Assembly: GCA_015709675.1 (NCBI GenBank)
Contig: CP054182.1
Span: 2,769,448 to 2,833,447, forward strand
Direction: 5' to 3'
Length of the DNA: 64,000 bases
Origin: Ignavibacteriales bacterium
GTDB lineage: Bacteria; Bacteroidota; Ignavibacteria; Ignavibacteriales; Ignavibacteriaceae
Shown here: piece after piece, positions 1 to 64,000 of the stretch
How the letters are laid out: each line of letters begins with the position of its first letter
How positions within the stretch are numbered: the first letter of the stretch is position 1
Translations under genes and position numbers: made by a program
The notes under the pieces: generated by a model
Databases searched by the model: none
What the model was told of the DNA's origin: nothing
The model's input: the letters and a program-made list of their open reading frames with translations, nothing else

Positions 1-209
1 AAGGTTATGGCCTCCTCGGTCATCGCGACGGCAAAAATTTCAGGCGGAAAATCGGTTTTTAATAAAGAAAATGCCACTTCCGCAGCCCCATGGCCATAAC
101 CGTTTGCTTTAACCACAGGAATAACTCTCGAAGGAAAACTGTGTTTCCTAATGTTGAGATAATTTTCTCTGAGATTAGAAAGGTTAATGACTGCTTTAGT
201 GGGACGCAT
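1..209 (-). CDS. alr: alanine racemase, N-terminal part (runs off left edge)
   Basis: Only the first 69 codons are in the window. The frame opens at the ATG whose complement is 207-209 and stays open to base 1. It contains the PLP-binding signature VVKANGYGHGAAEVA, with the Schiff-base lysine at residue 34, preceded by the typical AVINLSNLRENY start of the barrel domain. Alanine racemase makes D-alanine for peptidoglycan in the cytoplasm. It is divergent from nuoA across a 188-bp gap. The family is recognised with high certainty from the lysine motif; the rest of the protein cannot be judged here. Confidence 0.9.
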   Translation of the reverse strand, partial: MRPTKAVINLSNLRENYLNIRKHSFPSRVIPVVKANGYGHGAAEVAFSLLKTDFPPEIFAVAMTEEAIT

Positions 210-236
210 GGAAAATAATTATGGTAATTTTGAACA

Positions 237-244
237 GAAATATA
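237..244 (-). promoter_or_regulatory. possible -10 element of alr (TATATTTC)
   Basis: Read on the minus strand, TATATTTC lies 27 bp before the alr start. It resembles the TATATTTG element seen before tRNA-Phe, lpdA and etfB in this window. No convincing -35 was identified, so this is a weak call. Confidence 0.25.
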
Positions 245-300
245 TCCGAATAATAGCAGGATTACAAAGAAAATGCCTAAGTTTTGAGGCGAATGAGTGT

Positions 301-316
301 TGGCATGAGATTTGCA
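301..316 (+). promoter_or_regulatory. sigma-54 (RpoN) type promoter of the nuo operon
   Basis: The sequence TGGCATG-AGAT-TTGCA matches the -24/-12 consensus TGGCACG-N4-TTGCW at every conserved position except one (T for C). The GG and GC pairs have the correct spacing (302-303 and 314-315). The predicted start is about 11-12 bp downstream of the GC, near base 327, giving a leader of roughly 70 nt to the nuoA ATG at 398. It lies in the alr/nuoA intergenic gap and points toward nuoA. Sigma-54 promoters need an AAA+ activator; no activator gene or clear enhancer site is visible here. Confidence 0.55.
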
Positions 317-397
317 CGATACAAATGGTTTTATCAAAATTATTGAAAAATTCGACACTAAATTGACTTTTGAATACTCTAATCCGGAAAGTTTATC

Positions 398-841
398 ATG
401 ACTGAATTCGGTAAAATCCTGGCTTTCATGATTCTGGCTATAGTTTTTGTTATAGTTGGAATTTTTACAGCCTACCTCATAAGACCCCATCGCCCTACCG
501 ACGAAAAATTATTAACATACGAATGCGGAGAAAATGCTCAGGGCTCCCCCTGGGTCAGGTTTAATTTCCGTTTTTATATAGTAGCCCTGATATTCCTGAT
601 ATTTGACGTGGAAATTGTGCTGCTTGTACCATGGGTGATAATTTACCAGGAATACGGAATCATTGGATTTGTAACTGGATTTGCCTTTATTTTCCTCCTT
701 GTAGCAGGTATGGTTTATGAGTGGAGAAAGGGCGATCTGGAATGGGACCGGCCGGAAAGTGAGAAATTCATGTCAAATACGTTTAAGTTACCGCAGGTTA
801 CCCTGCCAGCCAAAAAAGTAAAAGAAGAGGTTACAAATTAA
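398..841 (+). CDS. nuoA: NADH-quinone oxidoreductase subunit A
   Basis: Small membrane subunit of complex I, 147 aa. Three transmembrane helices are visible (about residues 8-28, 58-82, 87-108). The family landmarks are YECGE at 41-45 on the first loop, [11 protein letters not shown] at 69-79 and [10 protein letters not shown] at 107-116. The C-terminal tail past residue 118 is longer than in many NuoA proteins and is polar. It is the first gene of the nuo cluster; its stop overlaps the nuoB ATG by one base (TAATG), implying translational coupling. A purine-rich GGAAAG lies just upstream as a weak ribosome binding site. Confidence 0.96.
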
Positions 842-1332
842 TGGGACTTCTCGATCAGAAATTCGAAAACGAAAATATAGTAATAACCAATCTTGAGGAT
901 CTCCTCAATTGGTCCCGCCTGTCATCACTTTGGCAGGTTGGATTTGGTCTTGCCTGCTGCGCAATCGAAATGATGGCTACTTCAGCTTCTCATTACGATT
1001 TTGACCGTTTTGGGGTAATCCCCCGCCCATCCCCCCGTCAGTCAGACATCATTATTATCTCGGGTACCGTTACCCTTAAAATGGCTACGAGAGTAAAAAG
1101 ACTGTACGAACAGATACCTGATCCAAAATATGTAATATCAATGGGAAGCTGCGCCAATTGCGGAGGACCGTATTGGGAGCACGGCTATCATGTGCTTAAA
1201 GGGGTGGACAGAATTATACCTGTTGATGTTTATGTCCCCGGATGTCCTCCAAGACCGGAAGCACTCCTGGAAGGACTTCTGAAACTTCAGGATAAAATCC
1301 GTAATGAATCTCTTGTTAGGAATGCATCATGA
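841..1332 (+). CDS. nuoB: NADH-quinone oxidoreductase subunit B (cluster N2)
   Basis: Carries the terminal [4Fe-4S] cluster N2 that hands electrons to quinone at the junction of the peripheral and membrane arms. The four ligands are present: the adjacent pair Cys39-Cys40 in [10 protein letters not shown], Cys104 in [10 protein letters not shown] and Cys135 in VPGCPPRPE. The length of 163 aa is typical. The frame overlaps nuoC by 4 bp (ATGA). All ligands are intact, so the subunit should be functional. Confidence 0.97.
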
Positions 1333-1856
1333 CGCAGGAAGAAATTAAAACTTACATCACAGAACATTATCCAGCGCTTAGCGGACTCGATTTTGATAAA
1401 TCTGCGTCAGATAAAGCTCTTGAAGTACCGGCAGATAAACTGATTGACCTTATGTCAGTTCTTTATGGTGATTCAGAGTTAAAAATGGATAATTTAATCC
1501 TCCTTTCAGCTGTTGATGATTTCAATGGTACAAAATCCACACTGGAAGACGGGAGCACGGTTATGACCGGTGGTACCCTTTCGGTGTATTATCACCTTGA
1601 ATCACTAAGTCTTCGTCATAAATTTAACGTTGTGGTTCACGTTCCCCGGGAGACTCCGGATGTCCCTTCCGTAACTTTTATCTGGCAGGGAGCAAACTTC
1701 CACGAACGCGAAGGATATGATATGATTGGGATCAATTTCACAAACCATCCAAATCTTATCCGGATTCTAATGCCTTATGACTGGGAAGCAGGATATCCGC
1801 TCAGAAAAGATTACAAAAATCCTGAATTTTATCAGGGAATGAAGGTCCCCTACTGA
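1329..1856 (+). CDS. nuoC: NADH-quinone oxidoreductase subunit C
   Basis: 175-aa peripheral-arm subunit (30 kDa family). The family signature lies near residues 131-162: [12 protein letters not shown], then [13 protein letters not shown], then PLRKDY. NuoC is separate here, not fused to NuoD as in some bacteria, which fits the one-gene-per-subunit Chlorobi/Bacteroidota pattern. It starts inside the end of nuoB and stops one base before nuoD. Confidence 0.95.
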
Positions 1857-1857
1857 T

Positions 1858-3000
1858 ATGAGTGAATTTTTAACTTTACCCCCTCAGCAAGTAAAAACTG
1901 AAGAAATGGTCCTGAATATGGGACCTCAGCATCCTTCTACGCACGGCGTTCTTCGCCTGGAAATCGTTCTTGAAGGAGAAGTAATAGTTGATGTAAAACC
2001 GCATGTTGGATATCTGCACAGATGTTTTGAAAAACACTGCGAAGCGCTTACCTATCAGCAGATTGTTCCTTACGTTGACCGGATGGATTATCTGGCCGCG
2101 ATGGGTAATGAAATGGGCTGGGCAATTGCATGTGAACGCCTCATGGGAATTGAAGTACCACAGCGCGTTGAGTATATCCGTGTCATCATGGCTGAACTGC
2201 AGAGAATTGCCTCTCACCTTGTTGCCGTCGGAACTTATGGGCTTGATATTGGAGCATTCACTCCTTTCCTCTATTGCTTTAGAGACCGCGAGAAAATATT
2301 AAATCTCTTTGAAATAACCTGCGGCGCAAGACTTCTTTATAATTATATGTGGCCGGGCGGTCTTTCACATGATATTCCCCCTGACTTTGTGAGACTGACC
2401 AAAGAGTTTCTCGAAGAATTCAAACCGACTGTAAAAGAACTGAATAATCTTCTTTCATACAATAAGATATTTATTGAAAGAACGGCAAATGTCGGAATAC
2501 TTCCGCTTGATGCTGCAATTAACTACGGCATGACTGGTCCAAATTTACGGGCTTCCGGCCTTAAATGGGATCTAAGACGAGATGACCCATATTCAGTATA
2601 TGACAAGTTCGACTTTGATATACCAGTCGGCGAGGGCTGGCATGGAACTGTCGGAGACTGTTGGGACAGATATTACGTACGTGTTCTTGAAATGGAACAG
2701 AGCATACGGATTATTGAGCAAGCCATTGATCAGATACCAGAAGGTGATGTAAGTTCTGCCATTCCGAAAAGATATAAACCCCCTGTCGGGCATATCTACG
2801 CAAGAGTGGAAAATCCCCGCGGAGAACTCGGTTATTTCATTGTGAGTAACGGCGGACAGCAGCCCGCAAGAGTAAAGGTACGGCCTCCATCTTTTATTAG
2901 TCTTGGAGTTATGGGCGAACTTTGCAAAGGCCATCTGGTCGCGGATGTTGTGGCGATTTTAGGAAGTATTGATATTGTACTCGGTGAGGTAGACAGATGA
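1858..3000 (+). CDS. nuoD: NADH-quinone oxidoreductase subunit D (49 kDa)
   Basis: 380-aa subunit that forms the quinone-binding pocket with NuoB. It opens with the family motif [12 protein letters not shown] (22-33), has GYLHR (51-55), and ends in the characteristic VLGEVDR. It is homologous to the large subunit of NiFe hydrogenases but lacks the metal-binding cysteine pairs, as expected for complex I. The stop overlaps the nuoH start by 4 bp. Confidence 0.96.
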
Positions 3001-4067
3001 TTTTCGATTCTCTTTTTGAGTTAACCAATAACCTGTTCATTTCCTTAACTGTAAATGCTGCTCTGCCTTTAGTTTTTATCATACCCTTCGCGCTTTTTGC
3101 GGTCTGGTGGGAAAGAAAAGTATCAGCCCATATGCAGGACCGCCTCGGCCCGATGCGGGTTGGTAAACATGGCTGGCTGCAAACAGTTGCTGATATTTTA
3201 AAGCTTATTCAAAAGGAAGATATTGTTCCGAAAGTAGCTGACCGGAAACTATTTAATATCGCTCCGGTACTGACCTTCATGGGAAGCTATGCAGTGTTTG
3301 CGGCAATTCCCTTTGCAGGTGCCTATATCGGTTCGGACATAGATCTCGGTCTTCTTTATATTGTGGCAGTTTCCGGGCTGGTTGTCGCAGGCATTCTTAT
3401 GGCAGGGTGGGCATCGAACAACAAGTATTCCCTTCTTGGTGCAATGCGTTCAACTGCACAGATTATCAGTTATGAAATTCCGACAGTGGTTGTTATTCTT
3501 ACAGTTGCAATCGTTGGCGGCTCGTTCAATCTGAGAGAGCTTTCTGAAACACAGACTGCTAACGCGTTTAACTGGTTTATATTCGGCGGTTCTTATCCTC
3601 TAATGACCAAAATTGCACTTATCCCGTTAATGATAATTGCCTTTGTGATTATCTATATAAGTTCCCTGGCCGAAGTAAACAGAACTCCTTTTGATATCCC
3701 AGAAGCAGAATCAGAACTCGTCGGTGGATACCACACTGAATACAGCGGTATGAAGTTTGCGATGTTCTTTCTATCTGAATACGCGAATATGTTTGCGGTA
3801 TCTGTTCTTGTTGCAAGTCTTTTCCTTGGAGGATATCATTCTCCGTTCGGATATATAGGTGACCTTGTGGGCTCTCCTCTCCTGAAGGGCATTGAACAAT
3901 TTTTCTGGTTCACGTTTAAGGGACTGCTTCTGGTTACCGTTCAAATGTGGCTCAGATGGACTCTTCCGCGTCTTAGAGTTGATCAGCTCATGGCTCTGTG
4001 CTGGAAGTATCTGATTCCCATTTCGATTCTTAATTTTGTTATAGTAGCACTTTTGATGGTCTTATGA
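2997..4067 (+). CDS. nuoH: NADH-quinone oxidoreductase subunit H
   Basis: 356-aa membrane subunit (ND1 family) next to the quinone channel. It is rich in transmembrane helices and carries the conserved cytoplasmic loops [14 protein letters not shown] (about 44-57) and [18 protein letters not shown] (about 222-239). The acidic residues of the second loop line the path linking quinone reduction to proton pumping in known structures. It overlaps nuoD and nuoI by 4 bp each. Confidence 0.96.
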
Positions 4068-4627
4068 GAGAATATTTATCAAATATTTATACAGGCCTGA
4101 TGACTGTCTTCATAGGAATGAAGATAACATTACAGCATGTATTCACAAAATCCGTAACGATACAATATCCTGATGTAAGAGTTCCCATGGTTGACAGAGT
4201 CAGAAACAGACTATATGTCAATATGGATGACTGCATTGGCTGCGATCAATGCGCACGTGCATGTCCAGTGGATTGTATCACAATTGAAACTGTAAAATCA
4301 CTTCCCGGTGAAGATCTTGGCAAGACATCAAACGGCAAGAAAAAAGCTCTTTGGGTAACCAAATTTGATATTGATATCGCAAAGTGCTGCTACTGCCAGC
4401 TTTGCGTTTTCCCCTGCCCGACCGAATGTATTTACATGACTGATACCTATGAGTTTTCAGAGTATAATCGTCAGAATCTGATCTACAACTATTCAACTCT
4501 TTCTCCTGAAGAAGCTGAACAAAAAGTGATCAACTTCCAGAAATTTGAAGAGGAAAAGAAAGCTGCAAAAGCCGCTGCGGATGCTGCCGCTGCTGCAGCA
4601 AAAGCCAAGGAAGGAGAAGCTAAATAA
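4064..4627 (+). CDS. nuoI: NADH-quinone oxidoreductase subunit I (two 4Fe-4S clusters)
   Basis: Ferredoxin-like subunit that carries clusters N6a/N6b. Two CxxCxxCxxxCP motifs are complete: Cys57/60/63/67 (CIGCDQCARACP) and Cys108/111/114/118. The protein is 187 aa; from about residue 160 it ends in a low-complexity tail of Lys, Glu and Ala that is not part of the ferredoxin fold. In a complex that may lack NuoEFG this subunit is the likely electron entry side. It sits between nuoH (4-bp overlap) and nuoJ (1-bp gap). Confidence 0.96.
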   Translation: MREYLSNIYTGLMTVFIGMKITLQHVFTKSVTIQYPDVRVPMVDRVRNRLYVNMDDCIGCDQCARACPVDCITIETVKSLPGEDLGKTSNGKKKALWVTKFDIDIAKCCYCQLCVFPCPTECIYMTDTYEFSEYNRQNLIYNYSTLSPEEAEQKVINFQKFEEEKKAAKAAADAAAAAAKAKEGEAK

Positions 4628-4628
4628 G

Positions 4629-5126
4629 ATGACCTATTATTCTCTTGTTTTCTGGCTGTTTGCCCTTATCACCGTCGGCTCTGCTTTTATTGTTGTTATG
4701 AGCAAGAATCTGATATATTCAGTTTTTGCTCTAATGCTGACTTTCTTCGGTGTCGCCGGCTTATACGTTCTTCTGAGCGCTGATTTTATCGCTATTGTTC
4801 AGTTAATTGTTTACGTTGGCGGCATTCTGATTGTACTGATTTTCGGAGTGATGCTCACGAACTCAGTTCTTACAGAAGGAATTAAAAACAGCATGACCAA
4901 TCTGCTGCTGGGTTCAATTGCGACCGGTGCACTGGCTGGTCTTCTCATTCTTCTTTTTACCGAAAGCGGTTTATATACGAATGCAGCAGTTCTGACGCCT
5001 GTTCCGTTGAAAGAAATCTCACGGCTATTTATAGTTGATTACCTGGTGCTTTTTGAACTGCTCGGTGTTCTTCTTCTTGCTGCACTTATCGGTGCTGCTT
5101 CTATCGGAAGAAAGGAGAAAATCTAA
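4629..5126 (+). CDS. nuoJ: NADH-quinone oxidoreductase subunit J
   Basis: 165-aa membrane subunit (ND6 family) with five predicted helices; the pi-bulge helix region [19 protein letters not shown] is typical. The open frame extends 28 codons upstream into nuoI, but that part is basic and unlike NuoJ. The ATG at 4629 directly follows the nuoI stop and is preceded by AAGGAGAAG (about 4609), so I use it. The stop overlaps the nuoK start by one base. Confidence 0.94.
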
Positions 5127-5437
5127 TGTCTGAAATCACCCTCAATCATTTTCTTGTTATCAGTTCGCTGTTGTTCAGTCTGGGGCTTTATGCAATGATC
5201 ACAAGAAAAAATTCAATCCTCATTCTGATGGGTGTTGAACTGATGCTTAATGCTGCAAATATTAATTTTGTGGCTTTCTCCCATTTTGGAAACTTTGGCG
5301 CATCGGGCCATCTTAACGCACTGGTTATTATAGTACTTGCCGCTGCTGAAGCAGCCGTTGCACTGGCCATTGTGCTCAATATTTACAGGAATTTTAATAC
5401 AGTAAACGCTGACGAAGCAGATAAACTAAAAGAGTAA
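5126..5437 (+). CDS. nuoK: NADH-quinone oxidoreductase subunit K
   Basis: 103-aa membrane subunit (ND4L, related to MrpC). It has three helices with the two conserved membrane glutamates, Glu38 in [11 protein letters not shown] and Glu75 in [11 protein letters not shown], which take part in proton translocation in studied complexes. It is coupled to nuoJ through a one-base overlap and separated from nuoL by 2 bp. Confidence 0.95.
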
Positions 5438-5439
5438 TT

Positions 5440-7506
5440 ATGAATTCTGAGTTTCTCTCTCTTATTGCAATAATCGCACTCTTTGCTCCGCTGGCAGGAT
5501 TTTTTACAACTCTCCTGCTTAATAAATGGACAAAGAATGCTCATTATGCGGAGATGTTCTTTATCGGATTAAATGTTATTGCCGCAGGTATCCTGCTGTT
5601 TATGACTTCCGGTGATTTACATTCACTTCATCTTATTTCGAGTTTTAACTGGATAGAGTTCCCCGGCATTACTATTGAGCTGGGATTTCAGTTTGACAGT
5701 CTCTCGGTAATCCTGCTTTTCGGCGTGGCTCTTATCAGTTTTCTGGTTCATACCTTTTCTCTCGAATACATGCACGGTGATAAAAGATACTCACGCTACT
5801 TTGCGTATCTGGGTATCTTTACCTTCTCAATGAACGGAATCGTTATTACGAATAACCTCCTTATGATGTATATCTTCTGGGAACTGGTAGGACTCTCCTC
5901 TTACCTGCTTATCGGGTTCTGGTTCGAAAAAACATCTGCTTCGGACGCGGGTAAAAAAGCGTTCATCGCGAACAGATTCGGTGATTTCGGAATGCTTGCG
6001 GGTATTCTTCTGGTATTTGTGACCTTCGGAACTTTCTCATTTGACGGCATTAAAGAAGGTCTCCTGAGCGGCGTTCTTCCATTCAACAGCGGTTTCTGGC
6101 TCACTGTTATGGGCGTTCTTCTTTTCTGCGGTGCTATCGGAAAATCGGCTCAATTTCCCCTGCATGTCTGGCTGCCAGATGCAATGGAAGGCCCGACCCC
6201 TGTAAGCGCACTGATCCATGCTGCAACAATGGTGGCAGCCGGTGTTTACATGGTCATTAAAATATACTTCCTGCTATCAGCTGATGCATTACTGGTTATT
6301 GCAGTTATCGGAGCTTTATCAGCACTGATTCCGGCTACCATTGCATTCACTCAATATGACATCAAGAAAGTACTCGCCTATTCTACACTCAGCCAGCTTG
6401 GCTTGATGGTTATGGCAATCGGACTTGGCGCCTTCGGTTTTGCATTCTTTCATCTCATGACTCATGCTTTCTTTAAGGCTGGCTTATTTCTTGCAGCAGG
6501 TTCAGTTATTTATGGTATGCACCATGAGCAGGATATAAGACACATGGGCGGACTAAGAAAGTATATGCCTAAAACATTTCTTGCATTCGCGATTTATACA
6601 TTGGCGATTTCCGGAGTTCCATTTACTTCAGGATTCCTGAGTAAAGATGCAATCCTGAATGCCACAATGATCTACGGTTCATTAACTGGAAACTGGTTTT
6701 TCGCGGTCGTTGGTTTTGGAGTTACATTCCTGACAGCCTTTTATATGTTCAGACTTCTCTTCAAAGTGTTCATCAAAGGAAATATAAGCGGTGTAGAGCA
6801 TCATATAGCTCATGGTCATAAAGTCCATGAGTCCCCAAATGTTATGGTCATCCCGCTTCTGATTCTGGCTGCACTTTCAGTATTTCCGTTTTACTCATTT
6901 AATCCTCTTTCAGGTGAAAATGGCTGGCTGATGAAGGGAATGAACTTTGCCTCCTCAGCTGTACCCGATGGATTGCGGTACTCATTCATGACTTTAGCAG
7001 GTACATCAGCTACAGGATATACAGAAGCGTATGCTGAGGCATCGCATCATTACCATTACATAGCTATGGCTCTTTCCCTGCTCTTTGCCTTTGGCGGATT
7101 TATGTTATCATACACCGTTTATTTTAAGGAAAAGATCTCAACAGACATATATAAAGAGAAGTTCCGTCCGGTTTATAACTTTCTTTACAACAAGTGGTAC
7201 TTTGATGAGCTTTATGAGGTAATAGTAGTAAAGTTTTCTATGCTCGTAAGCAGAGTTCTTTATTGGTTTGATGCAACTATCGTAGATGGTCTGGTTAATT
7301 TATCCGCATATGTAACCCGTAAAGTTTCTGACTTAGGCGGTCTGTTTGACAAATATGTTGTTGATGGTTTGGTGAATTTTACAGCAATGTTCACCGGACT
7401 TATAGGTTTATTTATGCGGAAGCTGCAGACTGGTAAAATTCAGACTTATGTGGCTTTCATTGTAGTTTCAATAGTTTTAATATTTTTCTTTTACGCAAGA
7501 CAGTAG
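5440..7506 (+). CDS. nuoL: NADH-quinone oxidoreductase subunit L
   Basis: 688-aa antiporter-like membrane subunit (ND5/MrpA type). The family core GPTPVSALIHAATMV is present near residues 250-264, with the preceding HVWLPDAMEG, and DIKKVLAYSTLSQLG near 307-321 carries the conserved helix-break lysine region. The C-terminal third contains the long amphipathic lateral helix region typical of NuoL (roughly 570-660) and a last membrane anchor. It lies between nuoK and nuoM with short gaps. Confidence 0.95.
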   Translation: MNSEFLSLIAIIALFAPLAGFFTTLLLNKWTKNAHYAEMFFIGLNVIAAGILLFMTSGDLHSLHLISSFNWIEFPGITIELGFQFDSLSVILLFGVALISFLVHTFSLEYMHGDKRYSRYFAYLGIFTFSMNGIVITNNLLMMYIFWELVGLSSYLLIGFWFEKTSASDAGKKAFIANRFGDFGMLAGILLVFVTFGTFSFDGIKEGLLSGVLPFNSGFWLTVMGVLLFCGAIGKSAQFPLHVWLPDAMEGPTPVSALIHAATMVAAGVYMVIKIYFLLSADALLVIAVIGALSALIPATIAFTQYDIKKVLAYSTLSQLGLMVMAIGLGAFGFAFFHLMTHAFFKAGLFLAAGSVIYGMHHEQDIRHMGGLRKYMPKTFLAFAIYTLAISGVPFTSGFLSKDAILNATMIYGSLTGNWFFAVVGFGVTFLTAFYMFRLLFKVFIKGNISGVEHHIAHGHKVHESPNVMVIPLLILAALSVFPFYSFNPLSGENGWLMKGMNFASSAVPDGLRYSFMTLAGTSATGYTEAYAEASHHYHYIAMALSLLFAFGGFMLSYTVYFKEKISTDIYKEKFRPVYNFLYNKWYFDELYEVIVVKFSMLVSRVLYWFDATIVDGLVNLSAYVTRKVSDLGGLFDKYVVDGLVNFTAMFTGLIGLFMRKLQTGKIQTYVAFIVVSIVLIFFFYARQ

Positions 7507-7522
7507 ATAATCGGAATAAATT

Positions 7523-9127
7523 ATGTCAAGTTTCCCTATGCTAACACTTTTGACGTTTTTACCCATCATCGGTATGGTCATCATAATGATGTTACCGAAA
7601 GAAAAACGTACGCTCATAAAAATCACCACACTGGTAGCAACCGGACTTCAGGTTGTTCTTGCCGGTGTTATGTGGGCCGGATTTAATTATACACAGGCAG
7701 GAATCAATAACCCCGCTACCTTTCAATTCGTAGAAAGAGTTCCGTGGATTACCTTTGATTCAGGTTCCTGGCTTGGAATGATTAAGATTGATTATTTCCT
7801 TGGCGTTGACGGACTTTCAGCTCCCATGGTGCTTTTGACCGCGCTGATCTCTTTCATTGCGGCAATTTCATCCTGGAATATTGATAAGTCAGTAAAAGGA
7901 TACTTTGCCCTCTTCCTGCTGCTTGACACAGGTATGATGGGAACTTTCCTTGCACTGGATTTCTTCCTATTCTACGTTTTCTGGGAAATCATGCTTCTTC
8001 CGATGTATTTCCTGATTGGTATCTGGGGTGGTCCTAGAAAGGAATACGCAGCAATCAAGTTCTTTATATACACACTCTTCGGAAGCGTATTTATCCTTCT
8101 TGTTATGATCGGTTTGTATCTTTCAGTAAATGAAGTTACCGGTGAAGGAGCATCATTCCATACCTTCAACATACTTTCAATGATGGATCCGAAAAACTAT
8201 ACTCAGGATGGTATTCTCTCTCCGTTTAATCCGGCAAACCTGAGATTTATAGCGTTCATCGGATTGTTTGTGGGTTTTGCAATAAAAATACCGATGTTCC
8301 CTTTCCATACATGGCTGCCCGATGCACACGTTGAAGCTCCGACTCCAATAAGCGTTATACTTGCAGGCGTACTTTTGAAGCTCGGCGCTTACGGTATTAT
8401 CCGGTTCAATTATTCCATCTTCCCGGAAATCACCCGTGACTTAGTCTGGTGGATAGCACTTTTCGGAATGATTAATATTATCTATGGTGCTTTCTGTGCA
8501 ATGGCTCAGAAAGATTTCAAGAAACTGATTGCGTATTCTTCTGTATCTCACATGGGATATGTACTGCTTGGTATGGCCGCCCTCAATGAAGTAGGATTAG
8601 GCGGTGCGGTTCTGCAAATGTTCAATCATGGTACCATAACAGCTATGCTCTTCCTTCTGGTGGGCGTGATTTATGACAGAACTCATACACGCGGTCTTAA
8701 TGATTTTGGCGGGCTTGCAGTTAATCTTCCGGTTTATACAGGATTTGCAACTGTTGCATTTTTTGCTGCAATCGGACTTCCCGGACTGAGCGGTTTTATA
8801 TCTGAAAGCTTTGTTTTCCTCGGAGCATTTAAGGTTGAATCAATCCGACTTCTGACCATCATCTCTGCTGCTGGTATTATCCTGGGTGCAGGCTATATGC
8901 TCTGGACTATGCAGCGTGTATATCTCGGTAATCTGAATCAAAAGTGGGCTGATCTGAAGGATCTGGATTTCAGAGAATATACAATGCTTGTTCCTCTTGC
9001 AGTGATCGTTCTGATTCTCGGTATCTTCCCTTCAATTATGCTTGATCTGATGAATACTTCAATCAACGAACTGGTGAATCAGGTTAGTAAAACGGATTTT
9101 CAATCCTTTATGTCAGGAATGAAATAA
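7523..9127 (+). CDS. nuoM: NADH-quinone oxidoreductase subunit M
   Basis: 534-aa antiporter-like proton-pumping subunit (ND4 type). Landmarks are FPFHTWLPDAHVEAPTP followed by ISVILAGVLLKLGAYG near 267-292, and KKLIAYSSVSHMGYVLLG near 331-348. The length is typical. It starts 16 bp after nuoL and its stop directly abuts the nuoN ATG. Confidence 0.95.
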   Translation: MSSFPMLTLLTFLPIIGMVIIMMLPKEKRTLIKITTLVATGLQVVLAGVMWAGFNYTQAGINNPATFQFVERVPWITFDSGSWLGMIKIDYFLGVDGLSAPMVLLTALISFIAAISSWNIDKSVKGYFALFLLLDTGMMGTFLALDFFLFYVFWEIMLLPMYFLIGIWGGPRKEYAAIKFFIYTLFGSVFILLVMIGLYLSVNEVTGEGASFHTFNILSMMDPKNYTQDGILSPFNPANLRFIAFIGLFVGFAIKIPMFPFHTWLPDAHVEAPTPISVILAGVLLKLGAYGIIRFNYSIFPEITRDLVWWIALFGMINIIYGAFCAMAQKDFKKLIAYSSVSHMGYVLLGMAALNEVGLGGAVLQMFNHGTITAMLFLLVGVIYDRTHTRGLNDFGGLAVNLPVYTGFATVAFFAAIGLPGLSGFISESFVFLGAFKVESIRLLTIISAAGIILGAGYMLWTMQRVYLGNLNQKWADLKDLDFREYTMLVPLAVIVLILGIFPSIMLDLMNTSINELVNQVSKTDFQSFMSGMK

Positions 9128-10630
9128 ATGGAACTTTCTCAGAACCTACATGATCTGCTGAGTTTGCGGGCAGAACTGGTACTGACAGGAGTCATACTGC
9201 TTCTGCTGACGATTGAACTCTTCAGTAAAGGAAATAAAATACTTCTAAGAGCTGTTTCCTTAACCGGAATTGGTCTTGTACTTATTATTCTCTTTGGAGA
9301 CAGTAATACCAGTATGAAACTTTTCACCGGTTCAAACGGTGTTCCCCTCATGAGTATTGATCCTCTGGGAACCTTCGTTAAAATAATAGCATCAATTTCT
9401 GCTTTATTCACTGTCCTTTTTATGGGCATTAACCGTGAAGATGCAACTATGGAAAAGCGGGAGGGTGAATTTGTTGTTCTTCTGCTATGCACAGTACTTG
9501 GAGTTTTTTTCCTGTCATCATCTTATGACCTGATTCTTTTGTATGCCGGCTTTGAATTGCTCTCCATTTCATCTTACGCTTTGTCGGGATATTACAAACG
9601 CTCGTTACAAAGCAGCGAAGCATCGTTAAAATATCTTGTTTACGGAGCGGCATCTTCTGCAATAATGATATATGGTATATCCATTCTATACGGTTTAACC
9701 GGAACTACCAATATCTTCATCATTCAGGCGATTTTGGGATCCGGCGCAGTAAGCGGTGCCCTACTGCTGATGTCGGTCGTATTTATCCTTGCTGGTGTTG
9801 CATTCAAAATCTCCGCATTCCCGTTCCACTTCTGGACTCCGGATGTTTACGAAGGAGCCCCGACTCACTTTACAGCGTATCTTTCGGTCGCCAGTAAAAT
9901 AGGCGGATTTATTCTGCTTCTCCGTCTCATTCTGGACCTTTTCTTCAGAAAAGGATTTAATTCTGATGTATTACAGCCAATAAGCAGTCTGCCCTGGAAC
10001 GATATTCTTATTTTCATAAGTATCGGTTCAATGACTATCGGAAATTTGATTGCGCTTTGGCAAAGGAATGTTAAACGACTCCTGGCCTATTCCAGTATTG
10101 CACATGCCGGTTATCTTCTGGCGGGAATAGCTGCCCTGAACTCAGCAGGCATGGTGGCAGTGCTGGTTTACTTTGCGTTCTATCTTCTGATGAACTTAGG
10201 TGCATTCCTCGTTGTCATTCTCATTAAAAATGAAATTAACAGTGAAATGCTCGAAGATTATAACGGAATCGGCTCTAAACTGCCGCTTTATGCCATAACG
10301 CTAAGCATTTTTCTGATATCACTGACCGGACTACCCCCGACAGCCGGGTTTATCGGAAAATTCTATATTCTGATGGCCCTAATAAACGCAGATCAGGTTC
10401 TGCTTGCGTTTTTCCTGTTTCTGAACAGCGTTATCTCACTTTATTACTATGTAAGAGTGATGAAACACCTCTTTATTTCCAAACCAGAAAAGGAGCAGGG
10501 TCCGGTAACTCAGAATGTGTATGGCGGGGTTTTAACTCTGGTTCTGGCAGTACCGACCATAATTTTCGGAATTTTCTTTACTCCGATTATTAAATTTGCT
10601 GAAGCAGCCCTGAAGTTTTATCTGCCATAA
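9128..10630 (+). CDS. nuoN: NADH-quinone oxidoreductase subunit N
   Basis: 500-aa antiporter-like subunit (ND2 type). It has the motif FPFHFWTPDVYEGAPTH and YLSVASKIG near 235-260, then VKRLLAYSSIAHAGYLLAG near 316-334. It is the last gene of the cluster and is followed after 22 bp by a clear intrinsic terminator. No nuoE, nuoF or nuoG gene is found anywhere in the window. Confidence 0.95.
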   Translation: MELSQNLHDLLSLRAELVLTGVILLLLTIELFSKGNKILLRAVSLTGIGLVLIILFGDSNTSMKLFTGSNGVPLMSIDPLGTFVKIIASISALFTVLFMGINREDATMEKREGEFVVLLLCTVLGVFFLSSSYDLILLYAGFELLSISSYALSGYYKRSLQSSEASLKYLVYGAASSAIMIYGISILYGLTGTTNIFIIQAILGSGAVSGALLLMSVVFILAGVAFKISAFPFHFWTPDVYEGAPTHFTAYLSVASKIGGFILLLRLILDLFFRKGFNSDVLQPISSLPWNDILIFISIGSMTIGNLIALWQRNVKRLLAYSSIAHAGYLLAGIAALNSAGMVAVLVYFAFYLLMNLGAFLVVILIKNEINSEMLEDYNGIGSKLPLYAITLSIFLISLTGLPPTAGFIGKFYILMALINADQVLLAFFLFLNSVISLYYYVRVMKHLFISKPEKEQGPVTQNVYGGVLTLVLAVPTIIFGIFFTPIIKFAEAALKFYLP

Positions 10631-10652
10631 AGGGTTTTTCAAGGAATTTATT

Positions 10653-10687
10653 AACCGCAGTCAGCAAAACTGGCTGCGGTTTTTTTA
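10653..10687 (+). terminator. intrinsic terminator of the nuo operon
   Basis: A 12-bp stem AACCGCAGTCAG / CTGGCTGCGGTT with one G-T wobble and loop CAAAA is followed by seven T residues (10680-10686). It lies just downstream of the nuoN stop in the transcribed orientation. Confidence 0.9.
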
Positions 10688-10694
10688 TGGCCTT

Positions 10695-10768
10695 AGACTG
10701 CATAACTAACTGTTAATAAGGAACTTACACCGCTAAAACGGTGTTGAATTTGTTAAGAATTGCAGTCT
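10695..10768. repeat. nested inverted repeats upstream of the Fe-S/SOD operon
   Basis: AGACTGCA at 10695-10702 is exactly inverted at 10761-10768 (TGCAGTCT). Inside lies a second inverted repeat ACACCG-N6-CGGTGT (10727-10732 and 10739-10744). The right outer arm overlaps the proposed -35 of the downstream operon. This could be an operator pair or a structured RNA; the sequence alone does not decide. Confidence 0.4.
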
Positions 10769-10791
10769 GACACGCATTCTTCTTATATTTA
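10760..10791 (+). promoter_or_regulatory. putative promoter of the 111-aa gene / erpA-like / sod operon
   Basis: TTGCAG (10760-10765), an 18-bp spacer and TATATT (10784-10789, within TATATTTA) resemble a -35/-10 pair. A second TATAAT occurs at 10796-10801 without a matching -35. It lies downstream of the nuo terminator and about 42 bp before the GTG at 10834. Confidence 0.35.
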
Positions 10792-10833
10792 ATACTATAA
10801 TATTTCTAAATTAGCCGTATCCGAAACCCCAGG

Positions 10834-11169
10834 GTGTTTAATACATCTAATATCAGGCCTGAGGATACAATAAACCTCTTCAAAAACAGAAAACTTATGG
10901 AAAATATCAACAGTTTTATTGAGAAATTCAGAAAAAGATTTAAGTTCTTTTACAATTCAAACATCTTTTTCAGGGACATTCACTATACCTTAGTGCATGA
11001 TACCCTGCCTAAAGGACAAAATCTGCATCTTTCGGAAACAGAGAAAAAAGCCAAAGAAATTGTAAAAAATATGATTGAAGCCGGGGTTATAAGTCCAGTT
11101 TCAGATCACGCGTACAGAGTTATTGATACAAAATACCAGGAAAATAAAGAAACAGCAGTAGTTAGTTAA
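10834..11169 (+). CDS. small protein of unknown function upstream of erpA-like gene
   Basis: 111 aa from a GTG, or 90 aa if the ATG at 10897 is used; neither start has a clear Shine-Dalgarno sequence, so the start is uncertain. The protein is hydrophilic and strongly basic in its first half (EKFRKRFKFFYN), with no signal peptide, no membrane segment and no metal motif. The central part, HLSETEKKAKEIVKNMIEAGVI, looks like a helix followed by a short beta end. It lies 11 bp before the Fe-S carrier gene, so it is probably co-transcribed with erpA and sod. I do not recognise the family. Confidence 0.65.
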   Translation: MFNTSNIRPEDTINLFKNRKLMENINSFIEKFRKRFKFFYNSNIFFRDIHYTLVHDTLPKGQNLHLSETEKKAKEIVKNMIEAGVISPVSDHAYRVIDTKYQENKETAVVS

Positions 11170-11180
11170 CAGGAGATTAT

Positions 11181-11531
11181 ATGGAAACAGCACAGATAGA
11201 GAGAGAGATTACCATTACAGCAAAAGCCGTTAATCAGATCAAAAAAGTGATGGCTGAAAGTAAAATTCCAAGCGGTTATGGGCTAAGAGTTGGTGTTAAA
11301 GGAGGCGGGTGCTCAGGTCTTTCTTACACCCTTGGGTTTGATGAAAAAGCAAAGGACGGCGACACCATAATTGAAGAAGAGGGTGTAAGACTGTTTATTG
11401 ATGGGAAAAGTCTCTTCTATATCTCAGGTATGACACTTGATTTTACGGACGGATTGAACGGCAGAGGGTTTGTTTTCGACAACCCGAATGCAACAAAAAC
11501 CTGCGGCTGCGGCAGTTCTTTCGGGGTTTAA
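11181..11531 (+). CDS. erpA: iron-sulfur cluster carrier, HesB/IscA/ErpA family
   Basis: 116-aa A-type carrier that delivers Fe-S clusters to apo-proteins. The three ligand cysteines are present: Cys44 in [13 protein letters not shown] and Cys108/Cys110 in the C-terminal TCGCGSSF. A good Shine-Dalgarno (AGGAG) precedes the ATG. The subtype (ErpA, IscA or SufA) cannot be fixed from sequence; ErpA is a reasonable label since no isc or suf genes are adjacent. Located between the Fe-S-rich complex I cluster and a superoxide dismutase, it may serve Fe-S maintenance under oxidative stress. Confidence 0.9.
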
Positions 11532-11533
11532 CC

Positions 11534-12244
11534 GTGAAGCGGCGCAGTTTCATCTCAGCATTTTCTCTTTTCGGGGCAGGAATGACCCTCGGAATGAACA
11601 ATTTAGGTATATTTTCTAATAGTAAAGGAAGGACATCTTTAATGGCTAATTACGAATTACCGGCACTCCCCTATGCTCATGACGCATTGGAGCCGTTTAT
11701 CGACAAAATGACGATGGAAATTCATCATGGCAAGCATCATAATGCTTATGTGACCAATTTGAATAATGCTCTTGCAGGCAATGAACTTCTCGGTTCATCA
11801 CTCGAACAATTGATGGCAGGTATCTCAAAATTATCACCCGCTGTCAGAAACAATGGCGGAGGTCATTACAATCACTCACTTTTCTGGAAAGTTATGAAGC
11901 CAGGAGGTTCAGCGCCGGAAGGAAAACTTCTTGACGCAATTAATTCTGCATTCACCTCTGTTGACGAGTTTAAAAAACTCTTTGCTAATGCAGCAATGAC
12001 AAGATTTGGTTCCGGCTGGGCATGGCTTTCAGTAGCAGATGGAAAACTGGTTATCTCTAGCACACCAAACCAGGATAACCCGCTGATGGATGTTGCTGAG
12101 GTTAAAGGCACTCCAATCTTAGGACTGGACGTTTGGGAGCATGCTTATTATCTGAAATATCAGAATAAGAGAAACGAGTACATTGAAAACTGGTGGAATG
12201 TTGTAAACTGGGGTGAAGTAGCGGCCCGTTTCGCAAAATCTTAA
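11534..12244 (+). CDS. sodA: superoxide dismutase (Fe/Mn family) with Tat-like leader
   Basis: 236 aa from a GTG two bases after the erpA-like stop. Metal ligands are His64, His114, Asp199 and His203 (motifs [24 protein letters not shown]). The GGGH region before His114 together with Gln180 in TPNQDN is the arrangement usual for Mn-type enzymes, so manganese or cambialistic use is likely. Residues 1-30 form a twin-arginine-like leader ([15 protein letters not shown]) suggesting export. A second start is credible: ATG 11642 (Met37) is preceded at 8 bp by AAGGAAGGA and begins at the usual N-terminus of the mature enzyme. Both an exported and a cytoplasmic form are therefore possible. Confidence 0.92.
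11625..11633 (+). promoter_or_regulatory. internal Shine-Dalgarno for a second SOD start at 11642
   Basis: AAGGAAGGA lies 8 bp before an in-frame ATG (Met37 of the long form), exactly where the conserved catalytic domain begins. It is stronger than anything before the GTG at 11534, and could drive synthesis of a leaderless enzyme. Confidence 0.5.
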
Positions 12245-12260
12245 AATATCCCTAAAAGTA

Positions 12261-12294
12261 AAAAGGCCTCAGAAATTCTGAGGCCTTTTTTTTA
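12261..12294. terminator. bidirectional intrinsic terminator between sod and atpC
   Basis: AAAAGGCCTCAG / CTGAGGCCTTTT forms a perfect 12-bp stem with loop AAATT. It has T residues on the right for plus-strand transcription and A residues on the left (T on the minus strand). It sits between the convergent sod and atpC genes and can stop both. Confidence 0.9.
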
Positions 12295-12295
12295 T

Positions 12296-12703
12296 TTATA
12301 ACCCTTTGGCTATTCGCAGCCGGTTAAGAGCTCTGGTTAGAGCAGCTTCAGCACGCGGAACATCCACGTCACTGCTTCCCTTTTTCGATAGTCTGTCCTG
12401 AGCCCTCTTTGCAGAGTTTTCTGCTCTTTGAACATTGATTTCGTCAGCACGCTCGAGCGAGTCAGCAAGTATAAGAATTTTATTATGCAACACTTCAACT
12501 GTTCCGCCTGATGTTGCAAATAAAACTTCATTATTGTCGGCTTCAATTATTTTAATACCACCAACTTCAAATGTACTCATCAGAGGTGCGTGAGCTCTTA
12601 AAACCTGAAACGAACCCTCAGTTCCGGGAATGGTAACAGATACTACTTCACCATGGTACACCGGTTTAGAGGGGGTAATTATTTCAAGGTCAAGATTTTT
12701 CAT
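12296..12703 (-). CDS. atpC: ATP synthase F1 epsilon subunit
   Basis: 135 aa. The N-terminal beta-sandwich (IITPSKPVYHGEVVSVTIPGTEGSF, given in part as PSKPVYHGEV) and the C-terminal helical hairpin (about 88-135, ending ALNRLRIAK) are both present. Epsilon is the central-stalk subunit that regulates rotation. It starts one base after the atpD stop, and ends against the shared terminator with sod. Confidence 0.95.
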   Translation of the reverse strand: MKNLDLEIITPSKPVYHGEVVSVTIPGTEGSFQVLRAHAPLMSTFEVGGIKIIEADNNEVLFATSGGTVEVLHNKILILADSLERADEINVQRAENSAKRAQDRLSKKGSSDVDVPRAEAALTRALNRLRIAKGL

Positions 12704-12704
12704 T

Positions 12705-14147
<1,443 letters not shown>

Positions 14148-14150
14148 TTA

Positions 14151-14180
14151 GAAATTTACTGAATTTTTTACTCATTTCAA
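14151..14180 (-). promoter_or_regulatory. putative atpDC promoter
   Basis: On the minus strand TTGAAA (14175-14180), a 16-bp spacer and TAAATT within TAAATTTC (14151-14158) end 33 bp before the TTG start. The perfect palindrome TCATTTCAAATGA (14172-14184) overlaps the -35 and might be an operator. Confidence 0.35.
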
Positions 14181-14214
14181 ATGAACACATTTCCCAATAA
14201 CCACGAAATAGGGG

Positions 14215-16527
14215 CTACTTGAGGTAGACCATTTTACGGACTGAGGAGAAGGAATCCCCCGTCAGCCGGTAAAGATAGACTCCTGAAGCCAAATCGAGCC
14301 CGTAAGCAGAAGGACTAAAGTCAACAGCAATAACACCCGGCTCAACCTCTCCCTCAAAGAGTATTGCTAAATCCCGCCCAAGGATATCCGTAAGTATGAG
14401 GCTTATATTCTGCCTTTGTGACACGCTTATTTTAATCGTTGTCATTGGATTAAATGGATTGGGATAATTCTGATATAGTTCAAATGATGAGACGGAAGCT
14501 CCCATTGTTTCCTGAAGACCGGTAGGAACTATGAATATACCAGTCCCCCCTTCATCATTATATCTCTTTTTGAACTCCTGCATGTACTGATTGGCTACGA
14601 GCGGATCCACTATAATGAGGGTATTCTCATCATTATTGGTTTCCGCAGCAGTTGACCAGTTATGTGACCCGGTTATTACCGTCGGGAAACTCTCCGGATG
14701 AGATGGATCAACGACAGCATATTTATGATGCAGAACACCTGCAGAGGAATTATCAAAAACCTCAGAGAAGGTTTTCAAGTAATTATACTGTGAACTCGCA
14801 TCACCCGTCTGGTCAATAATGCCTCTTAAGTTTACTCCCAGATCATGACGGTTACGCAGCGTTGTGGCAATTTCACCACGAGTAAATGAATATAATGCAT
14901 AAAAAACATGATGATTTGCCGTGTTAATTGCAGACATAATCTTGCTGGTTGTCTGATCAGAGGGGCTGAAATACAATTTAACATCTCTTCCTCCCACGGT
15001 AAAAGAGTGAGGCGTATTGTCAAGCTTTTGTGAACCGAACCGGGCATTTGCAGCATTTGGTTCATCGGTATTACTTCCCCACATTTCCTCAAACTCAATC
15101 ATATACGCCTGAGCAAGTGATGGATCATTAATCTCTATGATATTATTTTTCCAGTTGAGTTCAGTTGTAGTAAGATTATACGAACCCGTCCATATCCAGT
15201 CATTGGAAAGAATAGTATCTCTGGCGTCAATAACAAGGAATTTATTGTGCATGATACCGCTCGTGGACTGTCTTTTGCTCATTTTAATACCGGCGTTGAG
15301 CAGTGAGATCATTCCCGGCTGATTTGTTCTGCTGTCATATACAACACGAATTTTCACTCCCCGGTTTTTTGCCGTCAGCAATGCAGCTATAACATCAGTG
15401 AGTCCGGTAAAACTATATACCGCCATATCAATTGAGTAGTTTGCCCTGTTTATTCTTTCAACCAGCTTTTGCTGAAAATTCACATTCCCCTGTGCGGCAT
15501 TTCCGGGCAATGCAACGGAAGTATCAACAGAATAATTGAAATATACATTAATTTTTCCAACTTCTGGATCATCAGATGCTGTGATAACACTCTGAAGACC
15601 GGAAACACTCAATCCGGCTGAATTCGCAGATAAGGCTTTGAAGAAATACCTTGTTCCGGGTTCTAATCCAGTAACCGGGACGGAATGTGATGTTGTATCT
15701 ACAGATATCAGAAGAGTATCAAGTTCAACATTTTCCGTCAGACCGTATGCAACTCTGGAATCTCCGTTTCTCACTGTTGAAAAATACACCTTGAAGGAGG
15801 ATGTCGTAATATCTGCAGCTAAAACAGGAGTTAGAATCTGAGGTGCTCCATCGTACACAAAATCAGCAATAAATCTCGGCATGATCTGATAGCCTGAACT
15901 ATAGGGGGCGCTAAACTTATACTGAGCAAGTATACCCACAATATCAACTGATCCTGAAGGAATCGGAGTTCCGATTACTGAGGTGACATTATTGTCAATC
16001 CTGAGTGTTAATGTACCTGTACCGTCAGTTATATTATAATTAGTAGCAGAAGCAAAATTACCGCTGCCCGTAATAGTACAGTTATCTATTCGTATAAGTT
16101 TGCTCTCATATTCCTCATACCCATTCCACTGTTGAGCCAGTATCTGAGCTATGGTAAGTACTTCCGGCTCAATTTGCTGCCCCGAAGATATCTTGAGAAC
16201 CGTTGACCCTGAAGCTGCCAGATCAAATTGCGTAAGTCCGTTAAAATGGGTAACAGAAGAATAAACTTCTACTGTATCACCCGGCACCAGAGGGCCTGCA
16301 AAAGTTGATCCATAAACACTAATAGCACCAGTTTCATCCTGAATTGCACCGGGGCCGGCTGTTCCGAAATGATTCGAAGCAGTTACCACTCCCCGTACCT
16401 TGAAATACTGACCCATGGTAACAGGAATTCCGGATGCGTCATTAACACGGAGATTAACTATGGGAGTGATATCCTGTGCGGCCGCAAAGCCGGAAATCAC
16501 TAATAAAAGGAGAACAATTCTGTGCAT
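14215..16527 (-). CDS. secreted phospholipase D-family protein with OB folds and T9SS sorting domain
   Basis: 770 aa. A signal peptide (1-17, ending FAAAQ) is followed by two OB-fold-like segments (about 20-110 and 125-225), a fibronectin-III-like domain (about 230-320) and two PLD domains. HKD motif 1 is His427-x-Lys429, Asp434 and GSYN 448-451; HKD motif 2 is His600-x-Lys602, Asp607 and GSHN 620-623, so both half-sites are intact. NYPNPFNP (687-694) opens a T9SS type A sorting domain ending RKMVYLK. PLD enzymes cleave phosphodiesters of phospholipids or nucleic acids; the Nuc-like spacing and OB folds suggest an extracellular nuclease, but a phospholipase is equally possible from sequence. 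Last gene of the surface block; it starts on the last base of the NHL lipoprotein gene. Confidence 0.88.
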   Translation of the reverse strand: MHRIVLLLLVISGFAAAQDITPIVNLRVNDASGIPVTMGQYFKVRGVVTASNHFGTAGPGAIQDETGAISVYGSTFAGPLVPGDTVEVYSSVTHFNGLTQFDLAASGSTVLKISSGQQIEPEVLTIAQILAQQWNGYEEYESKLIRIDNCTITGSGNFASATNYNITDGTGTLTLRIDNNVTSVIGTPIPSGSVDIVGILAQYKFSAPYSSGYQIMPRFIADFVYDGAPQILTPVLAADITTSSFKVYFSTVRNGDSRVAYGLTENVELDTLLISVDTTSHSVPVTGLEPGTRYFFKALSANSAGLSVSGLQSVITASDDPEVGKINVYFNYSVDTSVALPGNAAQGNVNFQQKLVERINRANYSIDMAVYSFTGLTDVIAALLTAKNRGVKIRVVYDSRTNQPGMISLLNAGIKMSKRQSTSGIMHNKFLVIDARDTILSNDWIWTGSYNLTTTELNWKNNIIEINDPSLAQAYMIEFEEMWGSNTDEPNAANARFGSQKLDNTPHSFTVGGRDVKLYFSPSDQTTSKIMSAINTANHHVFYALYSFTRGEIATTLRNRHDLGVNLRGIIDQTGDASSQYNYLKTFSEVFDNSSAGVLHHKYAVVDPSHPESFPTVITGSHNWSTAAETNNDENTLIIVDPLVANQYMQEFKKRYNDEGGTGIFIVPTGLQETMGASVSSFELYQNYPNPFNPMTTIKISVSQRQNISLILTDILGRDLAILFEGEVEPGVIAVDFSPSAYGLDLASGVYLYRLTGDSFSSVRKMVYLK

Positions 16528-17615
16528 TATATATTCGTTGATAAAATAAATCGAAGTATCCGGTTATTCTTTGTATCTGCGATATACAGAGTACGGTCAT
16601 AAAAAGCTACACCCATCGGCCCGTTAAACATTGATGACCCGCCAAAGGACTGAGCTTCATCACCCGAGGAGTTGAAAACAAACACGCTGTCCTTCTGTGC
16701 ATCAACAATAAACATGTTGCCTGAATTGTCAATGGCTACATCTTCAGGCTGTTCAAATCTGCCAACCCTCATCAGATCAGCATTACCCGGCTGCAGTTTA
16801 CTAATGTAACCTGAAAACTCTGTAGTTTCAATAAATGTGAACCACTGTGTTTTAAACGAGTTTTCACCAGTGAGCGTAACAACGATATCCTGATTCCTGC
16901 GGTTAAATGCGGCTATTGATGATAAATTGTTTGCACTGAGCAGTCCCGTCCCAAGGGGTTCAATAAGCGGAACTCTGCCTATAAGGGTATCCTTCTTAAC
17001 TCCTCCGATAATTCTTCTTTCAAAGAAAAGGATAGAATTATCAGGAAGTTTAAAAATGTTATTGTTTATAGGGCCCTTCCTGGTTACAAAGATACGGTTA
17101 TCATAAAGAACCGTAACTCCGGTATATTTTAATGCAGTATTAAAATCATCAGCCACACCAACTCTTGGAAGAAGCCGGGTAACAGGAGCAGAAGCTATGT
17201 TATGATTGGAAGCAACAAGATCAATTTTATACACTGCATCGTAGGTTTGCAATGCTCCGGTTGAGAGGACTGTATCAAACTGACCGCAGACAATCAGATT
17301 GAATTCATAATCCTGGGCAATAGCTATCGGGTGTTTTATGGGTAAAGCACCTGCAATAGTACCATCCAGTCTCATCATCACAATGCGGTCATTATCGGTA
17401 TCAGCAACGTAAATAAAGGGCTCTCTGCCGATGAGAATATCCTGCGGATTATTAAATCCGCTCCATACCGGATTCAGCTGAATGTATGTTGTATCGCCGG
17501 GAGGAGTAGTATCCCTTACGGAATTTCCAAATTCGGTCAGATCAAGTTTGTCACTGCATCCGCCAAGGAAAATCAACATTCCGGAAAATATTGCTGTTAA
17601 GATATGTTTTTTCAT
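16527..17615 (-). CDS. NHL-repeat lipoprotein
   Basis: 362 aa with a lipoprotein signal peptide (lipobox FLGGC, Cys20). NHL-type beta-propeller strands are recognisable: IYVADTDNDRIVMMRLDG (about 68-85), DVAIDNSGNMFIVDAQKD near 286-303, and GVAFYDRTLYIADTKNNRIL near 338-357. NHL propellers are protein- or ligand-binding scaffolds. The gene overlaps the PorV-like gene by 4 bp and the PLD gene by 1 bp, so the three are translationally coupled and may work together at the outer membrane. Confidence 0.82.
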   Translation of the reverse strand: MKKHILTAIFSGMLIFLGGCSDKLDLTEFGNSVRDTTPPGDTTYIQLNPVWSGFNNPQDILIGREPFIYVADTDNDRIVMMRLDGTIAGALPIKHPIAIAQDYEFNLIVCGQFDTVLSTGALQTYDAVYKIDLVASNHNIASAPVTRLLPRVGVADDFNTALKYTGVTVLYDNRIFVTRKGPINNNIFKLPDNSILFFERRIIGGVKKDTLIGRVPLIEPLGTGLLSANNLSSIAAFNRRNQDIVVTLTGENSFKTQWFTFIETTEFSGYISKLQPGNADLMRVGRFEQPEDVAIDNSGNMFIVDAQKDSVFVFNSSGDEAQSFGGSSMFNGPMGVAFYDRTLYIADTKNNRILRFILSTNI

Positions 17616-18616
17616 AAGATACCGACACTCACTGAAATTCTGTGGGATGAACCAAGTCTCTCAAAACCAGCATAAGCGTAATCAAATGTTAAGAGCGAAA
17701 ATCCTGCATTATATTTAATACCTGCCCCAAAAGTCAGATCCTGCTCAAGAACATTAAATTTATAACCACCGCGGAGAGCAAAAGAAATTCCTTCAAAGGA
17801 ATTAAAGACATATTCACTTCCGAAGGAAATATTTTCACTGTTATCATTCGGATGATTCAGCTGGAGACTGGTAGTCACCATCTGATGCTCATCCTGATAC
17901 GGTTCAAATGCAATTCCAAACCGGAACATAGTCGGAGGAGAGAAACTCTGCCAATCCGATTTTGAACGCTTACCAACCAGGGTTACTTCCCCGTCTGGTG
18001 CAAGCTGGTTTCCAAAGTTGGTAACTGAAACCGCAAAACGTGAGGTGCCCAGACCCGTCCAGTAAAAAGTACCAAGGTCAATGAGAACGCCTCTCATTTT
18101 CAATTTATCAAGTGTTTCTTCCATATATCTTACGGTTGCACCAAAACTAAACTGATCAGTCATTTTCTTTGCAAACGTAAGTCCGATTGCGATATCAGAG
18201 AATGCAAAATACTGACCTGTGCCAAAGGGGGCAAATTCCGTAGTTACTTTCATTTTATCCATAGTCACAGAGGTAAACGAAAGCCCTATAGCGTCACTTG
18301 GGGTTAAATGATAAACCGCACCAAGAAAATCATGATTGATATCTACAACCCACTGGTTATGGGAGAACATGATTTCATTTGTAGTAAACTGAGTAATTCC
18401 AGCCGGATTCCAATAGAGTGCTGATGCATCATCAGAGATAGCCACAAAAGCATCGCCAAGTGAAGTTGCACGGCTTCCGATACCAATTTTCAAAAACTGA
18501 GCGGTTGATATACCGCTTCTCTGTCCGCCCAGATTCGGAAACAACTGAGCATGAATAGTGCCGGTCAGAAAAACGACCAGCAGGAGGATTATTTTCTTAA
18601 AATCTGACTGTAACAC
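17612..18616 (-). CDS. PorV/PorQ-family outer-membrane protein
   Basis: 334 aa with a signal peptide ending near GTIHAQ. The family hallmark lies near residues 38-72: QFLKIGIGSRATSLGDAFVA, then DDASALYWNPAG, then a beta-barrel. PorV is the shuttle that carries T9SS cargo from the translocon to the attachment complex. Several paralogues per genome are usual, so this copy may be dedicated to the three sorting-domain proteins beside it. The frame starts 20 bp inside the TonB receptor gene, a strong sign of coupling. Confidence 0.85.
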   Translation of the reverse strand: MLQSDFKKIILLLVVFLTGTIHAQLFPNLGGQRSGISTAQFLKIGIGSRATSLGDAFVAISDDASALYWNPAGITQFTTNEIMFSHNQWVVDINHDFLGAVYHLTPSDAIGLSFTSVTMDKMKVTTEFAPFGTGQYFAFSDIAIGLTFAKKMTDQFSFGATVRYMEETLDKLKMRGVLIDLGTFYWTGLGTSRFAVSVTNFGNQLAPDGEVTLVGKRSKSDWQSFSPPTMFRFGIAFEPYQDEHQMVTTSLQLNHPNDNSENISFGSEYVFNSFEGISFALRGGYKFNVLEQDLTFGAGIKYNAGFSLLTFDYAYAGFERLGSSHRISVSVGIL

Positions 18617-21404
18617 CGAACTTTACATTCCTTCTGGTTAAATATCTTGCCGGATTAAACGGATACGGATTAAGAGGCGCCTGAAGATCAGGATATAACG
18701 GATCATTCCAGCTGTTTGGAGTAGGATCACCAAATTCATAAGCCCGGCCTGTGACCGGATTTATAATAGCACTATTCTTATGATCAAACAGATTGCTCAC
18801 TTCCATGAACAGGATGAATCTCATACCTCCAACTTTAATATTCTTCTCGAGATTCAGATCAACCCAGAACCAGTCATCCCCAATCTGATTATATCTGGCG
18901 TTTCTAATAAATTCATATTCAGGACGTCCGTCTTGCGCATAACTGCCTGAGAAAACAGCGGGAGTATATCTCTTGCCTGACTGATAGAACATTCTTAACA
19001 GCAGGGTGATATCATCAAGATAACCATTGCCGAAACCAAACAGCGCTTTGTCCTTCTCAATATAAAAACTGGTATTCAGACTGCCTGTAAAAGGTCTGTC
19101 CCATCCGACATATTCTTCTTTAATTGATTCTTCAAGAAGTCCGCTGAGAACAAGTACACCGTCATCAGCAGATGATGCTTTTCCTGTTACGATCGAATAA
19201 GAGAAATTTGCTGCTCCTGTAAACCACTTACCTATTCTCTTTTTATACTCAAGTTCAAGACCGCGCGAACGAGCGTAATCCTGATTGACATAGGTAATAA
19301 ATCTCTGAGTAGCAAAACGCGCTGAGGAGATAAGAGACGTGCGTGTATTTACGTAATCAAAGATATCCTTATAATACGCTGTAGCAGTCAGAACGTCATC
19401 ATCAGTAATCTGAGTTTTAAGTCCAAGTTCATATGCCACAGTTGTTTCAGGTTTTAAATTCGGATTTCCGAATCTCTGAAATGATGATTTAGCACTGTAA
19501 GGACTAAGTTTTGCATAGACGAACTGTGGTCTGGGCCATTTACTGAAATGTCCGTAAGAAAAGAACAGAGTTTGAAATTCGGAAATCGGATGAGATATTC
19601 CAAGCCGGGGACTTAGTCTTCCTTTGTAGTGACGATTTCCAAAAAGGTTAAAACTTTCCTCCTTATACTTTTTCCTGATTTCATCGGGAATAGTAATTAC
19701 ATCCGGATTATCAACCGCATCATCAACAAATTTTCCCGGGAACCAGAAATCATATCGCAGCCCAAAATTCAGTATCATACCGCCAAAGTTGATATTATCC
19801 TGGGCATACATACTTCCGATGGTCGGATATACTTTATAGATATCATTATTGAGACCGAGTTCACCTACCCAGGGACGAAAGATATCTACAACCTGCATTT
19901 CCTGGAACTGAATATTAAACCCGGCCTTAAATTTGTTTTTCTCATCAAAGAAAGAGGTTATATCTCCCTTAACTGAGAATTCTTCAACATGGTGATCACG
20001 CCAGGTTGAGGGATTACCCACATCCCAGAAACCATCTCCCGGAATTATACCGACGGTATCTCTGCCGATATTATAATACTCTACAGGGAAACTTGGGATA
20101 TCCTTAGGTTCAAGATATTCACTCCAGTGTTTGCCGTTGGCATCTGCACGGAGGTGAGTAAAAAAATGTCCCAGTTTTAACTCATAAAAAGTACGGCTGT
20201 TAAGCGTGTGCGTAAGAGTTAGCGTATTATACTTATTATTATGAGTAAAGGTATTGGCATCTTCAAGGATATTCTGGAATTCATACTGATATCCCGGTGA
20301 TGGTTCAACATATTCCAGATTTGACTGCAATGACTGCGAGTTCTGATTAATGCTGACCGACTGGTTAAATGAATATCCGATTTTGAAAGTTGGTGAATAC
20401 TTATAAGTCAGTTTTCCCAGCGCGAACCAACTGTTTTCAGCTCTGAACGCGAACTTATCGCCATTAAATATTGAGGAATAAATTATTCTTGACTTTGGTT
20501 TATAATACCCCTGAGTTATACCGTCAGAAAGCCCTGCATATCCGTTTACGAAAAATGACAATTCACCCGGCACTTTAAGTCCGATTGCAGGCAGAATAAA
20601 GTTCGTAAATGGTTCAGGTCCGCTCAGGTTAGCTTCGATAATATCAATATTAAAAACGTGCGGAGAGGTTTTATCACCAAAATTATCTTTCTTATAGGTA
20701 ACAGATCCGGCATATTTTGTTACACTCCCCTCTCTTGTCCGGACGTTAACAATTCCGGAAGTTGCCTGACCAAATTCAGCATTAAATCCACCAGTGATGA
20801 CTTCAACTTCTTCAATAGAATTAGCGCTCAATTGAAGTCCGAAGCCAGTACCAGCAAGAGGATCCTGAACTGACACTCCGTCAAGCATAAATGCATTTTC
20901 ATACGAACGCCCTCCGCGGATATGAATGGAATTATCCGATTTCACAACTCCGGCCTGCTGTACAACAATATCATTTACGTTTTCCACAATTGAAAGTTCT
21001 ATATCTTCACGGGATATAGATTTCTTGCTTTGTGTTTCTTCAATATTAATAAGCGGCTTTTCACCAACAACAACAATATCCTGATCAAGCGTTAAAACTG
21101 TTTCCTCAAGTAAAACTTCCAGAACAGTAGGTTTTCCTTCTGTAACTTTTACGCCGGTATACTGAGTAGTTTTGTAACCAATAAGAGAGACTTCAATGGT
21201 ATAGGTACCGGGAGTAACATTTTCTATCTTGAAGTTACCATTAAAATCGGTGGCTGCTCCGTAATAAGTTCCTTTAGCGATAATGTTTACGCCAGGTAAA
21301 GCATCCTTCGTTTTGGCATCCGTGATTTTTCCCTGTATTGAACCTTTTTCAGCAGGGAAAAGAATAATTGAAAAAAGTAATAGGAAAGGTAATATTCTTG
21401 TCAT
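18597..21404 (-). CDS. TonB-dependent receptor with carboxypeptidase-regulatory-like N-domain
   Basis: 935 aa. A signal peptide (1-18) is followed by a CarboxypepD_reg-like domain (about 21-105: GSIQGKITDAKTKDALPGVN, then GTYTIEVSLIGYK), a plug (about 120-225, with IHIRGGRSYENAFMLDGVSV) and a 22-stranded-type barrel to the end (ending FGVTVRF). This is the SusC-like architecture of Bacteroidota; no SusD partner is adjacent. The substrate is unknown. It overlaps its upstream lipoprotein gene by 4 bp, so that lipoprotein could act as its surface lid or docking partner. Confidence 0.9.
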   Translation of the reverse strand: MTRILPFLLLFSIILFPAEKGSIQGKITDAKTKDALPGVNIIAKGTYYGAATDFNGNFKIENVTPGTYTIEVSLIGYKTTQYTGVKVTEGKPTVLEVLLEETVLTLDQDIVVVGEKPLINIEETQSKKSISREDIELSIVENVNDIVVQQAGVVKSDNSIHIRGGRSYENAFMLDGVSVQDPLAGTGFGLQLSANSIEEVEVITGGFNAEFGQATSGIVNVRTREGSVTKYAGSVTYKKDNFGDKTSPHVFNIDIIEANLSGPEPFTNFILPAIGLKVPGELSFFVNGYAGLSDGITQGYYKPKSRIIYSSIFNGDKFAFRAENSWFALGKLTYKYSPTFKIGYSFNQSVSINQNSQSLQSNLEYVEPSPGYQYEFQNILEDANTFTHNNKYNTLTLTHTLNSRTFYELKLGHFFTHLRADANGKHWSEYLEPKDIPSFPVEYYNIGRDTVGIIPGDGFWDVGNPSTWRDHHVEEFSVKGDITSFFDEKNKFKAGFNIQFQEMQVVDIFRPWVGELGLNNDIYKVYPTIGSMYAQDNINFGGMILNFGLRYDFWFPGKFVDDAVDNPDVITIPDEIRKKYKEESFNLFGNRHYKGRLSPRLGISHPISEFQTLFFSYGHFSKWPRPQFVYAKLSPYSAKSSFQRFGNPNLKPETTVAYELGLKTQITDDDVLTATAYYKDIFDYVNTRTSLISSARFATQRFITYVNQDYARSRGLELEYKKRIGKWFTGAANFSYSIVTGKASSADDGVLVLSGLLEESIKEEYVGWDRPFTGSLNTSFYIEKDKALFGFGNGYLDDITLLLRMFYQSGKRYTPAVFSGSYAQDGRPEYEFIRNARYNQIGDDWFWVDLNLEKNIKVGGMRFILFMEVSNLFDHKNSAIINPVTGRAYEFGDPTPNSWNDPLYPDLQAPLNPYPFNPARYLTRRNVKFGVTVRF

Positions 21405-22963
21405 GGAGTCAGACCAAATTTTTCGAATAATACTTTTGAAATAAATTGTTCAGCAGTTCCGGCGGTACCGTTACACTTACTTAAAGGAAGTCCGATAAAA
21501 TAAAGACGGTCAGCAGTATCTGTAAAACCGATATCTCCCGGAAGAATTCCTGATGCAAATTTATAGAATGGTCTGGCAAATTCCGTTGAAGGATAAAAAC
21601 TCCTTACACGTGGAATACTGCCCACAGTTGTCAGCACCGGAAAATCTGAGAAACGTGTTGAATCGGGATTCAACTGTGAATTCGGGAAGAGGAAATTAAT
21701 AAAATTGGTCGTGCTGTCAATAGGAAGGAATCCCTGTAGAATGCTCACATCAAATGTGGACGGGAACGACATGGAAAACAGAATCTTTCCGCCGGCATCA
21801 TTGAATTTCTTGACGGCACCAGCAGCTAAATCAAGAGAAGGATTTGTATCTGAATACCATAAAACATATTTGAATAGTTTCAGAGTAAGCGGAAAAGTCA
21901 CGCTTGAAAACGGTACTTTAGAGCGGTTATAATCCCAGGTATCAAATTTTCCTGAGAGCTGACTTCCATTAATAGTATGAAGCGTTCTTGAATAAAAATC
22001 AGCAGCATCATCTATTATTGTATAATCATCAAACAGAAGAAACTGTCCTTTGGGTTTCTTAACATACCAGTTTATGCCTGCGTCAGGAATACTTAAATAC
22101 CGGCTTGTTGCACCAGATATATCCCTTGCCCTTACAAAAAGTCTGTTAACAGCATCGAGCTGCATTCCGGGTAAGGTTACCGGATGAATGGTTGTCTCGA
22201 GTCCATTAAGCAGTATCTCAGCGGATACGGTATTGAAAGCAAAATTCTGAACCCGGAGAGTAATCAATCTGATATTACCGGGGATGGAAACTATATTTCC
22301 GGACGCAGTACTGTCATTTAGAACAAGTTCAATTGCAGATATCGTCTGATCACCGTCAATATCACTTGCATTCCAGCCAAAGGTCATTACCGGATAGGAA
22401 GAATCCGGGAGCACTGTAAGTGTATTAAGCGATATGACCGGTGCAGAATTTTTAATCGGAAACGGCAATGAAACAGGATTTGGATCCATTGCCCCTATAT
22501 CCACGAAAACTTCACCGGCATCATATACGCCATTTCCGTTTGCATCTTCGAACGGTTCCGGACCGAGATTAATTCCGTTCCTTACAACTGAAGCATCGAA
22601 AACCCCGTTACCGGCATCATCCACTGCTGCAACTCTGAATGTATATATAGTATCCGCGGCACCAATCTGCAGGGAAAAAGTACTGTCTTTTCTTGTTGTA
22701 AACGACCAGTTTGTATTATCCCACGTGAAATAAAATCCTACAACCAGACCATCGGAATCATCCCCCCACCAGTTTACTTTCAGGCGGCTTGCCTGCTGGC
22801 TGATAACCGAATCCGGTGAAAGGAACAGACCGGTTTTAGGTGGTTTATTTACATAAGGCACCTCCGTAACATCTTCGGTGCATCCTCCCGCAAGTAATAG
22901 GAAGATGAATGAAAGATAGAGGTATCTTCTTCTGATAAAATTTATTAAAACCGGTCTGTTCAT
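21401..22963 (-). CDS. surface lipoprotein with Ig-like domains and calcium-loop motif
   Basis: 520 aa with lipobox LAGGC (Cys28). Residues 40-130 and 170-300 look like FN3/Ig-like sheets (WWGDDSDGLVVGFYFTWD). A canonical calcium loop DANGNGVYDAGE stands at 140-151. The C-terminal part (about 310-520) has alternating strands and helices around FLLFDDYTIIDDAADFY and KKFNDAGGKILFSMSFPS, resembling a Rossmann-like or glutamine-amidotransferase-like fold without an obvious active site. Located directly before the TonB receptor (4-bp overlap). The function is unknown; a ligand-binding partner of the receptor is an inference from position. Confidence 0.75.
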   Translation of the reverse strand: MNRPVLINFIRRRYLYLSFIFLLLAGGCTEDVTEVPYVNKPPKTGLFLSPDSVISQQASRLKVNWWGDDSDGLVVGFYFTWDNTNWSFTTRKDSTFSLQIGAADTIYTFRVAAVDDAGNGVFDASVVRNGINLGPEPFEDANGNGVYDAGEVFVDIGAMDPNPVSLPFPIKNSAPVISLNTLTVLPDSSYPVMTFGWNASDIDGDQTISAIELVLNDSTASGNIVSIPGNIRLITLRVQNFAFNTVSAEILLNGLETTIHPVTLPGMQLDAVNRLFVRARDISGATSRYLSIPDAGINWYVKKPKGQFLLFDDYTIIDDAADFYSRTLHTINGSQLSGKFDTWDYNRSKVPFSSVTFPLTLKLFKYVLWYSDTNPSLDLAAGAVKKFNDAGGKILFSMSFPSTFDVSILQGFLPIDSTTNFINFLFPNSQLNPDSTRFSDFPVLTTVGSIPRVRSFYPSTEFARPFYKFASGILPGDIGFTDTADRLYFIGLPLSKCNGTAGTAEQFISKVLFEKFGLTP

Positions 22964-22974
22964 CTTTAATTTTT

Positions 22975-25107
22975 TTATTTAATGAGAATCATTTTCTTTG
23001 TGCTGACAAAATTATCAACAGTCATCTGATACATATATAAACCTGAAGCAAGTTTGGATGCATCGAAAATAACTTTATAATCACCCGGAGTCTGTTCAAA
23101 ATCAACAAGTGTTTTAACCAGCTGACCCAGAGCGTTATAAATGTTGATTTTTACATGTCCGGCTGATTTAAGACTATAAGATATCGTTGTTGCCGGATTA
23201 AAAGGATTCGGATAATTCTGATGCAGTGTATAGTCAGAAACCGCGTAACTCTCATTAACACTTGTAACTACTCCGTTAAAGTCATCATCTTTACGGGGGG
23301 TGAGTTTATAGTTGCTGAATGAAAAATAGAGAATACCCGAAAGATCAGATATTGTTGTGCCCTGGATGATTCTTTCAAGGTTTGGATTCGATGTAAACGT
23401 TGAATCCCACAGATTGTGATATTTATGATTACCATCCTGCAGTTCAACGCGGGTATTGATACCTGAGGTATCTGCAACAAATATTTCACCAAAGTTATTT
23501 GTAGTACCTGAATTACCGTCAGCATTATCATCGGTTACGGTAACATTTTTATACTTTACAAGTACACCTTCATATTGTTCTGCATTAACCGTTCCGCTCG
23601 GCTGTGTTCCGATGGTTCTGGTAGTAACTTCAACAGCCAAAGGCAAAGGATTATTAGAACTGTTAACAATAATCTGAGTAATTGTATCTATACGGGTATA
23701 ACTGAAATCCTCGATTACCGTACCCGATACAGTTACATTGTCCCCTCTTCTGAGATTAAGAGCCGAAGCTCCGTTAATCTGAATACCTGACCAAGGTCCG
23801 GTACCGTCCTGAATATGAACTCTCAGTGCAGTTGATCCAAATCCCGGAATATCAGAAGTATCAGATGTTACAACACCTGAGACTGTTACTTTGTAAGCAG
23901 TATACCCGCCAAAATTTCCTCCGAAAGGACTATACTGAATGTCCCGGATAGTAACCGGACGGTTAAGTACAAGATAGAAGTATTTACTTCTCACAGTATC
24001 AGTCGGGTTTACGGCTATTCTGCCATCATTATCAGTAGCAACTACATAATAACTGATAAGTGAAGAGTCTGCATTCACTCCCGGAATCGTACCCTGAAAT
24101 ACATTGGAGTCAGCAGGGGTTCTGGTCATGTTTATTACAAAATTCTGATTTGCACCAGTGCTGTAGTGAAGTTTTGCTGAAGTTACAAAACCATCAAGGT
24201 CAATAACTCTGGATGTGATTACAACTGGCTGATTTGGTCCGACAGTCGGAGCGTCACGTCTGATATTTGTAACATTCGGTGGTGTAGCAGAAATCATGAT
24301 ATCACCCGGATAAATCGGAGTGATATAGTAACCATCAGCACGGGTCTGAATCACGCCTCTGATGTATTCGATTGCAGAACCATCATTTGGAGCCTGATAA
24401 GTTGTCAGACCAGTAAGGCGATGAGCTCTTGTGGTGAAATACCCTGACTGGTCATACATGGTCATATAGTTACCCTGACCATCATTTATTCTGAAAGTAC
24501 CGTTGGATGTATTTCTGTCGCTGCTTATAACATTACGAATGACAACATACATACCTTCGTACTGCTCTGCAGTAAGTTTTATCTGACCGTTTTCCATGAA
24601 GTCCGTAATCTGCAGTTCAAGCGGAGCCGGTCTCTGCGGAAGCTGATTGATAACATTAACAGGGACAGCTGGATTTACCAAAATATCAAACTGTGTAGTC
24701 GTGCTGAATTCATTAACAACACCGGTAAATTCTACAACCTGGGCGGTATCTACCAGATCAAAAAATGTATTGTGGTTAGCAAGACTGGTATCATGCTGGA
24801 GAAGCGCTATTCCGCCAAAAACATTTCTGTTTTCATCCATAAGATAGGTGTGCCATCTGGCGCCAGCAGCAATTACTCTTCTTCTGTCAGTTGCGGGGTC
24901 TACCACAGGACGAACCATGATAACTCCTCTGACTCTTACTGTATCTCCCTGCAGAACTGACGGCGGGTCAGAGACACCAAAAAGTGAATCAGGGACTCTC
25001 TGTATATCCTGCAAAGTTACGAGCGGATACGTCTGTGAGTATAACTCACTCGCTCCTATAATTAAAATGAAAAATAAAGCTAAAAAAGATCTCATTTGAG
25101 CATCCAT
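22975..25107 (-). CDS. T9SS-secreted protein with duplicated OB-fold units
   Basis: 710 aa with a signal peptide ending near ELYSQ (Met5 is an alternative start). Two OB-fold pairs are visible, about 30-275 and 385-610; each contains the motif AEQYEG (180-185 and 509-514) before a strand such as MYVVIRNV. An Ig-like domain lies between them (about 276-382). NYPNPFNP at 631-638 begins the sorting domain, ending KKMILIK. These OB units resemble those found N-terminal to extracellular nucleases, but no nuclease domain is present here. It starts on the last base of the upstream gene (TAATG). Confidence 0.82.
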   Translation of the reverse strand: MDAQMRSFLALFFILIIGASELYSQTYPLVTLQDIQRVPDSLFGVSDPPSVLQGDTVRVRGVIMVRPVVDPATDRRRVIAAGARWHTYLMDENRNVFGGIALLQHDTSLANHNTFFDLVDTAQVVEFTGVVNEFSTTTQFDILVNPAVPVNVINQLPQRPAPLELQITDFMENGQIKLTAEQYEGMYVVIRNVISSDRNTSNGTFRINDGQGNYMTMYDQSGYFTTRAHRLTGLTTYQAPNDGSAIEYIRGVIQTRADGYYITPIYPGDIMISATPPNVTNIRRDAPTVGPNQPVVITSRVIDLDGFVTSAKLHYSTGANQNFVINMTRTPADSNVFQGTIPGVNADSSLISYYVVATDNDGRIAVNPTDTVRSKYFYLVLNRPVTIRDIQYSPFGGNFGGYTAYKVTVSGVVTSDTSDIPGFGSTALRVHIQDGTGPWSGIQINGASALNLRRGDNVTVSGTVIEDFSYTRIDTITQIIVNSSNNPLPLAVEVTTRTIGTQPSGTVNAEQYEGVLVKYKNVTVTDDNADGNSGTTNNFGEIFVADTSGINTRVELQDGNHKYHNLWDSTFTSNPNLERIIQGTTISDLSGILYFSFSNYKLTPRKDDDFNGVVTSVNESYAVSDYTLHQNYPNPFNPATTISYSLKSAGHVKINIYNALGQLVKTLVDFEQTPGDYKVIFDASKLASGLYMYQMTVDNFVSTKKMILIK

Positions 25108-27179
25108 TATTTTATGATTAAAAACTTTCCGGATTTAATAGAACCGGTCTTTTTATTCTTTACTGTAAACAAATACAGGCCGGTTGCAATGGCCTGATCA
25201 TCGTTTGTAATTAAATCCCACGCATGTTCCCCGCCGCTAAAAACCTGATCCTGTTTGGAAGAGAAATTATTGAACCAGCGGATTTCACTTCCCCCTTCAC
25301 CCGGTTCATGATTAATGGTTTTTACAATGTCACCTGAGATTGTGTATATAGTTATTTCACAGGATTCAGGTAAATTATAAAAATAAATTTTTCTCAACCG
25401 CTCTGAACCGCCGTCCCAGTAAGCATTTCCGTAATATGGATTTGGATATACACCAATCTCAGTATTCTCATCTTCAACGTGCGGTGTACCCGGAACAATT
25501 CTGTTCAGATTTGCAAGCAGGGAGGATTCCAGACTCTCCGTATTAATTTCTTCATCACTCTTGTCAAATGCCGTAACGGTAAACAGGTACTGCCATCCGT
25601 TAAGGAGATTGTCAATTGTATATTTATACCAGTATGTAACGGTATCCCCCGGGAATGTGACCGGAGTACTAAGCCGGACAGCACTGAATCCGGTGTTAAA
25701 TCCGGTACTGTTACCTGTACTGTCAAACGCAGCAAGTAATGTAAGAGCGTTTAAATCATTCTGTGAGGATGTAAGATCAAACCCTGCACTGGATCTGTAT
25801 AAACGGTAACCTTCAAAATCTTTTTTTGCAGATATAGGATCAACAGATTCTTCGCTGTTCCTGTCCCAATAAATATCTACTTTTTGTGAAGAAGGCACAA
25901 CTTTCACGAAAGGTGAATTCGGCGGTGAAGGTAATATATACCTTGTAATCTTGCCGTCCCTGTCTGTATCTTCACCGGGATCAAGTACACCATTCCGGTT
26001 TCTGTCTTCACCATAAAATGCACGGAGTGCCCAGTCTGCATTATCATACAGATTTTTTCTCTGCTCTTCGGTATCAAAAGAAGCTGCCTGAGTTCCGAAT
26101 TTTTTTGCAGCAAGGATTGCAAATACAACGTTTATGGAATCTCCCGGAGCAATTTTTTTGAAAGGACCTGCAGAGATCATGAAAGACCTGTTTGCGGGCT
26201 GCTGGAGAGTTGAGGGATTAATACCTGAACCGTAACGGTTTGTGCCTCCGAAAAAGCCCTGCATTTTATAATACTTGTCACCATCCGTTACAGGAGCGAA
26301 AAAGTTCGGGTCTGAAGTATTTCTGAACTGCCATGAAACATAATTAACGCTGTCATATGCTCTGTCAGAGCCAAGAAACATTACTCCAAGATAACTATCC
26401 GTAAAACCAACATCACCATTAGAGTCAAATTCGTATGCTAATCTCAGTGAATCCTTAAATCCATTTCCCCCTTTATTATAAAACGCCGTTCCGCCCGGTG
26501 ACGTAACTTTAGTATTTCTGACAACTGCATCGGTCCAGAGGCCAGCATAGACGCTGTCGATATACTTGTTACTTACATTTTTTACCCAGTAATTCATGAT
26601 TACAAAAAAATCAGCAAAAGGAAAGTTCCATGAATAGGAAGAATGTGTTACTTCAATTCCTAAGGGAGAGTGATCGGTAATTATTTCTCCATTATCCAGA
26701 ACCGTTGATGTATCACTGAATACTGAAATAAAATCCTGGTGAGAAACCGCCTGAGGCGAATAAAACTTGGAAGTGATAAGAGATGAAATTTCCTTTACAA
26801 ATGTTCCCTTTTGATTGGTAAACTCAAAACCTCCACCTCTCTGAGAAACAGAAGCAGCATCAACAGCAGCTGTGGTTACAAAAGGACCGGTTCTGTTAGC
26901 ACCGAGAGAATCGGTTGAGATAAATCCTCCAAACCAGAGACCGCCGTCAAATATATGTTCAATTCCGCTGCCTAATGGATATTCACATGATGGCTGAGCA
27001 GGCCATTTTGCAAATCCATGACCGTAAGTTCCGAAATTGGTTATGGTCAACCCAATACTTCCGACATTGGTAAATTTTGTGTTGTCATCATCCAGCTGTT
27101 TCCGGAATCCCTCTCCTTGCTGTGCCAAAAGCGAAAACGAGAATATTGCTGTCAGGATTAAAGTTCTGAGAAAAATCAT
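25107..27179 (-). CDS. large T9SS-type surface protein with YPNPY sorting variant
   Basis: 690 aa. The open frame can be extended 18 codons into lipA, but the signal peptide MIFLRTLILTAIFSFSLLAQ starts at 27179, one base after the lipA stop (TGATATG), so I use that. The N-terminal 370 residues are a beta-rich domain of a type common in Ignavibacteria-like secreted proteins; I have no function for it. Two tandem calcium loops follow (392-403 DRNRNGVLDPGE and from 404 DTDRDG), then an FN3 domain (about 425-555) and a C-terminal domain opening with VYPNPY (577-582) and ending GKFLIIK. It is the first surface gene after lipA. Confidence 0.78.
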   Translation of the reverse strand: MIFLRTLILTAIFSFSLLAQQGEGFRKQLDDDNTKFTNVGSIGLTITNFGTYGHGFAKWPAQPSCEYPLGSGIEHIFDGGLWFGGFISTDSLGANRTGPFVTTAAVDAASVSQRGGGFEFTNQKGTFVKEISSLITSKFYSPQAVSHQDFISVFSDTSTVLDNGEIITDHSPLGIEVTHSSYSWNFPFADFFVIMNYWVKNVSNKYIDSVYAGLWTDAVVRNTKVTSPGGTAFYNKGGNGFKDSLRLAYEFDSNGDVGFTDSYLGVMFLGSDRAYDSVNYVSWQFRNTSDPNFFAPVTDGDKYYKMQGFFGGTNRYGSGINPSTLQQPANRSFMISAGPFKKIAPGDSINVVFAILAAKKFGTQAASFDTEEQRKNLYDNADWALRAFYGEDRNRNGVLDPGEDTDRDGKITRYILPSPPNSPFVKVVPSSQKVDIYWDRNSEESVDPISAKKDFEGYRLYRSSAGFDLTSSQNDLNALTLLAAFDSTGNSTGFNTGFSAVRLSTPVTFPGDTVTYWYKYTIDNLLNGWQYLFTVTAFDKSDEEINTESLESSLLANLNRIVPGTPHVEDENTEIGVYPNPYYGNAYWDGGSERLRKIYFYNLPESCEITIYTISGDIVKTINHEPGEGGSEIRWFNNFSSKQDQVFSGGEHAWDLITNDDQAIATGLYLFTVKNKKTGSIKSGKFLIIK

Positions 27180-27180
27180 A

Positions 27181-28107
27181 TCAGTTTGTTTTGGATGATT
27201 CAATAAATATCTGTCTTGCCTGTTTATCTGCATGGTAAGAACTTCTTACCAAAGGAGCTGATTCAACAATTTTAAATCCCATTTTCAGTCCCTCTTCTTT
27301 ATAAAAAAGAAATTCTTCCGGAGAAACAAAGCGATCAACAGGCAAATGTTGTTTGGAAGGCTGCATATACTGTCCTATCGTGAGTATATCACAGCCGTGG
27401 TTAAGGAGATCATTCATGAGCTCAAGCACTTCATCAGGCTTTTCTCCGATTCCCACCATAATACCGCTTTTGGTCTTCAAACCTTTTTCCTTGAACCATC
27501 GGATAAGTTCAAGACTTCTTTCATATTTTGCCTGAGGCCTGACTGCATGATAAAGCCGCTTTACAGTTTCAAGATTATGATTAAGTATATCAGGCGGATC
27601 ATTCAGAATTATCTCAAACGCGGTCTCTTCACCTTTGAAGTCGGGTATCAGAATCTCAATAGTACATTCCGGAAGTTTCTGTCTGATTCTTCTTGTTGTC
27701 TCAGCAAAAATTTCCGAGCCGCCATTTTTTAACTCATCACGGTTAACCGAGGTGATTACAACATGCTTTAACTGCAGTTTCTCAACTGCCGAAGCAACTC
27801 TTAAGGGTTCAAACAAATCAAGTTCATTTGGCATCCCGACTTTTACATTACAAAATCCGCAGCTTCTTGTGCAGGTATCTCCCAGAATCATGAAGGTTGC
27901 AGTTCTGTGGTTCCAGCATTCTGCAATATTTGGGCATCTTGCTTCCTCGCAGACGGTATTCAGCTTATGCGAATGCATTAACTCCTTAAGGTCTGCGTAG
28001 TTTTTTCCTGATGGCAGTTTCACCTTCAGCCATTCCGGGCGTTGTAGTTTTACTTCTCTGCTTTTCTCTGCAGTTTCTTTAAATGTGCGCTGATGCCTGT
28101 TAATCAT
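27181..28107 (-). CDS. lipA: lipoyl synthase
   Basis: 308-aa radical SAM enzyme that inserts two sulfurs into octanoyl-lysine to form the lipoyl group. The auxiliary cluster ligands are Cys53/58/64 (CEEARCPNIAEC) and the SAM cluster ligands are Cys79/83/86 (CTRSCGFC). The C-terminal RSSY (288-291) that contributes a serine ligand is present. It lies 36 bp after the E2 gene in the lipoate-enzyme operon, and the next gene downstream starts one base after its stop. Confidence 0.97.
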   Translation of the reverse strand: MINRHQRTFKETAEKSREVKLQRPEWLKVKLPSGKNYADLKELMHSHKLNTVCEEARCPNIAECWNHRTATFMILGDTCTRSCGFCNVKVGMPNELDLFEPLRVASAVEKLQLKHVVITSVNRDELKNGGSEIFAETTRRIRQKLPECTIEILIPDFKGEETAFEIILNDPPDILNHNLETVKRLYHAVRPQAKYERSLELIRWFKEKGLKTKSGIMVGIGEKPDEVLELMNDLLNHGCDILTIGQYMQPSKQHLPVDRFVSPEEFLFYKEEGLKMGFKIVESAPLVRSSYHADKQARQIFIESSKTN

Positions 28108-28143
28108 TATCTTTTCTTAATGCAAAATATCCAAAATACTGTT

Positions 28144-29880
28144 TCAGGAAGTTAAATTACCATTAAAGTTTTCAAGATGGTCTTTCACCGCTTTCAGGAA
28201 TCGTCCGCCTAACATGCCGTCAACCAGACGATGATCATGAGAAAGCGTAAGATACATCATGCTTCTTACGGCAATCATTTCTGTTCCGTCATGTTCAATA
28301 ACAACCGGTCGTTTTACCACCGCACCGACACCAAGGATAGCGAGTTCCGGCTGATTGATGATTGGTGTACCAAAAAGAGTACCAAAAACTCCATAGTTAG
28401 TTATGGTAAATGTACCGCCTGAAATATCATCCGGAGTAAGTTTTTTAGTACGGGCTTTCTCCGCCATTTCTGCAATACTCTTTGCAATTCCAATGAGATT
28501 CTTTTCGCCGGTGCGTTTGATATTCGGAACGATTAGTCCGTTTGGTTCAAGAGCTACAGCAATTCCAAGGTTGATATCTCTTTTCCTGATAATCGTGTTA
28601 TTGTCAATCGAAGCATTAATCAGCGGAAATTGCTGAAGTCCTTTAACAACTGCCTGAGAGATAAAAGCCATATAGGTTAGCTTGGCACCATACTGCTTCA
28701 AAACATTCTCTTTTTCAGCCGCAAGGAAATTAGCAATCTTTGTCATATCAACTTCAACCAGACCCGTCACATGTACACTCGTATCCCGGCTGTGAACCAT
28801 ATGCTGCATAATTTTCTGACGGATGTTATCCATTGGTATGGATTCAAATGCTTCAGCTGGTAACGATGTTGAGAAGTTTGCAAATGCGGAAGCTGCAGAA
28901 CTTGTCTGAGTAATTGTCTGTTGAACAGGGGCGGTGTATTGCTGCACCGGTGTAACAGATGCAGGCTTTGTAACAACACCAGCGGTTCTGTTTTTTAAAT
29001 AATTCAGAACATCATTTTTTGTTACTCTTCCGCCTAATCCGCTCCCTGAAATGTTCTCCAGTTCACCCATGGATATATTCTCAGTTCTTGCAATATTAAG
29101 GACAAGCGGAGAATAAAACCGGTTGCTCAGTCCGGGTTTTTGACTTGCCTGGATCTGTGGAGGAGTCTGACTAACCGGTAGTTGTGATGTGACTGCCTGT
29201 GCAATCATATCATGCATTGATGAAGCAGGAGCAGAGGTTTGTGCTGCTGGAGCCGAGACTACTGATGAACCATTGCCACCCAACCGGGCTACAACAGTAC
29301 CAACTGGGACAGTCGTCTGCTCACTGACTAATATCTCAGAGACAACTCCTTCTGATGGTGAAGGTACTTCTGTATCAACCTTATCCGTGCTGATCTCAAA
29401 AATGATTTCATCCTTCTTTACTAAATCTCCAACTTTTTTATGCCATTTTATGATGGTCCCCTCCATTACAGATTCACCCATTTTTGGCATAGTTATATCA
29501 ATTCCCCCGGTCATTGCCGGCTGCGCAATCACTGCACTGGGAGCGGCCGGCGTAATTACTTCCGGAACAGATGGTTTGACCTCCTGTACAGGTTCTTTTA
29601 TTTCCAACGGCTTTTGTGCTGGCGCGGGAACTGAAGCACCGGGTTCAGATTCAAGAATTGCAACTACCTTACCCACCTCAATGGTTTCCCCTTCACCGAA
29701 AAAAATCTGGGTTATATACCCTTCATCCTGAGAAGGTATTTCGGTATCCACTTTGTCAGTGCTGATTTCAAAGATAATTTCATCGCGCTTAACAAAATCT
29801 CCCGGCTTTTTATGCCATTTAATAATTGTTCCTTCGGTAACGCTTTCACCCATCTTGGGCATTATAATTTCTGAACGCAT
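28144..29880 (-). CDS. dihydrolipoamide acyltransferase (E2) with two lipoyl domains
   Basis: 578 aa from the ATG at 29880, which is preceded by AAAGG; the frame is open 25 codons further but the lipoyl domain starts at once with MRSEIIMPKMGES. Two lipoyl domains (1-77 and 127-202) carry Lys43 and Lys167 in STDKVDTE. Pro/Ala-rich linkers lead to a peripheral subunit-binding domain (about 255-297) and a catalytic domain with His550-RLV-Asp554-Gly (HxxxDG). It forms the core of the 2-oxoacid dehydrogenase complex with the neighbouring E1 and LpdA. The acyl substrate (branched-chain 2-oxoacid or pyruvate) is not decided by sequence. Confidence 0.92.
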   Translation of the reverse strand: MRSEIIMPKMGESVTEGTIIKWHKKPGDFVKRDEIIFEISTDKVDTEIPSQDEGYITQIFFGEGETIEVGKVVAILESEPGASVPAPAQKPLEIKEPVQEVKPSVPEVITPAAPSAVIAQPAMTGGIDITMPKMGESVMEGTIIKWHKKVGDLVKKDEIIFEISTDKVDTEVPSPSEGVVSEILVSEQTTVPVGTVVARLGGNGSSVVSAPAAQTSAPASSMHDMIAQAVTSQLPVSQTPPQIQASQKPGLSNRFYSPLVLNIARTENISMGELENISGSGLGGRVTKNDVLNYLKNRTAGVVTKPASVTPVQQYTAPVQQTITQTSSAASAFANFSTSLPAEAFESIPMDNIRQKIMQHMVHSRDTSVHVTGLVEVDMTKIANFLAAEKENVLKQYGAKLTYMAFISQAVVKGLQQFPLINASIDNNTIIRKRDINLGIAVALEPNGLIVPNIKRTGEKNLIGIAKSIAEMAEKARTKKLTPDDISGGTFTITNYGVFGTLFGTPIINQPELAILGVGAVVKRPVVIEHDGTEMIAVRSMMYLTLSHDHRLVDGMLGGRFLKAVKDHLENFNGNLTS

Positions 29881-29893
29881 GAGAAAACCTTTA

Positions 29894-31993
29894 TTAATAA
29901 AGTATAAGTTCTTTAATGGATTGATAGATACCTTCCCTTGAAGGAAGCACTGCATTTTCTAAAATCGGGCTGTATGGAATGTGTGCATCTTTGGCTGCAA
30001 CCCTACGCACCGGACCGTCAAGATGCTGGAAACAGTTTTCTGTTATTCTTGAGGAAATTTCTGCACCAAAACCAGCTGTTAGGGTATCCTCATGAATAAC
30101 GATCACCTTGCCGGTTTTTTTAACTGACTGGTAAATCAGTTCTTCATCAAGCGGAATAATTGTTCTGAGATCAATTATTTCAACTGTATAACCTTCTTCC
30201 ACGAGTCTTTTAGCTGCGAATACTGAATCCCATACTGAAGCACCATAGGTTACCACAGTCACATCACTTCCTTCCATGACAATTTTACCCTTACCGAAAG
30301 GTAACAGGTAATCTGCTGATGGTTCAGGTGCTATAGCAAAACTCTGACGGTATAAGCCCTTGTGCTCACAGAAAAGCACAGGATCATTTATTCTGATAGC
30401 GGTTTTTAGCAATCCTTTTGCATCAGCGGAATTTGAAGGATACGCAATATAGATACCAGGCACATGCGCAAAAATGGATTCAATATTCTGGCTGTGATAG
30501 AGTCCTCCGTGTATATATCCGCCCACAGCAACCCGGGTGACAACAGGAGATGACCAGTAATTAAAGGAACGATAACGAATGGTTGCCAGTTCATCCTTCA
30601 TCTGCATGAACGCGGGCCATATATAATCACCAAACTGTATTTCGACAACCGGTTTCAGTCCGGCAAATGCCATACCGGTAGCCACTCCCATAATACTTGC
30701 TTCGGCAAGCGGAGAATTAAATACTCTGTCCGTGCCAAATTTTGTGGTAAGTCCCTTTGTCGCAGTAAATACCCCTCCTTTACCATCAGCAATATCTTCA
30801 CCAAAAACATAGATATCCGGATTCTTCTCCATCTCTTCGTGAAGAGCATGATTGATAGCGTCAACCATTACTATTGGAGTACCAGCAGGCTTCTCTTTTT
30901 CATAGGTTAATGACTCCTTGAATCCGCTTTCGTCATATACATATTTAGCTGCTTCATCAGCTCTCGGATCTTCAGAGTTTAGTGCTTCTGCTGATGCTCT
31001 GTCAACTTCATCTCTAACCTGAGCCTGAACTTCATCAAGTTCCTTCTGAGTCAGCAGATTGTGACTAAGTACATAGGTGGAAAATTTCTGTATCGGGTCA
31101 TTCTTTAAGTCTTCTTCAAGATCCTGAAGATCCCGGTATTTTTTCTGATCGTCAGATGATGAATGCGATAACAATCTAACGCACTCAGCTTCAACAAGCA
31201 CTGGTCCCCTGCCTGAGCGTGCATATTCATAAGCTTCGTCTGCCGCTTTCATTGAATCAGTAAAACTGGTGCCGTCAATTTTCATCCTAAGCAGATTGTC
31301 ATAACCCGCCATCATCTCTGATATTGAGTGCCCTTTTCCGCCTGACTGCTGCGAAACATGTACGGAAATCGCATACTTATTATTCTGTATAACAAACACA
31401 ACTGGAAGTTTTTCGCGGCTTGCCCAGTTAATGGCTTCATGAAACTCACCCTGACTGGTTGTTCCTTCTCCTGAGCTTACATAGGAAACTGACTTGATCC
31501 CTTTTTTTACAGCTGCAAGTGCAGTACCAACAGCCTGAAGAAATTGCGTACCTGTGGGGGATGACTGAGTCGGGATATTTAATTCGCGGGTATATCCCCA
31601 ATGGCAAGGGAGTTGCCTTCCGCCGCTGGATAAATCGCCGCGTTTAGCAAAACTCTGCATGAAAAAATCGATCGGCTTATATCCCATGGCAAGGATTAAT
31701 GCTAAATCACGGTAATATGGAAAAGCCCAGTCAACTTTGGGATTTAATTTTTGTCCAAATGCTACCTGTACTGCTTCATGTCCCGACCCTGCTATATGGA
31801 AAAAAGTCTTGCCCTGCTTCAGGTAATTCATCGCTTTTACATCAATATGCCGGGCTGTATACATTAACCGGTAAAAATTGAGCAGTTCCTCACGGGATAT
31901 ATCAGGCCTGCCGTTATTCTTTCCCGCTGACAGAGATTGTTTTTTCTCTGAAGCGGAATTAGCGGTTGCCGTTTTATTACCTGATTTCGCCAT
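29894..31993 (-). CDS. 2-oxoacid dehydrogenase E1, fused alpha-beta subunits
   Basis: 699 aa in one chain. The alpha half (about 35-350) has the thiamine-diphosphate motif SSGEGTTSQGEFHEAINWA, with NNKYAIS closing it. The beta half (about 375-699) starts at PIVMVDAINHALHEEM and has EDIADGKGGVF and FNSPLAEASIMGVATGMA. It decarboxylates a 2-oxoacid and acylates the E2 lipoyl arm. Similarity is closest in style to branched-chain E1 (2-oxoisovalerate) fusions known in Bacteroidota/Chlorobi. The first 30 residues are a polar Lys/Ser extension. Its ATG directly abuts the lipB stop (TAAATG). Confidence 0.92.
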   Translation of the reverse strand: MAKSGNKTATANSASEKKQSLSAGKNNGRPDISREELLNFYRLMYTARHIDVKAMNYLKQGKTFFHIAGSGHEAVQVAFGQKLNPKVDWAFPYYRDLALILAMGYKPIDFFMQSFAKRGDLSSGGRQLPCHWGYTRELNIPTQSSPTGTQFLQAVGTALAAVKKGIKSVSYVSSGEGTTSQGEFHEAINWASREKLPVVFVIQNNKYAISVHVSQQSGGKGHSISEMMAGYDNLLRMKIDGTSFTDSMKAADEAYEYARSGRGPVLVEAECVRLLSHSSSDDQKKYRDLQDLEEDLKNDPIQKFSTYVLSHNLLTQKELDEVQAQVRDEVDRASAEALNSEDPRADEAAKYVYDESGFKESLTYEKEKPAGTPIVMVDAINHALHEEMEKNPDIYVFGEDIADGKGGVFTATKGLTTKFGTDRVFNSPLAEASIMGVATGMAFAGLKPVVEIQFGDYIWPAFMQMKDELATIRYRSFNYWSSPVVTRVAVGGYIHGGLYHSQNIESIFAHVPGIYIAYPSNSADAKGLLKTAIRINDPVLFCEHKGLYRQSFAIAPEPSADYLLPFGKGKIVMEGSDVTVVTYGASVWDSVFAAKRLVEEGYTVEIIDLRTIIPLDEELIYQSVKKTGKVIVIHEDTLTAGFGAEISSRITENCFQHLDGPVRRVAAKDAHIPYSPILENAVLPSREGIYQSIKELILY

Positions 31994-32707
31994 TTAATTT
32001 GCCTCTTTTAATTCTTGCTCATGAGTAATAATTCGTTCAATAGTACTTACTGAATCGTATTCAAAAACGTCCGAAAATATGTTAATGATTTTTTCCTTTA
32101 CCAGTTTCATGTCATGCATGATTCCGGTTTCCAGCTGCAAAGAAGTTACATCCTTATCCTTGATTCCGCAGGGAATAATGCCGCCGAAATAATTAAGATC
32201 AGGTGCTATGTTCAGTGCAAATCCATGCATGGTTATCCACCGGCTTATTTTAATGCCAATGGCAGCAATTTTTTTCTGTTTAATCCAGACCCCTGTGAGT
32301 CCTTCAATTCTGCCTGCTTCAAGAGAAAATTCTCTGCAAAAAGCTATAAGAACCTCCTCCAATGCCCGAAGATATTTGTGAGAATCCAGTTTCCATTTTC
32401 TCAGATCAATGATTGGATACCCGACAAGTTGTCCAGGTCCATGGTACGTAATATCTCCGCCACGGTCAATATCAACAACTCTTATCTTATTTTGTGCCAG
32501 ATATATATCATCGGCCAGAAGATTCTGTCTATCCGCCGTTTTGCCAAGGGTATAAGTATGCGGGTGCTCAAGCAAAACAAGGGTATCGTTTTGGCTTCCT
32601 TCCAATACACGCGCGAAAATCTGCCGCTGTAAATCCCAGGCAGAATGATACTCTAGCAATCCTGCATCAAGTATCTGTAATGACCTAGATATGGATTGAT
32701 TCTCCAT
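31994..32707 (-). CDS. lipB: lipoyl(octanoyl) transferase
   Basis: 237 aa. LipB moves octanoyl from acyl carrier protein to the lipoyl domains of E2. It carries the signature RGGDITYHGPGQLVGYP (82-98), the conserved Lys146 in KKIAAIGIK and the catalytic Cys180 in GGIIPCGI. With LipA in the same operon it forms the complete endogenous lipoylation route. The 5' end overlaps lpdA by 23 bp. Confidence 0.96.
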   Translation of the reverse strand: MENQSISRSLQILDAGLLEYHSAWDLQRQIFARVLEGSQNDTLVLLEHPHTYTLGKTADRQNLLADDIYLAQNKIRVVDIDRGGDITYHGPGQLVGYPIIDLRKWKLDSHKYLRALEEVLIAFCREFSLEAGRIEGLTGVWIKQKKIAAIGIKISRWITMHGFALNIAPDLNYFGGIIPCGIKDKDVTSLQLETGIMHDMKLVKEKIINIFSDVFEYDSVSTIERIITHEQELKEAN

Positions 32708-34088
32708 ATGCGTTTGCCGCAGCTTCCATTATTGATTCTGAAAGAGTCGGGTGCGCATGAACTGTTTTAATGATTGTTTCACCGGTTGCTTCTAGAGATC
32801 TTGCTAACCCGAGTTCGGCAATGAGTTCAGTTGCTTCAGATCCAATGATATGAGCGCCAAGAAGCTCATCGTATTTAGCATCAAATATCAGTTTAACAAA
32901 GCCTTCTCTCTCCCCGATCGCAAATGCTTTTCCGCTTGCCATAAAAGGGAATTTTCCGATTTTCAGTTCGTAACCGGCTTCACGGGCTTTCTGTTCCGTC
33001 ATACCTATACTTGCAACCTGGGGCTGGCAGTATGTGCATCCTGGGATATTATCATAATCAACCGGAACGGGATGATGACCGGCAATCACCTCAACACAAT
33101 GAATTCCTTCTGCAGAAGCCACATGTGCTAACCATGGAGGACCTATAACATCCCCAATAGCATAAATGCCTTCAATGTTAGTCTTATAGGTGGTCTTGTC
33201 AACTTTGATGTGATTTTTATATATTTCAACACCCAATTCTTCTAACCCAAACCCGCTGATATTGCCTGAGACCCCGATGGCAGATAGTACTTTATCTGCA
33301 GAAATAACTGATTTCTCGCCATTCCGGTTTATGGTTACTTCAACCTTTTTCCCTTTAACCTCTGCCTTTTCAACTGAGGTTTTTGTATGAATCGTAATGC
33401 CCCGTTTTTTAAAGTTCTTCTCAAGGAGTTCACTTACTTCCTTATCCTCAATCGGAAGAATATTGTCGAGCATTTCAATTACAGTAACTTTTGTTCCCAA
33501 AACACTGTAGAAATATGCAAATTCAATTCCTATAGCACCTGCACCAATAATAATTAGTTCTTTAGGCTGCTCAGGCAGGCTCATTGCCTCTGTGCTGGTG
33601 ATAATGTTTTTATGGTCAACAGGAATATTCGGGAGGATTCTTGGGGAGGCACCTGTAGCAATGATAATGTGCTTAGCTGTTACGGTTTCAGCCACTTTAC
33701 CGTCTTTATCAAGTATGTCAATGGTATTTCGTGAAGTAAGTTTACCAAATCCACGGTAACGCTCAACCTTGTTCTTCTTAACCAGCATTTCAACATTTTT
33801 TGTAATCCGGTCAGAAATATCCCTTGATCTTTTTATGATCTTGGTGAAGTCAAATTTGAGGTCAGAAAAGGAAATTCCGAAATCAGAAGCATGATTATTT
33901 AGATTATCATACATTTCAGCGTTTTTCAGGAGTGATTTAGTCGGAATACAGCCCCAGTTAAGGCAAACTCCTCCCAGATTATCCTTATCAATGATAGCAG
34001 TTTTGAGCTTCAACTGCCCAGCTCTGATCGCTGCAACATAACCACCAGGTCCGCCGCCTAAGACAATTAAATCGTATTCCTTTGCCAT
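32685..34088 (-). CDS. lpdA: dihydrolipoyl dehydrogenase (E3)
   Basis: 467-aa FAD enzyme that reoxidises dihydrolipoamide with NAD+. It has the FAD motif GGGPGG (11-16), the redox disulfide Cys42/Cys47 in GGVCLNWGCIPTK, the NAD-binding IIGAGAIGIEFA and the His446-Glu451 pair in HAHPTLSE. It is the first gene of the lipoate-enzyme operon. A TATATTTG element lies 34 bp before its start. Confidence 0.96.
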   Translation of the reverse strand: MAKEYDLIVLGGGPGGYVAAIRAGQLKLKTAIIDKDNLGGVCLNWGCIPTKSLLKNAEMYDNLNNHASDFGISFSDLKFDFTKIIKRSRDISDRITKNVEMLVKKNKVERYRGFGKLTSRNTIDILDKDGKVAETVTAKHIIIATGASPRILPNIPVDHKNIITSTEAMSLPEQPKELIIIGAGAIGIEFAYFYSVLGTKVTVIEMLDNILPIEDKEVSELLEKNFKKRGITIHTKTSVEKAEVKGKKVEVTINRNGEKSVISADKVLSAIGVSGNISGFGLEELGVEIYKNHIKVDKTTYKTNIEGIYAIGDVIGPPWLAHVASAEGIHCVEVIAGHHPVPVDYDNIPGCTYCQPQVASIGMTEQKAREAGYELKIGKFPFMASGKAFAIGEREGFVKLIFDAKYDELLGAHIIGSEATELIAELGLARSLEATGETIIKTVHAHPTLSESIMEAAANAYGESIHI

Positions 34089-34122
34089 TACCTTCCTTGT
34101 AATCTTAAGAAAATTTGAACAA

Positions 34123-34130
34123 CAAATATA
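34123..34130 (-). promoter_or_regulatory. putative -10 element of the lpdA operon (TATATTTG)
   Basis: TATATTTG on the minus strand ends 34 bp before the lpdA ATG. The -35 region is weak. A 10-bp palindrome CCTCCGGAGG (34165-34174) lies just upstream and might bind a regulator. The 124-bp aacS/lpdA gap holds nothing else that I can identify. Confidence 0.35.
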
Positions 34131-34212
34131 GCTAAGCTTACTCTATTAGGAAACGAGGTAAGACCCTCCGGAGGCGGTATTGAAGCCATTCCTCAGATTA
34201 TTTATGACAGTT

Positions 34213-36183
34213 TTACGCCTTTTTTAAAACCCCGGCAATTTTACGAATTTCTGCAAGGCATTCCTGATTAACTATCGAATCAGTATTTGATATCGGCTGG
34301 CTATTTAGAATTTTTGTAACAGCAACTTCAACTTTTTTTCCATTTATCGTTCTTGGAATATCTGAAACCTGGAAAAAATATGACGGAATATGCCTGGGTG
34401 AAAGTGAATCTTTTATTCTGTTTCTTATTCTTGAAATGAGGGCATCGTCCAGAGTTATTCCGGGTTTGAGGACCAAAAAAAGACAAATCTTAGCATCGTC
34501 CTGTTCGGTAACCGATGCAAGAATCGAATCAGAAATTTCCTGGAATTCCTCCACCACCCGGTAAATTTCAGCTGTTCCGATGCGTACTCCCCCTGGATTG
34601 AGTGTAGTGTCCGATCTTCCGAATACCTTAAAACCCCCGGTCAAAGCTTGTTCAATATAATCACCATGCCGCCAGATACCGTAAAAGTATGAAAAATATG
34701 AATCCCTGTATTTTTCATTCCCGCTATCTCCCCAGAAGCCAACTGGCATTGAAGGAAATGACTTAACACAAACCAGTTCCCCTCTTTCAAGTAATACACG
34801 TTTACCTGAATCACTCCATACCTCAACTGCCATTCCAAGTCCCGGACCCTGCAGTTCTCCCGGGAAAACCGGAGACAAAGGATTACCGAGCATGAAACAG
34901 GAGATAATATCAGTTCCCCCCGAGATTGAGGAGATGTGAATATCCTTTTTAATGTTTTCATAGATGAAAGAGTAATAGTTTTCCGTCAGCGGAGCACCTG
35001 TAGAAAGAATCATCTTAAGATTTTCCAGCTGGTGGGTATCCTTCAAATTCAAATGAGCTTCCCTGCAGAGAGAAAGAAATTTTGGACTAATACCCAGATG
35101 TGTCAGTTGTTCTGATTCAGCAATGTCCCATAACCGGCTTGTTTCAGGATAAACCGGAGATCCGTCATAAAGATGTATCTCAGCACCCGTCATAAGCCCG
35201 CTTGCCAGCCAGTTCCACATCATCCAGCCGCACGTGGTAAAAAAGAGTATTTTACTTTCCTCTGTCAGACCAGAATGGAGATGAAGTTCCTTATAGTGCT
35301 GAATAAGTGTACCCCCTGCTCCGTGAACAATGCATTTAGGTTTACCGGTAGTTCCGGATGAATACATTATATAAACCGGATCATTAAACGCCGTTTGTGT
35401 AAATGTTAATTCCGCCGCATCATGAGTAATCAGATCACCAAATGTATTTTCATCTTTCAGCAGTTCAATGTTCTGTTCACTATTTCCTGCTGCGAAGTCA
35501 AAATAAAGTTCAGTCCAGATAATTTGTTTAACTGATGGTAATTTATCTCTTACGTTTCTGATTTTATTTTCAATAGAAAATAATTTACCATTATAAGAAT
35601 ATACTCTCTGGCCAACCAGAACTTTGGGGGTGATCTGTTCAAACCTGTCAAGAATCGCGGACTCACCAAATTCCGGAGATGAAGAAGACCAGATTCCTCC
35701 AAGTGATGTAACAGCAAGCATCAGAATAACAGCCTCGGGTATATTTGATATAACAGCAGCTACTCTGTCTCCTTTTCCAACACCCAGATTTCTCAGATAA
35801 TCAGCAGCCGAAGCAACATAGGTATTCAAATCTGCATATGATATCCTCAATACAGGCCTGTTTTCCCTGTGTGAAACTAATGCGAAAGATGAACTTTTGC
35901 TTCTCAGCAAATTTTGCGCGAAATTCAATTCTGCACCTTCAAACCAGCGGGAGAGAAACATTTCATCACCGTTGAATAAACTTGAATATTCTTTTGTCAG
36001 TTCAATCGGTGAGTATTCAAGTAATAATTTCCAGAAGAGTTCGTTCTGCTCAACAGTCCATAAATGCAGTTCCTGATAGGATAAGAAATCTTTACCGGTT
36101 CGCTGTGAAACGAATTTCATGAACTGAAACATCGGAGAATTAATGATACTCTCTTTTGAAGGTACAAAAACGGGAAGATTCAT
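34213..36183 (-). CDS. aacS: acetoacetyl-CoA synthetase
   Basis: 656-aa ANL-family adenylating enzyme, a length typical of acetoacetate-CoA ligases. The AMP-binding P-loop is YIMYSSGTTGKPKCIVHG, the A5-like motif region is STGAPLTE, and the C-terminal hinge/catalytic region has NPGGVRIGTAEIYR and the lysine in RTINGKKVEVAV. An N-terminal cap domain of acetyl-CoA-synthetase type is present (about 40-95). It activates acetoacetate for use in lipid or ketone metabolism. It follows the flavin-reductase gene by one base. Confidence 0.88.
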   Translation of the reverse strand: MNLPVFVPSKESIINSPMFQFMKFVSQRTGKDFLSYQELHLWTVEQNELFWKLLLEYSPIELTKEYSSLFNGDEMFLSRWFEGAELNFAQNLLRSKSSSFALVSHRENRPVLRISYADLNTYVASAADYLRNLGVGKGDRVAAVISNIPEAVILMLAVTSLGGIWSSSSPEFGESAILDRFEQITPKVLVGQRVYSYNGKLFSIENKIRNVRDKLPSVKQIIWTELYFDFAAGNSEQNIELLKDENTFGDLITHDAAELTFTQTAFNDPVYIMYSSGTTGKPKCIVHGAGGTLIQHYKELHLHSGLTEESKILFFTTCGWMMWNWLASGLMTGAEIHLYDGSPVYPETSRLWDIAESEQLTHLGISPKFLSLCREAHLNLKDTHQLENLKMILSTGAPLTENYYSFIYENIKKDIHISSISGGTDIISCFMLGNPLSPVFPGELQGPGLGMAVEVWSDSGKRVLLERGELVCVKSFPSMPVGFWGDSGNEKYRDSYFSYFYGIWRHGDYIEQALTGGFKVFGRSDTTLNPGGVRIGTAEIYRVVEEFQEISDSILASVTEQDDAKICLFLVLKPGITLDDALISRIRNRIKDSLSPRHIPSYFFQVSDIPRTINGKKVEVAVTKILNSQPISNTDSIVNQECLAEIRKIAGVLKKA

Positions 36184-36184
36184 A

Positions 36185-37159
36185 TCAGTCAGCTTTTCCT
36201 GAAATTAGTATATACCAGGCGATTTCAGTCATATTCGCCTGAAGAAATGCTTTTGCGGCTAAAATATAATCATGATTATGATATTTTTTACCGGTCTTCA
36301 GACGGTAAGCAATATGACTGAGTGTTTCTTCGGGACGGAATGAACTTAATGACCTGAAAAAACTTTCTTCAGTATAGTACGAAGCATCTTTAAGGGATAG
36401 CTGGTAATTATGAAAATACTGACCTGCTTCCTCATCATCGGGAATTTTTTCAAAGTTCGCTAGTTTCGCAAGATCATTGGCTGATAGTATATCAGAGTGC
36501 TTTAGCTCACCGGGAAGATTTTCGTACCCAATACCTAATTTGTTTAATGGTTTTACTATTTCGAATATGTTCGGTGAAACAGCTCTGTTATAGTAATCAC
36601 TCCCCATCCTTGCAACAAGATCTATCCGGTCAGGCTGAATCACACCCTTCTCCATAATATCCTCAGCAACATGAAAAAGAATTACTTCACAGATGACCAG
36701 GTTAGCCGATGCGCCTCCGTTCCCATAACTCTTAATTTCCAGAACTTTACACTCCATCTGGAAAGGTGACTCTTTTACCCTTGAGGGTTTTACCATTACC
36801 GAAGGAACCGGGGTTAACCCTGATTTTATGAATTCATCAATTTCAGGAGAAAACTCCGCTGAAGCAAGATTAATCTGCTCAACCATTGGATAGGTTACAG
36901 ACTGTATGACACACTCCCCCGTGGATTCACAATTAAAATAGGTATCCTTTAGTGTAGCATCTCTCCCCCTGCGGGAAGGGGAAAAAACCACAATAGGTGG
37001 ATTTGCACCAAAAACATTATAAAATGAAAATGGACTAAGATTAGGTATTCCCTCGGCTGACAGGGTTGAAACCAGGGCAATCGGTCTAGGTGCGATACCT
37101 CCCTGAAGCAGCCTCTGAACCTCAGGTACAGGTAAGGTTTTCGGATCAATTTGTTTCAT
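36185..37159 (-). CDS. flavin reductase-like FMN-binding protein with extra C-domain
   Basis: 324 aa. Residues about 15-190 are a split-barrel flavin-reductase-like domain: GGIAPRPIALVSTLSAEG and NLSPFSFYNVFGANPP are typical, with CEVILFHV near the end. The remaining about 130 residues (from 195) form a mostly helical domain containing repeated Tyr/Ser/Leu-rich segments that I do not recognise. Such proteins bind FMN and often act as oxidoreductases or in flavin supply. It overlaps nothing upstream and is coupled to aacS, so a shared role is possible but unproven. Confidence 0.8.
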   Translation of the reverse strand: MKQIDPKTLPVPEVQRLLQGGIAPRPIALVSTLSAEGIPNLSPFSFYNVFGANPPIVVFSPSRRGRDATLKDTYFNCESTGECVIQSVTYPMVEQINLASAEFSPEIDEFIKSGLTPVPSVMVKPSRVKESPFQMECKVLEIKSYGNGGASANLVICEVILFHVAEDIMEKGVIQPDRIDLVARMGSDYYNRAVSPNIFEIVKPLNKLGIGYENLPGELKHSDILSANDLAKLANFEKIPDDEEAGQYFHNYQLSLKDASYYTEESFFRSLSSFRPEETLSHIAYRLKTGKKYHNHDYILAAKAFLQANMTEIAWYILISGKAD

Positions 37160-37205
37160 ACTCTTTTCTTTTTAAAATTGCCTGATAATTAAAATATTTT
37201 TTGTA

Positions 37206-37616
37206 TTGAGACCATCATTTAAGCTTTATCAGTCCGGACTCCTTGCTTATAAAAAAGAAAACGGACAGATACATTTTCTCCTGATTACATCACGCAAGAG
37301 TAAAAAATGGATTATCCCGAAAGGATATATTGATTCAGCTCTTACTCCTTTTGAATCTGCCCAGAAAGAGGCATATGAAGAAGCAGGAATAATTTGTAAA
37401 AATAGTGAAAAAATGATTGGCGAATGGTGGATTCAGAAAAAATACGGGAAAAATGTGGTGGTGGTCTATTGCGCTGAAATTGTGAAAGAACTGGAGCAAT
37501 ATCCGGAGAAGAATGAAAGAATCAAAAAGTGGTTTTCCTCAGATGAGGCCATAAAAGAAACTGCCGGCTCAGAGTTGTCCGTCATCCTCAAGAAGGCTCT
37601 CACTTTCATCGGATAA
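37206..37616 (+). CDS. NUDIX hydrolase
   Basis: 136 aa with a TTG start; no ATG or GTG fits better before the domain. The Nudix box is present with Lys in place of the usual Arg: GYIDSALTPFESAQKE followed by AYEEAGI, and it is preceded by KKWIIPKG as in diphosphoinositol/dinucleotide polyphosphate hydrolases. Substrate unknown. Its last 48 bp overlap the end of recX on the opposite strand. It stands alone on the plus strand in a minus-strand region. Confidence 0.82.
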   Translation: MRPSFKLYQSGLLAYKKENGQIHFLLITSRKSKKWIIPKGYIDSALTPFESAQKEAYEEAGIICKNSEKMIGEWWIQKKYGKNVVVVYCAEIVKELEQYPEKNERIKKWFSSDEAIKETAGSELSVILKKALTFIG

Positions 37617-38243
37617 TTGATCCATATTCTCGTTGATGCATTTCTTTATCTCCTGAAAAGTAAATCCCCTTGAGAGCAAATACCTGGTCACCCGGATAAT
37701 CATGTCCTTTTGTTCGAGGTTTTTTTTACCCAGCTGTTTCCATTTTTTCCTGAACTCCTCGGTTAGTCCTTCCTGATATTCCTCAGCTAATTCGTCCTGA
37801 GTCCGTTCAAGATTTTCTTTTGAGATTTCACGGCTTATACCCTTCTCAAACAATTTGGCTTTAATTTTATTAACGCCTGAGTGTTTCCGTACCAGAGATT
37901 CAGTATAATGCTCAGCAAATTGTGCATCGTCCAGCAAACCCTGCTCAGCAATGTTACGGAGCACCTCATCAATCAGATCATGCTCCCGGAATTTTGTCCG
38001 GAGTTTTCTTTTAAGTTCTGCCTGAGAATGCTGCCGCATATAAAGCAAAAAAATTGCTCTCTGTTTTATTTGCAGCCTCATTGCCTCAGTGGTAATTTGC
38101 CCTAACAGCTCTTCCGTAATCTGCTCCCCGACTCTGAGCTTATAGGAAAAAAAAATGTGAGGCTCCAGAAAGAACCTCACATCATCAATGGTTACCTTAT
38201 AAATTCCGCTTGAAACCAGCTGAACTTTAGATACATAAGGCAT
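37569..38243 (-). CDS. recX: RecA regulator RecX
   Basis: 224-aa regulatory protein that modulates RecA filaments. The three-helix RecX repeats are seen: YMRQHSQAELKRKLRTKF, then DDAQFAEHYTESLVRKHSGV, then the C-terminal FRKKWKQL and RYLLSRGFTFQEIKKCI. The N-terminal 60 residues add a small beta region. The start codon shares a base with the recA stop, the classic coupled recA-recX order. Confidence 0.92.
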   Translation of the reverse strand: MPYVSKVQLVSSGIYKVTIDDVRFFLEPHIFFSYKLRVGEQITEELLGQITTEAMRLQIKQRAIFLLYMRQHSQAELKRKLRTKFREHDLIDEVLRNIAEQGLLDDAQFAEHYTESLVRKHSGVNKIKAKLFEKGISREISKENLERTQDELAEEYQEGLTEEFRKKWKQLGKKNLEQKDMIIRVTRYLLSRGFTFQEIKKCINENMDQLSDESESLLEDDGQL

Positions 38244-39313
38244 TAATTTTTAGGCGTTTTTTCTTTCTTTGCAGGAGCTTTTTCCGGCTGTGGTAATTCA
38301 GATTCATCTATATCAACTTCTCCAACACCTAATCTTATTTTTACTTCAGCGGAAAGCTTTTTGAACATATCAGGAAATTCCAGGAGTTTCATCCTGAACT
38401 GCTCCCTGCCCTGGAAACGATCCTCTCCATACGTAAACCATGCTCCGCTTTTCTTGACCAGGCCAAAGTTTACAGCGAGATCCAGCACATCGCCTGATTT
38501 ACTAATACCTTCATTATAAAGTACGTCAAACTCCACTTCCTTAAATGGCGGAGCAACTTTGCTCTTTACAATTTTTACCTTGGTTCTGTTGCCAATTACA
38601 TCATTACCCTCTTTTATCTGGGCAACGCGTCTTATATCAAGCCGGACTGAGGCATAAAATTTGAGTGCATTACCTCCTGTAGTGGTTTCAGGATTACCGA
38701 ACATAATGCCTATTTTGCTTCTTAACTGATTGGTAAAAATCACTGAGGTCTTTGATTTGGAGATAGCACCAGTCAGTTTTCTTAATGCCTGAGACATCAG
38801 TCTCGCCTGCATAGCCATATGTGCATCACCCATTTCTCCCTCAATTTCACCTTTTGGTACAAGAGCAGCAACTGAGTCAATAACAATGACATCCAGTGCA
38901 TTACTGCGCACCAGTGTATCGGTTATTTCAAGAGCCTGTTCGCCGTAATCCGGCTGTGAAAGCAGCAGATTGGCTGTATCTACTCCAATCTTTTTGGCAT
39001 AATTGACATCCAAAGCATGCTCGGCATCAATAAATGCAGCTAAACCTCCGGTTTTTTGAGCTTCAGAGATAATATGAAGACAAAGAGTTGTCTTACCTGA
39101 AGATTCCGGACCGTAGATCTCCGTGATTCTGCCGCGGGGAATTCCGCCAATACCAAGAGCCCAATCCAGCGATAATGCTCCGGTTGGAATAAAATCCACC
39201 GGGGCTACCACACCGTCTCCCATTTTCATGATGGCGCCTTTGCCATGTGCTTTCTCTATTACACCGATGGTGTCTTCAAGAATCTTGATTTTTTGATCTC
39301 TTTCACTGCTCAT
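38243..39313 (-). CDS. recA: recombinase RecA
   Basis: 356 aa. Walker A is GPESSGKT (68-75); Walker B is in [12 protein letters not shown]; the DNA-binding L2 region contains [21 protein letters not shown] (cited as [17 protein letters not shown]). The tail after residue 330 is acidic then lysine-rich ([13 protein letters not shown]). RecA drives homologous recombination and the SOS response. No LexA box was recognised in the 27-bp gap upstream, and the gene appears to be transcribed from an operon promoter ahead of purC. Confidence 0.98.
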
Positions 39314-39340
39314 TTTTCTTTACCTTTTTCTGTTGAAAAC

Positions 39341-39889
39341 TTACATAATTTCGAGGAGAGGGTGATACACCGACCCGGTTCTTAATAACTTACTTTCATA
39401 AAGCACAAAACTACGAATCCTGCTGCGTAAATTTCTAACATCTGATGATAGAAATTTATCCAGAAAACCATCCGGAAGCTTCCTCTTTGCCCGCATCAGA
39501 GTAATATGGGGTTTGAAATCGCCGCCAGTTTCCGGGAACCCTGCCGAATGCAATATTTTGTTAAGTGAATGAAAAAATTCAGATGGCTCAGGATTTAACC
39601 TTGCTTGAGCAAGTAAAACTATCCTGTCAGACTCTCTTCCAAAATATCCATATTTATCAACCTCAACTTCAAGTTCCGGCAGTCTGAGACCTTCTCTCAG
39701 CATTTCCGACAGGACTTTTAACCTGGAGGGTTCAGAATCACCAAAAAACTTTACTGTAATATGCAGTTTTCCGGCCTTTTCAATTCTTCCGGAATCAGGA
39801 TACTGCGAATGAACCTCCTCAAAACGCTGAAACAATTTTTGCTTAAAATCATTTTGCAGGTCAAATGCCAGGAATGATCTAATTTTCAA
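39341..39889 (-). CDS. thpR: RNA 2',3'-cyclic phosphodiesterase
   Basis: 182-aa 2H phosphoesterase (LigT family). The two catalytic HxT/S motifs are His43 in HITVKF and His127 in HITLMR. It hydrolyses 2',3'-cyclic phosphate ends of RNA. It overlaps cinA by 11 bp and precedes recA by 27 bp. The cinA-thpR-recA order recurs in many bacteria and hints at a nucleic-acid-repair link. Confidence 0.92.
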   Translation of the reverse strand: MKIRSFLAFDLQNDFKQKLFQRFEEVHSQYPDSGRIEKAGKLHITVKFFGDSEPSRLKVLSEMLREGLRLPELEVEVDKYGYFGRESDRIVLLAQARLNPEPSEFFHSLNKILHSAGFPETGGDFKPHITLMRAKRKLPDGFLDKFLSSDVRNLRSRIRSFVLYESKLLRTGSVYHPLLEIM

Positions 39890-41135
39890 AAGGTATACCC
39901 AGCAAATGTCTTCTCAGCAGCTCTAGTGCTGCCTGTATTACGCGATCTTTATTTAACAAACGGTTATCTCCCATCAAATAGTGCCTGGCATATGAACCTT
40001 CTTGCGAAGCAATTCCGATAAAGACAGTTCCCACTGGTTTTTCAGCTGATCCTCCTGACGGCCCCATTATACCTGTTGCTGAAAGTCCGATATCCGAACC
40101 GCTAATTGCTTTTATTCCGATGGCCATTTCCAAAGCAACCTCTTCACTTACCGCTCCCTTTTCCATTATAAGATCTTCATTCACATTCAGAATTTCAACC
40201 TTTGCTGCATTACTATAGGAAACTACTCCTCTTTCAAAATAAGCACTTGAGCCGGCAACATTTGTTAGTTGATTCGCGATACCTCCTCCGGTGCAAGACT
40301 CTGCCACAGCGACAGTTTGTCCCCGCTCTTTAAGTAATCTCCCTACAACTTCAGCAAGAGACTCTTCACCTTTTCCGTAAATATATCTTCCGGCAACAGA
40401 ACGTATTTTTTGCTCAATTTCAATTAATGATTCCTGCGCTGCAGACTTATTCTCCGCCTTGACAGTTATACGTAATTTTACTCCAAACTGACTTGGTAAA
40501 AAAGCAAGTTTATTACCTTTAAGGAGTTCGTCCAGATTTCCCAGTTTCTGAAATAATACGGATTCAGGTATACCTGTCGTCAGCAGTGTGGACATAATTG
40601 TATAGCTTCCGGTATCTTGACGAAGACGAATTATCTCCGGGATAACATAATTCTGCATCATTGCCTTCATTTCTGACGGCACTCCGGGCATAAAAAAGAA
40701 TGTGCAATTCCCTTTCTTTAAGATATATCCCGGAGCAGTGCCCTGCAGGTTTCGCATAATAGTTGCAGATTCCGGAACCATTGCCTGATCTTCATTGAGC
40801 GGAGTAAGTACTCTGTTTAACCTTGCAAATCTTTCTGCTATATCCTGGTATACCCGTTCATCTTTAATGAGACTTGCAGAAAAATATTCAAGAATGCAGG
40901 ATCTGGTAATATCATCATGAGTTGGTCCCAATCCTCCGGTAACTATTACAGCATCAGCTTTTGCAGCACAGTAGTCAAATTCATTCAGAATTTCCGTTCT
41001 GTCATCCCCGATCACACTTGAGCGTACAATATCCGTCTGATTTTCGGTCAGCAGATTTCCAATATACGAAGCATTCGTGTTTATGGTCTGACCAATAAGC
41101 AGTTCATCCCCGATACTTAGAATAGCGGCTTTCAT
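39879..41135 (-). CDS. cinA: CinA family protein (nicotinamide-nucleotide amidase type)
   Basis: 418 aa with the two-domain CinA plan. The N-terminal molybdopterin-binding-like domain (about 1-170) has SIGDELLIGQTINTNASYIG and VIVTGGLGPTHDDITR. The C-terminal deamidase domain (about 260-415) has VAVAESCTGGGIANQLT and SSAYFERGVVSYSN. The family recycles pyridine nucleotides (NMN deamidase) and is linked to competence through co-transcription with recA. It starts 18 bp after pgsA. Confidence 0.93.
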   Translation of the reverse strand: MKAAILSIGDELLIGQTINTNASYIGNLLTENQTDIVRSSVIGDDRTEILNEFDYCAAKADAVIVTGGLGPTHDDITRSCILEYFSASLIKDERVYQDIAERFARLNRVLTPLNEDQAMVPESATIMRNLQGTAPGYILKKGNCTFFFMPGVPSEMKAMMQNYVIPEIIRLRQDTGSYTIMSTLLTTGIPESVLFQKLGNLDELLKGNKLAFLPSQFGVKLRITVKAENKSAAQESLIEIEQKIRSVAGRYIYGKGEESLAEVVGRLLKERGQTVAVAESCTGGGIANQLTNVAGSSAYFERGVVSYSNAAKVEILNVNEDLIMEKGAVSEEVALEMAIGIKAISGSDIGLSATGIMGPSGGSAEKPVGTVFIGIASQEGSYARHYLMGDNRLLNKDRVIQAALELLRRHLLGIPFEN

Positions 41136-41153
41136 TAATTTTTTCCAGTCATA

Positions 41154-41747
41154 TTATTTATCAGCCTTGAATAACTTTGAAAGAACTTTCTTTTCCTGCC
41201 AAAAGTAATCAGCACCGGAATGGAGAGTAATTGCCATAATAGCTAAAAGAAGAAAAGTGATCACGGTGTTGTCTAAAAGCATCTCAATAACACTCTTGTA
41301 TTCCGCAGTCCAGGTGGCATTGAGCAGTATATATAAAATAAGGACATAATACAGAAAAACCATTTGCAGAAGGGTTTTTAACTTAGCGTAAAAACTCGTA
41401 GGAAAGGTAAATCCCTTATATTCAGCAAAAGCTCTGAAGCCGGTAACAAGAAAATCCCGCAAAAGTATCAGATAAACTGGCCAGCCCAGTAGGACACCTT
41501 TATACACAAGACTCAGAAAAGCCCCCGCAGTGAGGATTTTATCAGCAATAGGATCCCAAAACTTGCCCCATGCAGATATATAATTGAATTTTCTCGCGAG
41601 CCAGCCGTCATACCAGTCTGTAAGAGCAGCAATAAGAAAGATTACCAGAGCAATTTCTCCTGAATACTCTCCCTCTGAAAAAAAATAGAAAACAAATACC
41701 GGAGTAAGAATAATTCGAAGAATAGTAAGCTGATTTGGCAGGGTCAT
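41154..41747 (-). CDS. pgsA: CDP-diacylglycerol--glycerol-3-phosphate 3-phosphatidyltransferase
   Basis: 197-aa membrane enzyme of phosphatidylglycerol synthesis. The CDP-alcohol phosphotransferase signature is complete: Asp44, Asp47-Gly48, Ala51-Arg52, Gly61, Asp65 and Asp69. About six helices are predicted. It is embedded in the purC-recX operon, 3 bp after the DUF971 gene. Confidence 0.92.
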   Translation of the reverse strand: MTLPNQLTILRIILTPVFVFYFFSEGEYSGEIALVIFLIAALTDWYDGWLARKFNYISAWGKFWDPIADKILTAGAFLSLVYKGVLLGWPVYLILLRDFLVTGFRAFAEYKGFTFPTSFYAKLKTLLQMVFLYYVLILYILLNATWTAEYKSVIEMLLDNTVITFLLLAIMAITLHSGADYFWQEKKVLSKLFKADK

Positions 41748-41750
41748 CTG

Positions 41751-42050
41751 TTATTCCAGATTCATTGAACGCAGATTACTGTATTCGTATATTCCTGTGC
41801 TGTGTCCATCCTGCCAGATGACGTTGAGTGCATACGATCCGACTGCTTTAAGCTCTTTAACCATAATCTGATCCCGCATGTAAAGAGGTATATATTTGGA
41901 AGACTGTCCTGCCTTTTCTGCGACACAGGTAGCACACGGACATTTTTTGCGGAGTTCCTGTAGTGGTATTCTGGATACCTGACTGTCATTCCACTCAATT
42001 ATCAGCTCTTTACCCCCTGAGAGGCGGATTTTAACGGGCTCAGCCTTCAA
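41751..42050 (-). CDS. DUF971 domain protein
   Basis: 99 aa of the DUF971 family, related to the N-terminal domain of gamma-butyrobetaine hydroxylase. Conserved elements are LIIEWNDSQVSRIPLQELR and CPCATCVAE (a possible metal-binding Cys pair), then the closing SYALNVIWQDGHSTGIY. In bacteria such proteins are often linked to Fe-S cluster handling, but the role is not settled. It overlaps the end of purC by 11 bp. Confidence 0.85.
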   Translation of the reverse strand: MKAEPVKIRLSGGKELIIEWNDSQVSRIPLQELRKKCPCATCVAEKAGQSSKYIPLYMRDQIMVKELKAVGSYALNVIWQDGHSTGIYEYSNLRSMNLE

Positions 42051-42942
42051 TGGAGTTTCCCGTAAGAAGTTTAAATGCTTCCTTATAGAGGTGTGATGTT
42101 TTCTGAATTACTTCCTCAGGTAAATCCGGTGCAGGCGGTTGTTTGTTAAAATTAATCGAGAGCAGAAAATCACGCACATATTGTTTATCAAAATTTGTCT
42201 GCATTTTACCCGGCTGATAGTCTTTTTCAAGCCAGAACCGAGACGAATCCGGTGTAAGAACTTCATCAATGAGGATAAGATCCCCGTTTTCATTATATCC
42301 AAATTCAAATTTTGTATCTGCTATTATTATCCCCCGGCTTAATGCATAGTCTGATGCTCTTTTGTATATTTCTAATGATTTTTTATTCAGCACATCAATC
42401 AGTTGAGTCCCGAATCGCTGCTCAGCTTCCCCAATACTGATATTTTCATCATGCTCGCCAATTTCAGCTTTTGTTGATGGAGTAAATATCGGGAATGGCA
42501 ATTTTGAAGATTCAATCAATCCTTCCGGAAGTGTATTTCCGCAAATCTCTCCTGTTTTTCTGTAATCATTCCAGCCGGTCCCGGCAAGATAACCTCTCAC
42601 TATACACTCCACAGGTACAACTTCTGCCTTTTGGACGAGCATTACCCTGCCCCGGTAATCATCTTTCTGATTCTGAGGGATATAATCAATCTCATCAACA
42701 TTTGCGGTAATCAAATGGTTTGGAATTATATCCTTTATCATGGAAAACCAGAAAACCGCCATTGTATTCAGAATCTTTCCCTTAAATGGGATGCCCTGAT
42801 TCATTACAACATCAAAAGCAGAAAGCCGGTCAGTGCTCACAATCAGATAATATTCACCTGCATGATACACATCCCGGACCTTTCCCCTGCGGTGCAGTTG
42901 GAGTCCCTCAATGCTGCTGTAGAGAATAATGGATTGTTTCAT
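42040..42942 (-). CDS. purC: phosphoribosylaminoimidazole-succinocarboxamide synthase
   Basis: 300-aa SAICAR synthase, step 8 of IMP synthesis. Motifs: RRGKVRDVYHAG (ATP-binding loop), STDRLSAFDVVM, ECIVRGYLAGTGW, and DTKFEFGYN with DEVLTPDSSRFW. It is of the longer, eukaryote-like type found in Bacteroidota. First gene of the purC-DUF971-pgsA-cinA-thpR-recA-recX operon. A TATATTTC element lies 20 bp upstream. Confidence 0.94.
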   Translation of the reverse strand: MKQSIILYSSIEGLQLHRRGKVRDVYHAGEYYLIVSTDRLSAFDVVMNQGIPFKGKILNTMAVFWFSMIKDIIPNHLITANVDEIDYIPQNQKDDYRGRVMLVQKAEVVPVECIVRGYLAGTGWNDYRKTGEICGNTLPEGLIESSKLPFPIFTPSTKAEIGEHDENISIGEAEQRFGTQLIDVLNKKSLEIYKRASDYALSRGIIIADTKFEFGYNENGDLILIDEVLTPDSSRFWLEKDYQPGKMQTNFDKQYVRDFLLSINFNKQPPAPDLPEEVIQKTSHLYKEAFKLLTGNSIEG

Positions 42943-42962
42943 AATTCAGAAATAATAAATAG

Positions 42963-42970
42963 GAAATATA
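42963..42970 (-). promoter_or_regulatory. possible -10 element of purC (TATATTTC)
   Basis: On the minus strand TATATTTC ends 20 bp before the purC ATG. No purine riboswitch fold is evident in the short leader. Weak call, based on likeness to the other TATATTT elements here. Confidence 0.25.
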
Positions 42971-43024
42971 AAAATTCACAAGGTGAGAAATGGCACCTCT
43001 GATGATCCTGAAATATTTTAAAAT

Positions 43025-43052
43025 AAAAAAGGCACCCGGTTAAGAGTGCCTT
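43025..43052 (-). terminator. intrinsic terminator of tRNA-Phe
   Basis: Read on the minus strand: AAGGCAC, a 10-base loop region, GTGCCTT, then TTTTATTTT. It begins 3 bp after the tRNA 3' end. Confidence 0.8.
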
Positions 43053-43055
43053 CTG

Positions 43056-43128
43056 TGGGCAGAGAGGGAATTGAACCCCCGACACAAGGATTTTCAGTCC
43101 TTTGCTCTACCGACTGAGCTACCTGCCC
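43056..43128 (-). tRNA. tRNA-Phe (GAA)
   Basis: A 73-nt cloverleaf on the minus strand. Acceptor GGGCAGG pairs with TCTGCCC (last pair G-T). The D arm GCTCAGTCGGTAGAGC, the anticodon stem AAGGA/TCCTT with loop CTGAAAA (anticodon GAA) and the T arm GGGGGTTCAATTCCCTC are regular. The 3' CCA is not encoded and must be added by CCA transferase. Confidence 0.97.
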
Positions 43129-43141
43129 TAAAAACAGACTC

Positions 43142-43173
43142 CAAATATAGTATTTACTTTAAAATAAGTCAAA
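43142..43173 (-). promoter_or_regulatory. tRNA-Phe promoter
   Basis: On the minus strand TTGACT (43167-43172), a 17-bp spacer and TATATT (43144-43149) give a near-canonical sigma-70 promoter. The same bases also fit the Bacteroidetes pattern TTTG-N20-TAnnTTTG (TATATTTG at 43142-43149). The -10 ends 13 bp before the mature 5' end. Confidence 0.6.
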
Positions 43174-43177
43174 TCAT

Positions 43178-43465
43178 TTAGCCAAGAATTTGAGTGTGGA
43201 GTGCAATTTCTTCCAAAACCGATGAAACTTTGAGACATGAAGCCATATCACCGTAGTAAACAATTGCTTTTCCCTTAAGATGGACTTCAAATGTGTACTT
43301 GCGTGCCTGCTGCACTGAACACTGGACGGCTTTTATAATTTGGTTAATCACCTCATCAAAAGTGTGCCAGTCGTCATTGAACAGAACCACCTTATACGGT
43401 AATTCAGTTTCTGTCAGTTCAGACTCAATTATTTCCGGTTCAGGAGTTTGTTGTGTATTGCCCAT
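43178..43465 (-). CDS. clpS: ATP-dependent Clp protease adaptor ClpS
   Basis: 95-aa N-degron adaptor that delivers substrates to ClpA/ClpC. The fold is complete: [19 protein letters not shown] (Asn-Asp of the binding pocket), then [21 protein letters not shown] and the last helix ending EEIALHTQI. The acidic N-terminal tail (about 1-20) is the flexible extension that enters the Clp pore. No clpA or clpP is adjacent. Confidence 0.93.
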
Positions 43466-43522
43466 AATTCTGCTTTTAACTGGTCGAAAAATAAGAACCC
43501 GCAGGGACTTTTCGTAAAAAAC

Positions 43523-43554
43523 CTGTCAAGTTTCTTTCTCCTGAGGTATATTTG
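43523..43554 (+). promoter_or_regulatory. putative etfBA promoter
   Basis: CTGTCA (43523-43528), an 18-bp spacer and TATATT (43547-43552, within TATATTTG 43547-43554) stand 35 bp before the etfB ATG. The -10 is identical to that of tRNA-Phe; the -35 is weaker. Confidence 0.4.
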
Positions 43555-43589
43555 TGCACTTAAATTATCTAGTTTTTAGCGGAGAATTA

Positions 43590-44336
43590 ATGAAAATCGC
43601 TGTTTGCGTTAACCATGTTCCGGATACTGCAACCAAAATAAAAGTTGGTCCGGATGGTAAAAAAATCGACACTAACGGTGTCACCTTTATTGTTAACCCT
43701 TATGATGAATACGCTATTGAGGAAGGTCTTAAATTAAAAGAGAAAACTTCCGGAACAGTGTATGTTATCGGACTGGGGGGAGAAGCACACAAAGAATCCC
43801 TCAAAAAGGCATTAGCGATGGGGGCAGATGAAGGAATCCTACTTAAAACAGACCAGGATTTTGATTCTGTGACAGTTGCCAGACTGCTTGCAGATGAGAT
43901 AAAAAGTCTTGGATGTGAAGTTGTATTCACCGGTAAGCAATCAATTGATTTTGACAATTCTGCCGCCGGACAGCTGATTTCCGAATTTTTAGGTTTTAAT
44001 TGTGTTAGCAACGTAGTTGCTTTGACTATTGATAATAATGCTATACAGGCTGAAAGAGAAGTCGAGGGCGGTAGAGAAGTTGTGAAAACCTCGATGCCGG
44101 CTGTTATTACGGCTCAGAAAGGTATTAATGAGCCCCGTTATGCTTCCTTAAAAGGTATCATGGCTGCAAAGAAGAAAGTAATTACAGAAAAAGCGGTTTC
44201 AAACAGCACTCCTAAGTCAACCTCTCTTGGATTGCGCCTTCCTGCACCAAAGAATCCAGGCAGAATTCTTGGTTCAGATGCTGCAGCAATCAAAGAGTTA
44301 GTCAAATTATTACGCGAAGAAGCGAAGGTTATATAG
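43590..44336 (+). CDS. etfB: electron transfer flavoprotein beta subunit
   Basis: 248 aa. The frame is open 12 codons further upstream, but the ATG at 43590 has GGAG 6 bp ahead and gives the usual start MKIAVCVNHVPDT. Other landmarks: GVTFIVNPYDEYAIEEGLKL, the AMP/FAD-binding FTGKQSIDFDN and the recognition-loop region near TSMPAVITAQKGINEPR. With EtfA it passes electrons from acyl-CoA dehydrogenases to the quinone pool. It ends 9 bp before etfA. Confidence 0.95.
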   Translation: MKIAVCVNHVPDTATKIKVGPDGKKIDTNGVTFIVNPYDEYAIEEGLKLKEKTSGTVYVIGLGGEAHKESLKKALAMGADEGILLKTDQDFDSVTVARLLADEIKSLGCEVVFTGKQSIDFDNSAAGQLISEFLGFNCVSNVVALTIDNNAIQAEREVEGGREVVKTSMPAVITAQKGINEPRYASLKGIMAAKKKVITEKAVSNSTPKSTSLGLRLPAPKNPGRILGSDAAAIKELVKLLREEAKVI

Positions 44337-44345
44337 GAGTCATCA

Positions 44346-45314
44346 ATGAAAAAAGCAATTGTATTTTTAGAAGTCAGAGAGTCTAAAATTAAAAAATCCT
44401 CAATTGAGGCATTATCTGCTGCACTTATGTTTAAAGGCAGTTATTTTAACGAAATTCATGCAGCCGTATTTTGTGATGTTAATCCCGATTTTAGCGTTCT
44501 TGACGGACTCTATCCGGATGCTATTCACCTGTTCAAGAGTCCTGAATTCAATAATTATACGCCTAAATCGTTTAAAAATGAACTGGCCGCACTCAAATCA
44601 GGAGCAGACGCAGCCGTTTATTTCTTCAGTAATACTGCCCAAGGTAAGGACCTGGCTCCCCGGCTTGCCGCCACTCTGTACTGCGGCCTCGCAATGGATC
44701 TGGTTGAAATGAAGCTTGACGGTGACAATTTTGTATTCACCAGACCAGTTTATGCCGGAAAAGCACTTGAAGATTTATCGATAAATACCTCAGATAAAGT
44801 AATAACACTTCGTCCAAATGTATTCCCGGTAAGACTTGGTTCGGGAAATTCAGAAGCCAAGGTAAGTGAGATTACAGTAAACAATCCTGATGTTTCCGTA
44901 AAAACAGTGGAAATCAAAAAAGCTGAGGGTAAACTGGATGTCTCCGAAGCGGGAATAATCGTTTCAGGCGGCCGTGGGCTTAAGGGTCCTGAAAACTTTC
45001 ATTTGATTGAATCCCTCGCTGAGGCCTTAGGCGGAGCGGTCGGAGCATCAAGAGCAGTCGTTGATGCCGGCTGGAGACCTCATAGAGAGCAGGTCGGTCA
45101 GACAGGAAAGACAGTCTCCCCTTCTTTGTATGTAGCAGTTGGAATTTCCGGTGCAATTCAGCATCTGGCCGGAATGTCAACTTCTAAGTATATCGTTGCT
45201 ATCAATAAGGATAAAGACGCTCCGATCTTCCAGGCGGCTGATTATGGTATCACCGGAGATGCTCTTGAACTTCTCCCAATTTTTACGGAAGAAGTAAATA
45301 AGCTTAAAGGATAG
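44346..45314 (+). CDS. etfA: electron transfer flavoprotein alpha subunit
   Basis: 322 aa. The C-terminal FAD domain carries VSGGRGLKGPENF, GGAVGASRAVVDAGW, GQTGKTVSPSLYVAVGISGA and NKDKDAPIFQAADYGI, all classical. AGGAG precedes the ATG. It pairs with etfB. No dehydrogenase or ETF-quinone oxidoreductase gene is nearby, so the electron donor is unknown. Confidence 0.95.
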   Translation: MKKAIVFLEVRESKIKKSSIEALSAALMFKGSYFNEIHAAVFCDVNPDFSVLDGLYPDAIHLFKSPEFNNYTPKSFKNELAALKSGADAAVYFFSNTAQGKDLAPRLAATLYCGLAMDLVEMKLDGDNFVFTRPVYAGKALEDLSINTSDKVITLRPNVFPVRLGSGNSEAKVSEITVNNPDVSVKTVEIKKAEGKLDVSEAGIIVSGGRGLKGPENFHLIESLAEALGGAVGASRAVVDAGWRPHREQVGQTGKTVSPSLYVAVGISGAIQHLAGMSTSKYIVAINKDKDAPIFQAADYGITGDALELLPIFTEEVNKLKG

Positions 45315-45316
45315 TT

Positions 45317-45913
45317 TTGAGTAAGATCGAATGTGAAATTCTGGCGCTCTCTTCCAACCCCACATCAAGCGGCGCTTATGCATTAGTTCTGAAGGAAGTC
45401 TTCGGTAACAGAAGACTTCCTATTATTATCGGTCACTTTGAAGCACAGGCCATTGCGCTTGAACTTGAAGGTATCCATCCTCCCCGGCCTCTTACCCACG
45501 ATCTCATTAAGAATCTGATTGAGAATCTTGGAGGTACAGTAATGGAGGTTGAAATAAGTGAGTTAAGAGACAATACTTTTTACTCAAAGATAATACTTGA
45601 AGTTTCTTCTCTGACTAATGAGGTGGATGCCAGACCAAGTGATGCGATCGCGATCGCTTTACGTACGGGTGCTCCTATATATGTAGCTGAGCAGGTTCTT
45701 GAAGCCGCAGGTTTTATTTCATCTTCTGAAACCGAAGATACCGGCGAATTTAATCCCGAAGCAATGGAGGAAAACGAGCCGGAAGTACCTAAGGGAAAAG
45801 AATCTAAACTGGCTGCGCTGCAATCTAAACTGAGAGAAGCACTTGAAACTGAAGATTATGAGCGGGCTGCAAAGATTAGAGATGAAATTCAGCGGTTGAC
45901 GAATAGCAACTGA
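45317..45913 (+). CDS. bifunctional nuclease-family (DUF151) protein with UVR motif
   Basis: 198 aa with a TTG start two bases after the etfA stop. Residues about 1-140 are the DUF151 fold (LPIIIGHFEAQAIALELEG, RPLTHDLIKNLI, DARPSDAIAIALRTGAPI). An acidic linker leads to a C-terminal UVR motif (about 160-195, KLREALETEDYERAAKIRDE), known from UvrB/UvrC and the ClpC partner McsA. DUF151 proteins have reported nuclease activity in some organisms; the role here is open. Its TGA and the stop of the convergent DUF2851 gene abut as TGATCA. Confidence 0.88.
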   Translation: MSKIECEILALSSNPTSSGAYALVLKEVFGNRRLPIIIGHFEAQAIALELEGIHPPRPLTHDLIKNLIENLGGTVMEVEISELRDNTFYSKIILEVSSLTNEVDARPSDAIAIALRTGAPIYVAEQVLEAAGFISSSETEDTGEFNPEAMEENEPEVPKGKESKLAALQSKLREALETEDYERAAKIRDEIQRLTNSN

Positions 45914-47314
45914 TCAGAATACAAGTCCCCCAATTTTGCACTCCTCACATTTTCCCTTCCTGCAGTATTCATTCGAAAGTTCAACTGCGCCCTGATAATA
46001 TACAGCGGTACCGGTCTTCTCTCCGTGAAGTAATTCATTCAGTATCCTAGCAATACTCCCGGGGTATTTGGGAATTTTCATTTCGAGATAAATATTCCTG
46101 CAAATCTCCGTCATTCTGGTATTGTCTGTTGATGAATAATACGCATAAAGTCCCGGCAACAAAACATTGATAAGAATTTCCTGAATTCTTGATTCACCCG
46201 GCAACGTATGGATCCTGCCCGGTGTTTTCTTAGTAAATGACGAATGCTGAGACCAGAAATTTCCTGCATCTGTTCGAATTATTTCAGCCAGCCTGTTCTG
46301 ATAATCCTTTATATCTGTTTGAGTATCTTCATAATGGAATAATGCAGTAAAACCATCCTGCCATAAAACAGCAACAATTTTCACCGCCGTATAAATTCTT
46401 AAATAAACCGAAGCATTTGGTCTCAGACTGCGGGTCTTCCACTGATAACGGGAAATCCTTGATGCATTAAGATAAAGTTTCACTTCTTCCCAGCGCTCTT
46501 TCAGATTCCGTAAGTAACTTATTGCCTCACTTTCCTCAACCTCAGAAAGTTCAGGCAATAACCCTGTCAGTTCCCAAACATAAGCCTCAAGATACTCTGG
46601 AAAATTGGGATTTTTTGAATAGTCAGTAAAAAAGTGAGGATTAATCAGAGAAAACAGATCTTCCATAAGACCGCTGTTGGCTGAATAACCCATCGCCCTG
46701 AATATCATCGAGGAAATAGTATATTTCCAGATATATTCTGCATCTGAAGTGAGAGAATATAACAGGTTTACATTCTGGGCAGAATTATAATACAGATCAC
46801 TAAATCTTCTGCATTTTTTTTGAAACCGCTGAATAGCAAGTTCATACAGAACTTTTTTAGAAATTTCAGTCGTAATACGATGTAAATTCCCTGAGCAAAC
46901 CAGGGTTGTGTCACGAGGAAGATTTCCTTCTGAAATTAATCCAGAAAGAGCGGTCTGCATACTTTCTGAAAGGATTATATCAATTGGTAAAGAAAGAATT
47001 TGCTTTTCATTACTCAGGGAAACAGTATCAGAGCCGGATTGACTGCCATGAATATGTAAAACGCATGGCAAAAAAGATTGATCTGAACAGTGTCCATGTG
47101 AAATCCACCCGGACTGTTCCGCATCAATTTCAATTGAACCGTTAAGGAGAGTTCCATTTATTTTTACTGAGACGTCTGAATAATCAGGTCCTCCATGATT
47201 CCCGGTGTACTTCCCCCTATGGATAATTTCTATTCTGTTATTTTTATAGTTAATTATCTTTTTAAGGGAGGAAAATTCCCAAAGTGCCCAGAGGATGTTT
47301 TCCGGTAAATGCAT
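45914..47314 (-). CDS. DUF2851 family protein
   Basis: 466 aa, recognised as DUF2851 from the N-terminal pattern NRIEIIHRGKYTGNHGGPDY followed by SIEIDAEQSGWISHGHC, and from the C-terminal cysteine cluster CRKGKCEECKIG. No signal peptide. The function of the family is unknown; the Cys cluster at the very end may bind metal. Last gene of the long pyrG-mre operon, 3 bp after the 116-aa gene. Confidence 0.8.
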   Translation of the reverse strand: MHLPENILWALWEFSSLKKIINYKNNRIEIIHRGKYTGNHGGPDYSDVSVKINGTLLNGSIEIDAEQSGWISHGHCSDQSFLPCVLHIHGSQSGSDTVSLSNEKQILSLPIDIILSESMQTALSGLISEGNLPRDTTLVCSGNLHRITTEISKKVLYELAIQRFQKKCRRFSDLYYNSAQNVNLLYSLTSDAEYIWKYTISSMIFRAMGYSANSGLMEDLFSLINPHFFTDYSKNPNFPEYLEAYVWELTGLLPELSEVEESEAISYLRNLKERWEEVKLYLNASRISRYQWKTRSLRPNASVYLRIYTAVKIVAVLWQDGFTALFHYEDTQTDIKDYQNRLAEIIRTDAGNFWSQHSSFTKKTPGRIHTLPGESRIQEILINVLLPGLYAYYSSTDNTRMTEICRNIYLEMKIPKYPGSIARILNELLHGEKTGTAVYYQGAVELSNEYCRKGKCEECKIGGLVF

Positions 47315-47317
47315 AAT

Positions 47318-47668
47318 TCATTTCAGGTATATCACCTGCTCCTTTGAACGAATTACTCTGTTATAATATAGTATAGAAATCTTTCTTACTTTTGTTGATA
47401 AAGGCACAATAAATTTATATCTGCCTTCAGAAATATTGAAATACAAATCATATTTTACATCATTAACCAGGCAAATCAGATTAATCTCATGCAATTCCGG
47501 GGGGACAACAACCATAATAGAAATTTCATTTTCACCTTTTTCTATATCACAGGCAAGAGCGGATAACATAGTATTGACCGGCAATTCAGTATACTCAGTT
47601 TCAATCGGAAATACAGGCTGAAACTCAGCGGCAGAGAGATTAGAGAGATCAGGATTCTTTTGCATCAT
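47318..47668 (-). CDS. small unknown protein in the mre/pyrF operon
   Basis: 116 aa, mostly beta-strand-like alternation (NEISIMVVVPPELHEINLI, KYDLYFNISEGRYKFIVPL) with no signal peptide, membrane helix or metal motif. It could be a single beta-sandwich domain. It sits 11 bp after pyrF and 3 bp before the DUF2851 gene, so it is probably co-translated with the latter. I do not recognise the family. Confidence 0.7.
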   Translation of the reverse strand: MMQKNPDLSNLSAAEFQPVFPIETEYTELPVNTMLSALACDIEKGENEISIMVVVPPELHEINLICLVNDVKYDLYFNISEGRYKFIVPLSTKVRKISILYYNRVIRSKEQVIYLK

Positions 47669-47679
47669 TTCTCCGATTA

Positions 47680-48480
47680 TTATAAGTATTGCCGTATTAA
47701 ATCGTCAGTTTTCTTTATTTCACTCCTGACTGCCTCGTGAAATCTCACAGAAGTATCACAATAGAGGAGTGAACGGCTGAAATTTATTAAATAGCGGAAT
47801 GAATTATTCGCAGCAAAAACAGGTATAATATCCTCCAGCCGGGCACCCTGTGCACCAACGCCGGGGAGCAATAGGTCAAAATTCATGAAAGCAGAAATCT
47901 TTTCTTCAAGCATCTTTTTCTGGGTAGCTCCAAACACAAGCCCAGTGTTATTTTTAACATTCAGATTTCTGCACAATTCCACGGTCTCTTCAAATACAGT
48001 GGTCCCCTGCTCCGTTTTTTTTAATTGTAAATCTTTTGATCCCGGATTTGATGTCAGGGCCAGTACGTATGTAAGTTTTTCTTCATACTTAAGAAACGGT
48101 TCGATTGAATCCTGCCCCATGTAAGGTGCAACGGTACAACTGTCAAACCGGTAAACTTCATACATTGACTTAGCATACATATCGGAGGAATTACCAATGT
48201 CTCCCCGTTTTCCATCTCCAATTACGAAAACCTCATTTTGAAGATATTCAATCGTCCGGAGCATCGATTCAATTCCCCTGATTCCCAGGCTTTCATAGAA
48301 TGCCAGATTGATTTTATAAGCAGCTGCGTAATCTCTGGTAGAATCAATAATAATTCTGTTAAAATCGAACAGCGGATCATCAGCACGCAATATATGGGAA
48401 GGTATCTTGGTCAGGTCGGTATCAAGACCGACACATATATGCATTCCTTTTTTATTGGCATCCCGGAGCTGCTGTATCAT
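47680..48480 (-). CDS. pyrF: orotidine 5'-phosphate decarboxylase
   Basis: 266 aa from the ATG at 48480, one base after the rodA stop; a longer start at 48528 would overlap rodA by 47 bp and add residues unlike the family. The last enzyme of UMP synthesis, of the longer type 2 subfamily. The catalytic DxKxxD is Asp89-x-Lys91-x-x-Asp94 (GDGKRGDIG), and VGLDTD (17-22) and NLAFYESLG are typical. Confidence 0.92.
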   Translation of the reverse strand: MIQQLRDANKKGMHICVGLDTDLTKIPSHILRADDPLFDFNRIIIDSTRDYAAAYKINLAFYESLGIRGIESMLRTIEYLQNEVFVIGDGKRGDIGNSSDMYAKSMYEVYRFDSCTVAPYMGQDSIEPFLKYEEKLTYVLALTSNPGSKDLQLKKTEQGTTVFEETVELCRNLNVKNNTGLVFGATQKKMLEEKISAFMNFDLLLPGVGAQGARLEDIIPVFAANNSFRYLINFSRSLLYCDTSVRFHEAVRSEIKKTDDLIRQYL

Positions 48481-48481
48481 A

Positions 48482-49744
48482 TCAGGAATAATTCTTTCTT
48501 GTACGATAAATGTTAAAAATAATTCCAAGCATCGTCATATTAATAAGTAATGAAGAACCGCCATAACTGATAAAAGGAAGCGGAATGCCAATAACTGGAA
48601 TAATACCTATTGCCATACCAACATTTATCACAAAATGAGTGAAGAATATTGAAAGAACACCCACAGCAATCAGACTGTGGAACTGATATTTACTCATATT
48701 AGCGATGCGGAGAATCCTGGTGAATAAAATCATATAGAGAATCAAAATTGCCAGACTTCCTGCAAATCCAAATTCTTCACCAATAACGCAAAAGATAAAA
48801 TCAGTCCACTGTTCCGGAATAAACTGAAGCTGCGTCTGATTGCCGGACAAAAATCCTTTGCCAAATAGTCCCCCTGAACCAATTGCAATTTTTGCCTGAA
48901 TTGAATTGTAGCCGGACCCAAGAGGATCTGAGGCCGGATCAAGAAAGGATGCTATTCTCTTTTGCTGATGAGGACTAAGAAATTCATATACAATATCAAC
49001 AAAAAATCCGACTGCAATATTGACCGCGAATATTGATCCGGAAAAAAATAAATCTCTTTTAAAATATATAAGACCGGCAATTACAACAAGGAGAGCCAGA
49101 AAGAAATAGAAACCGCCAAACAGCGCTGCCCCCATAACGAGAACTGGACTCAGAACCAGAAATAATCCAAAAAGACTTATTCCCTTCCAAAAAACCATTG
49201 TTATCATCATTCCTGCGAATACCAGTGAACTTCCAAGATCCGGCTCCATGAGAATAAGAAGAACAGGCACTCCTCCTATCGAAAGAGTAATAATAATATC
49301 CTTTAGTGAATCAATCTGTGTTTGATTTCGTGACAAATATCTGGCCAGAAAGATTACGGTGGCCATTTTCGCGAATTCTGCAGGCTGAAATGAAAAAGTT
49401 CCGAAATAGAGCCAGGCTTTTGCACCGCCTACTTTTCTTCCGAAAAGCAGTACCGCAACCAGAAGCACAAGCGAAAATATGTAAAGCGGCAGACTGGCCT
49501 TACTTATTATTTGCGTCGGAAGATTATATATAACCGCAAAAACACTTAATGAAAGTACAACTGCGATTGTTTGCTTAAGGAAATTTCCTTTTTCAATTAC
49601 GGTATTCTGAGTACTGCTGTATATGGCAAGAAAACCCATAGCCAGCAGTATCAGTACCGATAAAAACATTACCAGATCAAACCGGTCGTTAACAGTATAA
49701 TATACCTGAGGAGAATCAGTTCTTCGCGAGAAGGGATTTTTCAT
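48482..49744 (-). CDS. rodA: rod shape-determining peptidoglycan polymerase RodA
   Basis: 420-aa SEDS-family glycosyltransferase with about ten membrane helices. Landmarks: GAKAWLYFGTFSFQPAEFAK (periplasmic loop), LMEPDLGSSLVF, the DPLGSGYNSIQAKIAIGSGG region with GKGFLSGNQTQLQFIPE, and PLPFISYGGSSLL at the end. It polymerises glycan strands for lateral wall growth with PBP2. The 5' end overlaps mrdA by 29 bp. Confidence 0.95.
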   Translation of the reverse strand: MKNPFSRRTDSPQVYYTVNDRFDLVMFLSVLILLAMGFLAIYSSTQNTVIEKGNFLKQTIAVVLSLSVFAVIYNLPTQIISKASLPLYIFSLVLLVAVLLFGRKVGGAKAWLYFGTFSFQPAEFAKMATVIFLARYLSRNQTQIDSLKDIIITLSIGGVPVLLILMEPDLGSSLVFAGMMITMVFWKGISLFGLFLVLSPVLVMGAALFGGFYFFLALLVVIAGLIYFKRDLFFSGSIFAVNIAVGFFVDIVYEFLSPHQQKRIASFLDPASDPLGSGYNSIQAKIAIGSGGLFGKGFLSGNQTQLQFIPEQWTDFIFCVIGEEFGFAGSLAILILYMILFTRILRIANMSKYQFHSLIAVGVLSIFFTHFVINVGMAIGIIPVIGIPLPFISYGGSSLLINMTMLGIIFNIYRTRKNYS

Positions 49745-51509
49745 CCTTATTCTTTTTCTCCTTGGTATCTCTTAATAAATAACTTTCAAACATTTTTTTT
49801 GCAATCGGTGCTGCATGAGTCCCGCCAAATCCGGAATTTTCAACAAGGACACAGATGGCAATTTTGGGATCTTCGAATGGGGCAAACCCGATAAACCATG
49901 CATGATCCTTGCCATGCGGATTTTGTGCAGTACCGGTTTTACCGGCTACATGTATTCCCGGAATTCTTACATGGGTTGCTGTTCCGGCTCCATTGACAAC
50001 CAGGAACATTCCCTTTTTCACAATTTCAAACGAACTTTCTTTAAGACCAGTATTTACCTCATCCACGAGATTCGGGGAAAACTTTTTATTCTCATCAAGG
50101 TATCCCTTTACAATATGAGGTAAATATGATTTTCCGTTGTTTGCTATAAGGGCCGTATAGTACGCTAGCTGAAGAGGTGTCAGAGAGATTTCGCCCTGTC
50201 CGATTCCCAGACTGACCAAAACACCCTGCGGCCAGTTCTTTCCGAATGCTCTTTCATAATATTTTGTATTTGGAATAAGACCACCAGATTCCTCAAAAAT
50301 ATCTATTCCTGTTTTGGTTCCTGTCTTAAACCTTTTGGCGTATTCATGAAGATTATCCAGTCCGATTCTGAAAATCAGCTGGTAAAAGAATGAATTGCAT
50401 GATTTTTCAATCGCACGGGTAACATTAATGGCTCCATGCACACCGCCATGGCACTTAAAGAACCGGCCGAACGTAAAACCTCCTGCACAATACAATGTGG
50501 TATTCTCATCAATTACTCCCATGTCTAGTGCAATCGCAGCACAAAGAACTTTAAATGTTGAACCAGGAGGATGCAATGACATTGTTGCACGATTAAACTG
50601 GGGGATGCCAGGGTCAGCAGCGAGCTGACGCAGATAATCTCTGGACGTAACATAGGAGAATTCGTTCAGATCGTAATCAGGAGCTGAAGCCATCGCGAGA
50701 ATCTCTCCGGTCTTTGGTTCAACAGCAACCACAGCACCCGCCTTACCCTTCAGATTTTCTTCAGCAATTCTCTGTATCTCAGCATCAATACCTAAAACAA
50801 GGTCCATGCCTTTAGTTGATGGGATATCCTGGTACCCCTCTTTAAATTTCGAAATTTCCCTTCCACGGCTGTCAACAATAATAAAGGTTTTACCTTTAAC
50901 TCCTCTGATAATTGATTCATACTTACGTTCAATTCCATTGTAACCGATCAGATCTCCTGCCGAATAATAAGGATCTATTTTGATCTGATTCTTGTTAACC
51001 TCTTTTGAATACCCGAAAATATGAGAACCATGCACCCCCGCCGGATATCCTCTCTGTAGTTCAATTATATAATCAACACCATGGAACAACTCTGAATTCT
51101 CTTCAATCCATGCGATTGATTCAAAACTCACACCACGCTTCACTTTAATGGGTGAAAATTTACTATAATCCCTGTTTTTTTTCAGAATCGTTCTTATAGA
51201 ACCTGCATCCATTCCGGCAATTTTCTCAAGAACTCTGTTATTTGCAGTGTCGTAATAAGCCGGAGTAATTCTAATGGTGTAAGCAGGAGTATTTTCTACC
51301 AAAAGTTCCCGGTTGCGATCATAAAAAACCCCTCTCAGCGGAGTTAGGTCAATCGCTTTAACAGAATTCTCTGTTGACTCCTTATCAAACTTCTTGTGTT
51401 CTACTATCTGCAGCTGAAATAGCCTGACAGAATATACAAGCACAATAAATACTATAATCGAAATCAGAATTCCGCTGCGGTTTATGTTAGAAATTCTCTC
51501 GGTTGTCAT
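49716..51509 (-). CDS. mrdA: penicillin-binding protein 2 (transpeptidase)
   Basis: 597 aa. One membrane anchor (about 12-32), a pedestal domain, and a transpeptidase domain with SxxK Ser317-Lys320 (STFK), SxN Ser370-Asn372 (SCN) and KTG 524-526 (KTGTAQ). It crosslinks peptidoglycan in the elongasome with RodA. Overlaps mreD by 4 bp and rodA by 29 bp. Confidence 0.96.
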   Translation of the reverse strand: MTTERISNINRSGILISIIVFIVLVYSVRLFQLQIVEHKKFDKESTENSVKAIDLTPLRGVFYDRNRELLVENTPAYTIRITPAYYDTANNRVLEKIAGMDAGSIRTILKKNRDYSKFSPIKVKRGVSFESIAWIEENSELFHGVDYIIELQRGYPAGVHGSHIFGYSKEVNKNQIKIDPYYSAGDLIGYNGIERKYESIIRGVKGKTFIIVDSRGREISKFKEGYQDIPSTKGMDLVLGIDAEIQRIAEENLKGKAGAVVAVEPKTGEILAMASAPDYDLNEFSYVTSRDYLRQLAADPGIPQFNRATMSLHPPGSTFKVLCAAIALDMGVIDENTTLYCAGGFTFGRFFKCHGGVHGAINVTRAIEKSCNSFFYQLIFRIGLDNLHEYAKRFKTGTKTGIDIFEESGGLIPNTKYYERAFGKNWPQGVLVSLGIGQGEISLTPLQLAYYTALIANNGKSYLPHIVKGYLDENKKFSPNLVDEVNTGLKESSFEIVKKGMFLVVNGAGTATHVRIPGIHVAGKTGTAQNPHGKDHAWFIGFAPFEDPKIAICVLVENSGFGGTHAAPIAKKMFESYLLRDTKEKKNKDEKSLLAKN

Positions 51510-51997
51510 ATAGTAAGATACCTCTTTGGAAAGAAAGCGGCAATTACAGAGGCAAGAACCGCAGTATAGACAGCAGGAAGAAAGGTCATTCTAACCGCAA
51601 GGTCTGCAGGTGTAAAACTGACATCATAAGCAGTGAGCAGACTGTATGTAAGATTATTTATAAAAGCGAACAATATAGTCAGGTAAATAAAACGGCCAGA
51701 TTTGACGAAACTCTCGACCCGGATTTCTGAATAAAAATACCCGAGAATAAAGGCCGAAAGCGAGAGCGAGAACATAGCCCCGCCTAAAAGCTGGAAAGAT
51801 ACCAGTGCAAATACTAAACCTGCATACCCCCCGAAAAACATTCCCTGAATCTGGCCGGATTTCAGCACGACATAGAGAACATAAATTGCGATTAGATCGG
51901 GAGCAATCCCAGCTATTTCGAACAGAGGTAATACGTATATCTGAATCACGATAACGGGAAGAATTAAAAGGAAATGTAAATAATACTCTTTATTCAT
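51506..51997 (-). CDS. mreD: rod shape-determining protein MreD
   Basis: 163-aa integral membrane protein with about five or six helices (VIVIQIYVLPLFEIAGIAPD, then GQIQGMFFGGYAGLVFALVS). Sequence conservation in MreD is low; the call rests on topology and its position between mreC and mrdA. Confidence 0.88.
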   Translation of the reverse strand: MNKEYYLHFLLILPVIVIQIYVLPLFEIAGIAPDLIAIYVLYVVLKSGQIQGMFFGGYAGLVFALVSFQLLGGAMFSLSLSAFILGYFYSEIRVESFVKSGRFIYLTILFAFINNLTYSLLTAYDVSFTPADLAVRMTFLPAVYTAVLASVIAAFFPKRYLTI

Positions 51998-52826
51998 TTC
52001 CGGTTAAATCAGCTTCTGGGTCATAAAATGGGTTATTCTTCGATTTCATCTGCAGCACAAACACATATTCAACCACATCAAGATGAGCAGATGGTGTGAT
52101 CTCTATATCACTGAGCAAACCTTGTTCGGGATTAATAATTTTCGAAACAGTTCCTACTGTCAGAGGTACAGGGATAAGACTGCTTATAGGTGAGGTAACA
52201 ATTCTGTCCCCAATCGTGAGTTCAGCAGTCTTGGGAAGATTGGTTACCTTAAGACTGCTTCCGTTCCATCTGAGAATTCCGTTATATCTGCTTCCCTGTT
52301 CTTTAACAACTACCTTAAAATTCACATCTTTCAGTGTACGGATAACGGAGAAATTTGCATCCACTGAATGAATAATACCTATAAACCCGCCGAATGCAAT
52401 GACAGGCATACCCCGTTCTATTCCGTCATTTCTTCCCGAATTTATAACCAGAGTTCCCTGCGTTGAAGAAAAAACGCGGTATACAACCTCACTGAATTTT
52501 AATTTAAGGGTAGTTGTATCCTTTATGCCCAGAAGTCTTTTCAGTTCTTCATTTTCCAGCGCTGCCTTGCGCAGTTTATTTACTTCAACCAGCAATTCCG
52601 CATTTTTATGTTTCAAAGTCATGTTCTCGCTGCGAAGAGAAGTAGTATTCATCACATTCTTCAGAAATTCAGTTGAAACTGAAAACAGTCCGAAAGTAAA
52701 TGTGCGGAAATTCATGAGCTGAGGCGAATCACTCAGAGCTATAAGGAAAAGACTCGCGGTAAGCAGCAATGAGAGAAATATATACTGCCGGAAATTTCTG
52801 AAAAATTTAGCCGGGAAAAATTTCAT
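51990..52826 (-). CDS. mreC: rod shape-determining protein MreC
   Basis: 278 aa. A membrane helix (about 13-31), a coiled coil (about 60-100, LRSENMTLKHKNAELLVEVN) and two beta-barrel domains (FSEVVYRVFSSTQGTLVIN, RGMPVIAFGGFIGIIHSV, GDRIVTSPISSLIPVPLTVG). It links MreB to the periplasmic synthases. One-base overlap with mreB and 8-bp overlap with mreD. Confidence 0.93.
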   Translation of the reverse strand: MKFFPAKFFRNFRQYIFLSLLLTASLFLIALSDSPQLMNFRTFTFGLFSVSTEFLKNVMNTTSLRSENMTLKHKNAELLVEVNKLRKAALENEELKRLLGIKDTTTLKLKFSEVVYRVFSSTQGTLVINSGRNDGIERGMPVIAFGGFIGIIHSVDANFSVIRTLKDVNFKVVVKEQGSRYNGILRWNGSSLKVTNLPKTAELTIGDRIVTSPISSLIPVPLTVGTVSKIINPEQGLLSDIEITPSAHLDVVEYVFVLQMKSKNNPFYDPEADLTGNE

Positions 52827-53851
52827 TAATAGCGTCTGCTGCGAATAAGAACGCGGGAATACTTATTAAGGTTTTCTATAACTTTACCAGCGCCCCTGAC
52901 AACCGCGGTCAGCGGATCTTCAGAGACATGAACGGGAAGATTGGTTTCAAGACGGATTCGTTCATCAAGTCCTTTAAGGAGAGCTCCTCCGCCCGAAAGC
53001 ATAATGCCCTGGTCAAGAATGTCAGCGGATAATTCAGGAGGGGTTCTTTCCAGTGAAAGTCTTACCGCATCCACTATCTGTGAAACACTTTCATTAAGCG
53101 CTTCACGTATTTCAACTGAAGAGATCTCAGTGGTTTTGGGAATACCATTAACGAGGTCTCTGCCTTTTACCTGAATAGTAAGTTCTTCCTTCAGAGGCAT
53201 TGCTGATCCCACCTGACATTTGATCGCCTCGGCAGTTTTCTCACCAATGAGCATATTATGATTTTTCTTAAAGTAATGAAGAATTGCATTATTCATCTCA
53301 TCCCCTGCAATCCGGATTGATTCTTCATTAACGATACCTGAAAGGGCAATAACCGCGATTTCGGTGGTTCCTCCTCCGATATCAATAATCATATTCCCTA
53401 CTGAAGCTTCAACGCTCAAACCGATACCAATTGCAGCAGCCATTGGTTCTGCAATAAGATGAACTTCCTTTGCGCCGGCATGCTCTGCACTGTCTCTTAC
53501 CGCCCGTTTTTCAACTTCGGTAACACCGCTGGGCACAGCAATTACAATCCTTCTGCTTGAGAACATTCCAACATCAACACGTTTTATAAACGCACGCAGC
53601 ATTCCCTCGGCAATTTCAAAATCAGCAATTACACCATCTCTCATAGGCCTGGTAACTTTTATCTCACGGTGCTCTCTTCCGAACATCTCTTTTGCCTGTT
53701 TACCAATTGCGAGAATTCTCTTCGTGTTTGCATCATAGGCAACAATTGATGGCTCATTAAGCACCACCCCTTTACCCTTTACATAGATTAGCGTATTGGC
53801 AGTACCAAGATCAATGGCAATATCTGCAGCAAAAAAATCTAAAAAACTCAT
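52826..53851 (-). CDS. mreB: rod shape-determining actin MreB
   Basis: 341-aa bacterial actin. Phosphate-1 loop IDLGTANTLIYVKGKG, phosphate-2 MIIDIGGGTTEIAVIALSG and adenosine loop IMLSGGGALLKGLDE are intact. It organises lateral wall synthesis, indicating a rod-shaped or elongated cell. It lies 8 bp after purH. Confidence 0.97.
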   Translation of the reverse strand: MSFLDFFAADIAIDLGTANTLIYVKGKGVVLNEPSIVAYDANTKRILAIGKQAKEMFGREHREIKVTRPMRDGVIADFEIAEGMLRAFIKRVDVGMFSSRRIVIAVPSGVTEVEKRAVRDSAEHAGAKEVHLIAEPMAAAIGIGLSVEASVGNMIIDIGGGTTEIAVIALSGIVNEESIRIAGDEMNNAILHYFKKNHNMLIGEKTAEAIKCQVGSAMPLKEELTIQVKGRDLVNGIPKTTEISSVEIREALNESVSQIVDAVRLSLERTPPELSADILDQGIMLSGGGALLKGLDERIRLETNLPVHVSEDPLTAVVRGAGKVIENLNKYSRVLIRSRRY

Positions 53852-53859
53852 TTTTCCTC

Positions 53860-55368
53860 TTAGTGTTTAAAGTGCCTATGGCCTGTAAAATACATTGAAA
53901 CCTGCAGTCTGTTTGCTGCAGCAATAACTTCCTCATCTCTGACTGAACCTCCCGGCTGAACAATTATGCCTGCACCCGCAGCAACGCATTCTTCAAGACC
54001 GTCCGCAAAAGGGAAGAATGCATCAGAGGCAACACAACTTCCGTTAAGATCATGTCCTCTGTCCTTAGCCTTCATCACTGCAAGTCTGACCGCATCAACC
54101 CGTGAAACCTGTCCTCCTCCAATTCCTAAGGTCATTTTATCCCTGGTAAACAAAATTGCATTTGAGCGGATATGTTTAACAATTTTCCAGCTGAACTCTA
54201 TTTCTTCCATCATATCCGGGGTGCTGGTTTTTTCAGTTACGCATTTAAATTCCGGTTTCAGACCTCGGTCGGCAGACTGATATATCAATCCGCCAGGTAT
54301 AGATCTGAACTCAATTTCTGAAGCGCTGAATAATGAAATTTTTGAAAGTATTCTTCTGTCCTTCTTCTTTTGAAGAATGATAAGCGCATCATCCGTATAT
54401 CCTTCCGCAATAATCACTTCAAGGAAGATTTCATTCAGTTTTTCAGCCAGTTTATTATCAACTATTCCGTTAAAACTAACAATGCCTCCGAATGCTGATA
54501 CCGGATCACAGGAAAGAGCTTTGGTATATGCTGTTAACAGGTCTTCTGCCTGAGCAACACCGGCAGGGTTAACATGCTTTATAATAGCGGCAACAGGCCG
54601 GTCAAACTCTTCAGTTATCCCGACAGCCGCGATAGTATCCATTATATTGTTATAACTAAGTTCTTTACCGTGATGAACTCTTATGCATGAATAAAAATCA
54701 CCATACATACCTGCTGACTGATGTGGATTTTCACCGTAACGAAGCGGGGTGCCGGAAGTGTAGTTTAATGAAAAAACGGAATGATCAAAAAACCGTTTGC
54801 TCAGGGTTCCTGATATAAGCGCATCATACTGTTGTGTATAAAGAAATGCATCAACAGCGAATGTTCTCCGTGATTCTTCTGTGAGAGAATCACCTGCAAT
54901 TAAGGAAAGAAATTTTTCGTACTGCGAAGGATTGGTAAGTACAGTGACAAACTTATGGTTCTTGGCGGCGGCTCTGATCAGAGATGGTCCGCCGATATCA
55001 ATATTTTCAATAAGTTTTTCAACAGTTGAATCGGGGTTTCTTGCCGCAGCCTCAAACGGATATAAATTCACACAGACTACATCAATTGATTCACCTCCGA
55101 TTTGAACCAATTGCTGCTGATGTTCCTGATTATCACGCTTGTAGAGGATTCCGCCGAATACTACCGGATTAAGAGTCTTTACTCTTCCCTCCATCACTTC
55201 AGGGAATCCGGTGAGCTGACTAATTTCAGTAACTTGGAAATGATGATCCTTAAGATATGCTGCTGTCCCTCCCGTCGCAATAATACTGTAACCGTGTTTA
55301 CGGAGGCCTTCAGCTAATTCAATCAGATTTGTTTTATCAGATACGCTTATGAGAGCAGTTTTTTTCAA
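53860..55368 (-). CDS. purH: bifunctional AICAR formyltransferase / IMP cyclohydrolase
   Basis: 502 aa, the last two steps of IMP synthesis. The IMP cyclohydrolase domain (about 1-190, ALISVSDKTNLIELAEGL; IDIGGPSLIRAAAKNH) is followed by the transformylase domain (LRYGENPHQSAGMYG, IKHVNPAGVAQ, GIGGGQVSRVDAVRLA, ASDAFFPFADG, QPGGSVRDEEV). It starts 7 bp after purN. Confidence 0.96.
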   Translation of the reverse strand: MKKTALISVSDKTNLIELAEGLRKHGYSIIATGGTAAYLKDHHFQVTEISQLTGFPEVMEGRVKTLNPVVFGGILYKRDNQEHQQQLVQIGGESIDVVCVNLYPFEAAARNPDSTVEKLIENIDIGGPSLIRAAAKNHKFVTVLTNPSQYEKFLSLIAGDSLTEESRRTFAVDAFLYTQQYDALISGTLSKRFFDHSVFSLNYTSGTPLRYGENPHQSAGMYGDFYSCIRVHHGKELSYNNIMDTIAAVGITEEFDRPVAAIIKHVNPAGVAQAEDLLTAYTKALSCDPVSAFGGIVSFNGIVDNKLAEKLNEIFLEVIIAEGYTDDALIILQKKKDRRILSKISLFSASEIEFRSIPGGLIYQSADRGLKPEFKCVTEKTSTPDMMEEIEFSWKIVKHIRSNAILFTRDKMTLGIGGGQVSRVDAVRLAVMKAKDRGHDLNGSCVASDAFFPFADGLEECVAAGAGIIVQPGGSVRDEEVIAAANRLQVSMYFTGHRHFKH

Positions 55369-55375
55369 ATTTTCA

Positions 55376-55987
55376 CTAATATATTACGGTTACTCTGCCG
55401 TTACTGATTTTAATTCTATCCTCAGCAAATGCATGAACTATTTTTGGCAGTAAAATATGTTCAGTATTTAAAACTAATTTTGCAATTTCTTCAGGAGACT
55501 TTGCAGCTGATATATCACAGGTTTCCTGTGCAATAATTTTTCCTTCATCATACTGATCATTTACAAAATGAACAGTTGCCCCTGATTTCTTCATACCGGA
55601 AAGAAACACAGCATCATGCACTTTTGAACCGTAGAAGCCCTTTCCCCCAAAAAGAGGAAGAAGTGCCGGATGAATATTAATAACCCGCCCAGGATACTGC
55701 TGAAGAAGAAAATCCGGAAAAAGTTTCAGATAGCCGGCAAGTACAATCAGACCAATATTGAGTTCAGAAAACAGATTAAGAACCTGTTCCAGAAATACAG
55801 AATCAGTCCGGTATCGTATGAATGAATTAACTACAGGGATATTTTTCCGGGCTGCGAACTCAAGTGCTCCACACACTTCTTTATCACTTACGACACATCC
55901 TATCGAATAGGAGCCATAAATGAAACTTTTCTCGTATAAAGAAACAAGGCTGCTTCCCTTTCCAGAGGCAAAAACTGCAACTTTCAA
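55376..55987 (-). CDS. purN: phosphoribosylglycinamide formyltransferase
   Basis: 203-aa folate-dependent GAR transformylase. Catalytic residues are Asn104 and His106 in INIHPALLP and Asp147 in NDQYDEGKII, with His140 nearby. N-terminal AVFASGKGSSL binds the ribose phosphate. It precedes purH, keeping two purine steps together. Confidence 0.94.
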   Translation of the reverse strand: MKVAVFASGKGSSLVSLYEKSFIYGSYSIGCVVSDKEVCGALEFAARKNIPVVNSFIRYRTDSVFLEQVLNLFSELNIGLIVLAGYLKLFPDFLLQQYPGRVINIHPALLPLFGGKGFYGSKVHDAVFLSGMKKSGATVHFVNDQYDEGKIIAQETCDISAAKSPEEIAKLVLNTEHILLPKIVHAFAEDRIKISNGRVTVIY

Positions 55988-56055
55988 GAAAAGTAACTTT
56001 TCATTGCAAAATTAGCGATTTTATGCGTTTTTTTCAATAAAAATCACCAAAATCC

Positions 56056-57557
56056 CTATATTTCCACACTATTGTTTAACCGGTATTCCAGGGAAAAGAA
56101 GAGACCCTCCAGGCGTGAGGGAAAGTCAAAATTGCTGTAATTCTCCACCCTGTTTTTATACTCGGCGAAAGACTCCTGGTCCCTCTCCCTGACAGCGATT
56201 TCCGAGAGCAGATAAAGACTATAGGGATACAGCCAGACCTCGCTAAGATTCTTTTTACTCAGGATACTCTCTGCCAGTTCTTTCACCTTTCTTAGTTCAT
56301 TAGAACTCAGGTAGAGCAATGCTAATTGGTACTCCGCCTCGGCTATCATTTCAGGTTCGGTCCCTTCGTTAATCACCTTATTGAAAACCGATTCAGCTGA
56401 GTCTGTCTTTCCTCTCATGACAAGTGATTCTCCATAAAGGAGCAAAGCTTCATCATAATAAACGATTCGGCTGGTCAGTTGTTTCCCTTTCCGTTCAGCA
56501 TAACGATCCTCATCAATAGATCTGCTTCCGCTGCCGGTTAAGGCATAAATCTCTTCAGCTTTCCTTCGGTTGCCCGAAAGATCATATGAATACCCCAGAC
56601 GAAGAGCAGCAATCCCCTTATAATCATTTTCTTTTGAAATAGCTAAGAAATCGGTATAAAACCTGATTGCTTTGCTATAATTACCCGAGTAAAAGTGAAC
56701 ATCCCCCATCAGAAAGTGGGTAAACGCCAGCAATTTTGGCAGGGGGTTGTTTTTAACTCGCTGAATCTTTTGGAGCTGTTTTTCCGCAACATCAAGATCC
56801 CTTAGTTTTATGCTGTTCACGGCAAGGAAATAGCTAAACAGAAGATTTCCGGGATATTTTGCTGATAGTCTGGCTAATACCTTCTCGGATTTACGATAAT
56901 CATGAAGAAGTTCTGACAAAATGAAGGCATAGTAGAATTTTGATTCAACCTCATTTTTTTCAGCTTTTTCTGCTGCTAAGGTTAAATATTCAAGCCCCAG
57001 TTTAAGGTCGGCCTTAAATCCGATGACTTCAAGAGCCCACTTAAAGGAGGAAGGTACCTGAGAAAGAAATATTTTAAATAATCCCAATCCCAAATATGCA
57101 TCGTAAACATCAGGGTCGGAATTCTTTAACTTCTCTAGAAAACTGTTGGCTTTTTGGGCTGCCCAAATGCATTCCAGGTAATTTTCTTTTCTGGCAAATG
57201 CAATAGTTCTGAGGGTATAAGTATTTCCTGCCAGAAGAAGAAGATCATTATCAGGATCATTCTTCTTCATCATTACATTGATTTTATCAATAGCCAGATC
57301 TGAATACTTTAGGAACTGGTCAAAATCCGCATTATCGGGCACACTCATCAGTTTCCAGAAGAAAAGAGACGACTTGTGGTAATATGCAAGCGGATTATCC
57401 GGGCTGGCTTTTATCAGCTGATCATATACTCTGGCAGCTTCATTAAGCTTAAAATTGTAAGAAAGCTCAATTCCTTCATTCAGCTGATTATTATAATTAT
57501 TCGCGTTTACGGAATTTAAAAAGAAAAGAATGGAAATTATGAACAGTATTTTTTTCA

Positions 57558-57558
<1 letters not shown>
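56056..57558 (-). CDS. exported tetratricopeptide-repeat protein
   Basis: 500 aa with a signal peptide (about 1-19, ending SVNAN). Helical TPR-like repeats cover the rest, e.g. FKLNEAARVYDQLIKASPDNPLAYYH (from Phe36, cited in part), GNYSKAIRFYTDFLAISKEN, MRGKTDSAESVFNKVINEGT. It is likely a periplasmic or outer-membrane-associated scaffold; the binding partner is unknown. Its ATG shares one base with the pyrG stop, so it is coupled to pyrG without an obvious functional link. Confidence 0.8.
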
Positions 57559-59195
<1,637 letters not shown>

Positions 59196-59271
59196 TTATA
59201 ATTAAATAAACAAGAAAATTAAACTTAAAGCAGAAATTCTTCAATAAAACTTTGGAGAAATCGCGATATTT

Positions 59272-59304
59272 TTAAAATAAAAAAGGGAGCCGAAGCTCCC
59301 TTTT
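59272..59304 (-). terminator. intrinsic terminator with UUCG tetraloop
   Basis: Read on the minus strand, AAAAGGGAGC-TTCG-GCTCCCTTTT is a perfect 10-bp stem closed by the extra-stable C(UUCG)G loop, followed by a T-rich run. It lies 7 bp after the stop of the 1259-aa surface protein gene. Confidence 0.9.
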
Positions 59305-59311
59305 AAGGAAA

Positions 59312-62300
59312 TTACTTAAGTAGAATAAGTTTCTTAGTTGAAATAAACTCACCTGCTTCAAGTTTGTAGAAATAAACACCTGAGGAAAGTCCTAAAGCGT
59401 TGAATTCCACCTCGTGGTTGCCTGATTTTCTTACTTCATTAACTAGAACTCTTACTTTTTCACCCAGTGCATTAAATACTGATAATTCAACGCGGCTTTC
59501 AACCGGCAGGCTGAATTTTATCAGTGTTGAAGGGTTAAAAGGATTCGGATAGTTCTGTTCCAGCGCAAACTGAACCGGATTCAGGATTTCTACTTCCACC
59601 ACATCACTGTAGGTGTGAGTACCATCAAAATCAATCTGTTTGAGCCTGTATGAGTAATTACCTTCTTCAAGACCTCTGTCTGTGAAGACATAGGAATTTT
59701 GCAGAAGTGAGGTTCCGTTACCCTGAACGAATCCAACCTGCTCAAATGAGCCCTTAGAAGATTTTCTTTCGATTTCAAATCCAAGGTTATTCTTTTCAGA
59801 AGCTGTAATCCAGCTGAGAGTTACCTGATCATTTGTCGTGCTTGCGGTAAATGATGTTAACTCAACGGGAATGATACCGGAAGCAACAAAATTGAATACG
59901 TTCTCAACAAGAGCGGTTCTCTGCTGAAGGTTATTCATTCTTCCGATTGCAAACGCAAGGAATACATTTCTGATGTTGTAAGGATTATTGTTTGGTGAAT
60001 AAGCAATAATACTTGCAGAATCGGGCATTGCACTCCAGGTACCGAGTTTAAAGACACCTGTTTTATTCGGGATGATTCTCATTGCATCTCTTGTTCCCCA
60101 TGAGGAGGATGAAGGATTGGTGAATGAGAGAGTATCCAGAATCGGATTCGGGAAATTGAAAATTGGATGCAGCGGATCCTTCTTGAAAAGAGTAGAAGTT
60201 GTTACGTCACTGACCCATGCGCTATCATTGAGCACATTTCTTCTGAAATACGGATCTTTATCTGTCGTAGTTCCGGAAATACGGTAAACATAACCCACTT
60301 CACCGCCTTCAACGATAACTTTACCGCCTCCGAGGGTGTAGTTCACAATTTCCGTTCTCTTTGCAAGGTCGTCGAACATTGCTGAGGTACGTGTACCAGC
60401 TGTAAGACAAACAATGTCATAGTTATTGAGCGTTGCTGCATTCAGTCCGGCCCACTCAACAGTGTCTACCACATAACCAGCATTAACCAGTGTCTGGGCG
60501 ATGAATGATGACGATGCACCAAGAGGAGTCTCCAGATCACCAGGTCCGCCTTTGACTGATGAAACTCTGGCAGCCAGGGTATTGTCATCGTTCACAACAA
60601 GAACAACTCCAAGCGTGTTAATAACAGTGAATTTGAAATATCCGGTTGAAGGATAATAAGAAACGTTTTTATTAGTTGAATTATCAACCGCTTTTATCCT
60701 GTACCAGATTGAATCGCCGACCTGTACAACGGTGGTATCAATATCAAATACACCCGTAAAGCCTGCACCCTGTGGGCTGAGAGAAAACATTCCGGTGTTG
60801 GCAGGAAGATTACGATAGTATTCAACTGATGCTGCGCTGATACCAAGTGTATCATAGATACCAGCATCCACTCTTGCCGGCCAGCGGAGTCTTGGCTGAT
60901 CACGGAGCGGCAGATGTGTAACAACCGGTGCTGTCTGATCTGCTACAAATGCAAAAGTAAACCAGGTATTTGCTCCTGGAGCATAACCATAATTGCCAAG
61001 TGAGGAAGCATCCTTAGCTTGTATTCTGTAATATACAGTATCGCCTACGGCATACTGAGAGGAATCAGAATTAAACACTCCGCTATAGCTGTTATCGGTT
61101 CCGGCTGCTAACATAAATTCAGAGACTGAACCGCTAAAGCCCTTTTTATGGAGTACTTTTACAGTATCAACACCGATATTATCAGTAACTACTGCATTCA
61201 CCTGCTTTGGCCAGGTCTCTCTGAACTGATTCGGGAGTGCAGTGTGAGTAATCACGGGTGCAATTGAGTCAATGTTCGCAGTGAACGAGAAGTAATTTCC
61301 CGGTGCTCCTGCAGGAAGTAACGTTGATCCGCCCTGCTGATCAGCAGTTGCAATGTAGTAATTATACACAGCAGGAGATCCGTTTCCGGGGATATTAGCT
61401 GAGTACTGATCTGTACCAACCATGGTAAGTTTTACTGAATCAGTAATTGCACCATTGGCACCTCTGCCCCAATGAACATAGAGTTTATTAGTATCAAGAG
61501 GGACTGAAGAAGAAATTCCGACATTTACAGTATAAGGGCCGGTGAGGTTTTCGGTATTGGTGAGTGCATCATGAGTAACCGATGGTCCGAATGTAACTGT
61601 TGACATCCAGATCTGATAATTACCTGTTCTGTCATCAGCCCAGGTAGGATACACGGTATTTCTGTTTGCAGCAATGCCGATATAATCACCCTGGTAACCG
61701 CTTGCTAAGCCAGAGATTGTTTTTGGTTTGAAAGCCCTGTCAGTTACTTTGATGTTATCAAAGGTTGTTCCGCCGTCAGTACTGCGTGCAATATAAACAT
61801 GGGCGCTGTCATTTGTAACATCACGGCTGTCATAAAATACTACATAGACATTACCTGTTGACTGATCAACGGTCATCCAGGGATAATACTGATCTTTGCC
61901 ATTATTCAGAGGATCGTTATTTACTCTTACAAGCGGAGCCCAGGTCTCACCGCCATCAGATGATTTTGTAAGAACGATATCCGGATCACTGCCGGCTGGT
62001 GCGACTGTTTTCTGCGGCCACACTGCATAAATTGTTCCGTTACGCGATCCACCCGTGCGGTCAACTCCCATTACAGGAAAAGAAGAAACACGGATATTGC
62101 CTTTATTGGCAAGATTACCTCTGATACCAAAATTGGCAGCAGAGTAAATTCTTTTTGGCTGCGCCCATGTAGCACCGCCATCTGTGGATTTATTAAAACC
62201 AATAGCATCTTCCCCGTAGACACCAGCAGCCCAGTTATCGTAGACTGCCCAGAGTGCATACACTTCACCATTGGGTCCGGTTGAAAGATTAATGCCCTGA

Positions 62301-63091
62301 TCATGAGAACCGGCATTAATCGGACCACTAACATTGGATGAATTACTCCAGGTCTGGCCATTATTGGATGAGTAACGAACCTCAATATCATTATTATTAG
62401 GGCTGGTTGAAACAAAAGCTGTCCAGGCAGCATAAACACGATTTTCGTAAGGACTGCCGGCTTTTTTATCAACAACTAAGTGGTTTTTGTCAAGGAGATC
62501 AGATGCGCCAGGAGGTCTTGGACCGACAACATATCTGCTCCATGAATTGCCGTTGTTAGAGGTAACAGCCACACCCTGACCGCCGTCATTTGTTCCGGCG
62601 TCAATAAATCCTGTGTAAATTAATCCGTTTGTACCAATACTTACGGCCGGATCACCTGAGGTGGCGCCATATGGGGGCTGATCAAATCCAGTCCAGCTTG
62701 TACCGCCGTTTGAAGTAAAATAGCCGCCGGTACCGTAAAGCGTGGTTACGGGCCAGTTGGTAGTATTAGGGGATACAAAAACGATATTTTCGTTTGTAGG
62801 ATGAACATCCACACTCACTTCAGATTGTGTGGTGTTGCTCATAGGGAAAGGTCTGTAATTCGCTGAAACGGTTCCGGCTGATTTACCAAAATCATAAAAC
62901 CGGGGACCGTAGAAGGTCGGGATGTAAATGTAATTTGCATCTCCTGGTACAGTCTGTGGAATATCGGATTTCGATATTTTAGACCATTTTTTATCCAATT
63001 CTCCTTCTCTCACAGGGGAATTACTCTGAGCGATGAGAGAGGCTGAAAACAGGAATAAATACGCGATTACAAAAAGTCGCATTTTTTTCAT
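59312..63091 (-). CDS. large T9SS-secreted Asp-box (sialidase-like propeller) protein
   Basis: 1259 aa with a signal peptide (1-21). Six Asp-box-like motifs (S-x-D/N-x-G-x-T-W/F) stand at about 127, 178, 242, 302, 377 and 437, indicating a six-bladed sialidase/BNR-type propeller (about 85-500). Three tandem Ig-like units follow (about 505-603, 611-715, 719-823; each starts with T-H-x-x-L), then a Rossmann-like domain (about 827-1070), an FN3 domain (1075-1170) and the sorting domain opening NYPNPFNP (1180-1187) and ending KKLILLK. Whether it is an enzyme is unclear; I could not place the catalytic arginine triad of sialidases. It stands alone with its own terminator. Confidence 0.85.
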   Translation of the reverse strand: MKKMRLFVIAYLFLFSASLIAQSNSPVREGELDKKWSKISKSDIPQTVPGDANYIYIPTFYGPRFYDFGKSAGTVSANYRPFPMSNTTQSEVSVDVHPTNENIVFVSPNTTNWPVTTLYGTGGYFTSNGGTSWTGFDQPPYGATSGDPAVSIGTNGLIYTGFIDAGTNDGGQGVAVTSNNGNSWSRYVVGPRPPGASDLLDKNHLVVDKKAGSPYENRVYAAWTAFVSTSPNNNDIEVRYSSNNGQTWSNSSNVSGPINAGSHDQGINLSTGPNGEVYALWAVYDNWAAGVYGEDAIGFNKSTDGGATWAQPKRIYSAANFGIRGNLANKGNIRVSSFPVMGVDRTGGSRNGTIYAVWPQKTVAPAGSDPDIVLTKSSDGGETWAPLVRVNNDPLNNGKDQYYPWMTVDQSTGNVYVVFYDSRDVTNDSAHVYIARSTDGGTTFDNIKVTDRAFKPKTISGLASGYQGDYIGIAANRNTVYPTWADDRTGNYQIWMSTVTFGPSVTHDALTNTENLTGPYTVNVGISSSVPLDTNKLYVHWGRGANGAITDSVKLTMVGTDQYSANIPGNGSPAVYNYYIATADQQGGSTLLPAGAPGNYFSFTANIDSIAPVITHTALPNQFRETWPKQVNAVVTDNIGVDTVKVLHKKGFSGSVSEFMLAAGTDNSYSGVFNSDSSQYAVGDTVYYRIQAKDASSLGNYGYAPGANTWFTFAFVADQTAPVVTHLPLRDQPRLRWPARVDAGIYDTLGISAASVEYYRNLPANTGMFSLSPQGAGFTGVFDIDTTVVQVGDSIWYRIKAVDNSTNKNVSYYPSTGYFKFTVINTLGVVLVVNDDNTLAARVSSVKGGPGDLETPLGASSSFIAQTLVNAGYVVDTVEWAGLNAATLNNYDIVCLTAGTRTSAMFDDLAKRTEIVNYTLGGGKVIVEGGEVGYVYRISGTTTDKDPYFRRNVLNDSAWVSDVTTSTLFKKDPLHPIFNFPNPILDTLSFTNPSSSSWGTRDAMRIIPNKTGVFKLGTWSAMPDSASIIAYSPNNNPYNIRNVFLAFAIGRMNNLQQRTALVENVFNFVASGIIPVELTSFTASTTNDQVTLSWITASEKNNLGFEIERKSSKGSFEQVGFVQGNGTSLLQNSYVFTDRGLEEGNYSYRLKQIDFDGTHTYSDVVEVEILNPVQFALEQNYPNPFNPSTLIKFSLPVESRVELSVFNALGEKVRVLVNEVRKSGNHEVEFNALGLSSGVYFYKLEAGEFISTKKLILLK

Positions 63092-63324
63092 TAGTTTTCC
63101 TAACTTATGTTGATGATGATTTTGATTTCGGATTCAATGACGCAGTGTCTTTTCGAAGTACGAGTGAGCGAGATTTCTTTTTTCCTGAAATTTAGGAGCT
63201 AATATTTCAATATCCTTAATAATAAACAAATGATTTTTTCACTCTCTTTACTTCGTGTGATGTCAGCATCTTTCGGTAAAGTTGCCGGCTCTCGCGTGTT
63301 ACCATCCGGCTCCGGTTATTCATT
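63092..63324. other. divergent intergenic region
   Basis: 233 bp between the divergent 1259-aa protein gene and the glycosyltransferase gene. It must hold promoters for both, but I see no convincing -35/-10 pair, no long hairpin and no small gene. Confidence 0.4.
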
Positions 63325-64000
63325 ATGAATTCATTTTTGGATTGGTTTATTCTCTATGTATTTGCGGGCTGTATTTTATTCAATCTGGGACTGATTCTTA
63401 TTCTCTGGAGAGTATTCCGGTCTGCAAAAAAGAGTGCTCCAACGCAATCCGGAATCTGTACCGGACTCAGTGTAATAATTGCCGCCAAAAATGAGGCCGG
63501 AAGGCTCCCCTTCCTGCTGTCAGCATTGGAAAACCAAAAACCCGTTTCAGTACCATTTGAAGTAATTATCGTTAACGATGCTTCAGAGGATTCTACTCCC
63601 GTTCTGCTTCATAAGGCATCACTTAAATATCCCTGGCTCAAAGTAATTGACCTTCCGCAGAGTTCAGGAAAAAGAAGGGCATTAACCCGGGGTGTCGAAG
63701 AAAGTCAATATAACTCAATAGCGATTACTGATGCGGACTGCCTTCCCCAAGATGGCTGGTTCCGGGCACTGGTGAATAACTTCAATCAGGATTATGATGT
63801 GATTTTCGGAGTGGCCTATTCTGAAATTAACGATAACTATGTCTCGAGAATAGGCTCCTATGAGAATTTCAGGGGAACTCTCCTCCTGCTTGCGGCAGCA
63901 TATCTGAAAATCCCCTATTCGGCACGGGCAGCAAATTTTGGATTTAAGAAGGCATCCTTTCATGCTCTGGGCGGCTATCATTCAACAAATGATTCCATCA
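63325..64000 (+). CDS. family 2 glycosyltransferase, N-terminal part (runs off right edge)
   Basis: The first 225 codons are present from the ATG at 63325. An N-terminal membrane helix (about 7-29) is followed by a GT-A domain: LSVIIAAKNEAGRL (nucleotide-binding strand), VIIVNDASEDSTP, SSGKRRALTRGVEES, and the metal-binding DAD in AITDADCLPQDGW. The start resembles membrane-bound processive or hopanoid/carotenoid-type GT2 enzymes. The acceptor is unknown and the C-terminus, where further membrane helices are expected, is missing. Confidence 0.85.
   Translation, partial: MNSFLDWFILYVFAGCILFNLGLILILWRVFRSAKKSAPTQSGICTGLSVIIAAKNEAGRLPFLLSALENQKPVSVPFEVIIVNDASEDSTPVLLHKASLKYPWLKVIDLPQSSGKRRALTRGVEESQYNSIAITDADCLPQDGWFRALVNNFNQDYDVIFGVAYSEINDNYVSRIGSYENFRGTLLLLAAAYLKIPYSARAANFGFKKASFHALGGYHSTNDSI

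Follow-up and report, generated by a model that had tools for sequence, protein, structure and literature searches.

The operon for an 11-subunit form of complex I in a genome of the Ignavibacteriaceae is probably transcribed from an enhancer-dependent sigma-54 promoter at positions 301-316 of the window, the stretch of 64,000 nucleotides analysed here, with an activator proposed to act by DNA looping and to induce the operon together with those for a 2-oxoacid:ferredoxin oxidoreductase (kor) and a cbb3 oxidase (cco). Sigma-54 is generally associated with nitrogen, with flagella and with the cell surface. The promoter is of the ordinary sigma-54 type; complex I as its target is unusual. Part of respiration looks less like a constant housekeeping function than like a module called up on demand, because the same kind of switch lies before complex I, before the enzyme that probably feeds it electrons and before the enzyme that consumes oxygen. 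The features of the window are collected in Table 1.

Table 1. Features at the start of the window, in window positions
Feature	Position	Strand	Remarks
alr (alanine racemase), 5' part	1-209	-	divergent; continues beyond the window; translation MRPTKAVINLSNLRENYLNIRKHS...; named by sequence resemblance
Candidate enhancer 1	145-160	none	TTCCTAATGTTGAGAT, inside alr codons; 7.6 bits, kor-trained matrix of other genera
Candidate enhancer 2	165-180	none	TTCTCTGAGATTAGAA, 20 bp after enhancer 1; 7.2 bits
alr promoter, probable sigma-A-type	237-268	-	TTTG (268-265), 20 nt, TATATTTC (244-237); read by eye; conserved in G001
Sigma-54 promoter (predicted)	301-316	+	TGGCATGAGATTTGCA; -24 box TGGCA, -12 box TTGCA
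nuo operon transcription start (predicted)	327	+	12 bases past the -12 C
nuoA	398-841	+	ATG at 398
nuoB	841-1332	+	
nuoC	1329-1856	+	
nuoD	1858-3000	+	
nuoH	2997-4067	+	
nuoI	4064-4627	+	two 4Fe-4S motifs
nuoJ	4545-5126	+	ORF as listed, true start further in; named by order and sequence
nuoK	5126-5437	+	named by order and sequence
nuoL	5440-7506	+	
nuoM	7523-9127	+	
nuoN	9128-10630	+	last gene of the 11-gene operon

A first-pass annotation had proposed a -24/-12 promoter with every conserved position and exact spacing, close before nuoA and in the right direction, and inspection of the sequence bears this out. The GG at -25/-24 (302-303) and the GC at -13/-12 (314-315) of TGGCATGAGATTTGCA stand at the consensus spacing that marks a sigma-54 promoter, and the element ends 81 bp upstream of the nuoA start codon in the correct orientation. 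It is the sole exact match to TGGCA-N6-TTGCW in the window; with one mismatch allowed, 14 matches are found against 9.3 expected, which is background. Genome-wide there are 33 exact matches, the majority of them intragenic, and a claim of enrichment (33 against 9 for the reversed pattern) was dropped because the control pattern carries a CpG and is unfair. At the genome-wide rate, the probability of a correctly oriented exact match in the alr-nuoA intergenic region is ~7e-4, and ~1.3 such matches would be expected by chance ahead of 2000 promoters, so that the presence of TGGCATGAGATTTGCA, taken alone, is only suggestive; its significance comes from its conservation and its pairing with an enhancer. 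In the sister species of the window's genus (G001) the site is unchanged, and the 19 bp spanning it are the longest identical run from alr to nuoA. As sole proof of a promoter this run was rejected as too weak (P ~0.36), because the region is 74% identical overall between this genome (G000) and G001. A search for inverted repeats near the promoter turned up only distant, chance-like pairs.

The nuoA upstream regions were compared within the window's family, Ignavibacteriaceae (f1), and with other families of the Ignavibacteriales (f2, Melioribacteraceae-type, and f3), using two overlapping sets of 49 relatives and 61 named records. In part of the Ignavibacteriaceae the coding strand carries a TGGYA-N6-TTG element 97-142 bp ahead of nuoA; no f2 or f3 genome of the 49-relative set has it, and on the opposite strand it was found in 2 of 49 and 0 of 61 cases. 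With a sigma-54 matrix trained on korD sites, the window's genus left out, 14 of 28 Ignavibacteriaceae genomes have a nuoA site at the expected position (8.7-20.9 bits), and the maximum is 5.5 bits before nuoA in f2 and f3 and 5.9 bits before the second nuoA described below. Five of these 14 sites are of TGGTA type, four of which were not counted, and a clear TGGCA-type site precedes nuoA in only about one third of the family genomes. The TGGTATAAT-like elements before nuoA in G007, G012, G027, G032 and L160 were not counted as sigma-54 sites because they resemble extended -10 promoters and lack the enhancer. Look-alikes of this TGGTATAAT type, near the position of the relatives' sigma-54 site and with the palindrome absent, were noted at L054, L066, L072, L081 and L160; possibly the type of promoter has changed there while its position has not.

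Where a sigma-54 site is present before nuoA, a TTGACA promoter tends to be lost (Fisher P 0.003 for all sites, 0.03 without the rejected ones), an association that is suggestive only of replacement of the one by the other. It is quite possible, though on balance doubtful, that the sigma-54 site is real but additional or conditional, basal nuo transcription coming from a sigma-A-type promoter: a basal supply of complex I is often required, and 4 of 10 relatives with a TGGCA-type site or enhancer retain a TTGACA promoter closer to nuoA. In the window's genus, however, TTGACT at 364-369 is the one stretch that resembles TTGAC; it lacks a good partner element and G001 does not conserve it, and a consensus scan found promoter-like sites at background level.

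Besides its conservation, the sigma-54 promoter is supported by its partnership with a second element. Separate motif searches in the 160 bases upstream of the kor and the nuo sites returned the same palindrome, TTCTCA-N4-TGAGAA, with log-likelihoods of 209 against ~61 in shuffles and 96 against ~50, respectively. An enhancer matrix derived from kor of other genera alone was next applied to unused nuoA regions. The palindrome was present in 7 of the 8 held-out genomes with a promoter site (13.1-16.4 bits, 74-110 nt upstream) and in 0 of the 33 regions without one (maximum 8.4 bits), an association with a Fisher P of 4e-7 that is to be read in the knowledge that motif trainings and thresholds were picked in the course of the same analysis. 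The nuo enhancer of G004 scores 16.1 bits at -108. Over 14 genomes the total count of TTCTYA-N4-TRAGAA is not enriched, and many of its matches accompany a sigma-54 site before electron-transfer genes. To our knowledge the palindrome is not recognised as the site of any named activator.

In relatives, TGGCATATNNNTTGWW-type sites are often found directly ahead of genes, among them fliL, a second flagellar gene, dnaK and, in repeated cases, korD (names by resemblance), the first gene of the 2-oxoacid:ferredoxin oxidoreductase operon (delta, alpha, beta and gamma subunits), for which NCBIfam points to 2-oxoglutarate and VorB groups without settling the substrate between them. A sigma-54 site stands upstream of kor in 28 of 29 Ignavibacteriaceae genomes and, at the matching position, in 0 of 21 f2 and f3 genomes. 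The kor palindrome of this genome is weak (9.7 bits). Before the ccoI-ccoNO operon the palindrome scores 18.3 bits in both species of the window's genus and the sigma-54 site 18.5 bits, and this site, TGGCATATTTATTGCA, is identical in the two species despite different flanks. Promoter and palindrome also occur together before a small cytochrome c with multihaem proteins (G022, G028), pyruvate:ferredoxin oxidoreductase (G023, G029), etfB (G014), acyl-CoA dehydrogenase (G026) and cco (G016), all named by resemblance and several of them single-genome cases that score near threshold. The combination precedes several operons (kor, nuo and cco), held-out genomes included, as is characteristic of a regulon.

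Several further loci were noted. The last gene of the kor operon (L266:5522-8500; G000:C1 ~3.5915-3.5945 Mb, minus strand) encodes a 93-aa cysteine-containing protein with no NCBIfam match, and a 92-aa homologue in G018 (L229) has its own sigma-54-type site 38 bp upstream. A strong palindrome, TTCTTATTACTGAGAA in this genome (L381) and TTCTTAATACTGAGAA in G001 (L367), is found with a CGGCA-N6-TTGTG element ~380 bp before a predicted permease gene in both species. At L026:1413-1516 (G000:C1 ~3.3207 Mb) a palindrome of 14.4 bits and a sigma-54 site of 14.2 bits are directed into the 3' end of a gene that runs the opposite way, and no ORF follows them; the pair may be a chance occurrence or the promoter of a small or antisense RNA.

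Within the window the candidate enhancers are a weak tandem pair inside the divergent alr gene. The 64 kb contain no other pair above 7 bits whose members lie within 35 bp of each other; single such scores are common. Between this genome and G001, 2 of 22 alr codons differ over codons 0-21, both synonymously, and 79 of 98 over codons 22-119, so that codon conservation over the palindrome pair has a P of 4e-10. The conserved stretch stops beside the first palindrome, at its left edge, and the one base that differs within 145-180 is a spacer base of the second palindrome. These observations favour an enhancer inside alr without proving it; needs of alr itself, for example in translation, could also keep its start conserved. 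It is accordingly conceivable, if rather unlikely, that the promoter drives nuo through an activator differing from that of kor and cco, with 145-180 being no enhancer and its conservation explained by the needs of alr. The low scores of the window palindromes beside the one before cco in the same genome speak for this, but the kor palindrome here is likewise weak, the nuo enhancer is strong in eight other genomes and in G004, and both the uniqueness of the pair in the window and the abrupt end of alr conservation at its edge argue for an enhancer.

That TGGCATGAGATTTGCA is a chance match, with no promoter in this genome, might be read from the expected number of such matches before 2000 promoters and from the intragenic position of most of them, yet it is very improbable in view of a site conserved in the sister species, placed identically and on one strand only in relatives, and paired with an enhancer in held-out genomes. 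Least credible of all is that the nuoA-upstream elements are extended -10 promoters (TGnTATAAT): five relatives do have TGGTATAAT/TGGTATAAA-like elements where the palindrome is absent, but TGGCATGAGATTTGCA is not an element of this kind and the TGGCA class accompanies the palindrome.

The operon served by the proposed sigma-54 promoter has the order nuoA-B-C-D-H-I-J-K-L-M-N, and nuoE, nuoF and nuoG were not found within 398-10630. Because these three genes are missing from the operon, it encodes the 11-subunit form of complex I and not the housekeeping 14-subunit NADH complex I. The earlier proposal that RpoN controls housekeeping complex I is thus retained for the control, in that a sigma-54 promoter, which would need an AAA+ activator, precedes nuo, and abandoned for the kind of complex. 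A second set lies elsewhere in the genome: nuoABCDEF is found near 3.128 Mb, and at 3.559-3.561 Mb nuoH accompanies a nuoG-like gene that scores below the NuoG cut-off. A sigma-54 site ahead of this second, NADH-type nuoA was found in 0 of the 20 relatives tested, nearly all of which show a conserved TTGACA-type promoter (TTTAAATTGACAATC ... GGATAATTTTG-like), and the NADH-type complex I would be expressed separately, behind a sigma-A-type promoter in relatives. Ferredoxin is the likely electron donor of the 11-subunit complex, because the NADH module is missing and the promoter type is common with kor. Nothing indicates a link to nitrogen, once suggested as a signal; the partner genes suggest ferredoxin and electron-transfer metabolism, and the inducing signal is probably redox, oxygen or substrate state.

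Two neighbouring proteins deserve mention in their own right. Shortly after the nuo operon (window 11534-12244) lies a gene for a superoxide dismutase-like protein with an export-type N-terminus. At L100:15882-17279 a Beta-CASP protein adjoining the second nuo cluster of a bacterium has strong matches to the archaeal aCPSF1 and the Cas14 models, both below cut-off.

The machinery on which the first-pass annotation made its promoter depend, rpoN and AAA+ activators, is present. The genome (4.21 Mb, one contig) has a single rpoN, whose 483-aa product has a DNA-binding domain and the RpoN box ARRTIAKYR, and it encodes 13 strong PF00158 activators with GAFTGA or near-variant loops. One candidate activator for the palindrome is an NtrX-like orphan regulator (L102), with an NtrX match of 431.6 bits, under the 600-bit NtrX cut-off; NtrYX regulates respiratory genes in other bacteria. 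Another candidate system is a kinase-regulator pair (L109) preceded by a weak sigma-54 site and palindrome, in which a CIVCH motif is present in the kinase, together with a sub-threshold match to the chemoreceptor sensor domain Mcp40H-20, a c-haem sensor in Geobacter. At L384:1-5577 (G000:C1 ~1.8935-1.8991 Mb) a CIVCH sensor kinase and its NtrC-type partner regulator adjoin genes resembling an NrfD-type membrane subunit and a 4Fe-4S subunit, and are a possible redox input of the regulon.

In the mechanism that we propose, RpoN-RNA polymerase would sit closed on the promoter at 301-316, and an AAA+ activator would be bound at palindromic enhancers, here the weaker tandem pair at 145-180 in the start of alr. 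Once switched on, the activator would contact the polymerase by looping, and the promoter would open, with nuo transcription starting near 327. Because the same promoter-plus-enhancer module stands before all three operons in this genome, nuo, korDABC and the cbb3 oxidase operon would form a respiratory module that leads from ferredoxin to oxygen and is induced as a unit, the NADH-type complex I being expressed apart from it. The sequences themselves show the sites, how these are conserved and occur together, and which genes the operons contain; binding by RpoN, an activator common to the three operons, ferredoxin as donor and the signal are inferred from them. We lean, with modest confidence, towards the broader view that one AAA+ activator reading TTCTCA-N4-TGAGAA runs a dedicated sigma-54 respiratory regulon in the Ignavibacteriaceae, which would comprise the 2-oxoacid (in some species pyruvate):ferredoxin oxidoreductase, the 11-subunit ferredoxin-type complex I, cbb3 oxidase and c-type cytochromes, separate from the NADH branch and with a haem-binding sensor kinase or the NtrX-like protein as input. 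If this is true, a large group whose members are mostly uncultured has some of its core energy conservation under sigma-54, two versions of complex I in one cell answer to different sigma factors, and gene regulation, as a line of reasoning separate from biochemistry, links the working of the 11-subunit complex to enzymes that produce ferredoxin. With the palindrome and the promoter matrix, the regulon can be tested directly in cultured relatives.

Complex I as an RpoN target is not mentioned in the available portions of studies of Geobacter, Desulfovibrio, Clostridiales and Flavobacterium, nor in those of a 2025 survey of many phyla (PMC12316311), and no report of sigma-54 control in Ignavibacteria was found in the open literature; an earlier report elsewhere is possible, because the search covered open papers only. 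The likeness to classical sigma-54 promoters with enhancer-binding proteins of the NtrC, NifA and PspF type lies in the -24/-12 boxes, the fixed spacing, the remote palindromic enhancer, and the RpoN and GAFTGA-type AAA+ activators of this genome; the difference is that the targets here combine a complex I operon with a ferredoxin-dependent oxidoreductase and a cbb3 oxidase. NtrYX two-component systems resemble the present case in the orphan NtrX-like activator among the candidates, but that candidate scores below the NtrX cut-off and its link to the enhancer is only putative. For Xylella fastidiosa a computed RpoN site, GGGCACCATATTTGCT, has been placed 65 bp before nuoA with a low score of 9.14 (PMC3224663); there the operon is a full nuoA-N, however, and the accessible text of that study gives neither enhancer nor conservation. 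The sigma-54 regulon of Flavobacterium psychrophilum, a member of the same superphylum, shares dnaK as a target, a dnaK site being found here in the relative G005, but it consists of chaperones, proteases and gliding motility, and the available text does not mention complex I (PMC9723704). In Geobacter sulfurreducens the RpoN regulon likewise includes central energy genes (fumarase, acetyl-CoA transferase, formate dehydrogenase and cytochromes), although nuo or NADH dehydrogenase is not mentioned in the portion of the report at hand (PMC2725144). The closest parallels to the enzyme, judging by the available parts of both sources, are the 11-subunit complexes of Desulfitobacterium hafniense, for which ferredoxin has been proposed as donor (PMC11238625), and of Melioribacter roseus (ndhABCDHIJKLMN; PMC3534657), which have the same gene set and lack the NADH module. 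Part of the Ignavibacteriaceae, unlike the Melioribacteraceae-type genomes tested here, have the sigma-54 site before nuoA.
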